Part shown: piece after piece, positions 1 through 42,872 of the stretch
Layout of the letters: every line of letters starts with the position of its first letter
Position numbering within the stretch: position 1 is the first letter of the stretch
Source: Bacteroidota bacterium
GTDB lineage: Bacteria; Bacteroidota; Bacteroidia; Flavobacteriales_F; PHOS-HE28
DNA length: 42,872 bases
Direction: 5' to 3'
NCBI GenBank assembly: GCA_018267055.1
Contig: JAFDZF010000174.1
Coordinates: 1 to 42,872, forward strand
Notes under the pieces: model-generated
The model's input: the letters and a program-made list of their open reading frames with translations, nothing else
Told to the model about the DNA's origin: nothing
The model's database searches: none
Translations under genes and position numbers: made by a program

Positions 1-1
1 G

Positions 2-754
2 GGCGGGCAGCGCGGCACCGCCGACATGCGGGGCGACATCGATTTCAAGCACCTCTGGTTCGCCTACGACGATGAGCACTTCGTGCTGAAGGACATCTCC
101 TTCACCGCCCGCAGCGGCGAGATGATCGCCCTGGTGGGCGCCACCGGTAGCGGCAAGAGCAGCATCGTGAACGTGCTGAGCCGTGCGTACGAGTACCAGA
201 AAGGGGAGGTGCTCATCGATGGGCACGACATCCGGCAGTACCGGCTGGACGAGCTGCGCAAGAGCGTGTCGGTGGTGCTGCAGGACGTGTTCCTGTTCAG
301 CGACACGGTGCACAACAACATCACGCTGAACGACGACACCATCACCCGCGAGGAGGTGGTGGAGGCGGCGAAGGCCGTGGGCGCGCACGACTTCATCATG
401 CGGCTGCCCAACGGCTACGATACCGACGTGCGCGAGCGCGGCAGCGTGCTCAGCGTGGGCCAGCGGCAGCTGCTCGCCTTCATCCGCGCCTACGTGAACA
501 AGCCGAAGATCCTGGTGCTGGACGAGGCCACCAGCAGCGTGGACAGCATGAGCGAGCAGCTGATCCAGGAGGCCACCGAGCGCATCACCAAGGGGCGCTC
601 CAGCATCGTGATCGCGCACCGCCTCAGTACGGTGCAGAACGCCGACCGTATCCTGGTCATCGGCGAGGGCGGCATCATCGAGCAGGGCTCGCACCAGGAG
701 CTGCTCGCCACCGACGGCGCCTACCGCAAGCTGTACGAGCTGCAGTTCCGCTAG
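2..754 (+). CDS. ABC exporter ATP-binding domain (C-terminal part of gene)
   Basis: This is the nucleotide-binding end of an ABC transporter, which hydrolyses ATP to drive export across the inner membrane. The frame is open to the window edge, so the start and any fused membrane domain lie upstream; the first ATG at 26 is internal to the fold. About 250 residues are visible. Walker A reads GATGSGKSS near residue 46, the signature is LSVGQRQ in place of LSGGQ, Walker B is ILVLDEATSS, and the H-loop is IVIAHRLST. The order and the ending in LYELQF fit the MdlB/MsbA-like half-transporters with a fused permease that are common in Bacteroidota. The substrate cannot be told from this part. Confidence 0.93.
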   Translation, partial: GGQRGTADMRGDIDFKHLWFAYDDEHFVLKDISFTARSGEMIALVGATGSGKSSIVNVLSRAYEYQKGEVLIDGHDIRQYRLDELRKSVSVVLQDVFLFSDTVHNNITLNDDTITREEVVEAAKAVGAHDFIMRLPNGYDTDVRERGSVLSVGQRQLLAFIRAYVNKPKILVLDEATSSVDSMSEQLIQEATERITKGRSSIVIAHRLSTVQNADRILVIGEGGIIEQGSHQELLATDGAYRKLYELQFR

Positions 755-798
755 ATCTTGTCCGGGTCCCGGCCGGCATGGATGCGCCCGGCCCCGGA

Positions 799-1296
799 TC
801 AGGCGCGGTCACGCGCCTCCAAGGTGCGCAGCAGTCGCGCGTCATGGAAGACATACAGGTGCCCACCCAGGTCGTAGGCCAGGCTGTTGGGCAGGATATC
901 GCCCGGCCCCATTTCCTCGGCCACCAGGAAGGTCACCCGTGCACCATTGTCGAACACCAGGGTGCAGCGTTCCACGATGCCCGCCTCCTCATCCAGGTGG
1001 GTCAGCTCCAGCGCGCTCACACGATGGGGCAGGTAAGGGGCCCATCGGTCCGATGCGTCCCGAACGGTCACCCTTTCCTGTTCCAGGAACTCGGGCCGCT
1101 CGTACAGCCCTTCGTCCATCTCGAAGAACTCATTGTCCGTCCAGCGGAAGTTCCAGGCATAGCCATTGTCCATCAGGAGGTGGACGCCGGCATCCACCGT
1201 GTCGAACCCGTCGAAGTGGGCGGGGCCCTGCGGATCGTTCACCTCGCTGTACCGCACGCGGGTGATGCGTGCGCCGATGATGTGCTGCTTGTCCAT
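799..1296 (-). CDS. Hypothetical protein, 165 aa
   Basis: I do not recognise this protein. It is acidic and soluble, has no signal peptide or membrane segment, and is rich in aromatic and acidic residues (WNFRWTDNEFFEMDEG near residues 47-62). It ends 44 bp from the stop of the rightward ABC gene, so the two converge. Upstream on the same strand, 74 bp away, lies the nitrobindin-like gene; the two could share a transcript. Codon use and GC match the surrounding core genes, which supports it as a real gene. It lacks a clear catalytic motif. Confidence 0.7.
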   Translation of the reverse strand: MDKQHIIGARITRVRYSEVNDPQGPAHFDGFDTVDAGVHLLMDNGYAWNFRWTDNEFFEMDEGLYERPEFLEQERVTVRDASDRWAPYLPHRVSALELTHLDEEAGIVERCTLVFDNGARVTFLVAEEMGPGDILPNSLAYDLGGHLYVFHDARLLRTLEARDRA

Positions 1297-1370
1297 GGCG
1301 GAGATGAGGCGGGGTGGGTGCTTGCGAGCGGTACGAGCCGCAGTTCCGGCAGCGATCCATCGATCCCCGC

Positions 1371-2036
1371 TCAGGGGTGGGGCTGTCCGTTGGCGGCCGC
1401 CTGTTGGGCCGCTTGCGCCGTGGGGTTCGGCGTGGGGGCGCCGATCCGCGTAAGCGTGTTGTGGTCGGTGTGCAGGAACGGTTCCGGCCGGTCCGGTATG
1501 TGGAGGATCGTCCGCTGCTCGTAGGACCAGGTCCGGTCATCGTGGATGGTCACGTCGATCGTGTAGCGCTCCGTCCGGAAGGCCTGCTCCAGGAAGGGGT
1601 TGGAGCTGATCCCATTGACGGTGGAGCCGCGCACGGCTTCCAGGTGGAACGTTCGGGCATCGGCGGCCGCGCGGCCCATGGCCAGCGCGGTCTGCCCGCG
1701 CGGTATCGCCAGCGTCTGGATCACCGTGCCGGTGGCCGGCTCCCAAAGCCAGTAGCCCACCTGGTCGTGGAAGGCCTCCACCTCGCCCGGCTTCACGATG
1801 CGGGTGTGGTAGCGCAGGCCATAGAACAGCTGCGGCCCATTGGTCTGCGCGTCGATCGGCTGCAGTTCGATGCGCTCCACGTACCGGTTGCTTTCCGTGC
1901 CGGTGACCACGGGGTGGATGTCCAGCCCTTGCGCGCTGGTCCAGATCCCGGCCAGGCCGGCCAGCGGACCCAGGTTGGCCAGCGTGTGCACGTCCGGAAC
2001 GGGTTCCGTGTAGATGTCCTTCGGGTGGTCGGTCAT
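1371..2036 (-). CDS. Nitrobindin-like heme-binding beta-barrel protein
   Basis: The protein of 221 aa resembles the nitrobindin/THAP4-like (formerly DUF1794) beta-barrel family, whose members bind heme or small hydrophobic ligands. The family look comes from an N-terminal LAGLAGIW segment, the repeated aromatic strands (LFYGLRYHTRI, VGYWLWEP), and a long middle ending in strands with TYDVTIH-like pattern. The ATG at 2036 is preferred over the farther start at 2174 because it precedes the conserved fold, and AAGGAG lies 13 nt upstream. The C-terminus is a Pro/Gln/Ala-rich tail of about 20 residues. It is transcribed divergently from the M48 protease gene. The family call is moderate; heme ligation is not shown by the sequence. 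Confidence 0.7.
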   Translation of the reverse strand: MTDHPKDIYTEPVPDVHTLANLGPLAGLAGIWTSAQGLDIHPVVTGTESNRYVERIELQPIDAQTNGPQLFYGLRYHTRIVKPGEVEAFHDQVGYWLWEPATGTVIQTLAIPRGQTALAMGRAAADARTFHLEAVRGSTVNGISSNPFLEQAFRTERYTIDVTIHDDRTWSYEQRTILHIPDRPEPFLHTDHNTLTRIGAPTPNPTAQAAQQAAANGQPHP

Positions 2037-2211
2037 GGTGGTGGGCGTGTCTCCTTGCGGGTGAACGCCAAGATCGCGGTTCCGTCGGTATGGACGTGCC
2101 GCAGCCCCGCCATTGTTCCGGGCCGGTCGCCGCATCCGCCAAGGGCGCATGTGGCCAGATGCTCGTGCCAGCAAGGAAGATCACCGGGAGGCGTGATCGG
2201 TCGGCAGTGCC

Positions 2212-2219
2212 TATCTCTG
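2212..2219 (+). promoter_or_regulatory. Putative -7 box for the M48 protease gene
   Basis: TATCTCTG differs at one position from the Bacteroidota TAnnTTTG element and ends four bases before the GTG start. No matching -33 TTG is evident. The call rests on recurrence of the same layout at other genes in the window. Confidence 0.4.
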
Positions 2220-2223
2220 CATC

Positions 2224-3363
2224 GTGACCCTTGGGATATCGCTCCTGGCCGGTGTCGTCGGTTGGCTGGTGATGGCCGCACGCAACCTGGTCGCATTGGC
2301 TCCGGTACGGAAGGCCCGGGGTGTGCACTGGAGCGACCGCGCCCGGTCGCTTTGGCCGGTCCGTACCGGTGCCGCGTTCATGCTCTATGGGCTGCCTTTC
2401 ATCATCGGTATCGGTATCCCTTTCCTCCACCACCCGCTCCAGCGCGTGGTCTGTGGTATCGCCGTTTTCTTCGGGGCCATGCTGGGCACCTTTTCCATCG
2501 AGCGCACGGTGAGGCCCGGCCTTCAGTGGGGGCATTGGGTACGGCAAGCGCTGGCCGCCCACCTCCCGATCTTCATCCTGGCGGTGAACCTGGTCTTGGC
2601 GATACTGCTCATGCCGACGCAATTCGGGCCCAGGATGGCATGCGTGGTCGTGGTCCACTTCACCGTCCGATACTTGTTCCTGGCCGGTATCCACTATCGG
2701 GTGTTGCGGTGGGTGGGCCTGTTACGGCCGGCAGGAGAGCGGCTTCGCTCCCTTGTCACAGCCACTGCCCTGGGTATGCAGCAGCCGGTCCCCAGCACCA
2801 GCGAGCAGCAGAGCGATGTGGCGCAGGCATGGGCATTGCCGCTCCAGCACGAACTGATCTTCACCACGGGCTTGTTGGCCATTTGCACGGATGAGGAGGT
2901 CGGGGCCGTTGTTGCACATGAGATGGCCCATTTGTCCGAATCCCGGGCGATGCTGGCGGGACGGATCCTGGCCTGGTCCCTTCCCTCCATGCTCATTTTC
3001 ATTCCGCCGATGGTGCAGTGGTCCGGGCCTCCAAGTGCCATCCTCCTGCTGCTCGTTTATTTCCTGGCGCATCGTGCATGGCAGCACTACAGTAAGCGGA
3101 TGGAGGAACGGGCGGACAGGGCCGCAACGGCAAGCGAGCAGGATGCAGGGGCATATGCCAGGGCTTTGTGCAAGATCTACGAGGCCGACCTTGTGCCTGC
3201 CGTTAACGCGGGCAAGCGTGCCTCCCATCCGGACCTCTACGACCGCATGATCGCAGCTGGGGTCACGCCGGACTTTCCTCGACCGGCCAAGCCGGAGCAT
3301 GCCTCCTTTGTAGGCGTTGCCTGTTTGGTGCTGCTGTTCATAGCCGTGCTGCTGTACCAGTGA
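2224..3363 (+). CDS. M48-family membrane metalloprotease
   Basis: This is a probable zinc metalloprotease of the Ste24/HtpX (M48) group, acting at the inner membrane. In 379 residues there are hydrophobic segments near 1-18, 50-70, 76-92, 113-131 and 362-378. The zinc site HEMAH is at 232-236 inside AVVAHEMAHLSES, and a likely third ligand is Glu294 in MEERAD (family pattern ExxAD). Two further hydrophobic segments between 255 and 285 separate these motifs, as in HtpX-like proteins. The start is a GTG; it is supported by a TATCTCTG box (one mismatch to TAnnTTTG) four bases upstream and by the membrane helix that begins at once. The gene is divergent from the nitrobindin-like gene. Confidence 0.85.
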   Translation: MTLGISLLAGVVGWLVMAARNLVALAPVRKARGVHWSDRARSLWPVRTGAAFMLYGLPFIIGIGIPFLHHPLQRVVCGIAVFFGAMLGTFSIERTVRPGLQWGHWVRQALAAHLPIFILAVNLVLAILLMPTQFGPRMACVVVVHFTVRYLFLAGIHYRVLRWVGLLRPAGERLRSLVTATALGMQQPVPSTSEQQSDVAQAWALPLQHELIFTTGLLAICTDEEVGAVVAHEMAHLSESRAMLAGRILAWSLPSMLIFIPPMVQWSGPPSAILLLLVYFLAHRAWQHYSKRMEERADRAATASEQDAGAYARALCKIYEADLVPAVNAGKRASHPDLYDRMIAAGVTPDFPRPAKPEHASFVGVACLVLLFIAVLLYQ

Positions 3364-3486
3364 GCATCGGGTGACGGGCCGCAACGGGTCCCGGTCCACG
3401 CTTCGGTCTTGTAACGGTGGGGCCTTCCGCTTGCGCCAGGTAGGGTGCATGCCTGAGCGATCCGGAGCCGTTCGCGGGCGGGCACG

Positions 3487-3516
3487 AAAAAGCCCCGGTG
3501 GTCACCGGGGCTTTTC
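3487..3516 (-). terminator. Rho-independent terminator of the fibronectin-III-like gene
   Basis: A stem of ten base pairs (AGCCCCGGTG with CACCGGGGCT) has a very short centre. Read on the minus strand it is followed by a run of T residues. It lies about 20 bases beyond the stop codon of the 206-residue protein gene. Confidence 0.85.
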
Positions 3517-3537
3517 GCAAGAGGGGCGGTGGTGCGC

Positions 3538-4158
3538 TTACGCCGCGCGGCCCAGGGCCGGGTCGCACTGGGCGCCTTCGCCGGCGGTGCCGATGGCGCT
3601 GACGCAGAACCAGTAGGCCTTGTAGGGCTCCAGCTCCGTTACCAGGTGGGTGGCGCGGGTGGTGTAGCCCACGGCCTGCCAGTTCTTGCCCATGGCCGGG
3701 TCCTGGTCGGTCATCCACACCTGGTAGCCGCGGGCGCCGTACACCCTGTGCCAGCGCAGCTCCAGCTGGCCCTGCAGGCCGGTGATGCGGGCCTCCATCT
3801 TCTGGGCCGTGCCGGGTATGCCGATGGGCGTGGGCTGCTTCGCCAGCTCGAAGCCGCTGCCGGCCAGCTTGGCCGCATCGCCGTTGCACACGCTCCGCAC
3901 GTAGTCGGCCTGCGCGTGCAGGGCCACCTTGCAGCCGCCCAGCACCTTGTTGCGGGCCAGTTTGCTGGTGCGGCTCCCGTTGGTGGCCGCCTCGATGGCC
4001 TGCTCCAGATCGTCCGCCAGCGTGGTCATGTCGGCCAACGGCACCAGCGGGGTGGTGAAGTCGGCATTGCCCGTCATCTTGGCCACTGTATTGCGCATCA
4101 GCGCCAACACGACCACCGGACGGAGCTTCGAGAGCGAAAGCTTGATGTTCGCTTTCAT
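3538..4158 (-). CDS. Fibronectin type III-like domain protein, 206 aa
   Basis: The C-terminal half (about residues 115-200) reads as one fibronectin type III-like module: ELRWHRVYGARGYQVWMT, then a Tyr/Thr strand, then LEPYKAYWFCVSAIG. The N-terminal half (about 1-100) is helical and Ala/Leu-rich, without a signal peptide. Proteins of this size with a single Fn3 module after a helical region are frequent in Bacteroidota, and their role is unknown; surface or cell-wall binding is often assumed but is not shown here. The gene has its own terminator at 3487-3516. Its upstream flank holds the palindromic motifs and 66-bp repeats described separately. Confidence 0.75.
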   Translation of the reverse strand: MKANIKLSLSKLRPVVVLALMRNTVAKMTGNADFTTPLVPLADMTTLADDLEQAIEAATNGSRTSKLARNKVLGGCKVALHAQADYVRSVCNGDAAKLAGSGFELAKQPTPIGIPGTAQKMEARITGLQGQLELRWHRVYGARGYQVWMTDQDPAMGKNWQAVGYTTRATHLVTELEPYKAYWFCVSAIGTAGEGAQCDPALGRAA

Positions 4159-4261
4159 GGTGTTCGGGCGTTTGTTGGTCCGGGCGCCCAGCCGGGGGTT
4201 AAGTGGTTATGGCCGCTGCAACGGCGGGCCTGGCCGGGGCGGTTGCGGGGCAGGCGCGCCC

Positions 4262-4275
4262 ATGCCGGGCGGCAT
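4262..4275. repeat. Short inverted repeat ATGCCGGGCGGCAT, copy 1
   Basis: The arms ATGCCG and CGGCAT flank a two-base centre. An identical copy occurs at 4346-4359. The first half resembles the ATGCCGCCC start of each 66-bp repeat downstream. Confidence 0.6.
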
Positions 4276-4345
4276 AGCGTCCGGTGTTCGCGGACCGGCG
4301 CCTACAGCGAAGTATGGTGCAGCGCCATGCCGCATGGAATGATCC

Positions 4346-4359
4346 ATGCCGGGCGGCAT
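4346..4359. repeat. Short inverted repeat ATGCCGGGCGGCAT, copy 2
   Basis: Identical to the element at 4262-4275, 84 bp apart. Both lie between the fibronectin-III-like gene and the 66-bp tandem array, and could be degenerate outliers of that array. Confidence 0.6.
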
Positions 4360-4400
4360 GCGGCCTGGCGCGGCCGGTGGTATGCCCGTCCACGTGCTCC

Positions 4401-4836
4401 ATGCCGCCCGTACCCGAAGCCTGATGCACCCGGATGATGCCCATCCTCCACCCATCCTATGACCCCATGCCGCCCATACCAGAGGCCTGATGCACCCGGA
4501 CGATGTCCATCATGCACCCATCCCAAGGCCCCATGCCGCCCATACCCGAAGCCTGATGCACCCGGACGATGCCCATCCTCCACCCATCCCAAGGCCCCAT
4601 GCCGCCCATACCCGAAGCCTGATGCACCCGGATGACGCCCATCCTCCACCCATCCCAAGGCCCTATGCCGCCCATACCAGAGGCCTGACGCACCCGGATG
4701 ATGCCCATCCTCCACCCATCCCAAGGCCCCATGCCGCCCATACCAGAGGCCTGATGCACCCGGACAATGTCCATCCTCCACCCATCCCAAGGCCCGATGC
4801 AACCCATACCGATAGCCTGATGCACCCGGACCACGC
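4401..4836. repeat. 66-bp tandem repeat array, six full copies and one partial
   Basis: The unit starts with ATGCCGCCC at 4401, 4467, 4533, 4599, 4665, 4731 and (degenerate, ATGCAACCC) 4797: exactly 66 bp each time. The copies differ at a few positions (CCCGAA or CCAGAG, ATG or ACG, CCC or TCC). Because 66 is divisible by three, several frames stay open on both strands for 150-235 codons, so open frames here are not evidence of coding. No spacer separates the copies, so this is a minisatellite and not a CRISPR array. Each full unit contains a seven-codon ATG-to-TGA micro-frame. Function unknown; copy number probably varies between strains. Confidence 0.92.
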
Positions 4837-4900
4837 CGACCAGCAGCCCTACCGAAAGCCCGATGCCACCCGAAAGGAGAGGAGCAAACCCACGCACAGC

Positions 4901-4980
4901 CCGCCGCTTGGCCCTTGCCACCTGCCCCTGCCAATTGCCCCTGCCACCTGCCCCTGCCGACCGCCGCTTGCCACCTGCCT
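4901..4980. repeat. Low-complexity CCTGCC-rich tract with a 60-bp direct repeat
   Basis: CCGCCGCTTG occurs at 4901-4910 and 4961-4970, and CCACCTGCCCCTGCC-type words recur in between. The tract follows the 66-bp array and ends just before the XRE regulator stop codon. No gene is supported here. Confidence 0.6.
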
Positions 4981-4992
4981 TTTCCCCTCACA

Positions 4993-5235
4993 CTACGCCG
5001 GAAAATCACGCAGCACCTGCTGCACCAGCTCCGCCTGCGTGCGGTAGGGGTGGGTCAGGTGCTCGTGGGTGCAGTGCAGCACGCGCAGCAGGCGCACCAC
5101 GGTGGTGTAGCTGGGTTCGCGCAGCCCTTCCTCAATGCGGCTCAGGGTGCTTTGGGCAATGCCCACTTCGCGGGCCACATAGTGCTGCTTGTATCCGCGC
5201 AGGGTGCGGATGGTGCGGATGCGCGTGCCTACCAT
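4993..5235 (-). CDS. XRE-family helix-turn-helix regulator, 80 aa
   Basis: This small DNA-binding protein has one Cro/C1-type helix-turn-helix at about residues 14-34 (YKQHYVAREVGIAQSTLSRI), followed by EEGLREPS and helices that complete the five-helix fold. The C-terminal 20 residues may be a short dimerisation helix. I chose the ATG at 5235 because the fold begins at once; longer in-frame starts at 5295 and 5376 would add a basic, Cys-containing leader without family similarity. It is divergent from the RadC-like gene across 261 bp that holds an inverted repeat at 5351-5385, so it may control both genes. Such regulators often sit at the edge of mobile or defence loci. Confidence 0.8.
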   Translation of the reverse strand: MVGTRIRTIRTLRGYKQHYVAREVGIAQSTLSRIEEGLREPSYTTVVRLLRVLHCTHEHLTHPYRTQAELVQQVLRDFPA

Positions 5236-5350
5236 GGGGGTGCCTTGTGCTCGTACGCGGGAGGAGCAGGCGGCCGCGCGGTGTAAGTGGTGCATGAATG
5301 TAGGCGCGTGCCGCGGCCCGGCGCGTACCGCCTTCCCGGTAATTTCCGTT

Positions 5351-5385
5351 GATCGAACGAACGGTGTTTTGTTCATAGTTCGATC
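5351..5385. promoter_or_regulatory. Candidate operator: inverted repeat GATCGAAC / GTTCGATC
   Basis: Perfect eight-base arms (5351-5358 and 5378-5385) are separated by 19 bases of AT-richer sequence, between the divergent XRE regulator and the RadC-like gene. This is a typical place for an XRE operator overlapping a promoter. Binding is inferred only from position and symmetry. Confidence 0.4.
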
Positions 5386-5496
5386 TTGCGCCGGCCGATC
5401 GCGGGAACCATATTTGGCCGTATCGCATGCGACGGAAAACCTGCCAGCCGGCAGGCAGGGCCGTCGGACCAGCGATCCGCCCTATCCCCCCGTGCC

Positions 5497-6201
5497 ATGA
5501 CCATCCGCTTGACCAAGCAACAGCGCACCCGCATCCTCAACAGCACCGACCTGTATACCGTGATGCAGGCCATCTTCCGGCGCGAGCAGAAGATCGATCG
5601 CAACCGCGAGCACTTCTGGATCATGGGCCTGGCCAATGACCATACGTTGCTCTTCGTGGAGCTCATCGGCCTGGGCAGCATCCGCCGCGTGGGCGTGGAG
5701 CCCATGGACGTGTACAGCCTGGCCCTGCAAAAGCGCGCCGTGCGCATCGTGCTGGTGCACAACCACCCCAGCGGCAAGCTGGTGCCCAGCGAGGAGGACA
5801 AGGACCTTACGGACTACCTCATCCAGGTGGGCGTGTTCGTCAACGTGCCCGTGCTGGATCACCTCATCATCTCCGAAACGGCCTACTTCAGCTTTGCCGA
5901 TGGCGGCCTGCTGGAACAGTTGCAGGAGAGCCGCAAGCATGTGCTGCCCTACCAGGAGCGTTCGCGGCTGCTGAAGGACATCCGGACCAGTGAGGCTCGG
6001 GGGGAGGCAAGGGGGCTTGAGGCTGGTGAGGCTAAAAAGGCGAATGCGATAGCCTTGGCCATGAAGGCGAAAGGCATCGAGGTCGGCGTCATCGCCGAGG
6101 TCACTGGGCTTTCGGTGGCGAAGGTGAAAGGCCTCAAGTTGCCGAAGGCAAAGGCTGCGGGTTCAAAGGCTAAGGCGAAAGGCTCAAAGTCCAAGACATA
6201 G
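5497..6201 (+). CDS. RadC/JAB-domain protein with helical C-terminal tail
   Basis: The central part (about residues 20-140) is a JAB/MPN metalloprotease-type domain as in RadC: VHNHPSG at about 87-93, then acidic residues (SEEDKD) and the closing strand VLDHLIISE. It lacks the helix-hairpin-helix domain found at the N-terminus of standard RadC. The C-terminus differs: a repetitive EARGEARGLEAG stretch, then a helix pair (IALAMKAKGIEV, IAEVTGLSVAKVKGL) like the tails of Rpn/PD-(D/E)XK transposase-family proteins, then a Lys/Ala/Ser-rich end. The ATG at 5497 is preferred to an upstream TTG at 5386. RadC-like JAB proteins are common in mobile and defence-associated DNA; the biochemical role is unsettled. 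Confidence 0.85.
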   Translation: MTIRLTKQQRTRILNSTDLYTVMQAIFRREQKIDRNREHFWIMGLANDHTLLFVELIGLGSIRRVGVEPMDVYSLALQKRAVRIVLVHNHPSGKLVPSEEDKDLTDYLIQVGVFVNVPVLDHLIISETAYFSFADGGLLEQLQESRKHVLPYQERSRLLKDIRTSEARGEARGLEAGEAKKANAIALAMKAKGIEVGVIAEVTGLSVAKVKGLKLPKAKAAGSKAKAKGSKSKT

Positions 6202-6214
6202 ATAGGAGGGCGTT

Positions 6215-6940
6215 ATGGATCGTAAGGGCATGGCAGTGAGTATTGGCAAACGCATACTCACGGCGGATCAACGCAGTTCTTGGGGCGGCCTATCGCCGGC
6301 CCCGGCTACCAGTTGCTATTGGTCCGTCCATTATCGCGAACGGGTTATCGATGTCCTTCGAGCAAGAGCCCGATACTTGGTCGATACCACTTACATGTTC
6401 GCTCACTTCGAAGAATACCTGCGACAGAAGCGGTCGGACAGACCGGAGGATAAGTGTGAAGTCTATTGGACGGCCGAGTATTATGAAAAACCGATGGACC
6501 AGATCCGCATCATTGCAGCCGTCGAGAATTCACTTAAAGCCATGATGCTGGAGAGAGGATATATGGTGCACTATATCCGGGAAGCGGAAGACACTCGCCA
6601 CTTTGCTAAGATGCAAGCAGAGGGCCGCCCCGTTCCTATTGATGATTTTCTGCTCGTCCGAGACTTCATGACGGATGTCTATACCCATCATCCGGTTTTG
6701 GAGGGGCTAAGGAATGAGTGGAAAACCATAGAAGCGAAGCATTTGCTGATGGAACCGCTGACCACCCTGTTCAATATGGATGAGCAGTTCGTGCACCTAT
6801 TGAAGCGAATCCAGCGTGATAGGAACAGGGTGCACTTCATGATCGACTATCCCGGTGCGCATCGGGTCAATCAGTATATCGATGAATGGACTTTCGTGCG
6901 TGATCAATGTCGCTTATTGACGGAATCTGAGAAGCACTAG
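6215..6940 (+). CDS. Possible HEPN-like helical protein, 241 aa
   Basis: I do not recognise a named family with certainty. The protein is predicted mostly helical, with no signal or membrane segment. The segment AAVENSLKAMMLERGYMVHYI (about 101-121) resembles the helix pair of HEPN proteins, and RDRNRVH at 201-207 fits the HEPN nuclease signature R-x(4-6)-H. It starts 13 bp after the RadC-like stop and has a strong ribosome site (TAGGAGG, seven bases before the ATG), unusual in this window, where most genes lack one. The base composition is less GC-rich than the core genes. It is probably co-transcribed with the RadC-like gene. HEPN RNases act in toxin-antitoxin and abortive-infection systems; that role here is inferred. 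Confidence 0.65.
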   Translation: MDRKGMAVSIGKRILTADQRSSWGGLSPAPATSCYWSVHYRERVIDVLRARARYLVDTTYMFAHFEEYLRQKRSDRPEDKCEVYWTAEYYEKPMDQIRIIAAVENSLKAMMLERGYMVHYIREAEDTRHFAKMQAEGRPVPIDDFLLVRDFMTDVYTHHPVLEGLRNEWKTIEAKHLLMEPLTTLFNMDEQFVHLLKRIQRDRNRVHFMIDYPGAHRVNQYIDEWTFVRDQCRLLTESEKH

Positions 6941-7112
6941 ATCTTGGTCGGAGCCGAGATAGGGGCTGTAAGACAGGGTGGGCTTCAGGTGACATCAAGT
7001 TTAACGGCGGACGTCATAGAGTTGACTGTGCACTCAAATGCCATAATCGAAAATTGAGCTAGCACGTCAGGAAGATTCTCAATCGACAAGCGGATAGTGC
7101 GATTCTCGTCCT

Positions 7113-7865
7113 CTAGGGCGGAGGGTGCTCTGAGAAAGAGCCTGCGGGAGGAAAAGCTATGACCGGCGGTTCCGTGTCGTCCCTAGTTGCAGGCGTCGGT
7201 GGTCCTTCTTCTCTGGGGTATGTTCGGTCCCAGACAGGAGCAACGGCTGGAAATCGCCTTTCTAGCTCCTCTGCCATCTTACTGTCAATCTCAATAGTGC
7301 AACCCACAATCATGTCCTGATAAGTCCTTAATTCATCGATGGTGATATTTCTTGCTCGATTTCCATTGTGAGCAACTGCACCACGGTCTGAAATGAATTG
7401 GTTGATTTGCGCATATCCTTCATCAGTCCAGAATCTGGAATATTCATCCATGCCGAAATAGGAATGGAACAACATATTCAAGTTCTCTCGATTTGGAGTA
7501 TTCAATGCCTCGGTTTTTTCTGTGGCATAGGCAAGCCACATATTCTTCCATCCATTATCTGCCAAAAGTATAGGGGATAGATCATTCTTATCCTGCTTAA
7601 TTCTTCGACTTATCGTCTTCTTTACAGCAGTGGGCAAATCGGTTGCACTAGCAGTTTGATCTTGTGCTAGGCGAATTACCTCTAACAACAAGTCTTCGTT
7701 GTATCGTTCCCATGCGGCACAGAGCATAACCATTGCACTGCGAACGAGGTATCCTAATTGTGCTTCTTCGATTCCTTGCGAATTCATGAAGTTATAATGC
7801 GCAGCAATGAGCCTACGAGCGTCAGTTCGCATTGACTGAAATGTGCCATATGCGGTGCTAGGCAT
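7113..7865 (-). CDS. HEPN-domain protein (RiboL-PSP/MAE_28990-like), 250 aa
   Basis: The opening helices, including LVRSAMVMLCAAWERYNEDL at about 40-59, match the HEPN subfamily named RiboL-PSP or MAE_28990/MAE_18760-like. The catalytic-type motif is R161-GAVA-H166, which fits R-x4-H. The C-terminal 45 residues are Pro/Glu-rich and probably disordered. Family members are metal-independent RNases or their inactive relatives, often in defence and toxin systems. The gene lies 11 bp downstream of the DUF1508 gene and is likely co-transcribed with it. Composition is strikingly AT-rich for this genome (22 of 60 bases are G or C at 7441-7500), a sign of recent transfer. Confidence 0.75.
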   Translation of the reverse strand: MPSTAYGTFQSMRTDARRLIAAHYNFMNSQGIEEAQLGYLVRSAMVMLCAAWERYNEDLLLEVIRLAQDQTASATDLPTAVKKTISRRIKQDKNDLSPILLADNGWKNMWLAYATEKTEALNTPNRENLNMLFHSYFGMDEYSRFWTDEGYAQINQFISDRGAVAHNGNRARNITIDELRTYQDMIVGCTIEIDSKMAEELERRFPAVAPVWDRTYPREEGPPTPATRDDTEPPVIAFPPAGSFSEHPPP

Positions 7866-7876
7866 CGATACTGGTC

Positions 7877-8203
7877 TTAGGCTAGGTCGATTGCATTTGC
7901 CATGAGAGCGATTCTCTTAACTGCTTCAACTCCATTATCGCATGCGTGAATTGTTGAGTATACTCCGCTCCTTCCTATTATTTCGCCGTTTGATGCGACT
8001 ATGCTGAAGTAGTATCCTGAGTGAGTTTGATGACGTCGATAGGAGGTGTCGTATGGAGCATTGCGTCTAACACTATCAATCCTCCTAAGCAATGAGGCCT
8101 TGGTGGTGTATCCTTCACTAGCCAAGATGGGCTCGCCGTTGTCTGCGAGCAATCGATATCGATATTCTCCTATTCTGTCGCGGAAGACTTGAAATGTTGC
8201 CAT
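7877..8203 (-). CDS. YegP-type protein with two DUF1508 repeats, 108 aa
   Basis: Two copies of the roughly 48-residue DUF1508 unit are visible: FQVFRDRIGEYRYRLLADNGEPILASEGYT in the first and GYYFSIVASNGEIIGRSGVY in the second, each followed by a helix. This is the YegP arrangement; the family function is not known. The ATG at 8203 is preferred to an upstream in-frame start at 8239 because the domain begins immediately. It is the first gene of a probable two-gene unit with the HEPN gene 11 bp below, and shares its AT-rich composition. DUF1508 proteins do occur alone in core genomes, so a shared job with HEPN is an inference from spacing. Confidence 0.85.
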   Translation of the reverse strand: MATFQVFRDRIGEYRYRLLADNGEPILASEGYTTKASLLRRIDSVRRNAPYDTSYRRHQTHSGYYFSIVASNGEIIGRSGVYSTIHACDNGVEAVKRIALMANAIDLA

Positions 8204-8272
8204 GTGCTTGAGAATAGAGGAGTCCTCTTTCGGTCTCAATAAAGTTTCGCTTGCAAGTTGGCGAAACTGGTC

Positions 8273-8397
8273 TTACAGCGCTCCCTTAAAGAACCGCGCT
8301 ATATACCCGGTGCTCTTCGCTACAGCTCTTCGGGCATGCCGACGAACACCACCGTGCTCTGGCTTCGCCCGCCTCAGGCCTCAGGTTGATCAGGTGA
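8273..8397 (-). pseudogene. uvrA 3'-end remnant
   Basis: The last 40 or so codons of a uvrA gene, read on the minus strand. Its end encodes STGYIARFFKGAL then a stop, against [13 protein letters not shown] at the end of the intact uvrA at 12386. Nucleotide similarity runs on through the TPEEL and GGTVVF region to about 8397, then breaks off. One base is missing near 8318-8325 compared with the intact gene, which shifts the frame, and stop codons follow upstream. The rest of uvrA is absent. It differs at many positions from the local uvrA, so it is an old duplicate or foreign in origin. Confidence 0.82.
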
Positions 8398-8486
8398 CTA
8401 CTGGCAGCCGGTCCAGCCTATGGTTTCTTCACCTGGCCTGATTCGGCATAGTACTTCTTTGCTTCGTGCAATCATCCTCACAGACG

Positions 8487-8502
8487 CTCGGCTGCGGCCG
8501 AG
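8487..8502. repeat. Hairpin CTCGGC / GCCGAG
   Basis: Six-base arms with a four-base loop, extendable by one G-T and one C-G pair. A closely similar but perfect ten-pair hairpin lies at 10634-10657, downstream of the AbiC-like gene. The shared sequence suggests a small dispersed repeat or related terminator. Confidence 0.5.
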
Positions 8503-8564
8503 TGCCCCATAGTGGGTCGTTCTTCTCCTGCATAGTCTCCGCTTTGGGCCCCGCGGAAGCGCTT

Positions 8565-8634
8565 TCACCGCATCGGCAGGATATCCCCACTCACTTCACG
8601 CACTACGCCCATAGCTGGGTCGCTGGCACTAATG
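8565..8634 (-). pseudogene. 3' end of a gliding-type C-terminal-domain gene (fragment A)
   Basis: Read on the minus strand, this encodes ASDPAMGVVREVSGDILPMR and a stop, clearly parallel to ASDPAVSGMRELSGYILLMR at the end of the intact secreted protein at 10911. Upstream of this point similarity stops where the 282-residue gene begins. The matching upstream part of the same domain is found at about 9588-9680, on the far side of that gene. Confidence 0.8.
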
Positions 8635-8642
8635 ATAGGAAG

Positions 8643-9491
8643 TCATCGATGCTTTGTCGAGGCAAGTGTTTGCAGTGACTGCATGACACGTTCATGCAAT
8701 TTCCCCTTCAAGTCATTCTTCCAAGTATCAAGGAAGTAGAACGTGTGGTGATCAGGGACCCAGCGCTTTCGGCTCTGCGGCCTATCCACCTGTTCCTTTC
8801 GGAATACATGGAAGGTTATACGGCCCGTCTCCCTGGGGTCGGCATACATGACCACGAGATCAAAGGCTTTGGTGAACTCCTTGACATTCCCATTCTGCGT
8901 TTCAGCGAACCCGAGGTTCCGCAGTCGTGCGATGGCCCATGCAAGTGACTCTTCGGTGCGTGGCGCATTTCCCCACCACAACTTGTCATCCAATAGTTCT
9001 GCCTCACTGCGCGGCCCCAGGCGATAAAGGGTCTCCCGTTCTCGTCTCGCAGCCTTGATAGCGCCCTGCTCGGCCTGATATTCCGTCTCCGCCTTCCGCG
9101 CAAACGGAAGCCAACTTCCTTTAGCGAGTTCGAATACGGCATTCAGGACGTCACATTGGTGCGCGTTACCCTCGCCCAACAGGTGCCTTCGCAAGCCGTC
9201 AGGCAGTTTGAAGCCTTCAGCATATGGGCCGGATGTGCTGCGTTTGCACAAGGGACAATTCACGCGCGGGCCTGAATAATGAGTCTCCACAGCGAGCGGC
9301 CAAGCGAGCTCGATCACGGATCCGGCCAAGGCCTCTTCCCATTTCCGCGCCTCTTCCCGCGTTTTTAGGCTATAGTAGGTATCGGCTTGAACAAGGATAG
9401 GCTCGGGTAGCAAGTGCAAGATCGTGTGACGTGCACTCCAGAGCTCGCTCTCAAGTTGTCGGATCTTTTCGTCTCGAGGATCAGTCCACAT
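8643..9491 (-). CDS. Hypothetical protein with a zinc-finger-like motif, 282 aa
   Basis: I do not recognise this family. An N-terminal helix (about 1-28) is followed by CPLCKRS near residues 79-85 and then His residues in GLRRHLLGEGNAHQC, a spacing compatible with a C2H2- or C2HC-type zinc site. The middle is charged and helical (AKGSWLPFARKAETEYQAEQ), and the end is basic and aromatic. No signal or membrane segment is present. The gene lies exactly between two pieces of a decayed gliding-domain gene (8565-8634 and about 9588-9680), so it appears to have arrived by insertion. Composition is moderately GC-rich. The zinc finger suggests nucleic-acid or protein binding, but no activity can be named. 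Confidence 0.7.
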   Translation of the reverse strand: MWTDPRDEKIRQLESELWSARHTILHLLPEPILVQADTYYSLKTREEARKWEEALAGSVIELAWPLAVETHYSGPRVNCPLCKRSTSGPYAEGFKLPDGLRRHLLGEGNAHQCDVLNAVFELAKGSWLPFARKAETEYQAEQGAIKAARRERETLYRLGPRSEAELLDDKLWWGNAPRTEESLAWAIARLRNLGFAETQNGNVKEFTKAFDLVVMYADPRETGRITFHVFRKEQVDRPQSRKRWVPDHHTFYFLDTWKNDLKGKLHERVMQSLQTLASTKHR

Positions 9492-9587
9492 ACTTGATGA
9501 CAGTTATAGGATACCCAATAGTATGAACTCCTGTGCCCGATCCCTGATGCGAGCGTCCTCCCCCCGTTGTTCAGTGCTCTTCCTCGC

Positions 9588-9680
9588 CGCAGGTCATTGA
9601 TGCCATCGCCATTGGGGGGGAAGGCATCGGACGCGTCCACCGGCGTGCGGCAGGCATCGGTGACGATGGTGGAGGGGGGC
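9588..9680 (-). pseudogene. Gliding-type C-terminal-domain gene, fragment B
   Basis: On the minus strand this encodes TDACRTPVDASDAF followed by PPNGDGINDLR, matching TDACRTPVYAPDAF and TPNGDGINDVW of the intact gene at about 11137-11212. After GINDL the similarity ends and sequence leading to the 282-residue gene begins; the final codons of the domain reappear at 8565-8634. About 55-60 codons of the domain are missing. The plus-strand gene that follows probably begins at 9705, and a longer reading of it from 9567 would run antisense through this scrap. Confidence 0.8.
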
Positions 9681-9704
9681 GGTGCGTCACAAAATCACTA
9701 CATC

Positions 9705-10610
9705 ATGGACCGCCCGACCGATGAAAAACTAATGAGGGTCTACCATACGTTGGATCGCGTAGCGCCGATACTTTGGCCCATGTTCTGGGTGTTATTGAGC
9801 ATCACCCTTGCCATTGTTCTTGTCTTCGGAGGGCTATTGGTAAAGCACCAGAGCATTGGCTGGTCCGGTCTGGACCTGGGTGCGACGTCGGCCACAGGAA
9901 CCTTTTGGGGGGGCGTGTTGGGCCCCTTGATCGGTGGGATTTCTTCGGTGCTTCTCATCATCACACTCTTGTTCCAGGCGAAGGAGTATGAGCTTTCGAG
10001 GGAGGAGCTGATTAAATCAGTGGCGGCGCAGGCCGATTCTGCACGAGCACACGAGCAACAAAAGGTCCTTTTGCAAGAACAGGTCGCGGACGCCAAGCGA
10101 GAGTCCAATCTGAACATGATCACATTGAGCATCCGGGAATTAAAAGAGGATGCCCGATCATTGGCGTCTGAGGGATTTGGTATTGCTGTATCCGGATTTT
10201 CCTCATTGGTTGCGAGCATTCATCGGTATGTATATGACAACCAAGCGGTGATCGTGGGCCGCGACTTCAACCAAGCAGGGAAACACATGTCCGTCATCTA
10301 CGTGGCCGTGGCGAAGGTCATCCTCATCGCGGATCGTGCACAACGGCTGTATGATGAGATCGGTACACTTGATCTGCCTCCTACCCAACGGACGATCCGG
10401 AAGGCGGATCTGATCATGTTCATCAAGACAGAGCTTACCCGCTTGAACACCGTTGCATTATTGTGGGAGATCCATCAGGCCATGGAGAACGCAAGGACCG
10501 AGTATCCAGGCAGCTTGAAATATCGGCAGCTTGCTACCGAACACTTGAAATCAACTGTGGACCGATTGATGGCATTCTCCAATATGGATTTCATTACGCT
10601 CAACCCGTAG
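9705..10610 (+). CDS. Membrane protein resembling putative phage abortive-infection protein
   Basis: The 301-residue protein has two N-terminal membrane helices (about 20-43 and 67-89), with GTFWGGVLGPLIGG between them, then a coiled coil (EYELSREELIKSVAAQADS, about 94-112 and on to 135) and a helical cytoplasmic part. This layout matches the putative phage abortive-infection family (PF16872, PutAbiC-like), by recall, not by a search. The ATG at 9705 is preferred; the in-frame start at 9567 would translate an antisense pseudogene stretch. The gene is less GC-rich than the core, stands alone, and is followed by a cluster of hairpins. Alternative: a membrane-anchored coiled-coil protein of unrelated role. 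Confidence 0.6.
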   Translation: MDRPTDEKLMRVYHTLDRVAPILWPMFWVLLSITLAIVLVFGGLLVKHQSIGWSGLDLGATSATGTFWGGVLGPLIGGISSVLLIITLLFQAKEYELSREELIKSVAAQADSARAHEQQKVLLQEQVADAKRESNLNMITLSIRELKEDARSLASEGFGIAVSGFSSLVASIHRYVYDNQAVIVGRDFNQAGKHMSVIYVAVAKVILIADRAQRLYDEIGTLDLPPTQRTIRKADLIMFIKTELTRLNTVALLWEIHQAMENARTEYPGSLKYRQLATEHLKSTVDRLMAFSNMDFITLNP

Positions 10611-10633
10611 GGCTACTTCTTCTTCCCCTGACC

Positions 10634-10657
10634 GGCACTCGGCTCCGGCCGAGTGCC
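10634..10657. terminator. Hairpin after the AbiC-like gene
   Basis: A perfect ten-pair stem (GGCACTCGGC with GCCGAGTGCC) and four-base loop, 24 bp past the stop codon. There is no T-run on either side, so termination is likely but not typical. It resembles the hairpin at 8487-8502. Confidence 0.5.
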
Positions 10658-10751
10658 TCGGAGTTCCGGCTAGAAGCGGGCTCCGGGGTGATTCGATCAC
10701 AGCCTTACACATTCATTCGGCTCGGCCAAGCAGAGCCCTGGCTCGGTCCAC

Positions 10752-10775
10752 GGTTTGGGCGGTTCGTTCCAAACC
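10752..10775. repeat. Inverted repeat GGTTTGG / CCAAACC
   Basis: Seven-base perfect arms and a ten-base centre, in the 300-bp gene-free gap between the AbiC-like gene and the gliding-domain gene. It is the second of three hairpins in that gap. Confidence 0.5.
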
Positions 10776-10821
10776 CCGTACCCATGGCAACGCTAGCACG
10801 AGCAATGCCGGCCCGTCCAAC

Positions 10822-10893
10822 CGTCATCGCGAGCCCGGAGGGCGAAGCGATCGGTGATAAGATCGCTTCGGCGCTTCGCGCTTCGCGATGACG
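10822..10893. repeat. REP-like inverted repeat CGTCATCGCGA ... TCGCGATGACG
   Basis: Long imperfect arms: CGTCATCGCGAG and GCGAAGCGATC on the left, GATCGCTTCG and TCGCGATGACG on the right. The GCGAAGCGATC/GATCGCTTCGC core resembles REP-type palindromes that are dispersed in many genomes and MAGs. No further copy was noticed in this window. With the two hairpins before it, this fills the gap 10611-10910, which holds no supported gene. Confidence 0.65.
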
Positions 10894-10910
10894 TTAGGGG
10901 CGTTCGGACC

Positions 10911-12311
10911 TCACCGCATCAGCAGAATATATCCGCTCAGCTCCCGCATCCCACTCACAGCCGGATCACTGGCCCGCCCCCGCCAGGGGTAAAGGCCTGG
11001 GGGCATGGGAGCGCCGTCCACGGTGCCGTCCCACGCATCGGCCGCTTCCGCGCCTGTGCGGAGCACCCGGCCCCAGCGGTCGTAGACGCTCCACGCGATC
11101 GCCGCGCCCGGGTTGGCGCGCCATACCGGCCGCCACACATCGTTGATGCCGTCGCCGTTGGGGGTGAAGGCATCGGGCGCATACACCGGCGTGCGGCAGG
11201 CATCGGTAACGGTGATGGCGGCGGACGCAGCGCAATGCTCCGGCGCGTGGGCCTGCAGGGTGTAGGTGCCGGCGGCGTCCACGAGCAGTTCCGCGGTGGT
11301 GTCGCCGGTGGACCACTGCACCTGGGCAGCGGGCGGCTGCACCTGGGCCTGCAACAATAGGCGGGGGGTGCGGCAGAAGTCCACCGTAGTGTCCGGGGGC
11401 AGGGCCAGGGCCACCGGCGTGCCGGCCCGCACCACCAGGGTATCGGTGAGCGGGCATATGTCGTCCACCAGCTGCACGCTGTAGGTGCCGGCGGTATCCA
11501 CGTGGATGGAGGGGCCCGTGGCGCCCGTGGACCACCGGTAGTCCGCGCCGGGAACCGGGTCCAGCACGTGCAGGGTGGCGGCTTCGCAGAGGAGGAGGTC
11601 CGGGCCGAGCAGGGGCCGGGGCACGTGCCGCACGCGCACATCGTCCACATAGTAATAGCTGAACCAGGCGCCGGACCCGGTGGGCGGCATGGGCGCATAG
11701 CCCGTGGTGGCGCCGGTGTGGAAGTTGCCGATGGTGAGGCAGGCATAGGCGGAGTCCGCCGTGAAGCAGCCTTGGATGCGCATCCAGCCGCTGGTGTCGC
11801 TCAGCAGGGTCAGCGCCGTGTGGGCCACCTGCGGCGTGGCCGTGATGGTGAGCATGTCGGCGCGGTGCGGCGGCTGCACGCTGAACAGCGCGCCGATGTC
11901 GTTCACCGCATAGGCCGAGATGTCCGCGAGGTTCACGAAGAATTCGACCGCATAGGCCTCCCCGGGCACCAGGGGGGCGGCCAGCGGATGGCTGGCGTAT
12001 TCGTGGATGTCCGAAAGGGCGGTGTTCTCCGGGCCGTTGAAGCCGATGAAGCCCGCGTAGCCGGTGCCGCCGTGCGCGGGCTGGTGGCCGAACAGGTTGG
12101 TGGGCACGCTCACGGTGAAGGGGGCCCCCTGGCAGGCATTGAAGTAATCGGTGGATCCCGTGGTGGGCGGCGCCCAGCCGGTGGCGTGGTCCAGCTCGCC
12201 CATGAAGGCCGGACAGGCATCCCACTGCTCGAAGCCGCCATTGGGCACCAGCTCCTGCGCCCGCGCGGGGAGGAGGCCGCAGGCCGCGAGCAGGAGAGCG
12301 AACGGGCGCAC
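10911..12311 (-). CDS. Secreted protein with gliding-motility C-terminal domain
   Basis: A type IX secretion cargo of 466 aa. It starts with a signal peptide (about 1-18, cleavage after PARA before QELV), then a jelly-roll-like domain opening with LVPNGGFEQWDACP that often binds carbohydrate or the cell surface, with WFSYYYVDDVRV at its end (about 205). Two PKD/Ig-like stretches follow (YRWSTGATGPSI, VQWSTGDTTAEL). The last 90 residues are the gliding-associated C-terminal domain: FTPNGDGINDVW, VYDRWGRVL, AWDG and GLYPWRG are the standard motifs. The start is GTG. It lies 74 bp downstream of uvrA on the same strand. The domain ends in GYILLMR. Partial relatives of its C-terminus lie at 8565 and 9588. 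Confidence 0.88.
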   Translation of the reverse strand: MRPFALLLAACGLLPARAQELVPNGGFEQWDACPAFMGELDHATGWAPPTTGSTDYFNACQGAPFTVSVPTNLFGHQPAHGGTGYAGFIGFNGPENTALSDIHEYASHPLAAPLVPGEAYAVEFFVNLADISAYAVNDIGALFSVQPPHRADMLTITATPQVAHTALTLLSDTSGWMRIQGCFTADSAYACLTIGNFHTGATTGYAPMPPTGSGAWFSYYYVDDVRVRHVPRPLLGPDLLLCEAATLHVLDPVPGADYRWSTGATGPSIHVDTAGTYSVQLVDDICPLTDTLVVRAGTPVALALPPDTTVDFCRTPRLLLQAQVQPPAAQVQWSTGDTTAELLVDAAGTYTLQAHAPEHCAASAAITVTDACRTPVYAPDAFTPNGDGINDVWRPVWRANPGAAIAWSVYDRWGRVLRTGAEAADAWDGTVDGAPMPPGLYPWRGRASDPAVSGMRELSGYILLMR

Positions 12312-12385
12312 GGGGGGAAGACAGGGGAGGGCCGTGGGGGCGTTGCCCCGGCGCGCGTCAAGAGCGCTTCGGCCTCGCGCTGCCG

Positions 12386-15271
12386 CTAGAGCGCGGCCTT
12401 CAGGAACTGCGCCGTATGCCCGGTGCTCTGGGCCACCAGCTCTTCGGGCGTGCCGGTGAACACCACCGTGCCGCCGGCGTCGCCGGCCTCGGGCCCCAGG
12501 TCGATCACGTGGTCGGCCGAGGCGATCACCTCCTGGTTGTGCTCGATCACCAGCACGCTGTGGCCGTTCGCGATCAGCGCGTTCAGCGCCTTCAGCAGCT
12601 TGGCGATGTCGTGGAAGTGCAGGCCGGTGGTGGGCTCATCGAAGATGAAGAGCGTGGGCTTCTCCTCCTGCCCCTTGGTCAGGAACGAGGCCAGCTTGAT
12701 GCGCTGCGCCTCGCCGCCGCTGAGGGTGCTGCTGCTCTGGCCCAGCTTCACATAGCCCAGGCCGGTCTCCTGCAGGGGCTGCAGCTTGTCGATGACGCGC
12801 TTGATGGCGTTGTGCTTGCCCAGGTGCGCATGGAAGAAGGCCAGCGCATCGTCCACGGTGAGGTCCAGCAGCTCGGCCACGTCCTTCCCCTGGAACTTCA
12901 CGTCCAGGATCTCCTCCTTGAAGCGCTTGCCGTGGCAGGCCTCGCAGCGCAGGCTGATGTCGGCCATGAACTGCATCTCGATGTGCACCTCGCCTTCACC
13001 CTGGCACACCTCGCAGCGCCCGCCGTCCACATTGAAGCTGAAGAACGAGGGCTTGTAGCCGCGCACGCGGGCCACCTCCTGCTCGCTGTACAGCTGGCGG
13101 ATCTCGTCGTAGGCCTTCACATAGGTCACCGGGTTGCTGCGCGAGGAGCGGCCGATGGGGTTCTGGTCCACCAGCTCCACGGCCTGGATGCGCCCGATGT
13201 CGCCGGTGAGGGCCTTGAACTCGCCCGGGCGCTCGCTGAAGTTCTCCAGCTCGCGGCGCAGGGCGGGGTAGAGGATGCGCTTCACCAGGGTGGTCTTGCC
13301 GCTGCCGCTTACGCCGGTGACCACCGTGAGCATGTTCAGCGGGAAGGCCACGTCGATGTCCTTCAGGTTGTTCTCGCGGGCGCCCTTCACCGTGATGGTG
13401 TCGCGCACGGCCTTGCGGCGGGCGGGGCGGGCGATGCGGAGGCGGCCGGTGAGGTATTGCGCCGTCAGGCTGTCGCTGTCCATCAGCTCGGCGTGGGTGC
13501 CGCTGAACACCACCTCGCCGCCGTGCGAGCCCGCCTCGGGCCCCATGTCGATGATGTGGTCGGCGGCGCGCATCACCTCTTCGTCGTGCTCCACCACGAT
13601 CACCGTATTGCCCAGGTCGCGCAGCTGCTTCAGCACGTCGATCAGGCGGTGGGTATCGCGCGGGTGCAGGCCGATGCTGGGCTCGTCCAGGATGTACATG
13701 CTGCCCACCAGGCTGCTGCCCAGGGAGGTGGCCAGGTCGATGCGCTGCGTTTCGCCGCCGCTCAGGGTGTTGCTGCGGCGGTCCAGGGTGAGGTAGCCCA
13801 CGCCCACGTCGGCGAGGTAGCGCAGGCGGTTGGTGATCTCCTTCAGCAGGCGCTCGGCCACGGTGCGGTCGTGCGCGTTCAGGTCGATGCCCTGGAAGAA
13901 GGCCAGCGCCTCCGCGATGGGCAGGTGCACCAGCTCGGTGATGTCGCGGCCGGCCACCTTCACGTAGCGGGCCTCCTGCTTCAGGCGGGTGCCGTGGCAG
14001 AGGGTGCAGGTGGTCTTGCCGCGGTAGCGGCTGGCCAGCACGCGGTACTGGATCTTGTAGCTCTTCTGCTCGCAGTACTGGAAGAAGGCATCGATGCCGT
14101 GCACGCCCCGGGCGCCGTTCCAGAGCAGCTTGCGCTGGGCCTCGGTCAGTTCGCGGTAGGGGCGGTGGATGGGGAAGTCGTGCGTGGCGGCGGCCTTGAT
14201 GAAATCGTCCTTCCCCTCGCTCAGCTTCTCGCCGCGCCAGGGGGCCACCGCATCGTCGTACACGGAAAGCGTCTTGTCCGGGATCACCAGGTCGGCATCG
14301 ATGCCGATGATGTTGCCGTAGCCCTCGCAGCGCGGGCAGGCGCCCACGGGGTCGTTGAAGCTGAAGAGGTTCGGTGTGGGCTCCTCGAAGGTGATGCCGT
14401 CCAGCTCGAAGCGGTCGCTGAAGGTGAGGCGCTTGGGCTTGCCCTTGCCGTCCTCGCCCAGGAGCACGCATTCGCCCTGGCCCTCGAAGAAGGCCGTTTC
14501 GGCGCTGTCGGCCACGCGGCCCTCCACCTCCTCGTTGCCGGGGTCCACGGTGATGCGGTCCAGCACCAGGTGCCAGGGGCCGGCGGCCAGCTTCTTGGCG
14601 ATCAGCAGGTCGTCGATGCGCTGCACGTCGGTGCCGTCGTGCACGCGGGCATAGCCCTGCTGCTGCAGCACGTCCAGGTGCTCGCGCAGGGTGCGCCCCG
14701 CGGGCAGGTGGATGGGGCTGAGGAGCAGCACGGTGCCGTCCTTGGGGAAACTGTTGGCGCCGGCCACCACGTCCTCCACGGTGTCGCGCTTCACCTCGCG
14801 GCCGGTCACCGGGCTGTAGGTGCGGCCCACGCGGGCGAAGAGCAGCTTCAGGTGGTCGTACACCTCGGTGCTGGTGCCCACGGTGCTCCGCGGGTTGCTC
14901 GTCATCACCTTCTGCTCGATGGCGATGGCGGGGCTGATGCCGGTGATGCGGTCCACATCGGGCTTCTCCAGGCGCCCCATGAACTGGCGGGCGTAGCTGC
15001 TGAGGCTCACCACGTAGCGGCGCTGGCCCTCGGCGTAGAGGGTGTCGAAGGCCAGGGAGCTTTTCCCGCTGCCGCTCAGGCCGGTGATCACCACCAGCTT
15101 GCCGCGCGGGATGTCCACGTCGATGTTCTTCAGGTTGTGCACGCGGGCGCCGCGCACGCCGATGGCACCCGTAAGGGCGCGGCGCAGGGCGGCTCCCGCA
15201 CCGTCGGGAGAAGGCTTCACCGGGGCGGGGCGGCCGGTGGCGGGCGTTTTCGTGTCGATGGGGGCAGGCAA
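12386..15271 (-). CDS. uvrA: Excinuclease ABC subunit A
   Basis: UvrA is the damage-recognition ATPase of nucleotide excision repair. The sequence shows two ABC modules: Walker [10 protein letters not shown] at about 64-72 and GVSGSGKTT in the second half; signature segments LSGGETQRI and LSGGEAQRI; Walker [13 protein letters not shown] and [11 protein letters not shown]. Zinc-binding pairs are visible (CPRC, CTLC, then CEVC and CEAC). I propose the TTG at 15271 as start, giving 961 aa, near the usual 940-960; the ATG at 15379 would add 36 unmatched residues. Support: a TAAATTCG box ends eight bases upstream of this TTG, the spacing seen at other genes here. It is divergent from the ECF sigma gene. 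Confidence 0.95.
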
Positions 15272-15279
15272 AGGCGGCG

Positions 15280-15287
15280 CGAATTTA
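15280..15287 (-). promoter_or_regulatory. Putative -7 box for uvrA
   Basis: TAAATTCG on the minus strand, one mismatch to TAnnTTTG, eight bases before the proposed TTG start at 15271. It falls inside the longer 15379 reading, which would be odd for a promoter and supports the shorter protein. Confidence 0.45.
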
Positions 15288-15319
15288 GTCAGCGGTGGGC
15301 GGGAGGCCGAGGATCCGCG

Positions 15320-15327
15320 TACATTTG
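15320..15327 (+). promoter_or_regulatory. Putative -7 box for the ECF sigma gene
   Basis: TACATTTG matches TAnnTTTG exactly. The nearest rightward gene begins at 15526, which would give a leader of about 190 bases, longer than for other genes here; either the leader is regulatory or the match is by chance. Confidence 0.35.
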
Positions 15328-15525
15328 GATAGCCTTCAAGGAAGTTGTGCCGGGCGGCACAATACCCCCGGAAAGGCAACGTTCAACCAACAGGGTCCGT
15401 CTGCCTTCTGTTCACCTCCCGGCCGAGCCGAAGCCAGTACCCACCACCTAACCCCCACCGGACAGCATAGCACGACCTCTACGCCGAAGTCCTTCAAACC
15501 CTCTTCGGGCCAAAACGGTAAGGTC

Positions 15526-16113
15526 ATGCTGTCCAAGGTGCTCACGGATATTGAGCTCGTCCACCTGTACACCGGGGGGGAGGAGCGTGCGTTCGAGGTC
15601 CTGCTCCACCGCCACAAGCGGAAGGTGTGGTCCCACATCTACCTGATGGTGCGCGACCGGGAGGTCACGGAAGACCTCTTCCAGGAAGCCTTCATCAAGG
15701 TGGTGCACCACCTGAAGGCCGGCAAATACAACGAGGAGGGCAAGTTCCTGCCCTGGGTCATGCGTATCGCGCACAACCTGGTGATCGACCACTTCCGCCG
15801 GAACAAGAAGATGCCGCTGGTGCGCAGCAACGACGAGCACGACGTGTTCGCCACCGTGGCCCAGCCGGACAAGAACGTGGAGGACCGGATGGTGAACGTG
15901 CAGATCGACGAGGACGTGCGGAAGCTGATCGAGCACCTGCCCGGTGAGCAGCGCGAAGTGGTGATCATGCGCACCTACCTGGGCATGAGCTTCAAGGAGA
16001 TCGCCGAGCACACCGAGGTCAGCATCAACACGGCCCTAGGCCGGATGCGCTACGCCCTCATCAACATGCGGAAACTCATCAAGCAGCACCGGATGCAGCT
16101 TGAACGGGCCTGA
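15526..16113 (+). CDS. ECF-type RNA polymerase sigma factor, 195 aa
   Basis: A group IV sigma-70 factor that directs RNA polymerase to a specific promoter set. Region 2 runs from about residue 15 to 90: FEVLLHRHKRKVW, then TEDLFQEAFIKV and the 2.4-like NLVIDHFRRNKK. Region 4 is about 135-190: EHLPGEQREVVIMRTYLGMSFKEIAEHTEVS as two stretches with the helix-turn-helix at KEIAEHTEVSINTALGRM. The ATG at 15526 is chosen because region 2 starts soon after; an open frame extends to 15295 without family similarity. No anti-sigma gene follows directly, so it is of the solitary kind. The set it controls is unknown. Confidence 0.92.
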   Translation: MLSKVLTDIELVHLYTGGEERAFEVLLHRHKRKVWSHIYLMVRDREVTEDLFQEAFIKVVHHLKAGKYNEEGKFLPWVMRIAHNLVIDHFRRNKKMPLVRSNDEHDVFATVAQPDKNVEDRMVNVQIDEDVRKLIEHLPGEQREVVIMRTYLGMSFKEIAEHTEVSINTALGRMRYALINMRKLIKQHRMQLERA

Positions 16114-16142
16114 TCCCTTCGCGCGAGGGATCCCGCCCCAGG

Positions 16143-16166
16143 AACGCCGGCCCGTAAGCCGGCGTT
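16143..16166 (+). terminator. Hairpin after the ECF sigma gene
   Basis: Nine-pair stem (AACGCCGGC with GCCGGCGTT) and a six-base loop, 30 bp past the stop. The T-run is weak (GTTCGTGCTTCC), so termination efficiency is uncertain. Confidence 0.6.
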
Positions 16167-16245
16167 CGTGCTTCCGGAGGCCCGGTGCAATATCCCCCCA
16201 GGAGGCCCCGTTCTTGAAGCGCCTACCGGAACCAAATCCTCTTTC

Positions 16246-16413
16246 ATGGCGCATTCTACCCTCAAGAAACGTCGTAGCACCCGCAGACCCGTCGAAATGG
16301 CCCTCCAGCCCGGACCCCGCCCATCCACCATCCACGCCATCCTCAGCTACAGCAAGGCGTTGAAGGTGGTGGACGCCCCGCCCGTGGGGAAGATCGACGT
16401 GGTGTTGAACTGA
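16246..16413 (+). CDS. Small conserved-looking protein, 55 aa
   Basis: The protein starts MAHSTLKKRR, has a basic N-terminus, then STIHAILSYSKAL and ends VGKIDVVLN. I recall similar short proteins in many Bacteroidota, always with the SYSKAL segment, but no function is known. The ATG at 16246 gives the compact form; an upstream GTG at 16168 adds 26 residues without pattern. It stands alone between two hairpins (16143-16166 and 16441-16470), which supports it as a separate small transcript. The basic start may mean RNA or membrane-surface contact, but this is a guess. Confidence 0.65.
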   Translation: MAHSTLKKRRSTRRPVEMALQPGPRPSTIHAILSYSKALKVVDAPPVGKIDVVLN

Positions 16414-16440
16414 TCCCTGCCCAGGCAGGCCGCTCTCACA

Positions 16441-16470
16441 CGAAGCCCCGGTCCCAGGACCGGGGCTTCG
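16441..16470. terminator. Bidirectional hairpin between the 55-aa gene and nth
   Basis: Fourteen paired bases (CGAAGCCCCGGTCC with GGACCGGGGCTTCG) and a two-base centre. It sits between convergent stops at 16413 and 16518 and probably ends transcription from both sides, although T-runs are short. Confidence 0.75.
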
Positions 16471-16517
16471 CGTTCCCCCCGGATGCACGCCGGGCCTGAC
16501 CCGGCGTCGCGACGGCC

Positions 16518-17183
16518 CTACTTGAACAGCTCCTTCCGCCCGATCACGCTGCAGATGGGGCATTTCCGAGCGTCGTGCCCCTTGGCGGGGCAGTATTCCC
16601 GGCCGAAGTAGATGATCCGCAGGTGCAGGAGGTCCCAGTCCTTTTCGGGGAAGAGCCGCTTCAGGTCGGCCTCGGTCCGCTCCACGCTGCTGCCATCGCT
16701 CAGGGTCCAGCGCCACGCGAGGCGGTGGATGTGGGTGTCCACCGGGAAGGCCGGGACGTGGAAGGCCTGGGCCATCACCACGCTGGCCGTCTTGTGCCCC
16801 ACGCCGGGCAGGGCCTCCAGCTCGGCGAAGGTGCGCGGCACCTGGCCGTGGTGCTGCTCGATCAGGAGGCGTGAAAGTCCATGGATCGCCCGGCTTTTGG
16901 CGGGCGAGAGCCCGCAGGGCCGGATGATGGCGCGGATCTCGTCCACGTCCAGCTTCACCATCTGCTGGGGCGTGCGCGCCTTGGCGAAGAGGTGGGGCGT
17001 GACCTCGTTCACCTTCTTGTCCGTGCACTGGGCGCTGAGCACCACGGCCACCAGCAGGGTGTAGGCATCGGTGTGGTCCAGCGGGATCGCCGGGTGCGGG
17101 TAGAGCTTCGCCAGCGTCCTCGCGGCGAACGCGGCCTTCTCGGCCTTGGTCTTCGGGGCCGGGGCGGAGGCGGCCGGGCTCAT
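16518..17183 (-). CDS. nth: Endonuclease III (DNA glycosylase/AP lyase)
   Basis: Nth removes oxidised pyrimidines and cuts the abasic site in base excision repair. The protein of 221 aa has the helix-hairpin-helix LPGVGHKTASVV with the catalytic Lys (in GHK), and the catalytic Asp in VDTHIHRL. QCTDKKVNEV near residue 52 matches the family. The iron-sulphur end is unusual: C-x9-C-x2-C is visible (EYCPAKGHDARKCPIC), but the fourth Cys of the standard C-x6-C-x2-C-x5-C is missing, the chain ending SVIGRKELFK. The start ATG at 17183 overlaps the stop of the DUF6702-like gene as ATGA, so the two are translationally coupled. Confidence 0.92.
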   Translation of the reverse strand: MSPAASAPAPKTKAEKAAFAARTLAKLYPHPAIPLDHTDAYTLLVAVVLSAQCTDKKVNEVTPHLFAKARTPQQMVKLDVDEIRAIIRPCGLSPAKSRAIHGLSRLLIEQHHGQVPRTFAELEALPGVGHKTASVVMAQAFHVPAFPVDTHIHRLAWRWTLSDGSSVERTEADLKRLFPEKDWDLLHLRIIYFGREYCPAKGHDARKCPICSVIGRKELFK

Positions 17184-17692
17184 TTGTCCTTGGGCATCCC
17201 GAAGGTGAAGGGCTGGCTGCCCGCCAGGAAGTTGTTGCTCTCGGTGCCTTCCCGCGTTTCCACGTGCACCTCGTTCACCTGGTCGGGGAAGCGTTCCTGG
17301 AGCAGGTCGCACTGCACGGTGAGCCCTTCGGTGCTGCGGACGCTATCCACCTGGAGGTAGCAGAACAGGGTCTCCAGCTCCACCTCCTTGCCCAGGTAGG
17401 TCACGCGCAGGGGCGCATCACCCTTCCGCAGGCGGAGGTGCTGCCGGAGGTAGCGGGCTATCAGGCTGTCGGCGTCCGGCGCCTCGAAGGCGCTGCCCAG
17501 CTGCGGGTCCTCGCCGGAGACCGCTTCCAGGGCGTCCTCCAGGTCGTGCGTGGTCATGCGCCAGGTCAGCTCCAGGGCCCGCTTGTCGGGGTCGTGGTGG
17601 ATGGTGAGGATGGAGACGTAGAAGTCGTGGGGCACCAGGGGGGCCATCCCGAGGCAGATCGGGAACAGGGCGGACAGCAGCAGGGGCTTCAT
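17180..17692 (-). CDS. DUF6702-like exported protein, 170 aa
   Basis: A signal peptide (MKPLLLSALFPICLGMA) is followed by HDFYVSILTIHHDPDKRALELTWRM as a family-like opening, then acidic helices and a final beta-rich part ending in PFTFGMPKDK. This pattern matches the DUF6702 family of Bacteroidota, whose function is unknown. I chose ATG at 17692 because the codon before it is TTG and because a CATCTTTG box sits seven bases upstream. Its stop overlaps nth, forming a two-gene unit. It is divergent from the M1 peptidase gene, 70 bp away. It is probably periplasmic or a lipid-free outer-membrane-side protein, by inference. Confidence 0.8.
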   Translation of the reverse strand: MKPLLLSALFPICLGMAPLVPHDFYVSILTIHHDPDKRALELTWRMTTHDLEDALEAVSGEDPQLGSAFEAPDADSLIARYLRQHLRLRKGDAPLRVTYLGKEVELETLFCYLQVDSVRSTEGLTVQCDLLQERFPDQVNEVHVETREGTESNNFLAGSQPFTFGMPKDK

Positions 17693-17699
17693 CAACGGA

Positions 17700-17707
17700 C
17701 AAAGATG
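17700..17707 (-). promoter_or_regulatory. Putative -7 box for the DUF6702-nth unit
   Basis: CATCTTTG on the minus strand, one mismatch to TAnnTTTG, seven bases before the ATG at 17692. It is paired with the divergent box at 17751. Confidence 0.45.
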
Positions 17708-17750
17708 ATCGTCCTCGTCCCCGTCCGCGGACCCGTTCTGGGCGGCATCC

Positions 17751-17758
17751 TACTTTCG
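17751..17758 (+). promoter_or_regulatory. Putative -7 box for the M1 peptidase gene
   Basis: TACTTTCG, one mismatch to TAnnTTTG, four bases before the ATG at 17763. Such a short distance implies an almost leaderless mRNA. Confidence 0.5.
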
Positions 17759-17762
17759 CCGC

Positions 17763-20069
17763 ATGCCGTTCAAGCCGCTTCTCCTGCTTCCCGCTTTCCT
17801 CCTGGCCGCTCCGCTCGCCGCCCAGGACGACCTGCGCTATGGCCGCGACAAGTTCCGCCAGCTGGACCAGGAGCTGCCCACGCCGAACGAGCAGCGCACG
17901 GCGAGCGGAGCCCCCGGCCACGCCTACTGGCAGCAGAAGGCCGATTACGACATCGCCGTGACGCTGGACGATGCCACGCAGCGGCTCACCGGGCGGGAGA
18001 CCATCACCTACCACAACCAGAGCCCGGACAAGCTGGACTACCTCTGGCTGCAGCTGGACCAGAACATCTACGAGCCCGGCAGCGACGCCAACGCCACGCG
18101 CACCGGCACCATCGGCGACAGCCTGGACCTGAACGACCTCCGGCGGATGGTGGAGGTGTTCGACGGCGGCTTCCGCATCACCAAGGTCACCGATGCCGCC
18201 GGCAAGCCGCTGCCGTACACGATCAACAAGACGATGCTGCGCATCGACCTGCCGCGCTCGCTGGCCCCGGGGCAGAGCATGGCGTTCAAGGTGGAGTGGT
18301 GGTACCCGATCAACGAGCGCGCCAAGGTGGGCGGCCGCAGCGGCTTCGAGCATTTCGCGGAGGACGGCAACAACCTGTACACCATCGCCCAGTTCTATCC
18401 GCGCATGGCGGTGTATGCCGATTACCAGGGCTGGCAGCACAAGCAGTTCCTGGGGGCGGGGGAGTTCACCCTCACCTTCGGCGACTTCAAGGTGGCCATC
18501 ACCGTGCCGGCGGACCATGTGGTGGCGGGCACGGGCGTGCTCCAGAACGCGGCCACGGTGCTCACCGCGGAGCAGCAGGCGCGGATGGCCCGGGCCCGCT
18601 CGTCCCGGGCGCCCGTGCTCATCGTCACCGAGGAGGAGGCCCGCAAGGCCGAGCAGGGCGCCAGCCAGGCGAGCAGGACCTGGGTGTTCCAGGCGCAGAA
18701 CGTGCGCGACTTCGCTTTCGCCAGCAGCCGCAAGTTCATCTGGGACGCCATGGACCAGCCCGTGGGCGGCAACCACGTGCTCTGCATGAGCTTCTACCCC
18801 AAGGAGGGCAACCCGCTGTGGGGCCAGTACAGCACGCGCGTGGTGGCCCACACGATCAAGACCTACAGCGAGCATTCGGTGGACTACCCGTACCCGGTGG
18901 CCCAGAGCATCCACACGGACCGGATCGGGATGGAGTACCCGATGATCTGCTTCAACGGCGGCCGCCCGGAGAAGGACGGCACCTACAGCGAGCGCACCAA
19001 GTACGGCATGATCAGCGTGATCATCCACGAGGTGGGGCACAACTTCTTCCCGATGATCATCAACAGCGATGAGCGGCAGTGGACGTGGATGGACGAGGGG
19101 TTGAACACCTTCCTCCAGTACCTCACCGAGCAGGCGTGGGACCGCGATTACCCCAGCGGCCGGGGCCCGGCGCGCAAGATCGTGGACTACATGAAGGGCG
19201 ATCGCTCGCGCCAGGAGCCGATCATGACCAACAGCGAGAGCATCACGCAGTTCGGCAACAACGCCTACGGCAAGCCCGCAGCGGCGCTGAACATCCTGCG
19301 CGAGACGGTGATGGGCCGCCCGCTCTTCGACAAGGCGTTCAAGGTGTACTGCGAGCGCTGGAAGCTGAAGCACCCCACGCCAGCGGATTTCTTCCGCACC
19401 ATGGAGGACGCCAGCGCGGTGGACCTCGACTGGTTCTGGCGCGGCTGGTTCTACACCACGGACCATGTGGACCTGGCGATCACCGGCATGCGTTCGCTCC
19501 GCATCGACCCCCTGGACCCGCAGGCCCGGGAGAGGCTGAAGCGGGCCGACCGGGAGCGCGAGGCCGTGGACATCAGCCAGGAACGCAACCGCACCGATGT
19601 GCCCCGCACGGTGGTGGAGCAGGACCCCGGTGCCAAGGACTTCTATGACCGCTATGACCCGCTGGCGACCACGCCCCAGCAGGAGGCCGCCTATGAGCGC
19701 GCGATGGGTGAGCTGACGCCGGAGGAGAAGGCCCTCACGGACAAAGAGCTCTACTTCTACGAAGTGGCGTTCAAGAACGTGGGCGGGCTGGTGATGCCGC
19801 TGGTGATCCAATGGCGCTACACGGACGGCACCACGGAGATGGAGACGATCCCCGCCGAGATCTGGCGCCAGTTCGATGAGGTGACCAAGGTGTTCGTGAA
19901 GCGGAAGGAGGTGGCGGGCATCACGCTGGACCCCATGCTGGAGACGGCGGACACGGACCTGAACAACAACAGCTGGCCGCCTACGCTGGTGCCCACGCGC
20001 TTCGAGGTGTTCAAGGAGAAGCAGCGCATGCGGATCAACCCGATGCAGCGGGAGCGCAAGGCGCAGTAG
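17763..20069 (+). CDS. M1-family metallopeptidase, exported
   Basis: A zinc aminopeptidase-type enzyme of 768 aa, exported by a signal peptide (about 1-20, ending PLAAQ). Residues 50-300 form the N-terminal beta-sandwich of M1 enzymes. The zinc site HEVGH is at 422-426 and the third ligand is Glu445 in WMDEGLN, giving HExxH-x18-E. The expected GxMEN exopeptidase motif appears only as GMEYP about 30 residues before HEVGH, so N-terminal amine binding may differ and true aminopeptidase activity is uncertain. A C-terminal helical part (about 560-700) is followed by a beta-rich end. It probably digests peptides in the periplasm or outside the cell. Confidence 0.92.
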   Translation: MPFKPLLLLPAFLLAAPLAAQDDLRYGRDKFRQLDQELPTPNEQRTASGAPGHAYWQQKADYDIAVTLDDATQRLTGRETITYHNQSPDKLDYLWLQLDQNIYEPGSDANATRTGTIGDSLDLNDLRRMVEVFDGGFRITKVTDAAGKPLPYTINKTMLRIDLPRSLAPGQSMAFKVEWWYPINERAKVGGRSGFEHFAEDGNNLYTIAQFYPRMAVYADYQGWQHKQFLGAGEFTLTFGDFKVAITVPADHVVAGTGVLQNAATVLTAEQQARMARARSSRAPVLIVTEEEARKAEQGASQASRTWVFQAQNVRDFAFASSRKFIWDAMDQPVGGNHVLCMSFYPKEGNPLWGQYSTRVVAHTIKTYSEHSVDYPYPVAQSIHTDRIGMEYPMICFNGGRPEKDGTYSERTKYGMISVIIHEVGHNFFPMIINSDERQWTWMDEGLNTFLQYLTEQAWDRDYPSGRGPARKIVDYMKGDRSRQEPIMTNSESITQFGNNAYGKPAAALNILRETVMGRPLFDKAFKVYCERWKLKHPTPADFFRTMEDASAVDLDWFWRGWFYTTDHVDLAITGMRSLRIDPLDPQARERLKRADREREAVDISQERNRTDVPRTVVEQDPGAKDFYDRYDPLATTPQQEAAYERAMGELTPEEKALTDKELYFYEVAFKNVGGLVMPLVIQWRYTDGTTEMETIPAEIWRQFDEVTKVFVKRKEVAGITLDPMLETADTDLNNNSWPPTLVPTRFEVFKEKQRMRINPMQRERKAQ

Positions 20070-20126
20070 TCATCACCCTCTGCCAGGAGGGAGCTTGCCC
20101 TATCTTCGTGGACCGATCAGGCCCAT

Positions 20127-20363
20127 ATGAGCTCCGATGCTGTGAAACTGGAGTTGATCCAGTGGTTGTCCCGCTTGGAGGACAAAGGGTTGCTGGCGGC
20201 GTTGCTCCAGTTCAAGAAGACCAGCGAATCCCGGGATTGGTATGAAGCCCTTTCCCCCCAGCAGCGCGAAGCCATCGCGCAGGGCGAAGGGGACATCAAG
20301 GCCGGTCGGGTGATCGCGGCGGAGCAGCTTTGGGCCAGGTATGGGCGCACCGCTCAAGATTGA
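20127..20363 (+). CDS. Antitoxin-like protein of a ParE-type module, 78 aa
   Basis: The C-terminal part (LSPQQREAIAQGEGDIKAGRVIAAEQLWARYGR) resembles antitoxins that pair with RelE/ParE toxins in Bacteroidota, with the typical 'GxxDIKAGRV' element. The N-terminal part is a short helix pair (LELIQWLSRLEDKG). No DNA-binding ribbon is evident, so self-regulation is uncertain. The gene overlaps the toxin gene by 23 bp, a common arrangement ensuring coupled translation. A TATCTTCG box lies 18 bases before the start (20101-20108). The gene sits just after the M1 peptidase gene but has its own putative promoter. Confidence 0.8.
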   Translation: MSSDAVKLELIQWLSRLEDKGLLAALLQFKKTSESRDWYEALSPQQREAIAQGEGDIKAGRVIAAEQLWARYGRTAQD

Positions 20364-20634
20364 ATGGACCGAGCGGGCCGCCGCCGACGTGGCCTCGATC
20401 CATGCGTTCCTGTTGCGTGGATGGGGTGAGCGCGAAGCGGAGCGGTTCCTGGACGATGTGCAGACCTTCGAGCGGCTGATCGCCCAATGGCCCCGCGGGT
20501 TCAAGCGCTCCTTGCGGAACAAGCATTTGCGGCTGGGCATCATACACCGCAATACACTGGCGGTCTACCGCGTGTTCCAGCACAAGGTCGTCATCCTGAC
20601 CGTGTTCGACAGCCGCTCCGATGCGGCGCATTGA
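20341..20634 (+). CDS. RelE/ParE-family toxin, 97 aa
   Basis: A small basic protein with the ParE/RelE fold pattern: KIEWTERAAADVASIHAFLL at the start, then a helix with RFLDDVQTFERLIAQWPRGF, and beta strands LRLGIIHRNTLAVYRVF and VVILTVFDSRSD. The final FDSR matches the ParE-like consensus 'vfd.rr.p'. Members poison gyrase (ParE) or cleave ribosome-bound mRNA (RelE); which applies is not decided by these motifs. It is preceded by, and overlaps, its antitoxin gene. It faces the lipid kinase gene with only 18 bp between the stops. Confidence 0.85.
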   Translation: MGAPLKIEWTERAAADVASIHAFLLRGWGEREAERFLDDVQTFERLIAQWPRGFKRSLRNKHLRLGIIHRNTLAVYRVFQHKVVILTVFDSRSDAAH

Positions 20635-20652
20635 AGGAGCGGGCCGATCGCC

Positions 20653-21516
20653 TCAGCCCACCACCAGCAGCCGCTTCGGCTCCAGCCGGAAGCGCACCTC
20701 CCGCCCGATCTCCACGGGCTCGCCATCGAGGTGGGCCAGCAGGCCGTCCTGGTGCACCTGGGCGTCGCGCGCCACGATGGTGCGGATGTACCGGCTCCGG
20801 TCGGCGCGGTGGGTGTACACGTCGTAGAAGGCCTTCAGCAAGGGGAGGAAGGAGGGCTTGGCCACCAGCTGCAGCTCGGCGGTGCCGTCGTCGGGCGCCG
20901 AGCCGGGGCTGATCACCGCGCCGTTGCCGAACTCGCGCGTGTTGCAGAACACCATCATCAGCACGTGCTCCTCGCGCGTCTCGTGGCCGGCCTTCACCAC
21001 CACGCGCATGGGCTTCGCACCCAGGATCTCCTTGAGGATGATGCGGGCGTAGTTCCACATGCCGCGGCCGGCGCCCCGATCGAACTCGTGCGCCACGCGC
21101 GCATCGAAGCCGATGCCCGCGGTGCCGAGGAAGAGCCGGTCGTTGAGGTAGCACACGTCCATGGGCCGTGGGCCGCCCGTGAGCGCGGTCCGCAGCGCGG
21201 CCTCCGGCTTCATCGGCAGGCCGAGCGAGCGGGCATAGCCGTTGCCCGACCCCATGGCCACGATGCCCAGGGGCACCGGCGTGCCCACGAGCCCGGCGGC
21301 CACGGCGTTGAGGGTGCCGTCGCCGCCCACGCTGATCACGCGCGCATGCCCGGCCTCCACGGCCGCGCGCGCCATGCGGGTGCCGTCGCCGGCCGCCGCG
21401 ATCACATGCTCCGTCAGGTCGATGCCGAGCTCTTGGGCCAGCGACCGGGCGGTGTCGCGCACGGTCATGGCCCGGCGCTTCCCGCTCTTGGGGTTCAGGA
21501 TCAACGTCGCCTTCAT
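20653..21516 (-). CDS. Diacylglycerol/sphingosine kinase-like lipid kinase (YegS/BmrU type)
   Basis: The enzyme of 287 aa transfers phosphate from ATP to a lipid such as diacylglycerol. Motifs seen are NPKSGK near the start, SVGGDGTLNAVA at about 65-76, and MGSGNGYARSLG at about 91-103, followed by the beta-sandwich domain typical of the DgkB/YegS family, with a GIGFDARVA segment. It is the last gene of the leftward cluster 26581-20653. The ATG at 21516 lies two bases after the stop of the sulfatase-like gene; a GTG at 21522 overlapping that stop is an alternative. In this context it may recycle lipid released by the phosphotransferase above it, an inference from LTA synthase biology. Confidence 0.88.
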   Translation of the reverse strand: MKATLILNPKSGKRRAMTVRDTARSLAQELGIDLTEHVIAAAGDGTRMARAAVEAGHARVISVGGDGTLNAVAAGLVGTPVPLGIVAMGSGNGYARSLGLPMKPEAALRTALTGGPRPMDVCYLNDRLFLGTAGIGFDARVAHEFDRGAGRGMWNYARIILKEILGAKPMRVVVKAGHETREEHVLMMVFCNTREFGNGAVISPGSAPDDGTAELQLVAKPSFLPLLKAFYDVYTHRADRSRYIRTIVARDAQVHQDGLLAHLDGEPVEIGREVRFRLEPKRLLVVG

Positions 21517-21518
21517 GC

Positions 21519-23390
21519 TCACTTCAACACCAGGTCACTTTGCAGCAAATGTGCGTGGAACTGCTGGATGGCCGCCTGCAATGTGCGTTGGTGGTCCGCC
21601 AGCTCCTCGGCCGTGGGGGCCGTGCTCACCGGGCCTTCGCCCATGGGGGCCGACCACAGGACGCGCGCGCCGTCCGACCGGAGCTGCAGCCGGTCGTCGA
21701 TCAGGAGCCAGGTGGCGTTGCTCTCGCTCACCGCCGCCGGTGCGCGCTCTTCGCGCAGGGCGCTGCTGCCGAAGGCGAAGAAGGGGGCGCGGTAGCCGAG
21801 GAGGTCGAGCACGGTGGGCAGCACGTCCACCTGCTGCGTCACCCGGGGCTCCTCGCGCGGGGCCAGGGCCGCGGGCATGTAGTACACCAGCGGGATCCAA
21901 TGGTCGTACGCCGACCCGCTCTCCTGCCCGCTGCGCTCCAGGTCGGCCGTGTGGTCGGCGGTGATCACGAACAGCGTGTTCGCGAACCACGGCATCGTCC
22001 GTGCGGTGGCGAAGAAGCGGCGCAGCGCATCGTCCGCATAGCGCAGCGTGGGGTGGATGGGAAGGTCGCCCCCGGCGAAGCGCGCGGCATCGGCCGCCGG
22101 CAGGTGGTAGGGGTGGTGGGAGGACAGCGTGAACAGGCAGCTCATGAAGGGCTGCTGCTCGCGGTCCAGCTCCCGCGCGAAGAACTGCAGGAAGGGCGCG
22201 TCGCGGATGCCCCACACGCCGTCGTCGTCCTGCGCGTCGGGGTATTCGTTGCGGCCCACGTAGCGTTGGAAGCCGGCCGAGCGCGCGAAGGCGTCGAAGC
22301 CCATGGTGCCGTTGTGCCCGCCGTGGAAGAAGCTGGTGCGGTAGCCGGCGCTGTTCGCCAGGAGGGCGGGCAGGGCCGTGATCGGCGTCTGCGCATAGGG
22401 CGACACGATGAAGGCCTCGTCCATCAGCTTGGGCATGGAGGCGATCACCGCCGGGATGCCGTCGATGCTGCGCCGCCCGTTGGCATAGGCGCGGGTGAAG
22501 GTGAGCCCCTGGCCCATCAGCGAATCGAGGAAAGGCATGTAGCCCTGGCCGGTGCCGTTCAGCCGCCCGCTATAGGCCGCGCTGAAGCTCTCCAGCACGA
22601 TCACCACCACGTTCGGCCGTGCCGCGGCGATGGATACGGGCGGGGCATCGGTGTAGCGGTGCTTCACGGGCCACAGCCGGTCGGCCTCGGCGTCGGTCAT
22701 GAAGCGCCGCTCCTCCAGCACCGGCTTGCCGATGCTCGTCATGAAGGTGAAGGGCGTGTTCAGCACCAGCGGCATGTAGGCGGGCGGGGCGTACTTGCTG
22801 GCGTCGAGCACGCCGAGCGGGATGTACTGCAGCCCCCCGCGCGAGGCGATCGCCACGAAGGCCACCAGTGTGACGCGCCAGCCCCAGGCGTTCCGCGCGC
22901 GCGGCCCCTGCTCCCAGCGCGCGGCCCAGCGGTAGGCGGCCTCGGCCACGGCGATCGACGCGAGGAAGATCAGCACCACGTACCAGTAGTCCTTCAGGAA
23001 CACCGGTGCGAGGTGGCGCAGGTCGTTGCCGCCGTTGGCGATGCCGAAGAGGTCGGCCGTGCTGCGCTTCAGGGTGAACTTGAAGTACTCCAGGTCCGTG
23101 CAGTTGAGGAAGAAGCACAGCACGTTGCTCAGGTGGAAGAGCCCCTTCTGCACGTGCCGGAAGCCGCGCGCCGGGGCGGGCACGAACAGCACGGTGACGA
23201 TCCAGGGCAGGTAGAGCCAGGCGATGGCGCTGAGGTCGAAGCGGAGGCCGCCGAGGAAGGCGCTGGGCGGCGGGGCCGGGAAGGCGCCCGTGTTCAGCCC
23301 ATAGAACAGCGCGCGCTGCACGCTGAAGAGCACCACCACCACGAGCAGGCGGAAGCCGAAGGGCCGCAGGGTGCGCCAGGCGCCGGACAT
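21519..23390 (-). CDS. LTA synthase-like membrane phosphotransferase or sulfatase
   Basis: This 623-residue protein has about five N-terminal membrane helices (first at about 12-28, last near 190) and a C-terminal alkaline-phosphatase-type domain outside the membrane. Motifs: VVIVLESFSAAYSG with the metal-binding Glu, NGRRSIDGIPA where Ser or nearby residue takes the place of the LtaS nucleophile Thr, HGGHNGTMGFD, and ITADHTADLE with metal-binding Asp and His. These match the LTA synthase/arylsulfatase family widespread in Bacteroidota. The likely job is transfer of a phospho-alcohol to an envelope glycan. The ATG at 23390 is preferred to an upstream start at 23567, which would overlap the methyltransferase gene. 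Confidence 0.88.
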   Translation of the reverse strand: MSGAWRTLRPFGFRLLVVVVLFSVQRALFYGLNTGAFPAPPPSAFLGGLRFDLSAIAWLYLPWIVTVLFVPAPARGFRHVQKGLFHLSNVLCFFLNCTDLEYFKFTLKRSTADLFGIANGGNDLRHLAPVFLKDYWYVVLIFLASIAVAEAAYRWAARWEQGPRARNAWGWRVTLVAFVAIASRGGLQYIPLGVLDASKYAPPAYMPLVLNTPFTFMTSIGKPVLEERRFMTDAEADRLWPVKHRYTDAPPVSIAAARPNVVVIVLESFSAAYSGRLNGTGQGYMPFLDSLMGQGLTFTRAYANGRRSIDGIPAVIASMPKLMDEAFIVSPYAQTPITALPALLANSAGYRTSFFHGGHNGTMGFDAFARSAGFQRYVGRNEYPDAQDDDGVWGIRDAPFLQFFARELDREQQPFMSCLFTLSSHHPYHLPAADAARFAGGDLPIHPTLRYADDALRRFFATARTMPWFANTLFVITADHTADLERSGQESGSAYDHWIPLVYYMPAALAPREEPRVTQQVDVLPTVLDLLGYRAPFFAFGSSALREERAPAAVSESNATWLLIDDRLQLRSDGARVLWSAPMGEGPVSTAPTAEELADHQRTLQAAIQQFHAHLLQSDLVLK

Positions 23391-23425
23391 GGCCGGCGAA
23401 GTTATCCGCCCGGATGCGGCGGGCC

Positions 23426-24133
23426 TCACGGTTTGCGGCACACGGCGACGAGCGACTTGCCGAAGGCATGGAGGAACAGCGGGTCCGCCACGCGCGAAAG
23501 CGGCACGATGGTCCGGTCCCAGAACAGCACTTGCTTCAGCTGCGGGGCGGCCTGCTTCAGGAACCACTTGTTCGCGAGCGACAGGAAGAAAGCGAGGCTG
23601 TCCAGGTATTCGGTGCGCACCCGGATGAGCTCGGGAGGGAGCTCGGCCTTCAGGATGCGCTTGTCATAGCGCCGGAAATGCCCGATGGCCTTGTCGAAGG
23701 GGCTGTAGAGGTGGTTGAAGGCGGGGACGAGGATCAGCAGGTGCCCTCCGTTCTGGAGCAGTTCGTAGGCACGCCGCAGCTCGTCGGCGCTGTCCTCGAT
23801 GTGCTCGATCACGTCCAAGTACAGGATGGTGTCGAAACGCTCGCCCGCCAGGGACGACGTGGTGCCGTTCATCCGGCGGGCATGGGCCAGGGCGGGCGTC
23901 CGCACGTGGGCCGGCACCTGCTCCAGCAGGCGCGGGTCGGGCTCCAGGAAGGTCCAGTCGGTGACCTGTGGGTTCCAGAGGTGGTCGGCGTTCACGCCCA
24001 TGCCGCAGCCGGCATCGAGCACCCGCCCGCGGACGTACGGCTTGAGGCGCGAAGCGAAATAGGTCTTCCAGTTCGTGGCGTGCTGGAAGAGGTCGAGCTC
24101 TTCGCCGACGTAATCGATGCGTTCAGTGGCCAT
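23426..24133 (-). CDS. Class I SAM-dependent methyltransferase, 235 aa
   Basis: The Rossmann fold binding S-adenosylmethionine shows motif I VLDAGCGMGVN at about 38-48, an acidic second strand end (TFLEPDP), and the post-motif YLDVIEHIED at about 104-113, then LLQNGGHLLILVPAF. This is the Methyltransf_11/UbiE-like type with a Tyr/Arg-rich middle (IGHFRRYDKR) often seen in methyltransferases beside dolichyl-phosphate-mannose-type glycosyltransferases. Its ATG at 24133 overlaps the GT2 stop by 11 bp. It sits between the glycosyltransferase and the LTA-synthase-like gene, so its substrate is probably a polyprenol- or lipid-linked intermediate; this is inferred from context. Confidence 0.88.
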   Translation of the reverse strand: MATERIDYVGEELDLFQHATNWKTYFASRLKPYVRGRVLDAGCGMGVNADHLWNPQVTDWTFLEPDPRLLEQVPAHVRTPALAHARRMNGTTSSLAGERFDTILYLDVIEHIEDSADELRRAYELLQNGGHLLILVPAFNHLYSPFDKAIGHFRRYDKRILKAELPPELIRVRTEYLDSLAFFLSLANKWFLKQAAPQLKQVLFWDRTIVPLSRVADPLFLHAFGKSLVAVCRKP

Positions 24134-25079
24134 GCGAGATCGATCGGTAATGGGGCTTCCCCGCACGGTCGCGGCGATGGATGGAGTTCACCAGCAGCAG
24201 GCCGATGGCGAAGAAACCCAGGCAGAGCAGGGTGGAGTTGAGCAGCGATACGGTGAGGATGCTGGCCCAGCCGGGGATGGCCTCATCGGTGAAGAGCTTC
24301 ACGCATAGGATGATGATGATCGCGGCGAAGGCGGCCACGGCGAGGATGAAGAAACCCTTCAGGAAGAGCGAGAGCACGTCCTCGCTGTATTCGATCAGCG
24401 ATCGGAACGCATGGATCGACAGGCTCTTGAAGCTCATCTTGGAGCGGCCGTCCAGGCGTGAGCGGCGGTCATATGTAATGGTGCGTGTCGGTACCCGCTG
24501 GCGAGAGAGGAAGGCGGCATAGTGGATGAACCCGCGATCGATGGCGATACCCAGCACGCGACGGTCGATCATGGAGTAGTTGCCGAAGCTGATGGAACGT
24601 TTGGTCACCAAGCGGAACATCCGGCGGTAGAGCATATAGCCCAGCTTGAAGCGCCAGCTCTCCCGGCGCTTGCCTCGTGCCACTAGGGTGATTCCCTCCG
24701 CATCGGCCGTCATCATCTCCACGATGGCGGCCGGGTCGTCCTCACCGTCGGAATCCATCACCACGAAGCGTTCGGCGCCGATGGTGGCGGCATGCAGCAG
24801 GCCCTGATAAATGGCCTCCTGATGGCCCATGTTGTAGGACAGGGCGATCACCTGTAGGTCCACTTGGGAGGTCGTGGGCCGCAAGGTCTCGAGCCGGTGC
24901 AGTGTGTCATCGGTGCTGGCATCGTCCACCATCACGATCACAGCGCCACCGGGGATCGGCGCCAGCACCTGCTCCAGTTCGCGGACGAATCGCACGGCGA
25001 CCTCTCCCTCATTGAAGCAGGGCGCGATGACACAGAGCCGTGGTGCGGACATGGATGTTCGCGAGTTAATGGGACCCAT
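24123..25079 (-). CDS. GT2 glycosyltransferase of the DPM1/ArnC type
   Basis: The catalytic GT-A domain takes up about the first 220 residues: VIAPCFNEGEVAVRF, then MVDDASTDDT, GHQEAIYQGL and MDSDGEDDP, which are the family's nucleotide-sugar and metal-binding signatures. Two membrane helices follow (about 245-265 and 278-298), as in polyprenyl-phosphate glycosyltransferases such as ArnC or GtrB. It likely moves a sugar from a nucleotide donor to undecaprenyl phosphate at the inner leaflet. The ATG at 25079 is three bases past the upstream stop; a later ATG at 25052 is possible. It is probably the donor-lipid maker for the GT-C-like protein encoded before it. Confidence 0.9.
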   Translation of the reverse strand: MGPINSRTSMSAPRLCVIAPCFNEGEVAVRFVRELEQVLAPIPGGAVIVMVDDASTDDTLHRLETLRPTTSQVDLQVIALSYNMGHQEAIYQGLLHAATIGAERFVVMDSDGEDDPAAIVEMMTADAEGITLVARGKRRESWRFKLGYMLYRRMFRLVTKRSISFGNYSMIDRRVLGIAIDRGFIHYAAFLSRQRVPTRTITYDRRSRLDGRSKMSFKSLSIHAFRSLIEYSEDVLSLFLKGFFILAVAAFAAIIIILCVKLFTDEAIPGWASILTVSLLNSTLLCLGFFAIGLLLVNSIHRRDRAGKPHYRSISHGH

Positions 25080-25081
25080 TT

Positions 25082-26581
25082 TCAACGGAGGAACCGGTCG
25101 TGCTCATAGATGATGTGCCCGGCCAATGTATCCACAGGGGTGAAGCAGGTATATGATCGGCCCAGGAAGAAGATCCCCGGGGTGCCCTGCGATATCACGA
25201 AGCGTACCCGTCCGTCGGTCATGGCCCTGTAGAATTCCGAACGGTCGTAAAGGTCGGGTGGGCTGTATTGGACGATATCCTTCTGATCGAGCACCCCATG
25301 GCCGATAAGGAACTGTTCCAGGAAGTCGCGACCGATGATGAACACGTATTGCCCTTCCGCCAATTGGCGGTCCTTTCGGAGATAAGCATCCACGGCGGCC
25401 GCCTTTGCATATTGGGAGCGGCCATGCTTTCCACGGATATGGACGACATCGGTGCGTAGACGCAGCATGCCCATGGTGAAGTGCAACAGGGCATAGGCCA
25501 TGAGGGCGGGCAGGCAGAACCGTGGAATGCGCACACGTGGAGCTGCGAAAAGCGATGGTATCGCCAGGAAGATCAACAGGAAGTTCTCAAGGAAGTAGTT
25601 CAAACGGCTGCCTGATTTCAGGCCCGTGATCAGTGCGAAAAGAAAGCTGGTCACGATCGCCAGGCCCAAGGCCTGCCGCATGGGGTCGGCCCCGCGCATC
25701 ATCCGCCAGGCCAGAATGCCGCCAAGCACATGGAATACGACGATGGTGAGATAACGCCGGGTGAAGAACACCCACTCGAAGATCTCGAGACTGAACCCGT
25801 TCTTCAGGCCGGTCACCACGTTCTGATAGAGCACATGTCCCCCATAATGCAGGCCGAGGGCTCCAAATGCCAGCGCCAGGAGCGCCATGGAGATCCCTAC
25901 CTGTGTGAACAGGTCCCTCCAGCGCCGTTGCCAGAGCAGGTACAGGCCGATGATCAGCAAGGCCAGGATGCCCGATTGCTTCGTTAGCAAAGAGAGGCAG
26001 GCCACGATCGTGGCCCAGGCCAGTTGCCGTCGGTGCAGGGGGGGCGGATGGCCCAGCGCGGTCAGGAACAGCCCCATGCTCACGGTGAAGAGCAGGAGGT
26101 ATAGCGAGTCGGTACGCGAATAGAAATGCCGGGTGATGGTAGCGAACATGAGCATCGACCAGAAGAGCGCCAGCCAGGGCGCTGCTCCCGTGCGACGGAT
26201 GATGCGGTAGGTCGCGAGGACGGTCCCCAGATTGCAGGCCAGGGAGATGAGACGGCTGAGCATGAACACCTGCTGGGGCTGTGTAGGGTCCACGCCAATG
26301 AGCCACCCGATCCCCGCTGCCAAATAGTAGTAAAGTGGTGTGTATTGGACCACATCGAACGGAGGCCGCTCAGGGTCCTCATAGAGAGGAAGACCGCGCA
26401 ACAGCTTGCCGATGCCGTAGACCACATTGGCCTCTACGCCGCCGATATCGGTTGTATACAGCAATACGGCCCGGAGCGACCAATAGATCAAGGTCAGGAA
26501 AAGCCCTGTACCCGCCAGCAGGAACGCTCGTTGCCATGGTTTCGACAAGGCATCTTCCGAAGCATCGGTGAACAGGAGCAT
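25082..26581 (-). CDS. GT-C-type membrane glycosyltransferase-like protein, 499 aa
   Basis: A polytopic membrane protein with about ten helices. The first loop contains TTDIGGVEANVVYG, and acidic residues in this loop are typical of GT-C (ArnT/PMT-like, GT39/DUF2029) enzymes that use polyprenyl-phosphate sugars. A soluble C-terminal part (about 385-499) follows the last helix. The ATG at 26581 is chosen because the longer ATG at 26653 would overlap the divergent E1 gene, and because a TACTTTCG box lies eight bases upstream. It leads the leftward cluster of five tightly packed genes. Acceptor and sugar are unknown; the neighbours point to an envelope glycan. Confidence 0.78.
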   Translation of the reverse strand: MLLFTDASEDALSKPWQRAFLLAGTGLFLTLIYWSLRAVLLYTTDIGGVEANVVYGIGKLLRGLPLYEDPERPPFDVVQYTPLYYYLAAGIGWLIGVDPTQPQQVFMLSRLISLACNLGTVLATYRIIRRTGAAPWLALFWSMLMFATITRHFYSRTDSLYLLLFTVSMGLFLTALGHPPPLHRRQLAWATIVACLSLLTKQSGILALLIIGLYLLWQRRWRDLFTQVGISMALLALAFGALGLHYGGHVLYQNVVTGLKNGFSLEIFEWVFFTRRYLTIVVFHVLGGILAWRMMRGADPMRQALGLAIVTSFLFALITGLKSGSRLNYFLENFLLIFLAIPSLFAAPRVRIPRFCLPALMAYALLHFTMGMLRLRTDVVHIRGKHGRSQYAKAAAVDAYLRKDRQLAEGQYVFIIGRDFLEQFLIGHGVLDQKDIVQYSPPDLYDRSEFYRAMTDGRVRFVISQGTPGIFFLGRSYTCFTPVDTLAGHIIYEHDRFLR

Positions 26582-26589
26582 GCGGCCGA

Positions 26590-26597
26590 CGAAAGTA
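26590..26597 (-). promoter_or_regulatory. Putative -7 box for the envelope glycan cluster
   Basis: TACTTTCG on the minus strand, one mismatch to TAnnTTTG, eight bases before the ATG at 26581. It is divergent from the box at 26624, so 55 bp serve both directions. Confidence 0.55.
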
Positions 26598-26623
26598 GCC
26601 GGCTCCTCCCATTTCCGGGCGGC

Positions 26624-26631
26624 TATTTTTG
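26624..26631 (+). promoter_or_regulatory. Putative -7 box for the E1 fusion gene
   Basis: TATTTTTG matches TAnnTTTG exactly and ends five bases before the ATG at 26637, so transcription would begin at or next to the start codon. Confidence 0.6.
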
Positions 26632-26636
26632 CAGCC

Positions 26637-28646
26637 ATGTTCCTCGAGACCATCGAAAAGAAGCAGCTCGCCTTCGACCGGAAGAAGCTGACCGATCAGG
26701 AGCTGCTCGCCATCTACGAGCAGCTGCTCCGTCCGCGGCTGATCGAAGAGAAGATGCTGAGCATGCTGCGCCAGGGGCGCATCAGCAAATGGTTCAGCGG
26801 CATCGGCCAGGAGGCGGTGGCCGTGGGCACGGCCCTGGCGATGGAAGCCGACGAGTACATCCTGCCCATGCACCGCAACCTGGGCACCTTCACCACGCGC
26901 GGGGTGCCGATGGCGCGGCTCTTCAGCCAGTTCCAGGGGCACATGACGGGCTTCACCAAGGGCCGCGACCGCAGCTTCCACTTCGGCACGCAGGAGTACC
27001 GGATCGTGGGCATGATCAGCCACCTGGGCCCGCAGCTGGGCGTGGCCGACGGCATCGCGTTGGCCCACAAGCTGCGCCAGGAGAAGAAGTGCACGTTGGT
27101 GTTCACCGGCGACGGGGCCACCAGCGAGGGCGACTTCCACGAGAGCGTGAACACGGCGGCCGTATGGGACCTGCCGGTGATCATCGTGGTGGAGAACAAC
27201 GGCTACGGCCTCAGCACGCCCAGCAGCGAGCAGTTCAAGTGCCGCTACCTGAGCGACAAGGCGCTGGGCTACGGCATGGAAAGCCGCGTGGTGGCCGGCA
27301 ACAACATCCTGGAGGTGGTGCACACGCTGCGCGAGGTGGCCGAGAGCATCCGCCGCCGTCCGCGCCCCATCCTGGTGGAGTGCATGACCTTCCGGATGCG
27401 CGGGCACGAAGAGGCCAGCGGCACCAAGTACGTGCCCAAGGAACTGATGGCCGAGTGGGAGAAGAAGGACCCCGTGGTCAACTACGAGCGCTGGCTGGTG
27501 GCCCAGGGCATCCTGAGCGATACGGTGAAGGAGGCCACCCACAAGGCCATCAAGAACGAGATCGCCACCGCGGTGGAGGAGGCCTTCGGCGAGCCGCCGG
27601 TGACGGCGGACCTGCAGCGCGAGCTGAACGACGTGTACCGCCAGCATGGGCCCATCCTCATCGATCCCCCCACCGGGGCGACGAAGGAGATGCGCTTCAT
27701 CGAGGCCATCAGCGACGGCATGCGCGAGAGCATGCGCCGCCACGAGAACCTGGTGCTGATGGGCCAGGACATCGCGGAGTACGGCGGCGCGTTCAAGGTG
27801 ACCGACGGCTTCGTGGCGGAGTTCGGCAAGGGGCGGGTGCGCAACACCCCGCTGTGCGAGAGCGCCATCCTGGGCGCGGGGCTCGGCCTCAGCATCAACG
27901 GCATGAAGGCCATGGTGGAGATGCAGTTCGCCGACTTCGTGAGCGAGGGCATGACGCAGATCTGCAACAACCTGGCGAAGGCGCATTGGCGCTGGGGCCA
28001 GAATGCGGACGTGGTGGTGCGCATGCCCACCGGCGCGGGCTCCGGCGCGGGGCCCTTCCACAGCCAGAGCAACGAGGCCTGGTTCTTCAAGACGCCCGGC
28101 CTCAAGGTCGTCTACCCGGCCTTCCCCGATGATGCCAAGGGCCTGCTCTGCGCGGCCTTCGAGGACCCGGACCCGGTGATGTACTTCGAGCACAAGAACC
28201 TCTACCGCAGCCTCAGCGGCCCGGTACGCGAGGGCTTCTTCACCCTGCCCATCGGCGTGGCCAACATGCTGCGCGAAGGGAAGGACCTCTCCATCATCAC
28301 CTACGGCATGGGCGTGCACTGGGCGCTGGAGGCGCTCCAGGAGAACGGGGCCATCGACGCCGACCTGATCGACCTGCGCAGCCTGCTGCCGTGGGACAAG
28401 GACCGCGTGCTGTCCAGCGTGCGCAAGACCGGCAAGGCGCTGATCCTGCACGAGGACACGCTCACGGGCGGCATCGGCGGCGAGATCGCGGCGTGCATCG
28501 CGGAGGAATGCTTCGAGGACCTGGACGCGCCGGTGATGCGCGTGGCGTCCATCGACACCGCGATCCCCTTCGCGCACGAGCTGGAAGCGCAGTTCCTGCC
28601 GAAGGGCCGCTTGAAGGCGGCGCTGGAGCGGCTGATGGCGTACTGA
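26637..28646 (+). CDS. 2-oxoacid dehydrogenase E1, fused alpha and beta subunits
   Basis: The enzyme of 669 aa decarboxylates a 2-oxoacid (branched-chain 2-oxoacid or pyruvate) with thiamine diphosphate, as the E1 part of a dehydrogenase complex. The alpha half (about 1-330) holds the ThDP motif GDGATSEGDFHE ending in VVENNGYGLS (the GDG-x(~25)-NN pattern). The beta half (about 345-669) starts RFIEAISDGMRESMRR and includes GQDIAEYGGAF and ENLYRSL-like KNLYRSL. Such fusions are typical of Bacteroidota. The ATG at 26637 is supported by the box at 26624-26631; an open frame runs back to 26568 without similarity. E2 and E3 genes are not in the window. Confidence 0.93.
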   Translation: MFLETIEKKQLAFDRKKLTDQELLAIYEQLLRPRLIEEKMLSMLRQGRISKWFSGIGQEAVAVGTALAMEADEYILPMHRNLGTFTTRGVPMARLFSQFQGHMTGFTKGRDRSFHFGTQEYRIVGMISHLGPQLGVADGIALAHKLRQEKKCTLVFTGDGATSEGDFHESVNTAAVWDLPVIIVVENNGYGLSTPSSEQFKCRYLSDKALGYGMESRVVAGNNILEVVHTLREVAESIRRRPRPILVECMTFRMRGHEEASGTKYVPKELMAEWEKKDPVVNYERWLVAQGILSDTVKEATHKAIKNEIATAVEEAFGEPPVTADLQRELNDVYRQHGPILIDPPTGATKEMRFIEAISDGMRESMRRHENLVLMGQDIAEYGGAFKVTDGFVAEFGKGRVRNTPLCESAILGAGLGLSINGMKAMVEMQFADFVSEGMTQICNNLAKAHWRWGQNADVVVRMPTGAGSGAGPFHSQSNEAWFFKTPGLKVVYPAFPDDAKGLLCAAFEDPDPVMYFEHKNLYRSLSGPVREGFFTLPIGVANMLREGKDLSIITYGMGVHWALEALQENGAIDADLIDLRSLLPWDKDRVLSSVRKTGKALILHEDTLTGGIGGEIAACIAEECFEDLDAPVMRVASIDTAIPFAHELEAQFLPKGRLKAALERLMAY

Positions 28647-28659
28647 AGCCCGGAAGGCG

Positions 28660-28845
28660 TCAGGCGACCAGGCAAAGCGTCATGAACAGGGTGCCCAGCA
28701 CCCATGTGCTCTTCTCCAGCGTGGCGGTGGTCGTGCGCGGGCCGGAGATGCGGTAGGCGATCAGGGCCGCGGCCCCTACCGGGCCGTGTACCAGGAGGAC
28801 GAGCAGGAGGGCGGCGCTGACGGCCAGGAGGAGAAAGGTGGTCAT
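28660..28845 (-). CDS. SecG-like small membrane protein, 61 aa
   Basis: Two hydrophobic segments (about 3-22 and 45-60) flank a short loop. The end TTTATLEKSTWVLGTLFM resembles the second part of Bacteroidota SecG, which usually reads TT-x2-LEKATW followed by a helix; the first helix also fits. SecG is the small accessory part of the SecYEG protein-export channel. The loop lacks the typical QNPKGGG segment, and the protein is shorter than the usual 75-120 aa. The ATG at 28845 is preferred to the upstream start at 28884. It ends 13 bp from the E1 stop, convergent. The family call is plausible but not certain. Confidence 0.6.
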   Translation of the reverse strand: MTTFLLLAVSAALLLVLLVHGPVGAAALIAYRISGPRTTTATLEKSTWVLGTLFMTLCLVA

Positions 28846-28910
28846 GCGGAACAGGTGTGTGGGCCGGCGTCCTGCCGGATCCATGCCGTTCCGGGCCGGA
28901 TGCCGGATCG

Positions 28911-29912
28911 TCAGGGCGTGAAGCGCACCGTCCGCACGACCTTCGTGACCGCGTTCTTGCCCGGTGCGCTCGACACCAGGTTGGCGGTGGTCACCACACT
29001 GATGGGCCAGTTGCTGCGCAGGTCGATGATGTGCGTGCCCTGGTAGCGCGCGTCGAACTTCATCGCCGCCAGTTCCTGGTCCATCTTCTTCTGCGCCTTG
29101 CGCCTCTCCTCGGCCGACATCTTGGCGGGGTCCATGAAGCCGGCGGCCATCTGCTTCATCATCCGCACCAGGGGCTCCATGTCCAGCACCATCAGCGTAT
29201 TGATGAACGCCTGTTGCTCCATCCGGTCCACGCGTTCCAGCCAGATCCGCGTGGTCGTCCGGATGCTGTCCGGCCCACCGAAGGGGGAGGCGCCGTACTC
29301 CACGGTCCGCAGCGTGTCGCGTTCACGGAAGTCCTGGCCGAAGCACGAGGTGATGGGGTCGATGGCATCGTGGAAGTAGGCCTCCACGTTCTCCCGCTTG
29401 TCGAAGAGGCCGAGGATCGGCGTCATCACCAGCTGGAACGCGGGCGCCAGAGAGGAGTCCTTGGCCGTCACCTGCTTCTTCACGTCGGCGAAGCTCTTCT
29501 TCACCGTGCGCTGCACCTCCTCCCAGTTCTCCAGCGCGGACTTGCCGGTGAGGCGGTCCACCGTGTAGCGCAGGGTGAGCTTCGCGGGTGTCTGCGGGTT
29601 CTCGCCCAGGGCGGCGCCGAGCTTCGCGGCCTGGCGCAGCACCACGTTGTCGTATTCGATGCGCAGGATGAAGGCCTGCGGCGTCTCGTTCACCACGCGC
29701 ACCCGGCCCTCCATATAGTCCCGTTCCGCCTTGGCCTCACCGTTCTCCGTGGAGTTGGTCATCGTGGTGATGGCCATGGTGCGCGTGTCGCCCACTTTCC
29801 AGCGCGGCACGAGGTAGAGGGCGGCGTCCTGCGCGAGGGCGGGGACAAGCGCGGGGAAGAGGAGGGCGGTGAGCAGGGTGCGCATGGTGGTGGCCATGGA
29901 GGGGAAGGTCAT
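28911..29912 (-). CDS. Exported hypothetical protein, 333 aa
   Basis: A signal peptide is clear (MRTLLTALLFPALVPALAQ from the third in-frame Met), after which the chain is soluble, with a charged helical part (about 130-160 and 270-300, including KMSAEERRKAQKKMDQEL) among beta strands such as PRWKVGDTRTMAITT. This resembles the many DUF6263-like exported proteins of Bacteroidota, but I cannot fix the family. The ATG at 29912 overlaps the upstream stop as ATGA; starts at 29897 or 29885 would still keep the signal. It is coupled to the preceding T9SS-sorted repeat protein gene and may have a shared outer-surface role. Confidence 0.75.
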   Translation of the reverse strand: MTFPSMATTMRTLLTALLFPALVPALAQDAALYLVPRWKVGDTRTMAITTMTNSTENGEAKAERDYMEGRVRVVNETPQAFILRIEYDNVVLRQAAKLGAALGENPQTPAKLTLRYTVDRLTGKSALENWEEVQRTVKKSFADVKKQVTAKDSSLAPAFQLVMTPILGLFDKRENVEAYFHDAIDPITSCFGQDFRERDTLRTVEYGASPFGGPDSIRTTTRIWLERVDRMEQQAFINTLMVLDMEPLVRMMKQMAAGFMDPAKMSAEERRKAQKKMDQELAAMKFDARYQGTHIIDLRSNWPISVVTTANLVSSAPGKNAVTKVVRTVRFTP

Positions 29913-31300
29913 TCCAGGATGATCCGTTGGGTGCGTCGTCCGGCGGGCGTGCCCAGGGTGAGCAGGTATACGCCCGCGGGCCGGTCCAGCTGCAGCGTGG
30001 TGCGTTCGGTGGTGATCACGGTGCGCAGCAGTTCATGGCCGAGCACGTCGGTGAGGGTGAGCGTCATCGGGCCAGGCCCCGGCGCGAGCAGGGTTACCGT
30101 TCCGGACGAGGGGTTGGGGAACACGGAGAACGCCGGTCCGCCCGGCTGTTCGGCGATGCCCGTGACCGAGCCATACTCCACGAGCTCGCCGCGCGGGCTT
30201 TGTCCCTCGGCCTCGGTGAACCCGTGCAGGGGCGTGAGCGTGCCGGTGCCCGGCTCGAAGCGGTACACGTTGCCCATGAAGGCGCCCGCGATGCCGCTGG
30301 TGCCGTAGAGCGCGCCATCGCTCCCGATGATCACGCTGCCGAAGAGCAGCCCGCCATCGAGGGCATTGAACGCATGCAGTGTGGTGAGCGTGTTGGTCGG
30401 GGGGGCGAACGAGAAGATGGAGCCGCTGGAGGGGCCGCCCAGCGTGGTGGTGCCGTAGAGCGTGCCGTCGGCCGCGCGCACCAGGCTGCCCCACGGGGAC
30501 TGCCCGTTCGGGCCGGTGAAGTCGAGGCGCTTGAGGAAGGCGCCGCTCACCGGATCGATGGAGAAGAGCACGCCCATGTCCTGGCTGCCGCCATTGAAGG
30601 TCATGCCGTAGAGCAGGCCGTCCGTGCCCTGGCAGAGCGAGCCATAGGGCGTCCGGCCGTTGGGACCGTCGAAGTCATGGAGCTTGGTGAAGGTGTCCGT
30701 GCCGGGCACATAGCGGAAAACGGTGCCCGCGTTGTTCGCGCCGCCATAGGCGCCCAGGCCGTAGAGCGCGCCGTCCGAGGCCTGCAGCAGCCGGTCGGTG
30801 ACGGAGCCGCCATCGGTGGCCTGGTCCAGCGTGTGCAGCACGGTCATCTGGTCGTCGGCGGGATCGAGGCGGAAGAGGCTCCCGCCGCTGCCGCCTCCCT
30901 GGTAGGTGGCCCCGTAGAGCAGGCCATCGGCCGCCCGGACCATGCTGCCCCAGGCGAGGCCGCCGTTGGCCATGTCGAAGTCGAGCAGTTTGTGGAAGCC
31001 CGCGCCGCCGGGATCATAGCTGTAAAGCGTGCCCACGTTGTTCGCGCCATAGAGCGTGGTCATGCCGTAGAGCCGGCCATCGGCCACGCACAGCCCGCCC
31101 TCCGGCGCACCGCCCATGAGGGTGTCGAACGAGAGCGCCACGTCGAAGCCGCTGCCGTCGCCGTTCACGTGGAAGAGGGTGCCGAGCCCGTGCGCACCAC
31201 CGGCGGTGGTGACGCCCCACAGCTGGGGCACCTGGGCGGGGAGCGCGGTGGAAAAGGCCAGCAGGGCGAAGGCCGGCAGGATGCATGAGGTGCGCTTCAT
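29909..31300 (-). CDS. Secreted repeat protein with T9SS type A sorting domain
   Basis: A type IX secretion cargo of 463 aa. After a signal peptide (about 1-22, ending ALPAQ) come about eight repeats of the pattern LYGMTxxGGxNNxGTLFxxDP, each about 45-50 residues, which form a propeller-like fold known as the GloVer-containing tandem repeat. The C-terminal 75 residues are the type A sorting domain: FSVFPNPSSGTVTL, then LTDVLGHELLR and AGVYLLTL, ending RTQRIILE. The protein is expected to be exported and anchored at or released from the cell surface. It is followed by the exported 333-residue protein (overlapping stop and start). A TTATTTTG box lies at 31334-31341. Confidence 0.88.
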   Translation of the reverse strand: MKRTSCILPAFALLAFSTALPAQVPQLWGVTTAGGAHGLGTLFHVNGDGSGFDVALSFDTLMGGAPEGGLCVADGRLYGMTTLYGANNVGTLYSYDPGGAGFHKLLDFDMANGGLAWGSMVRAADGLLYGATYQGGGSGGSLFRLDPADDQMTVLHTLDQATDGGSVTDRLLQASDGALYGLGAYGGANNAGTVFRYVPGTDTFTKLHDFDGPNGRTPYGSLCQGTDGLLYGMTFNGGSQDMGVLFSIDPVSGAFLKRLDFTGPNGQSPWGSLVRAADGTLYGTTTLGGPSSGSIFSFAPPTNTLTTLHAFNALDGGLLFGSVIIGSDGALYGTSGIAGAFMGNVYRFEPGTGTLTPLHGFTEAEGQSPRGELVEYGSVTGIAEQPGGPAFSVFPNPSSGTVTLLAPGPGPMTLTLTDVLGHELLRTVITTERTTLQLDRPAGVYLLTLGTPAGRRTQRIILE

Positions 31301-31333
31301 GGGAAAGGGCGGCCGGTGGGGACGGCAGCAGGA

Positions 31334-31341
31334 CCAAAATA
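31334..31341 (-). promoter_or_regulatory. Putative -7 box for the T9SS repeat protein gene
   Basis: TTATTTTG on the minus strand, one mismatch to TAnnTTTG, in the gap after the YdeI-like stop. The distance to the ATG (33 bases) is longer than at other genes here. Confidence 0.4.
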
Positions 31342-31354
31342 ATCGCCGCAGCGG

Positions 31355-31873
31355 TCAGATGTCCCTTTTCACCGTCCGCTGGAACCAGGGATGCCCCGTC
31401 TCGGACCGCCGCAGGACCTCGGCCACGCGCTTGGCGCGGGTGGGCGTGGTCTTCGCGCTGTTCACCCAGGTGAGGATGGAGCGCTTCATGCCTGGTGTCA
31501 GGCGTTCCCAATCGGCCTTGAACGCGGGCAGGAAGTCCAGCGTCTCCCGCAGCTCCTCGGGCAGCTCCACCACGTCGGGCCGCGGATCGCGCCACACTTC
31601 GAACGCGGCGTGGTCGCCGGCCTTCACTTTCGCCCGCCGCCGCAGGTCGATGCCCAGCACGATCACGTGGTAGCCGCTCTTCGTGGGCATCAGCGCGCGG
31701 TCCATCGGCACCCCGTTCACCGCGCCCTTCACGCGCACGGCGCCCTTCTTCCCGAAGAGCGCCTGCACGTCGTGCGGGAACTCCACGAAGGTCCATCCGA
31801 AGCGGCCGGGCATCTTCTCCAGCACCGCGGTGAAGCGGAACACGTCCTTCGCGGGGGCGGTGCGCCTGGCCAT
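31355..31873 (-). CDS. YdeI/DUF1905-type protein, 172 aa
   Basis: The N-terminal part (about 10-95) is a DUF1905 beta-barrel: FRFTAVLEKMPGRFGWTFVEFP, VRVKGAVNGVPM and YHVIVLGIDLRRRA. The C-terminal part (about 105-172) is the YdeI/OmpD-associated helical module: LPEELRETLDFLPAFKADWERL and GMKRSILTWVNSAKTTPTRAKRV. Together this is the standard layout of proteins annotated as YdeI or bacteriocin-protection related; real function is poorly known. The gene lies ten bases downstream of the SUI1/YciH gene and is likely co-transcribed with it. Confidence 0.9.
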   Translation of the reverse strand: MARRTAPAKDVFRFTAVLEKMPGRFGWTFVEFPHDVQALFGKKGAVRVKGAVNGVPMDRALMPTKSGYHVIVLGIDLRRRAKVKAGDHAAFEVWRDPRPDVVELPEELRETLDFLPAFKADWERLTPGMKRSILTWVNSAKTTPTRAKRVAEVLRRSETGHPWFQRTVKRDI

Positions 31874-31883
31874 GGGCGTCGGT

Positions 31884-32219
31884 TCACCCGCCGGCCTTCT
31901 TCGCCCGGTAGCCTTTCTCCGTCAGGTAGGCCAGCACCTTGTCGCGGTGGTCGCCTTGCAGGAGGATGAGGCCTTCCTTGGTGTTGCCGCCCACGCCGCA
32001 CTTGCTCTTCAGCGCGCGGCCCAGGTCGTCCAGGTCGGCGCCCTTGCCCACGAAGCCCACGACGCGGGTGACCACCTTGTTGCCGCCGAGGCGGTCCAGG
32101 TGGATGCGCAGGTCCTGCTGCTGGGGCGGGAGCGTCGCCGGCTCGCGATTGCCGCTCTGCTGGAAGGCATAATGGGGGTTGGTGCTGTACACCATCCCGC
32201 CGGTGGGGCGCTTCTTCAT
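31884..32219 (-). CDS. SUI1/YciH-family translation factor, 111 aa
   Basis: The protein matches the bacterial eIF1/SUI1 (YciH) family, which affects start-codon fidelity at initiation. The core shows [20 protein letters not shown], then [18 protein letters not shown] and [21 protein letters not shown], close to the family pattern with the CGxGG loop. The N-terminal 35 residues are a variable tail. The ATG at 32219 has TACCTTCG eight bases upstream (32228-32235), implying an almost leaderless message. It leads a two-gene unit with the YdeI-like gene. Confidence 0.92.
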
Positions 32220-32227
32220 GGCTGCCG

Positions 32228-32235
32228 CGAAGGTA
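32228..32235 (-). promoter_or_regulatory. Putative -7 box for the SUI1/YciH gene
   Basis: TACCTTCG, one mismatch to TAnnTTTG, eight bases before the ATG, the same spacing as at 26590 and 15280. Confidence 0.5.
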
Positions 32236-32279
32236 TCGGAACGGTGCCCCGGCCGCGGTGCTCCGCGGGAGGCTCCGCC

Positions 32280-33083
32280 TTACTGCACCACGAAGCGTGC
32301 GCTCCGCTCCAGGTCGCCCTGGCGGAGCTGGACCGTGTACGTGCCGGGCGAAAGGATGGACGAGAGGTCGAGCCGCAGCGGTGCTCCGGCGGCGGGCACC
32401 GTGCGTTCCCGATGGACGATGCGGCCCGCAAGGTCGAGGACGGTGATGTCCGACGCGGCCCCATCCCCGCTGCCCGACAGCGTGATGTCCCCACGGCCCG
32501 GATTGGGCGTTACGGTGAACGCGCGGCGACCACGGTCGGCGATCCCGGTCGACAGCGCCACCTCCACGGTGTAATCCTCGGCCTGTCCGTAACTGCTGAA
32601 CCACGCGCAACCGTCATCGTCGGCGCTGTAGCTGAACGTCTTCACGAAACGCACGCGTGAGGCGCCGATCGCGGCGTTGGCGGGCACGGTGAACGACCCC
32701 GTCGTCTCCGTGCTGCAGTTGTCGCCCAGGATGTCCGCCAGCTCCACGTGCGTCTCGAAGGTGTAGTCGCCGTCCCAGTCGAAGTTCGCGGCCAGGTGAT
32801 CGGGCGGTGTGCCGCCGGTGTAGCCGCTGGCGGTCACGGTATAGGTGGCGCCACGCTCAAGGTGCGCCACCACGGAGGTGAAGTCCTCGTACGGAGGAGC
32901 GTCCGAGGTACCGGGCGAGGTGTGGTCGACGTCGGCGAACACGAGCCGGCAGATGGGTTCCACGCCGAGGCCGAACCCATCGGGCTCGCAGTATTGGGCC
33001 AGCGTGGGCAGGGCGGACACGGCCAGGATCGCCACCAGGGCATGCCGGCCGGAGGGAAGGGAGCGGGTAGTGGTCGTTTCCAT
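32280..33083 (-). CDS. Secreted GEVED-domain protein with T9SS type A sorting domain
   Basis: A cargo of 267 aa. The signal peptide is about 12-29 (HALVAILAVSALPTLAQ). The middle (about 75-175) is a GEVED-type domain: FDWDGDYTFE and CAWFSSYGQAEDYTVEV, the usual ending of this module, found in extracellular adhesive or enzymatic proteins. The last 75 residues form the type A sorting domain: FTVTPNPGRGDITL, ITVLDLAGRIVHRE, LSPGTYTVQL and ARFVVQ. The C-terminal domain is removed on export through T9SS. A TAGTTTCA element is four bases before the ATG but matches TAnnTTTG only in part. Confidence 0.88.
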   Translation of the reverse strand: METTTTRSLPSGRHALVAILAVSALPTLAQYCEPDGFGLGVEPICRLVFADVDHTSPGTSDAPPYEDFTSVVAHLERGATYTVTASGYTGGTPPDHLAANFDWDGDYTFETHVELADILGDNCSTETTGSFTVPANAAIGASRVRFVKTFSYSADDDGCAWFSSYGQAEDYTVEVALSTGIADRGRRAFTVTPNPGRGDITLSGSGDGAASDITVLDLAGRIVHRERTVPAAGAPLRLDLSSILSPGTYTVQLRQGDLERSARFVVQ

Positions 33084-33114
33084 GCCTTGAAACTACGCCG
33101 CACGGGGAAGAAAA

Positions 33115-33155
33115 GAAAGCCCCGCGCCGGCGGTGTTCCATCCGGGGCGGGGCTT
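33115..33155 (-). terminator. Rho-independent terminator of the OsmC-like gene
   Basis: Arms AAGCCCCGC and GCGGGGCTT (33117-33125 and 33147-33155), with a further CCGG pair inside. On the minus strand the stem is followed by TTTCTTTTC, a good T-rich tract, 15 bases past the stop at 33171. Confidence 0.8.
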
Positions 33156-33170
33156 CGGGGCGGGATGCGA

Positions 33171-33593
33171 TCAGCCGAAGGTGGTCTCCAGCGAGATCGC
33201 CGTGTTCAGCAGGCGGGAGATGGGGCAGTTCTTCTTGGCGTCCGCGGCGATGGCGTCGAAGGTGGCCTTGTCGATGCCGGGCACCTTGCCGTTCAGCTTC
33301 AGGTGCACCTTGGTCACGGTGGGCGCGCCGTCCACGGTGTCCAGCGTCACGGTCGCCGTGGTCTCGAGCGACTCGGCGGTATGCCCCGCCTTCGTCAGCC
33401 CGGCGGAAAGGGCCATGGTGAAGCAGCCGGCATGCGCGGCGCCGATGAGCTCCTCGGGGTTGGTGCCCTTGGCGTTCTCGAAGCGCGTGAGGAAGGTATA
33501 GGGAGCCTCGTTCAGCACGCCGCTCGGGGTGCTGATGGTGCCTTTGCCGGTCTTGAGGTCGCCCGTCCAGTGGGCTTTCGATGTGCGTTCCAT
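33171..33593 (-). CDS. OsmC-family peroxidase, 140 aa
   Basis: OsmC-type thiol peroxidases reduce organic hydroperoxides. The two redox cysteines are seen in AAHAGCFTMALS (about residue 57) and KKNCPISRLL (about 125). The opening AHWTGDLKTGKGTIST and the LNEAPYTFLTRFENAKGTNPEEL stretch match OsmC/OhrA, and the length is typical. The ATG at 33593 is preferred to the upstream start at 33713, since the added 40 residues carry no similarity and would overlap the start region of the divergent kdnA-like gene. It ends with its own terminator at 33115-33155. Confidence 0.93.
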   Translation of the reverse strand: MERTSKAHWTGDLKTGKGTISTPSGVLNEAPYTFLTRFENAKGTNPEELIGAAHAGCFTMALSAGLTKAGHTAESLETTATVTLDTVDGAPTVTKVHLKLNGKVPGIDKATFDAIAADAKKNCPISRLLNTAISLETTFG

Positions 33594-33685
33594 GGAGTGG
33601 ATGTGGGGATTGGGTCCACGAAGGAACGACCGCGCGCGCTTGGTTGTTCGTCCCTCGGCCCGGCGTTCGCCGTCGGGCTTCCGGC

Positions 33686-33693
33686 TACTTTTG
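33686..33693 (+). promoter_or_regulatory. Putative -7 box for the kdnA-like gene
   Basis: TACTTTTG matches TAnnTTTG exactly, 18 bases before the ATG at 33712. Confidence 0.55.
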
Positions 33694-33711
33694 TCCCACA
33701 TCCCAGCACCC

Positions 33712-34917
33712 ATGCCCGGTACAGAGCTTTTCGGCGAGGAGGAGAAGAAGGAAGTGATGGACGTCCTGGAGACGGGCGTCCTGTTCCGCTACAACCACGA
33801 TGCCCAGCGCCAGGGCCATTGGAAGGCGAAGGCCTTCGAGGCGGAGGTGGCCGCGTTCACCGGGGCGAAGCATGCGCTGGCCGTGAGCAGCGGCAGCACC
33901 GCGGTGAGCACCATGCTGGCGGCCTGCGGCGTAGGCTATGGCGACCACGTGATCGTGCCGCCGTTCACCTTCGTGGCCACCATCGAGGCGGTGCTGCTGG
34001 CGGGCGCGTTGCCGGTGTTCGCGGAGATCGACGAGACGCTCTGCCTCAGCGCGGCGGGCATCCGCGCGGCGATCACGCCCCGGACCAAGGCGGTGCTGCT
34101 GGTGCACATGTGCGGCGCGGCCGCCGACCTGGACGGCATCCTGGCCGTGTGCAAGGAGAAGGACGTGATGCTGATCGAGGACACCGCCCAGGCGCTCGGC
34201 GCCACCTACCGGGGCAGGCACCTCGGGCTCTTCGGCAAGATGGGCAGCTTCAGCTTCGACTTCTTCAAGATCGCCACCTGCGGCGAAGGCGGGGTCGTCA
34301 TCACCGATGACGAGCCGCTCATCCGGACGGCGGAATACCTGAGCGACCACGGCCACGACCACGTGGGCAACAACCGCGGCATGGAGCAGCACCCGATCCT
34401 GGGCACCAACTACCGCATCGGCGAGATCAACGCGGCCATCGGCCTGGCCCAGTCGCGCAAGCTGCCCCTGATGGTGGCGAAGCAGCGCGCGCACAAGGCC
34501 GCCATCCAGGCGCGGCTTTCCAAGGTCCCCGGCCTGTCCTTCCGCAAGCAGTGCGACGACGCGGGCGACAGCGCCACCTTCTTCCACCTGCTGCTGCCCA
34601 CGGCCGACGCGGCCCTCGCGCTGCACAAGGACCTCGCCGCGCAAGGCATCGGCACCATGTACTGGTTCAACAACATGTACCACTACATCAAGCAGTGGGA
34701 CCACCTGAAGGACCTCCGTATGCCGTACCGCCTGGTGGCGCACGAGCTGGGCCTGCCGCAGGACCTGAAGTCCCTGAAGCTTCCCCAGAGCGATGCGGTG
34801 ATGGCGCGCCTCGTCAGCTTCAACATCCGCGTCACGTGGACCGAAGCCGAGCTGGACGCCTTCATCGGGAAGCTGGAGGCGGCGGTGACGAAGGCGATGG
34901 CGGGGGTTGTAGCCTAG
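33712..34917 (+). CDS. kdnA: Kdo8N transaminase (DegT/DnrJ/EryC1/StrS family)
   Basis: A PLP-dependent sugar aminotransferase of 401 aa. Lys186 in FDFFKIATCGEGG forms the PLP Schiff base, and IEDTAQALG (Asp157, Gln160) holds the cofactor ring. The N-terminal AVSSGSTAVSTML binds phosphate. By itself this family has many sugars as substrates. The gene is followed, after one small gene, by a protein that matches KdnB, the Kdo 8-oxidase; in Shewanella, KdnA and KdnB together turn Kdo into 8-amino-3,8-dideoxy-Kdo (Kdo8N) for LPS. I assign kdnA from that pairing and the overall match. A perfect TACTTTTG box lies 18 bases upstream. Confidence 0.8.
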   Translation: MPGTELFGEEEKKEVMDVLETGVLFRYNHDAQRQGHWKAKAFEAEVAAFTGAKHALAVSSGSTAVSTMLAACGVGYGDHVIVPPFTFVATIEAVLLAGALPVFAEIDETLCLSAAGIRAAITPRTKAVLLVHMCGAAADLDGILAVCKEKDVMLIEDTAQALGATYRGRHLGLFGKMGSFSFDFFKIATCGEGGVVITDDEPLIRTAEYLSDHGHDHVGNNRGMEQHPILGTNYRIGEINAAIGLAQSRKLPLMVAKQRAHKAAIQARLSKVPGLSFRKQCDDAGDSATFFHLLLPTADAALALHKDLAAQGIGTMYWFNNMYHYIKQWDHLKDLRMPYRLVAHELGLPQDLKSLKLPQSDAVMARLVSFNIRVTWTEAELDAFIGKLEAAVTKAMAGVVA

Positions 34918-34922
34918 CTTGG
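34915..34922 (+). promoter_or_regulatory. Putative -7 box for the 168-aa gene, sharing the kdnA stop codon
   Basis: TAGCTTGG, one mismatch to TAnnTTTG. Its first three bases are the TAG stop codon of kdnA, and it ends seven bases before the ATG at 34930. Confidence 0.4.
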
Positions 34923-34929
34923 TCCGGTC

Positions 34930-35436
34930 ATGCGGCTGTTCCTGGTCCTGATCGCCTGGTCGACGCTCTCCGCCGCGTCCCAGGGGCAGCATGCGAACGA
35001 CCTGCAGCTCCTGTCCAGGACCGGGGTCCACGACCTCCGCTTCGGCATATCGAACGACCGGGACGCGAAGCGGGCGTTCAAGGGGAGCTTCCGGATGCTG
35101 AAGGGGGAGGGGGTGAGCATAACGGAGCCCGGCTGCCAGGTCAGGGAATACAAGGTCCTCTCCTCCGATCCGGGAGGACTGGTCTTCAGGTTCGCCGGTC
35201 CGGAAGGAACGCTTTCGCGTGTGGACGTATCCCTGGCCGGGGCCCGTTTCGCGAACGGGATAGCGATCGGAACATCCACGAAGGAGGAGGTGGTGAGGGC
35301 GTTCGGGGTGGCCGCAACGGTCGTCGAGGACTACGACGCGGGCTACCTGTACGTGGATGAGGCATGGGCGGAATTCAAGTTCGATGACCGGCAGGTCCTG
35401 CGGGCGGTGGTGCTTCATGCCGGGCCGTACCGGTGA
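34930..35436 (+). CDS. Exported hypothetical protein between kdnA and kdnB, 168 aa
   Basis: I do not recognise it. A signal peptide is likely (MRLFLVLIAWSTLSAASQGQ). The rest is mixed alpha/beta with LRFGISNDRDAKRAF at the start and IGTSTKEEVVRAFGVA near residues 116-131, a pattern seen in small periplasmic proteins that hold repeated 'xGxSxxEVxxxFG' motifs. It starts 12 bp after the kdnA stop and precedes kdnB by 105 bp. The location suggests a link to Kdo8N or LPS, but codon use is slightly different from its neighbours and it could simply be an insertion between the two enzymes. Confidence 0.7.
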   Translation: MRLFLVLIAWSTLSAASQGQHANDLQLLSRTGVHDLRFGISNDRDAKRAFKGSFRMLKGEGVSITEPGCQVREYKVLSSDPGGLVFRFAGPEGTLSRVDVSLAGARFANGIAIGTSTKEEVVRAFGVAATVVEDYDAGYLYVDEAWAEFKFDDRQVLRAVVLHAGPYR

Positions 35437-35528
35437 TCGTCGGCCGATGTCCCTGGCCCGCACGCAGACCCGTGTAAGGGCCCTGCCACCGTCCAGGGGA
35501 CGGTCTTCCTTCGCATCCGCCGGGTGCG

Positions 35529-35536
35529 TTCCTTTG
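35529..35536 (+). promoter_or_regulatory. Putative -7 box for the kdnB-like gene
   Basis: TTCCTTTG, one mismatch to TAnnTTTG, five bases before the ATG at 35542. Weak alone; it gains support from the same spacing elsewhere. Confidence 0.35.
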
Positions 35537-35541
35537 CGGTG

Positions 35542-36624
35542 ATGAACCTGTTCCGCAACTTCAAGTCCGTCACCAAGACCTGCTACGGCCGCGGCTCCTT
35601 CGGCAAGCTGGGCGATATCCTGGCCCCGCAGCGCGCCGCCAACGAAGGCTTCATGGTCTTCGTGGTGGACGACCATTTCGAGGACAAGCCCGAGCTCGTG
35701 AAGCGGATCCCCGAGCTGAAGGGCGACGAGATCCATTTCATCAGCGTGCTGAAGGAGCCGACCACGGAGCTGGTGGACCGGCTGCGCGACGACATCCTGA
35801 AGCGGCGCGGCCTGCCCGCAGGCATCGTGGGCATCGGGGGCGGCAGTGTGATGGACATCGCCAAGGCCACTGCGCTGATGTTCACCAACGAGGGCAGCAG
35901 CGTGCAGTACCAGGGCCTCAACCTGATCCAGAAGCCGGGCATCTACCACTGCGGCGTGCCCACCATCAGCGGGACGGGCGCGGAGGTCAGCATGACCGCC
36001 GTGCTCACCGGCCCGGTGAAGAAGCTCGGCCTCAAGTGCGACTGGACCGTCTTCGACCAGATCGTGCTGGACCCCGACCTGATCGCCAGCGTGCCGCGCG
36101 ACCAATGGTTCTACACCGGCATGGACACCTACATCCACAGCGTGGAGGCCATCACGGGCACCAAGAAGAACACCTTCGCCGAAGCCTACAGCGAGAAGGC
36201 GCTGGAGATGTGCCGCGCGGTCTTCCTGCAGCTCGACCGCACGGACGTGAAGAGCGATGAGACGCTGATGGTGGCCAGCTACATGGGCGGCCTCAGCCTC
36301 ACCTACAGCGAGGTGGGCGTGTGCCACGCCTTGAGCTACGGGCTGGGCAAGGTGCTGGAGATCCACCACTGCATCGCCAACTGCATCGCGTTCGACAAGC
36401 TGGAGGACGTGTATGGCGCCTACGTGCAGGAGTTCAAGGGCATGGTGGAGCACCTCGGCGTGCACATCCCGCAGGGCCTGGCGAAGGACTGGGACGAGCG
36501 GACCATCGACGCCATGGCCGAGGTGGCCTACAACCTGCCGCACATGTGGGACCACGCTTTCGGCCCCGACTGGCAGAACGTGCTGGACCGCGAGCGGATC
36601 AAGGGCTGGTACCGGCGGATGTGA
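35542..36624 (+). CDS. kdnB: Kdo 8-oxidase (iron-containing alcohol dehydrogenase)
   Basis: This protein of 360 aa belongs to the iron-dependent alcohol dehydrogenases and resembles KdnB of Shewanella, which oxidises C8 of Kdo before transamination by KdnA. The nucleotide-binding GIGGGSVMDIAKA is at about 97-109. Iron ligands are expected at Asp195 and His199 (in GMDTYIHSVE), His262 and one of His275/276 (VCHALSYGLG then EIHHCIANCI). The QWFYTGMD and YHCGVPTISGTGAE stretches are as I recall them from KdnB. The ATG at 35542 is chosen over an ATG-less extension to 35524. Together with the upstream kdnA the pathway Kdo to Kdo8N is complete. Confidence 0.85.
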   Translation: MNLFRNFKSVTKTCYGRGSFGKLGDILAPQRAANEGFMVFVVDDHFEDKPELVKRIPELKGDEIHFISVLKEPTTELVDRLRDDILKRRGLPAGIVGIGGGSVMDIAKATALMFTNEGSSVQYQGLNLIQKPGIYHCGVPTISGTGAEVSMTAVLTGPVKKLGLKCDWTVFDQIVLDPDLIASVPRDQWFYTGMDTYIHSVEAITGTKKNTFAEAYSEKALEMCRAVFLQLDRTDVKSDETLMVASYMGGLSLTYSEVGVCHALSYGLGKVLEIHHCIANCIAFDKLEDVYGAYVQEFKGMVEHLGVHIPQGLAKDWDERTIDAMAEVAYNLPHMWDHAFGPDWQNVLDRERIKGWYRRM

Positions 36625-36701
36625 CGGCCGTGCCGTCGCGCTTTCGTGCGGACGGCGGGCGTCCCGGGATCGCAACGGAGGACCACCGCGGCCCCGCGTT
36701 C

Positions 36702-36709
36702 TAACTTGC
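36702..36709 (+). promoter_or_regulatory. Weak -7-like box for the TraB/GumN gene
   Basis: TAACTTGC matches TAnnTT at six of eight positions and ends four bases before the ATG at 36714. Confidence 0.3.
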
Positions 36710-36713
36710 CCGC

Positions 36714-39700
36714 ATGGATACCAAGATCTTCTTGAGGAGGCTGGCGGTGGTGTTGGTCGGTGCGGCCCTGGTGCAGCCGGTCGTCCAAGCGATGGCGGGC
36801 GGTCCTGAAGCCAGGTACGACGCGCTCCTCTGGCGCATCAGCGGCGGGGGCGCGGCGCGGCCGAGCTACCTGTACGGTACCATGCACGTGAGCAACAAGG
36901 TGGCGTTCCACCTGAGCGAGGAGTTCTTCACGGCGCTTGAGCAGAGCGACCTGGTGGCGCTGGAGATGGACCCCACCTCGTGGCTGGGCGAACTGGCCTC
37001 GTCCAAGTGGTTCTCCGCGTTCGCGTCCCTCTCCGGGGAGGCCCAGGGCTCCACGGACCTCTACCGTGATGCGTTCAAGCTGGCGGTGCCCGACCGCAAG
37101 GCGATCGCGCGGGCGCTGGCGCAGGACCCCGAGGTGATCAACCAGCTGCTCTACCGCATGAGCTCGGGCAATGCGGACCACGAGGAGGACACCTACCTGG
37201 ACCTGTTCATCTACCAGTGCGGCCGGCGCGCGGGCAAGCCGGTGCTGGGGCTGGAGGCCATGGAGCACTCGGTGCTGCAGCTGGTCAAGGCCATGGGTCC
37301 GGACGGCCGGGAGCCGGACCCGGTGCGCATGCGGCGGATCCGCGAGGCGTACGCCAACGGCGGCGACCCGGCCGCGGCGATCGAGGACAGCTACCGCACG
37401 CAGGACCTGGACCGCATGGATTCCCTGTTCGACCTCACGTCCACCGACGACCGCTTGCGGAAGTACGTGATCGACGAGCGCAACACGGTGTTCCTGGACG
37501 CCTTGCTGCCGGTGCTGCGCCAGCGCTCGGTGTTCGTGGGCGTGGGCGCCATGCACCTGCCGGGCCCGCATGGCCTCATCGAGATGCTGCGCGCGAAGGG
37601 CTACACGGTGGAACCCGTGCGCGGGGGCGTCACCGCCCGGAGCCGGGCCCAGCAGCGCAAGCACGAGGACGTCTACCACCCGGTGGAGTGGACCACGCAA
37701 TGGGCGACCGACAGCAGCTTCAGCATCGACCTGCCCGCGCCGCTCCAGCTGCTCCCGCTCGGCGGCGACCGTTCCGGCGTGCTGCTGGCCGCCGACATGG
37801 TGAACGGCTCGCACTTCATGGTGCAGCGCCTGCCCACCTATGCGGCCCTGCGCGGCCGCTCCATGGAGGATGTGATGGCCCAGGTGGACAGCGCGCTCTA
37901 TGAGGGCGTCCCCGGCCGCATCGAGCGGACCACGCGCTTCCGCACGAGCGCCGGCTGGCCCGGCCTGGACGTGCGCTCCGTGGACCGCGCGGGGCGGGTG
38001 GCGAGCCACCGGGTGGTGGTGAGCCCCTTCGAGATCTTCATCTTCGAGCGGACCATGCGCGACGTGCCGCAGGCCGCCAAGGACGGGGAGCGGGCCTTCG
38101 CCTCCATCCGTTTCCAGCCGCCCCGGAACGCGAAGGAAGGCGCCTGGCGGCCGGCCTGCGGCGGCCTGGAAGTGGCGCTGCCTCCGGCGCGGCACGTGCG
38201 GGAGGCCACGCCGCGCATGGGCATCCTGGGCGACGCGCGCATCGAGCAGCTGTACATCGCGCAGGCAGCGGACGGCGATGGGCGGAAGGGGCTGCTGGCC
38301 ATGTCCGCGTTCTTCCCGGACGTGACCACGATCGAGCAGGACACCTTCGAGCTGGACGTGCTGGCCGAACAGTTCGGCCGCTCGTTCGGGCTTTCCGCCG
38401 TGCGCATCGGAGCGATCCCCATCGGGACGCGGTCGGTGCGTGCGCATGGGCTCCAGGCCGGCGGCGACACCGTGCATTACCTCGTGGCCCTCGATGGCGG
38501 CCGCTACGACCTGCTGTGCGCCCGTGCGCCGCGCGCGGACGCGGACCGGTTCTTCGGCAGCTACCGCCGTGTGCCGTACCGCACGCCGGAACCCTTGTCG
38601 CTGTATGCCGATACGCTGCTGCACTTCAGCACCCGCACGGCCTCCACGCAGCAGGAACTGTGGAAGCAGGTGGCCGGCTTCAGCGAGTATTTCCAGCAGG
38701 TGGCCCGCAACCTGCGGAAGGAGAAGGGATCGCATGTGCGCGAGGACCGCTCGATCCTCTACCGCTCCTCGTCCACGCCGGAGGCGGTGCTCGTGGACTA
38801 CGAGCGGCCGCACCGCTTCGCCACGTACGAGGACGAGACGGCTTTCTGGGACGAGCGCGTGGAAGGGCTGGCCCGTCGGGGCGGCCTGACGGTGAAGGAC
38901 CGTCGGATGACCGGCGCGCCGGAAACGCGCCGGCTCGAATGCCTGCTGACGGACAGCGCCAGCTCGCGCACCGTCCGCGTGGTGATGCAGCAATGCCCCG
39001 GCGCCGTGTACACCCTGCGCAGCATCGCGGACGCGGACGGGCGGCTGACCGCCTGGCCGGACAGCTTCATGGCCGGCTTCCGCACGGACACGGTGTTCAG
39101 CGAGGGGCTTTTCCGCAAGAAGGGCACCACCCTGCTGCAATGGCTCAGCGGCACGGATTCCACGCAGGCGGCGCAGGCCCGTTCCTCATTCAGCGTGGCC
39201 GAGTTCGCGGACGCCGATGCACCGGCGCTGATCGCCTACATCCGCAGTTCGGAGGCCCGGGACAAGGAGAAGGGCCAGCGGCGGGCGGCCATCGGGAAGC
39301 TCGGCGGGGTGCACCATCCGCAGGTGGTGCCTTTCCTGAAGGAGATCTACACGGCCAGCGGCGATACCGTGGAGACCCAGCTGGAGGTGCTCGAGGCCTT
39401 GGCGCGGCAACACACCCGCGAAGGGGCGGGGGCGTTCCTGGCCTTGATCGTCGGCGATCCGCCGCTCACCGAGCAGAACTGGCTCGTGGGGTCCGCCTTC
39501 AGCCCGTTCTTCGATTCGCTCGAGGTGGCGCGGACGCTTTTCCCGCGCGCCTGGTCGCTCACGCGCTTCCCCGAGTTCGAAGGGCGCGTGGTGAACCTCG
39601 CCGCGGCGCTGGTGGAGAAGGGCCTGATGGCACCGGCCGATTACGCGGAGCGGAAGCCCGAGCTGATGGACAAGGCGAAGGCCGCGCTGAAGCGCGCCAT

Positions 39701-40478
39701 CGCGGACGGGAGGAAGGAGCCCTCGGAGTACGATGACGAGGACGAGATGCCCACCTCATCGCCGCGCAATTACTTCTGGGGCCCGGATGCCGAGATCGAG
39801 CGCGAGGAGGACGTGCAGAAGCCGTACGCCGACGTGCAGGTCGGGGCCTGGACACCCGCGTTCACGGCCTACCAGCACCTGTTGCTCCCCTTCCGGAAAG
39901 AGCCGGCGGTGGCCGCCTATTTCGATCAGGCCCTGCGCTCGGGGGCCGATGGGGTGGAGCTGAGCACGGCCGTCCTCCTGCTCGCGAAGGGAGCACCGGT
40001 GCCCGCGGACCTGTGGAAGCGCTATGCCGAGCGCGATGACGCCCGCCTGCGCATCTACCGCACGCTCACCGCGCTCCAGCACCCGGAGCTTTTCGACCGC
40101 GCGCTGCTCACGCCGGAGAAGAACGCCTGGGCCTACCTGGTCGCGGGCGACAAGACCTACGCGGCGGACAGCGTGCGCATCGCCGGGACGCGTCGGGCCG
40201 GCTGCCGCCTGGGCTCCGGCACGGTGTACTTCTTCCTCAACAAGGTGGACAACGAGGACCAGCCCGACGAGTGGCACTTGTCCGGCACGGGCTTCTTCGA
40301 CGATGGTGCGGCGCAGCCTTTCGCCGATCGGTTCATCCGGTGGGCCAAGGAGAACATGGCGCGCTCGGAGGGCACGGACAAGGCCATCGACGCGATGCTC
40401 GCGGACCTGCGCTACCTGGGCCGCCCGCGCTGGAAGGATGCGCCGGGACCGGTGGCCCCGCCGCCGCCCCTGCGGTGA
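36714..40478 (+). CDS. Very large TraB/GumN-domain protein, 1254 aa
   Basis: The N-terminal part (about 35-305) is a TraB/GumN domain: ARPSYLYGTMHVSNKV, DLVALEMDP, GLEAMEHSV and SVFVGVGAMHLPGPHGL are recognisable. TraB/GumN proteins are thought to be membrane-linked hydrolases related to Tiki. A signal or anchor helix is at about 9-27. The remaining 950 residues match nothing I know; a helical repeat-like stretch (about 845-965, LEVLEALARQHTREGAGAFLAL and neighbours) may be HEAT-type. Usual TraB/GumN proteins are about 280-400 aa, so this is a strong size outlier. The frame is intact throughout, with GC and codon use like the core genes. Confidence 0.82.
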   Translation: MDTKIFLRRLAVVLVGAALVQPVVQAMAGGPEARYDALLWRISGGGAARPSYLYGTMHVSNKVAFHLSEEFFTALEQSDLVALEMDPTSWLGELASSKWFSAFASLSGEAQGSTDLYRDAFKLAVPDRKAIARALAQDPEVINQLLYRMSSGNADHEEDTYLDLFIYQCGRRAGKPVLGLEAMEHSVLQLVKAMGPDGREPDPVRMRRIREAYANGGDPAAAIEDSYRTQDLDRMDSLFDLTSTDDRLRKYVIDERNTVFLDALLPVLRQRSVFVGVGAMHLPGPHGLIEMLRAKGYTVEPVRGGVTARSRAQQRKHEDVYHPVEWTTQWATDSSFSIDLPAPLQLLPLGGDRSGVLLAADMVNGSHFMVQRLPTYAALRGRSMEDVMAQVDSALYEGVPGRIERTTRFRTSAGWPGLDVRSVDRAGRVASHRVVVSPFEIFIFERTMRDVPQAAKDGERAFASIRFQPPRNAKEGAWRPACGGLEVALPPARHVREATPRMGILGDARIEQLYIAQAADGDGRKGLLAMSAFFPDVTTIEQDTFELDVLAEQFGRSFGLSAVRIGAIPIGTRSVRAHGLQAGGDTVHYLVALDGGRYDLLCARAPRADADRFFGSYRRVPYRTPEPLSLYADTLLHFSTRTASTQQELWKQVAGFSEYFQQVARNLRKEKGSHVREDRSILYRSSSTPEAVLVDYERPHRFATYEDETAFWDERVEGLARRGGLTVKDRRMTGAPETRRLECLLTDSASSRTVRVVMQQCPGAVYTLRSIADADGRLTAWPDSFMAGFRTDTVFSEGLFRKKGTTLLQWLSGTDSTQAAQARSSFSVAEFADADAPALIAYIRSSEARDKEKGQRRAAIGKLGGVHHPQVVPFLKEIYTASGDTVETQLEVLEALARQHTREGAGAFLALIVGDPPLTEQNWLVGSAFSPFFDSLEVARTLFPRAWSLTRFPEFEGRVVNLAAALVEKGLMAPADYAERKPELMDKAKAALKRAIADGRKEPSEYDDEDEMPTSSPRNYFWGPDAEIEREEDVQKPYADVQVGAWTPAFTAYQHLLLPFRKEPAVAAYFDQALRSGADGVELSTAVLLLAKGAPVPADLWKRYAERDDARLRIYRTLTALQHPELFDRALLTPEKNAWAYLVAGDKTYAADSVRIAGTRRAGCRLGSGTVYFFLNKVDNEDQPDEWHLSGTGFFDDGAAQPFADRFIRWAKENMARSEGTDKAIDAMLADLRYLGRPRWKDAPGPVAPPPPLR

Positions 40479-40484
40479 TCCCGC

Positions 40485-41030
40485 TCATTCGGCCAGTTCC
40501 AGCCGCACGATCCGGGGCGGCTGGTCCGCGCCGTCGGCGTACAGGTAGGTGACCCGCGCTAGCAGGCCGTTGCTGAAGGCGATGCGCGGGTCCTGGGCAT
40601 TGTGGAAGCCGGCCTGGCCCACTTCCCAATGGTAGCCGAACCAGATGCTGTCGCCGATGTAGAAGCTCTCATAGGTGTGGTACTCCCGGCGGTCGGTGCG
40701 TGCGGTCCGCTGGCGCTCGGTGCTCCAGCTCTGCACGGGCCCTTCGACCGTCCGGGCCTCGCCGCGTTCCAAAGCCTTGACCAGCCGCCAATGGTCCCAG
40801 CCCATGAGGCCGACGCCGATGACGGCCATCAGCGTACCGAAGACGATGAGCACCTTGGGCGTGCTCCAGCCGGTGCGCCGGCCTGCCGGCGGGTCCGTGC
40901 GCTTGCGGTCGCGCCTGCGCTGGACGATCGTCCAGCCGATGCCCAGCAGGATCACAGCCCCTGAGAGACAGGCCCACTCGACGCTGAAGGGCGGTTCGGT
41001 GGTGATGTCGTAGACGATGCGGTAGGCCAT
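40485..41030 (-). CDS. DUF3592-like membrane protein, 181 aa (paralogue 1)
   Basis: Two membrane helices (about 16-37 and 59-78) precede a soluble beta-rich part with TVEGPVQSWSTE and DSIWFGYHWEVGQAGFHNAQDP. This layout fits DUF3592-type proteins of unknown role. The neighbouring gene at 41058 has the same plan and shares the YDI, VEG, DS-x-F and AGFHNA-x-DP landmarks, so the two are tandem duplicates. A TATGTTCG box (41038-41045) sits seven bases before the ATG, in the 27-bp gap after the paralogue's stop. It ends seven bases from the stop of the large TraB/GumN gene, convergent. Confidence 0.75.
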   Translation of the reverse strand: MAYRIVYDITTEPPFSVEWACLSGAVILLGIGWTIVQRRRDRKRTDPPAGRRTGWSTPKVLIVFGTLMAVIGVGLMGWDHWRLVKALERGEARTVEGPVQSWSTERQRTARTDRREYHTYESFYIGDSIWFGYHWEVGQAGFHNAQDPRIAFSNGLLARVTYLYADGADQPPRIVRLELAE

Positions 41031-41037
41031 GCGCCAT

Positions 41038-41045
41038 CGAACATA
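41038..41045 (-). promoter_or_regulatory. Putative -7 box for the 181-aa paralogue
   Basis: TATGTTCG on the minus strand, one mismatch to TAnnTTTG, seven bases before the ATG at 41030. This suggests the second paralogue can be transcribed on its own. Confidence 0.45.
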
Positions 41046-41057
41046 GCCACTGGGAGG

Positions 41058-41582
41058 CTAGGGACCGGCGGACGCGTCGGGGTGGAAGACCTCCAGCCGC
41101 ACGATGCGCGGCACGTCCACAGTGTCCACGTCGAGCAGGTAGCGGATGCGGACGGGCAGCCCGTCATGCAGGTCCACCAGCGGATCGCCCGCATTGTGGA
41201 AGCCGGCGATGTCGGCTTCGCGGACGAAGCGGAAGGCGAGGCTGTCCACCTGGAACCGCTCGCGGGTGCGCACGTGCGCCGGGGCGGTGTGTTCCACATC
41301 GACCGCATGCGCGGTGATGACGCCTTCCACCGTGAAGGCCTGCGTGCGCATCTGCTGCTTCAGGTGCCAGACCTCCCACCACGGCTTCACGCTGGTGAGC
41401 CCTGCGAACCCCAGGGCCGCCGCGATGAGCCAGGGGCCGGGGCCCTGGTGGTGCTGCCGGCGGCTGCGGTACACGATCGTCACGATACCCGTGAGCAGCA
41501 GCATGGTGGCCACTACGAGGTACGCCGGATGCGGCACCCGTTCATCGGCGATGTCGTAGACCAGGTGGTAGCGGCCGGCCAT
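41058..41582 (-). CDS. DUF3592-like membrane protein, 174 aa (paralogue 2)
   Basis: The plan is that of its neighbour at 40485: YHLVYDI at the start, two membrane helices (about 20-38 and 50-66), then FTVEGVITAHAV, DSLAFRFVREADIAGFHNAGDP and a strand-rich end VPRIVRLEVFHPD. The shared AGFHNA-x-DP segment and the PRIVRLE ending make common descent clear, though identity outside them is low, so the duplication is old. The gene follows the AI-2E family transporter gene by 17 bp and is probably in its transcript. Function unknown. Confidence 0.75.
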   Translation of the reverse strand: MAGRYHLVYDIADERVPHPAYLVVATMLLLTGIVTIVYRSRRQHHQGPGPWLIAAALGFAGLTSVKPWWEVWHLKQQMRTQAFTVEGVITAHAVDVEHTAPAHVRTRERFQVDSLAFRFVREADIAGFHNAGDPLVDLHDGLPVRIRYLLDVDTVDVPRIVRLEVFHPDASAGP

Positions 41583-41599
41583 GCCCGGAGGATCGGGGG

Positions 41600-42769
41600 C
41601 TACTTCCCGGGCGTTCCCAGGGGTTTCCGCAGGGGGCGCTCCTGGATGAAGGGGATGTAGATACGCCCTTCCTCGGGGTAGATCTTCTCCTCACCGAGCA
41701 GGAAGCCCCAGGGCTTGAGGCCGGGGACCTCGTCGCACACGATCTTCAGCATGCCGGTGATGGGGATGGCGAGGATGAGGCCCACCACGCCCCAGAGCAT
41801 GCCCACGGCAAGGAGCGCCACGATGCTGGCAAGCGGGTTGATGCTCACGCTGGAGCCCACCACCTTCGGCGTCACGAAGTTGTTGTCGATGAACTGGGTG
41901 ATGAGGATGACGCCCGCCGCGCCCACCGCGTACATCACCGAGTCCTTGGTGAGCAGGGCGATGGTGACCGGCATCACCGCGCCGATCCACGGGCCGATGT
42001 ACGGGATCACGTTCAGCAACGCGGCGGTGACGCCGAGCAGGATGGCATACTTCAGCCCCAGCAGCAGGAAGCCCACCGAGTTCAGCACGGAGAGCACCAG
42101 CATCACGGTGATGACGCCCTTGAGCCATTTGCGCGAGAGCACCGAGATGCTCGTCACCACCTTGAGCACCGTGTCGCTGTGGTCGGTGGAGAGCTGGCGG
42201 AAGAAGGTGTGGAACTTGCCCTTGAGCAGCAGGAGGAAGAAGGTGAAGATGGGGATGAGCACCAGCGTGGCGAGCGCGGAGCCGGTGGTGGAGAAGAAGG
42301 TCATGGCGATGGCGCCGCCGCTGTCGGCCATGGAGGCCATCTCCTTGTTGATCCATTCCACCTGCTGTTTCTGGCTCACGTGCAGGTGCTCCTCCAGCCA
42401 GGCCTGGCCTTCATCGAGCTTCACGTTCATCGCGCTCCGCAGGGCGGGGAGGTCCTGCCCGAAGTGCCCGTACTGCCAGCCCATGAAGAGCAGGAGGCCG
42501 ATGACGACCAGCAGCAGCAATAGGCAGCTGGTGGCCGCGGCCAGCCAGGTGGGGAAGCGCCGGCGCTCGAGCCCCGCGCACAAGGGGAGCAGGAGGAAGG
42601 CGAAGATGCCCGCCGTGAACCCCAGGATGAACAGGTCCCGTGCGAAGTACAGCGTCATGGTGGTGAACACCAGGCCGGCGACCACGAGCACGTAGCGCAG
42701 CAGGACCTGATTGCCCGATGCAGGGGAGGGAGGGGGCGGTGGCGGCCCCTCCGGGATGTGGATCTCCAT
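41600..42769 (-). CDS. AI-2E family (PerM-type) transporter, 389 aa
   Basis: A polytopic inner-membrane protein of the AI-2E exporter/PerM family (PF01594). About eight helices are visible: pairs at the start (about 22-68), one at 78-100, then after a soluble loop (about 105-160) the remaining helices to about 345. The family segment LNVIPYIGPWIGAVMPV is present, as is ITQFIDNNFVTPKVVGSSVSI near residue 290. Members move autoinducer-2, Na+/H+ or other solutes; which one applies is not evident. A cytosolic Pro-rich start precedes the first helix. The ATG at 42769 comes one base after the previous stop, so translation is coupled. Confidence 0.9.
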   Translation of the reverse strand: MEIHIPEGPPPPPPSPASGNQVLLRYVLVVAGLVFTTMTLYFARDLFILGFTAGIFAFLLLPLCAGLERRRFPTWLAAATSCLLLLLVVIGLLLFMGWQYGHFGQDLPALRSAMNVKLDEGQAWLEEHLHVSQKQQVEWINKEMASMADSGGAIAMTFFSTTGSALATLVLIPIFTFFLLLLKGKFHTFFRQLSTDHSDTVLKVVTSISVLSRKWLKGVITVMLVLSVLNSVGFLLLGLKYAILLGVTAALLNVIPYIGPWIGAVMPVTIALLTKDSVMYAVGAAGVILITQFIDNNFVTPKVVGSSVSINPLASIVALLAVGMLWGVVGLILAIPITGMLKIVCDEVPGLKPWGFLLGEEKIYPEEGRIYIPFIQERPLRKPLGTPGK

Positions 42770-42770
42770 G

Positions 42771-42872
42771 TCAGCCTTCCGGTTCGGTGGTGTGCGCCTC
42801 CTTGCGCGAGCGCAGGTAATCCTTGATGCGGCCGATGCTCAGCTCCACCTCCTCGCGGATGTCCTTCAGCGA
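42771..42872 (-). CDS. C-terminal end of an upstream gene (33 aa visible)
   Basis: The reading frame comes in from the right window edge and ends with TGA one base before the AI-2E family start. The visible part is highly charged and probably helical: SLKDIREEVELSIGRIKDYL, then RSRKEAHTTEPEG. No family can be named from so little. The one-base gap marks it as part of the same operon as the transporter. Confidence 0.75.
   Translation of the reverse strand, partial: SLKDIREEVELSIGRIKDYLRSRKEAHTTEPEG

Follow-up and report, generated by a model that had tools for sequence, protein, structure and literature searches.

MNT-HEPN toxin-antitoxin systems consist of a small adjacent gene pair, one member of which encodes a HEPN toxin and the other a nucleotidyltransferase, and a tyrosine within the HEPN motif of these systems becomes modified. 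HEPN proteins of the RiboL-PSP type (PF18735) are described by Anantharaman et al. (2013; PMC3710099) as fused to endoRNase L-PSP and as encoded in an operon with ParB, and the main text of that article contains none of the terms YegP, DUF1508 and UPF0339. The YegP family (UPF0339/DUF1508, PF07411) is represented in the PDB by entries 2k8e and 2k49. Its E. coli member is called uncharacterized in a 2026 paper (PMC13373217), which also describes 57 cases of yegP homologues located downstream of the DNA-damage-responsive immune regulators capK-capS.

The window studied here, a stretch of 42,872 nucleotides on contig C82 of genome G000, harbours on its reverse strand a gene for a RiboL-PSP-type HEPN protein of 250 amino acids (7113-7865) and one for a DUF1508/YegP protein of 108 amino acids (7877-8203), the stop codon of the latter being separated from the start of the former by 11 bases (7866-7876); co-transcription of the two is probable. 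Like MNT-HEPN systems, the locus is a small adjacent gene pair including one HEPN gene, but the partner is a DUF1508 protein instead of a nucleotidyltransferase. No nucleotidyltransferase family was detected at E ≤ 1 (Pfam) in any of the seven proteins encoded at 5236-10610, and the gene required beside HEPN in the MNT-HEPN type is absent. Compared to the RiboL-PSP-HEPN proteins covered in the main text of PMC3710099, the present one lacks a fusion and has a DUF1508 partner. With the capK-capS-associated loci it shares the immunity-related setting of a YegP-family gene, while the passages of PMC13373217 devoted to those loci mention no HEPN partner. A literature search for HEPN together with DUF1508 or with YegP retrieved no report of such a combination.

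We assign a probability of about one half to the reading that the two genes constitute a mobile cassette, rare in occurrence, which serves as a toxin-antitoxin or abortive-infection unit and combines a HEPN RNase with a YegP-family antitoxin or regulator. The observations underlying it are the membership of the HEPN protein in its family, the invariant R-x4-H motif, the recurrence of the pair and a similarity at the DNA level which keeps to the cassette. In such a cassette the HEPN protein would be a metal-independent RNase cutting RNA by means of R161 and H166 and would, once released, halt growth or abort infection. The co-expressed DUF1508 protein would either restrain it as a protein antitoxin or, as a regulator, couple it to a stress signal. 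The cassette is a variant on HEPN-based modules in which DUF1508 would be a new kind of partner.

The HEPN protein and its DUF1508 neighbour

The product of 7113-7865 scores 58.6 bits in the Pfam profile search against PF18735 (cut-off 28.4; E 1e-15) and contains an R-x4-6-H motif, R161-x4-H166, whose codons occupy 7368-7385 of the reverse strand. R161 and H166 are invariant both in an 11-row alignment of HEPN relatives sharing 13-29% identity and in a 6-row alignment of the paired HEPN proteins, on which the prediction of this motif as the active site is based. The profile score above cut-off and the conserved R-x4-H are features which the protein has in common with the RiboL-PSP-HEPN family. 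H166 is followed by N-G; the tyrosine which is modified in MNT systems is missing at this place.

The AlphaFold2 model of the HEPN protein, calculated with six aligned relatives as input, is all helical and has a mean pLDDT of 70.6. In VIA-align its top match is 8xdj_B (Z 10.3, rmsd 3.3 over 128 residues), with 8yuf_A (Z 9.9) and 6m6w_B (Z 8.9) among the further ones, all of them in the range below about Z 13 in which helical bundles may reflect only a common arrangement. Rows 1-2, 4, 5 and 8-10 are entitled HEPN toxin or toxin-antitoxin, the best ones being HEPN toxins of the MNT-HEPN type. Foldseek returned no match at E ≤ 0.001, and the HEPN profile, when compared with PDB sequences, hit designed helical proteins only. 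Hence, the HEPN-toxin-like fold predicted by the model agrees with the PF18735 profile yet does not stand alone, because its Z values remain below the caution level and Foldseek gave no match.

The product of 7877-8203 matches PF07411 in two stretches (102 bits versus a cut-off of 22; E 1.5e-29) and thus contains the tandem repeat which is also found in YegP. A profile built from the paired DUF1508 proteins matches both PDB entries, E. coli YegP (2k8e) with E 1.4e-33 and 2k49 with E 9.6e-33. Both proteins are therefore what the preliminary description of this DNA had taken them for, namely a HEPN protein with R161-x4-H166 and, 11 bp ahead of it, a two-repeat DUF1508 protein; motif and gap were recomputed and agree.

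Recurrence of the gene pair

A scan of 84,980 genomes by means of a four-row alignment and one peptide pattern, a procedure of limited recall, yielded 30 HEPN relatives. According to a profile search of their loci, a DUF1508 gene lies directly downstream and on the same strand in five of them, and these are exactly the five closest (45-47% identical to the 7113-7865 protein, the next being 38%), which bears out the suspected adjacency of the two families. All five stem from Bacteroidota: Ferruginibacter, a Chitinophagales MAG, a Chitinophagaceae MAG, Flavobacterium limnosediminis and F. suaedae. No DUF1508 gene is present beside the other 25 within the flanks examined, which extend over less than 300 bases downstream in L127 and L137 and less than 350 bases upstream in L125 and L136. 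In a HEPN tree of 33 rows the 7113-7865 protein and the five form a clade (support 99/91). The HEPN protein of F. limnosediminis groups with those of Chitinophagales and not with that of F. suaedae, which suggests a transfer between lineages.

In four of the five recurring pairs the intergenic gap measures 5-19 bases, and in one (L110) the DUF1508 frame carries a stop right after its ATG. Compared to all five, the order at 7113-8203 is reversed, with DUF1508 coming first. In nine of the ten comparisons among the five, the similar DNA does not extend upstream of the HEPN start codon and breaks off within the HEPN or the DUF1508 gene; L109 and L110 additionally share the flank by rpoC. The pairs occupy four chromosomal places, i.e. 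beside rpoC (L109, L110), after glucokinase (L111), after a DitA-like gene pair (L112) and after uvrB (L113). As is expected of a type II toxin-antitoxin system, a small adjacent gene pair is thus found as a recurring unit at different places.

The combination is rare. When 51 HEPN and 40 DUF1508 loci were pooled, own loci excluded, HEPN and DUF1508 co-occurred only in the five mentioned. Among 147 relatives the HEPN gene is present in G000 alone, and among 279 genomes of one genus in a single one, which is L112 again (identical in coordinates to L147 and counted once). A phylum-wide search for the HEPN family matched 47 of 395 genomes, 27 of them over the cut-off; at the 30 loci obtained, one of which is our own, a DUF1508 gene appeared only at our own locus within 1.5 kb on either side, and a HEPN gene was likewise seen near the DUF1508 loci examined only there. 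Viral contigs gave one HEPN relative lacking DUF1508 and 24 DUF1508 loci lacking HEPN. The L109 HEPN protein, used as query, retrieved only the four plasmid records already found, and no phage match. On plasmids, solo HEPN relatives are not accompanied by any constant neighbour.

Two neighbourhoods among these loci may be described here. In L112 the cassette begins 176 bases past the DitA-like pair, two adjacent genes (2956-4454) which match the two halves of DitA and the second of which contains DUF5677. In L114 (6657-9003) a solo HEPN relative adjoins genes for Vsr, an HNH protein and a C5-methylase.

Conceivably, the pair is an anti-phage effector-sensor unit and not a toxin-antitoxin pair; DUF1508 would then respond to damage or to phage nucleic acid by activating, rather than inhibiting, the HEPN RNase. 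The 57 yegP homologues downstream of capK-capS listed in the passages of PMC13373217 cited above, the DitA-like pair beside the L112 cassette and the genes adjoining the solo relative in L114 are in line with this. PADLOC models, however, match neither the HEPN nor the DUF1508 protein at E ≤ 1e-3, and the neighbours come from chosen loci only; we consider this explanation decidedly unlikely.

Genes and scars surrounding the pair

The preliminary description regarded the whole of 5236-10610 as a candidate defence island set in DNA richer in AT than both flanks. The difference in composition was reproduced: GC content is 46% at 7001-8000 compared to 64-69% at 3001-6000 and 71% at 11001-12500, and the recomputed local values of 36.7% (7441-7500) and 73.3% (12421-12480) agree with those given before. 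Equally confirmed were the XRE regulator (HTH_3, E 2.1e-14) and the RadC-like protein with its JAB domain (E 2.5e-30), both encoded within 5236-10610. A direct repeat of seven copies (4319-4937, 66-base spacing, copies 65-90% alike) adjoins the XRE gene.

The remaining assignments held in part. In the 6215-6940 protein, which had been presented as HEPN-like, R201 and H207 of the R-x5-H motif are present as recomputed, but its HEPN nature was not confirmed: no HEPN profile matches at E ≤ 1 (Pfam), the best family match (E 0.011) is unrelated, and a single-sequence model has low confidence (pLDDT 44) with a best fold row of Z 4.9. At E ≤ 1e-3, neither 147 relatives nor 395 phylum genomes contain a relative besides the protein itself, the latter set yielding only short, weak matches (E 0.003 at best), and nothing was retrieved from plasmids (E ≤ 0.01), phages (E ≤ 0.1), viral contigs or PDB sequences (E ≤ 10). 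RadC of this type occurs only in G000 among 58 genomes (E ≤ 1e-25). A paralogue 53% identical to it (L190 46-1110, contig C163 of G000) has a gene of the PemK/MazF type after it, on the opposite strand. We have therefore abandoned the proposed unit of RadC and the 6215-6940 gene, as the second gene is devoid of relatives and the paralogue stands without it.

The protein encoded at 8643-9491, formerly termed zinc-finger-like, does contain cysteines 79, 82 and 113 and histidines 103 and 111, a weak indication, and matches no family at E ≤ 0.01. Its relatives are found in four plasmid records (30-34%), the three examined of which share no neighbours with the window, and it was dropped as part of a system. 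The 9708-10610 protein has two hydrophobic stretches fitting a membrane protein, as had been claimed; the resemblance to AbiC/PutAbiC was rejected, no Pfam or PADLOC family matching at E ≤ 1. Its one relative in 58 genomes (about 28-29%; G010, L151 6093-6722) adjoins unrelated genes, and plasmids and viral contigs contain none.

Several scars lie between these genes. A decayed copy of the uvrA 3'-end (8274-8396, reverse strand), situated just upstream of DUF1508, matches 12387-12511 with 80% identity over 125 columns (E 3.8e-24); its frame is broken, and it is closer to the uvrA of its own contig than to that of relatives. Fragments at 9585-9681 (83.5% to 11131-11227) and 8565-8627 (73% to 10911-10973) resemble the 3' part of the gene at 10911-12311, in which a profile search identifies a T9SS type B sorting domain that points to a Bacteroidota species as the probable source, and flank the 8643-9491 gene on either side. 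A 14-base repeat with 13 of 14 positions alike (7866-7879 and 8262-8275) flanks DUF1508, each copy beginning at a stop codon, that of DUF1508 in one case and that of the uvrA remnant in the other. It was considered as a mark of DUF1508 insertion, but repeats comparable in length and identity abound within these 1.7 kb, and it may be due to chance.

With decayed uvrA and T9SS copies between its genes, the patch is a mosaic which has grown stepwise. That it represents one multi-module defence island appears highly improbable. Its AT-richness and the fact that most of its genes are missing from relatives would fit an island, but DUF1508-HEPN is the sole recurring combination found, the uvrA and T9SS scars sit between genes, the RadC paralogue has no partner of the 6215-6940 type, and the only PADLOC matches at E ≤ 1e-3 over the island are helix-turn-helix models hitting the XRE gene. 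Of the several modules envisaged as the other option, DUF1508-HEPN alone survives, the RadC pair, the second HEPN protein and the AbiC label having found no support. On the reading preferred here, the XRE, RadC, 6215-6940, 8643-9491 and 9708-10610 genes are separate arrivals outside the cassette.

The place itself is variable. The uvrA gene and an ABC-transporter gene (2-751) are convergent, and the gap between them (to 12386) measures between about 24 bases and about 11.6 kb in the source contig and 23 relatives fetched from a set of 45 genomes (own left out); the uvrA match of G044, one of the 23, is only 55% identical. In two of the 23 (G038 and G003) next to nothing lies between the two genes, the match ends being about 24 and 34 bases apart, and in the other 21 the gap is occupied by one to three large open frames, of more than 1000 amino acids. 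In G028, G004 and G020 the two genes are on one contig, 47-64 kb apart. The notion of a defence hot spot at the 3' side of uvrA was dropped, no defence cargo being recognised in the 23 relatives, whose frames were judged without family searches.

The DUF1508 partner and its family

Most DUF1508 copies encountered are solo, in contrast to the one paired here with a HEPN gene, and solo copies are common, occurring in the genomes of 33 of 147 relatives. The protein encoded at 7877-8203 shares 55% identity with a solo copy on contig C177 of the same genome versus 30-44% with the five HEPN-paired ones. Two short fragments from L040 and one from L041 were removed ahead of the building of the DUF1508 tree, and L149 ahead of the clade tests. 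With 43 rows the five paired proteins do not form one group; with 42 rows they fall together (support 89/83, not starred). A six-row clade of these five and the 7877-8203 protein is compatible with the data (p-AU 0.114) but not established, and grouping the latter with the C177 copy fits the trees at least as well. Either the original partner may have been replaced by a local copy, or DUF1508 may have been recruited independently.

This affinity to a solo copy, together with the reversed order at 7113-8203, also suits a different explanation, in which the HEPN RNase acts in abortive infection on its own and DUF1508, a general stress or housekeeping protein, came to lie beside it by chance, a first time in the Bacteroidota clade and a second time, in reverse order, in our window. 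The 25 of 30 HEPN relatives whose examined flanks lack DUF1508 imply that this HEPN type can work alone, and the solo relatives on plasmids, without fixed neighbour, point the same way. Against such chance settlement, all five closest HEPN genes adjoin DUF1508, at four places and with similarity limited to both genes, and a gene settling twice independently next to one HEPN clade would in itself hint at a connection. We regard it as unlikely.

The reading as a two-gene toxin-antitoxin or abortive-infection cassette has, for its part, to reckon not only with the HEPN relatives lacking DUF1508 but also with the mostly solo occurrence of DUF1508, the rarity of the pair, its reversed order, the stop in the L110 DUF1508 frame and a structural match which is that of a helical bundle at Z of about 10. 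Going further, one may tentatively imagine, though we would hesitate to expect it, that YegP/DUF1508 proteins serve effector RNases either as antitoxins or as activators, that HEPN-DUF1508 is the first visible pair of this kind, and that DUF1508 was recruited more than once beside the same HEPN clade, in opposite orders.

YegP/DUF1508 is an old and widespread family with solved structures whose role is unexplained. The cassette ties this family to a toxin-like RNase and offers a direct two-gene test of the role of YegP. If the proposed reading is true, DUF1508 would be a new partner among the regulators of HEPN proteins.

What the first reader, a model, noticed from the sequence alone, without database searches (positions are those of the whole stretch)
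8565..9680. A gliding-type C-terminal-domain gene split by insertion of the 282-residue gene
Fragment B (TDACRTPV, then NGDGINDL) and fragment A (ASDPAMGVVREVSG to stop) are consecutive parts of one C-terminal domain, in the same strand and order, but separated by about 950 bp that consist almost only of the zinc-finger-like gene. About 55-60 codons were lost. No transposase, clear terminal inverted repeat or target duplication is visible, so the gene moved in by some other route, perhaps illegitimate or homologous recombination.
Basis: seen in the sequence. Interest (0 to 1): 0.62.

Follow-up and report, generated by a model that had tools for sequence, protein, structure and literature searches.

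The report
Relics of a decayed tandem duplication
Beside a DNA-repair gene (uvrA) and a secreted-protein gene lie broken, diverged copies of parts of both, and an unrelated foreign gene sits in the gap of one broken copy; this is mostly ordinary genome decay, though how the foreign gene got in is not known.

Summary
On the minus strand, 9585-9681 (B) and 8565-8627 (A) are pieces of one type B T9SS C-terminal domain, separated by 957 bp that hold little but the 282-codon gene (8643-9491). Both match the intact next-door gene Y (10911-12311): B at 84% DNA identity, A at 73%. Nothing else in the genome, and for B nothing in 44 congeners, matches nearly as well, so different paralogues are unlikely. 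157 bp (52 codons) are missing between them.

'A gene split by an insertion' is only part of it. Best reading: a decayed tandem amplification of [uvrA 3' end - Y - hairpin], parts of which were later replaced by foreign genes without a recognisable mobile element. The 282-codon gene is a rare, horizontally scattered orphan with a zinc-site-like motif.

The parts
9585..9681 (-). Relic B: start of a type B T9SS C-terminal domain (copy of Y 11131-11227)
   Evidence: 84% identity to Y; best match in own genome and in 45 genomes of the genus
8565..8627 (-). Relic A: last 20 codons and stop of the same domain (copy of Y 10911-10973)
   Evidence: 73% identity to Y; Y is its only match in the own genome
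8628..9584 (-). Interposed 957 bp replacing 157 bp of the Y copy
   Evidence: border analysis
8643..9491 (-). 282-codon orphan gene with a C-x2-C-x20-H-x9-C motif
8476..8513 (+). Relic D: hairpin copy, 79% identical to 10627-10664; core found nowhere else in the genome
8274..8396 (-). Relic C: frameshifted copy of the last 125 bp of uvrA
   Evidence: 100/123 identical to own uvrA, two 1-nt deletions
10911..12311 (-). Gene Y, intact parent of A and B, ends in a T9SS type B sorting domain
   Evidence: TIGR04131, PF13585
12386..15379 (-). uvrA, intact parent of C
   Evidence: UvrA domains and ABC ATPase
10627..10664 (+). Hairpin D', parent or sister copy of D
9705..10610 (+). Unrelated orphan gene (301 aa, putative membrane protein) filling the space upstream of B
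   Evidence: no Pfam or PADLOC family; phrog_8999 at 1.5e-5; one 29% partial match in the genus

Best explanation
In this lineage the segment [uvrA 3' end - gene Y - hairpin] was duplicated in tandem. Because relic C (the uvrA end) follows rather than precedes the Y relic, the array had at least one more partial unit, or the extra unit was inserted circularly permuted. The redundant copies then decayed. Unrelated, horizontally acquired genes replaced parts of them by illegitimate joining: the 282-codon gene replaced 157 bp of the Y copy, and the plus-strand gene 9705-10610 took the space upstream of B. Shown: identity, order and strand of the relics; Y and uvrA as their nearest relatives; frameshifts in C; absence of transposon marks; scattered distribution of the 282-codon gene. 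Inferred: tandem amplification as the origin, the order of events, and illegitimate recombination as the route.
For: B, A, D and C all match the neighbouring uvrA-Y-hairpin block, above every shuffled control. B and C match the neighbour far better than any other gene in the own genome or in the congeners searched. D occurs only at these two places. B-A-D keeps the order of Y-D'. Relic C has two frameshifts; 16 of 23 substitutions are derived in C against 5 in uvrA when polarised with the nearest relative, and its number of amino-acid changes fits neutral decay. The insert lacks inverted and direct repeats. The 282-codon gene is absent from 196 relatives and found in distant phyla.
Against: The order B-A-D-C needs a third partial unit or a permuted copy; a simple two-copy tandem would put C before B. 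No relic of uvrA was found between D' and B. The D-A spacing (51 bp) differs from D'-Y (246 bp). No relative with an intermediate state was found.
Confidence: 0.62

Rival explanations
1. The debris came in from a very near, unsampled relative: a stretch carrying the foreign genes together with that relative's own uvrA end and Y pieces was integrated beside uvrA-Y by homologous or illegitimate recombination.
For: Relics are 73-84% identical to the parents, a distance like that between species of the genus (own uvrA end against its nearest relative: 101/119). A shows a mild coding-like pattern (10 of 17 differences at third positions, P 0.03). The surrounding stretch has low G+C and several genes absent from relatives.
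Against: C is closer to the own uvrA than to any of 29 congeners' uvrA (score 146 against 96), and B likewise (104 against 53.6 bits). C looks neutrally decayed rather than like a diverged working gene.
Confidence: 0.2
2. One reading: one live Y-type gene was interrupted by a single insertion of the 282-codon gene with a small deletion, and nothing more.
For: A and B are collinear parts of one domain; the insert holds one foreign gene.
Against: The copy also lacks about 360 codons upstream of B, and lies with a dead uvrA end and a duplicated hairpin. No family known here inserts with a 157-bp deletion and without repeats.
Confidence: 0.1
3. The short fragments were copied from the nearby uvrA-Y block as filler during repair of a break by template switching, when the foreign genes were joined in; no full copy of Y ever stood here.
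For: Fragments are short (31-125 bp), come from within 4.2 kb and sit at the borders of foreign genes.
Against: B, A and D keep the order and strand of the parent, which independent switches need not do. A ends exactly at the Y stop, followed by the Y-side hairpin.
Confidence: 0.08

Closest known systems
Tandem duplication and amplification of bacterial DNA by illegitimate recombination
   Same: Direct-order copies of a chromosomal segment beside the parent; such duplication at 9-bp microhomology borders is reported, and linked to activation of newly arrived genes, in PMC11111574 (abstract read). That redundant copies are normally lost is general knowledge.
   Different: Here the copies are old (73-84% identical), broken and partly replaced by foreign genes; the join point could not be mapped.
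T9SS type B sorting domain proteins (TIGR04131; CHU_C, PF13585)
   Same: Relics A and B are the end and the start of such a domain; the intact parent Y passes the curated cut-off.
   Different: The relic lacks the middle of the domain and all of the mature protein.
UvrA excinuclease subunit
   Same: Relic C is a copy of the last 125 bp of this lineage's uvrA.
   Different: Frameshifted, and only the 3' end.

Membership tests
T9SS type B sorting domain gene (gene Y, parent of A and B) | score above the TIGR04131 cut-off at the C-terminus | tested here: met
   53.5 bits vs 35, residues 378-465 of 466
T9SS type B sorting domain gene (relic A+B) | complete domain in one reading frame | tested here: not met
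   157 bp missing and 957 bp interposed
UvrA (parent of C) | UvrA interaction and DNA-binding domains with ABC ATPase | tested here: met
   PF17760, PF17755, PF00005
Transposon or insertion sequence (the 957-bp insert) | terminal inverted repeats | tested here: not met
   no exact repeat of 7 nt or more between the outer 80 bp of each end
Transposon or insertion sequence (the 957-bp insert) | target-site duplication | tested here: not met
   no shared 6-mer between the border windows; shorter duplications not excluded
Transposon or insertion sequence (the 957-bp insert) | encodes a recombinase | tested here: not met
   no Pfam, NCBIfam, PHROG or PADLOC family at a usable E-value
Integron gene cassette | attC site next to the gene and an integrase nearby | not tested
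   no dedicated attC search was run; only 15 bp follow the stop codon inside the insert
Zinc-binding protein (282-codon product) | conserved Cys/His ligand set and a metal-binding fold | tested here: inconclusive
   C-x2-C-x20/21-H-x9-C kept in most of the five members that span it (one has Q for H); structure model too poor to use, pLDDT 48.6

The most novel reading that the evidence does not exclude
Decaying tandem duplicates beside housekeeping genes act as tolerated landing pads, in which single foreign genes accumulate one by one by illegitimate recombination without mobile elements.
Probability: 0.2. Interest if true: 0.5.

Novelty: new member of a known kind. Interest (0 to 1): 0.27.

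Why it matters
It corrects a single-gene 'split by insertion' story to a decayed segmental duplication that includes uvrA, and gives a case of foreign genes settling in redundant DNA without a recognisable transposon. If the pattern recurred, it would help explain how single-gene acquisitions enter chromosomes. As one case it is largely ordinary genome decay.

Tried and rejected
Uninterrupted copy in relatives: none found in 45 genomes of the genus. Same-border copies of the 282-codon gene: its relatives on plasmids and in Oscillospiraceae have no type B domain beside them. Mobile-element origin of the insert: no repeats at the borders and no recombinase family. tRNA target or known RNA: none. 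Phage origin of the 282-codon gene: no match in phage or viral collections. Structure of its product: model too poor to interpret, no solved relative (best E 0.87). That gene 9705-10610 is an abortive-infection gene was a guess from memory and found no support in Pfam or PADLOC.

Full report
What was checked. The finding concerns two coding fragments on the minus strand of window 8565-9680, separated by a 282-codon gene. Both are there. B (TDACRTPVDASDAFPPNGDGINDL) is 9585-9681 and A (ASDPAMGVVREVSGDILPMR, stop) is 8565-8627. The gene 10911-12311(-), called Y here, is an intact 466-aa protein that ends in a T9SS type B sorting domain (TIGR04131, 53.5 bits against a cut-off of 35). B is 84% identical to Y at 11131-11227, and A is 73% identical to the last 63 bp of Y. 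The alignment scores (114 and 41) exceed all of 200 dinucleotide shuffles (maxima 36 and 28).

Same gene or two paralogues? The genome holds many type B genes (36 protein matches to Y in the own genome), so this mattered. Across the whole genome B has Y as its only long match; the next is 45 bp at 80%. The peptide of A matches only Y. In 44 congeners nothing comes near the B-Y match: best 53.6 bits against 104.

On the same strand, just beyond A, 8274-8396 (C) is 100/123 identical to the last 125 bp of uvrA (12386-15379, the gene directly upstream of Y), with two single-base deletions that shift the frame. Compared with uvrA loci from 29 congeners, C is closest to the own uvrA (alignment score 146 against 96 for the next). 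Polarised with that nearest relative, 16 of 23 substitutions are derived in C and 5 in uvrA; the number of amino-acid changes is what neutral change would give. C is thus a dead copy made in this lineage or in a very near, unsampled one. Between A and C lies a hairpin (8476-8513) whose core occurs at only one other place in 3.86 Mb, beyond the end of Y (10627-10664).

Model. The block uvrA-Y-hairpin has been copied in direct order beside itself. On the minus strand the elements run: uvrA, Y, hairpin, [gene 9705-10610 on the other strand], B, [282-codon gene], A, hairpin, C. A plain two-copy tandem would place the uvrA end before B, so one must assume a third partial unit, as arises in amplifications, or a permuted insertion. 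Tandem duplication by illegitimate recombination is known; one paper reports it at 9-bp microhomologies and links it to activation of newly acquired genes (PMC11111574). That link is only suggestive here. The model as a whole is inference from anatomy and nearest-relative searches.

The insert. The 957 bp between B and A replace 157 bp of the copy (52 codons plus one base). No exact inverted repeat of 7 nt or more lies at its ends and no shared 6-mer at its borders. The gene fills it except for 93 bp before and 15 bp after. The product has no family match and no phage or viral relative. Relatives at about 30-37% identity lie on Bradyrhizobium and Cupriavidus plasmids and in two Oscillospiraceae MAGs; there is none in 196 near relatives, and only one weak partial match (E 0.002) among 395 genomes of the phylum. 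Its conserved core, C-x2-C-x20/21-H-x9-C, suggests a zinc site; the structure model was too poor to help. None of the fetched relatives lies beside a type B domain, so the borders are not shared.

Was the copy alive when hit? A has 10 of 17 differences at third positions and fewer amino-acid changes than a neutral simulation (P 0.03); B shows no such sign (P 0.51), and the pooled P is 0.06. This does not decide whether the insertion killed a gene or settled in dead DNA. The copy has also lost everything upstream of B (about 360 codons), so the insertion is not its only damage.

Limits. The window is one whole contig (C82, 42,872 bp) of a 203-contig draft genome, and continuity could not be checked against reads. 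The relics are 73-84% identical to their parents, which makes them unlikely to be assembly duplicates. Up to 1.5 kb beyond uvrA was read in 29 congeners, where the longest open frames are not Y; the ten fetched Y-homologue regions (6-20 kb) hold no uvrA match. The uvrA-Y neighbourhood itself thus seems particular to this lineage.

Noticed in passing
window 5386-6201 (+): RadC JAB domain (residues 52-174) directly followed by a stretch like the C-terminal tail of the Rpn / putative transposase family TIGR01784 (residues 177-248): an apparent gene chimera at the edge of the low-GC stretch.
   Followed up: no
window 6000-10600: G+C falls from about 66% to 46-57% over a stretch holding a HEPN RiboL-PSP gene (7113-7865), a DUF1508 gene (7877-8239) and orphans. 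The HEPN gene is absent from 196 relatives, with 28-29% matches on Pseudomonas and Streptomyces plasmids.
   Followed up: partly
window 10823-10893: Large palindrome (CGTCATCGCGA ... TCGCGATGACG) downstream of gene Y, looking like a dispersed intergenic repeat.
   Followed up: no
G000:C130:13831-15432: A second, more distant UvrA-like gene in the same genome (50% identical over the C-terminal 200 residues); most congeners also have two.
   Followed up: no
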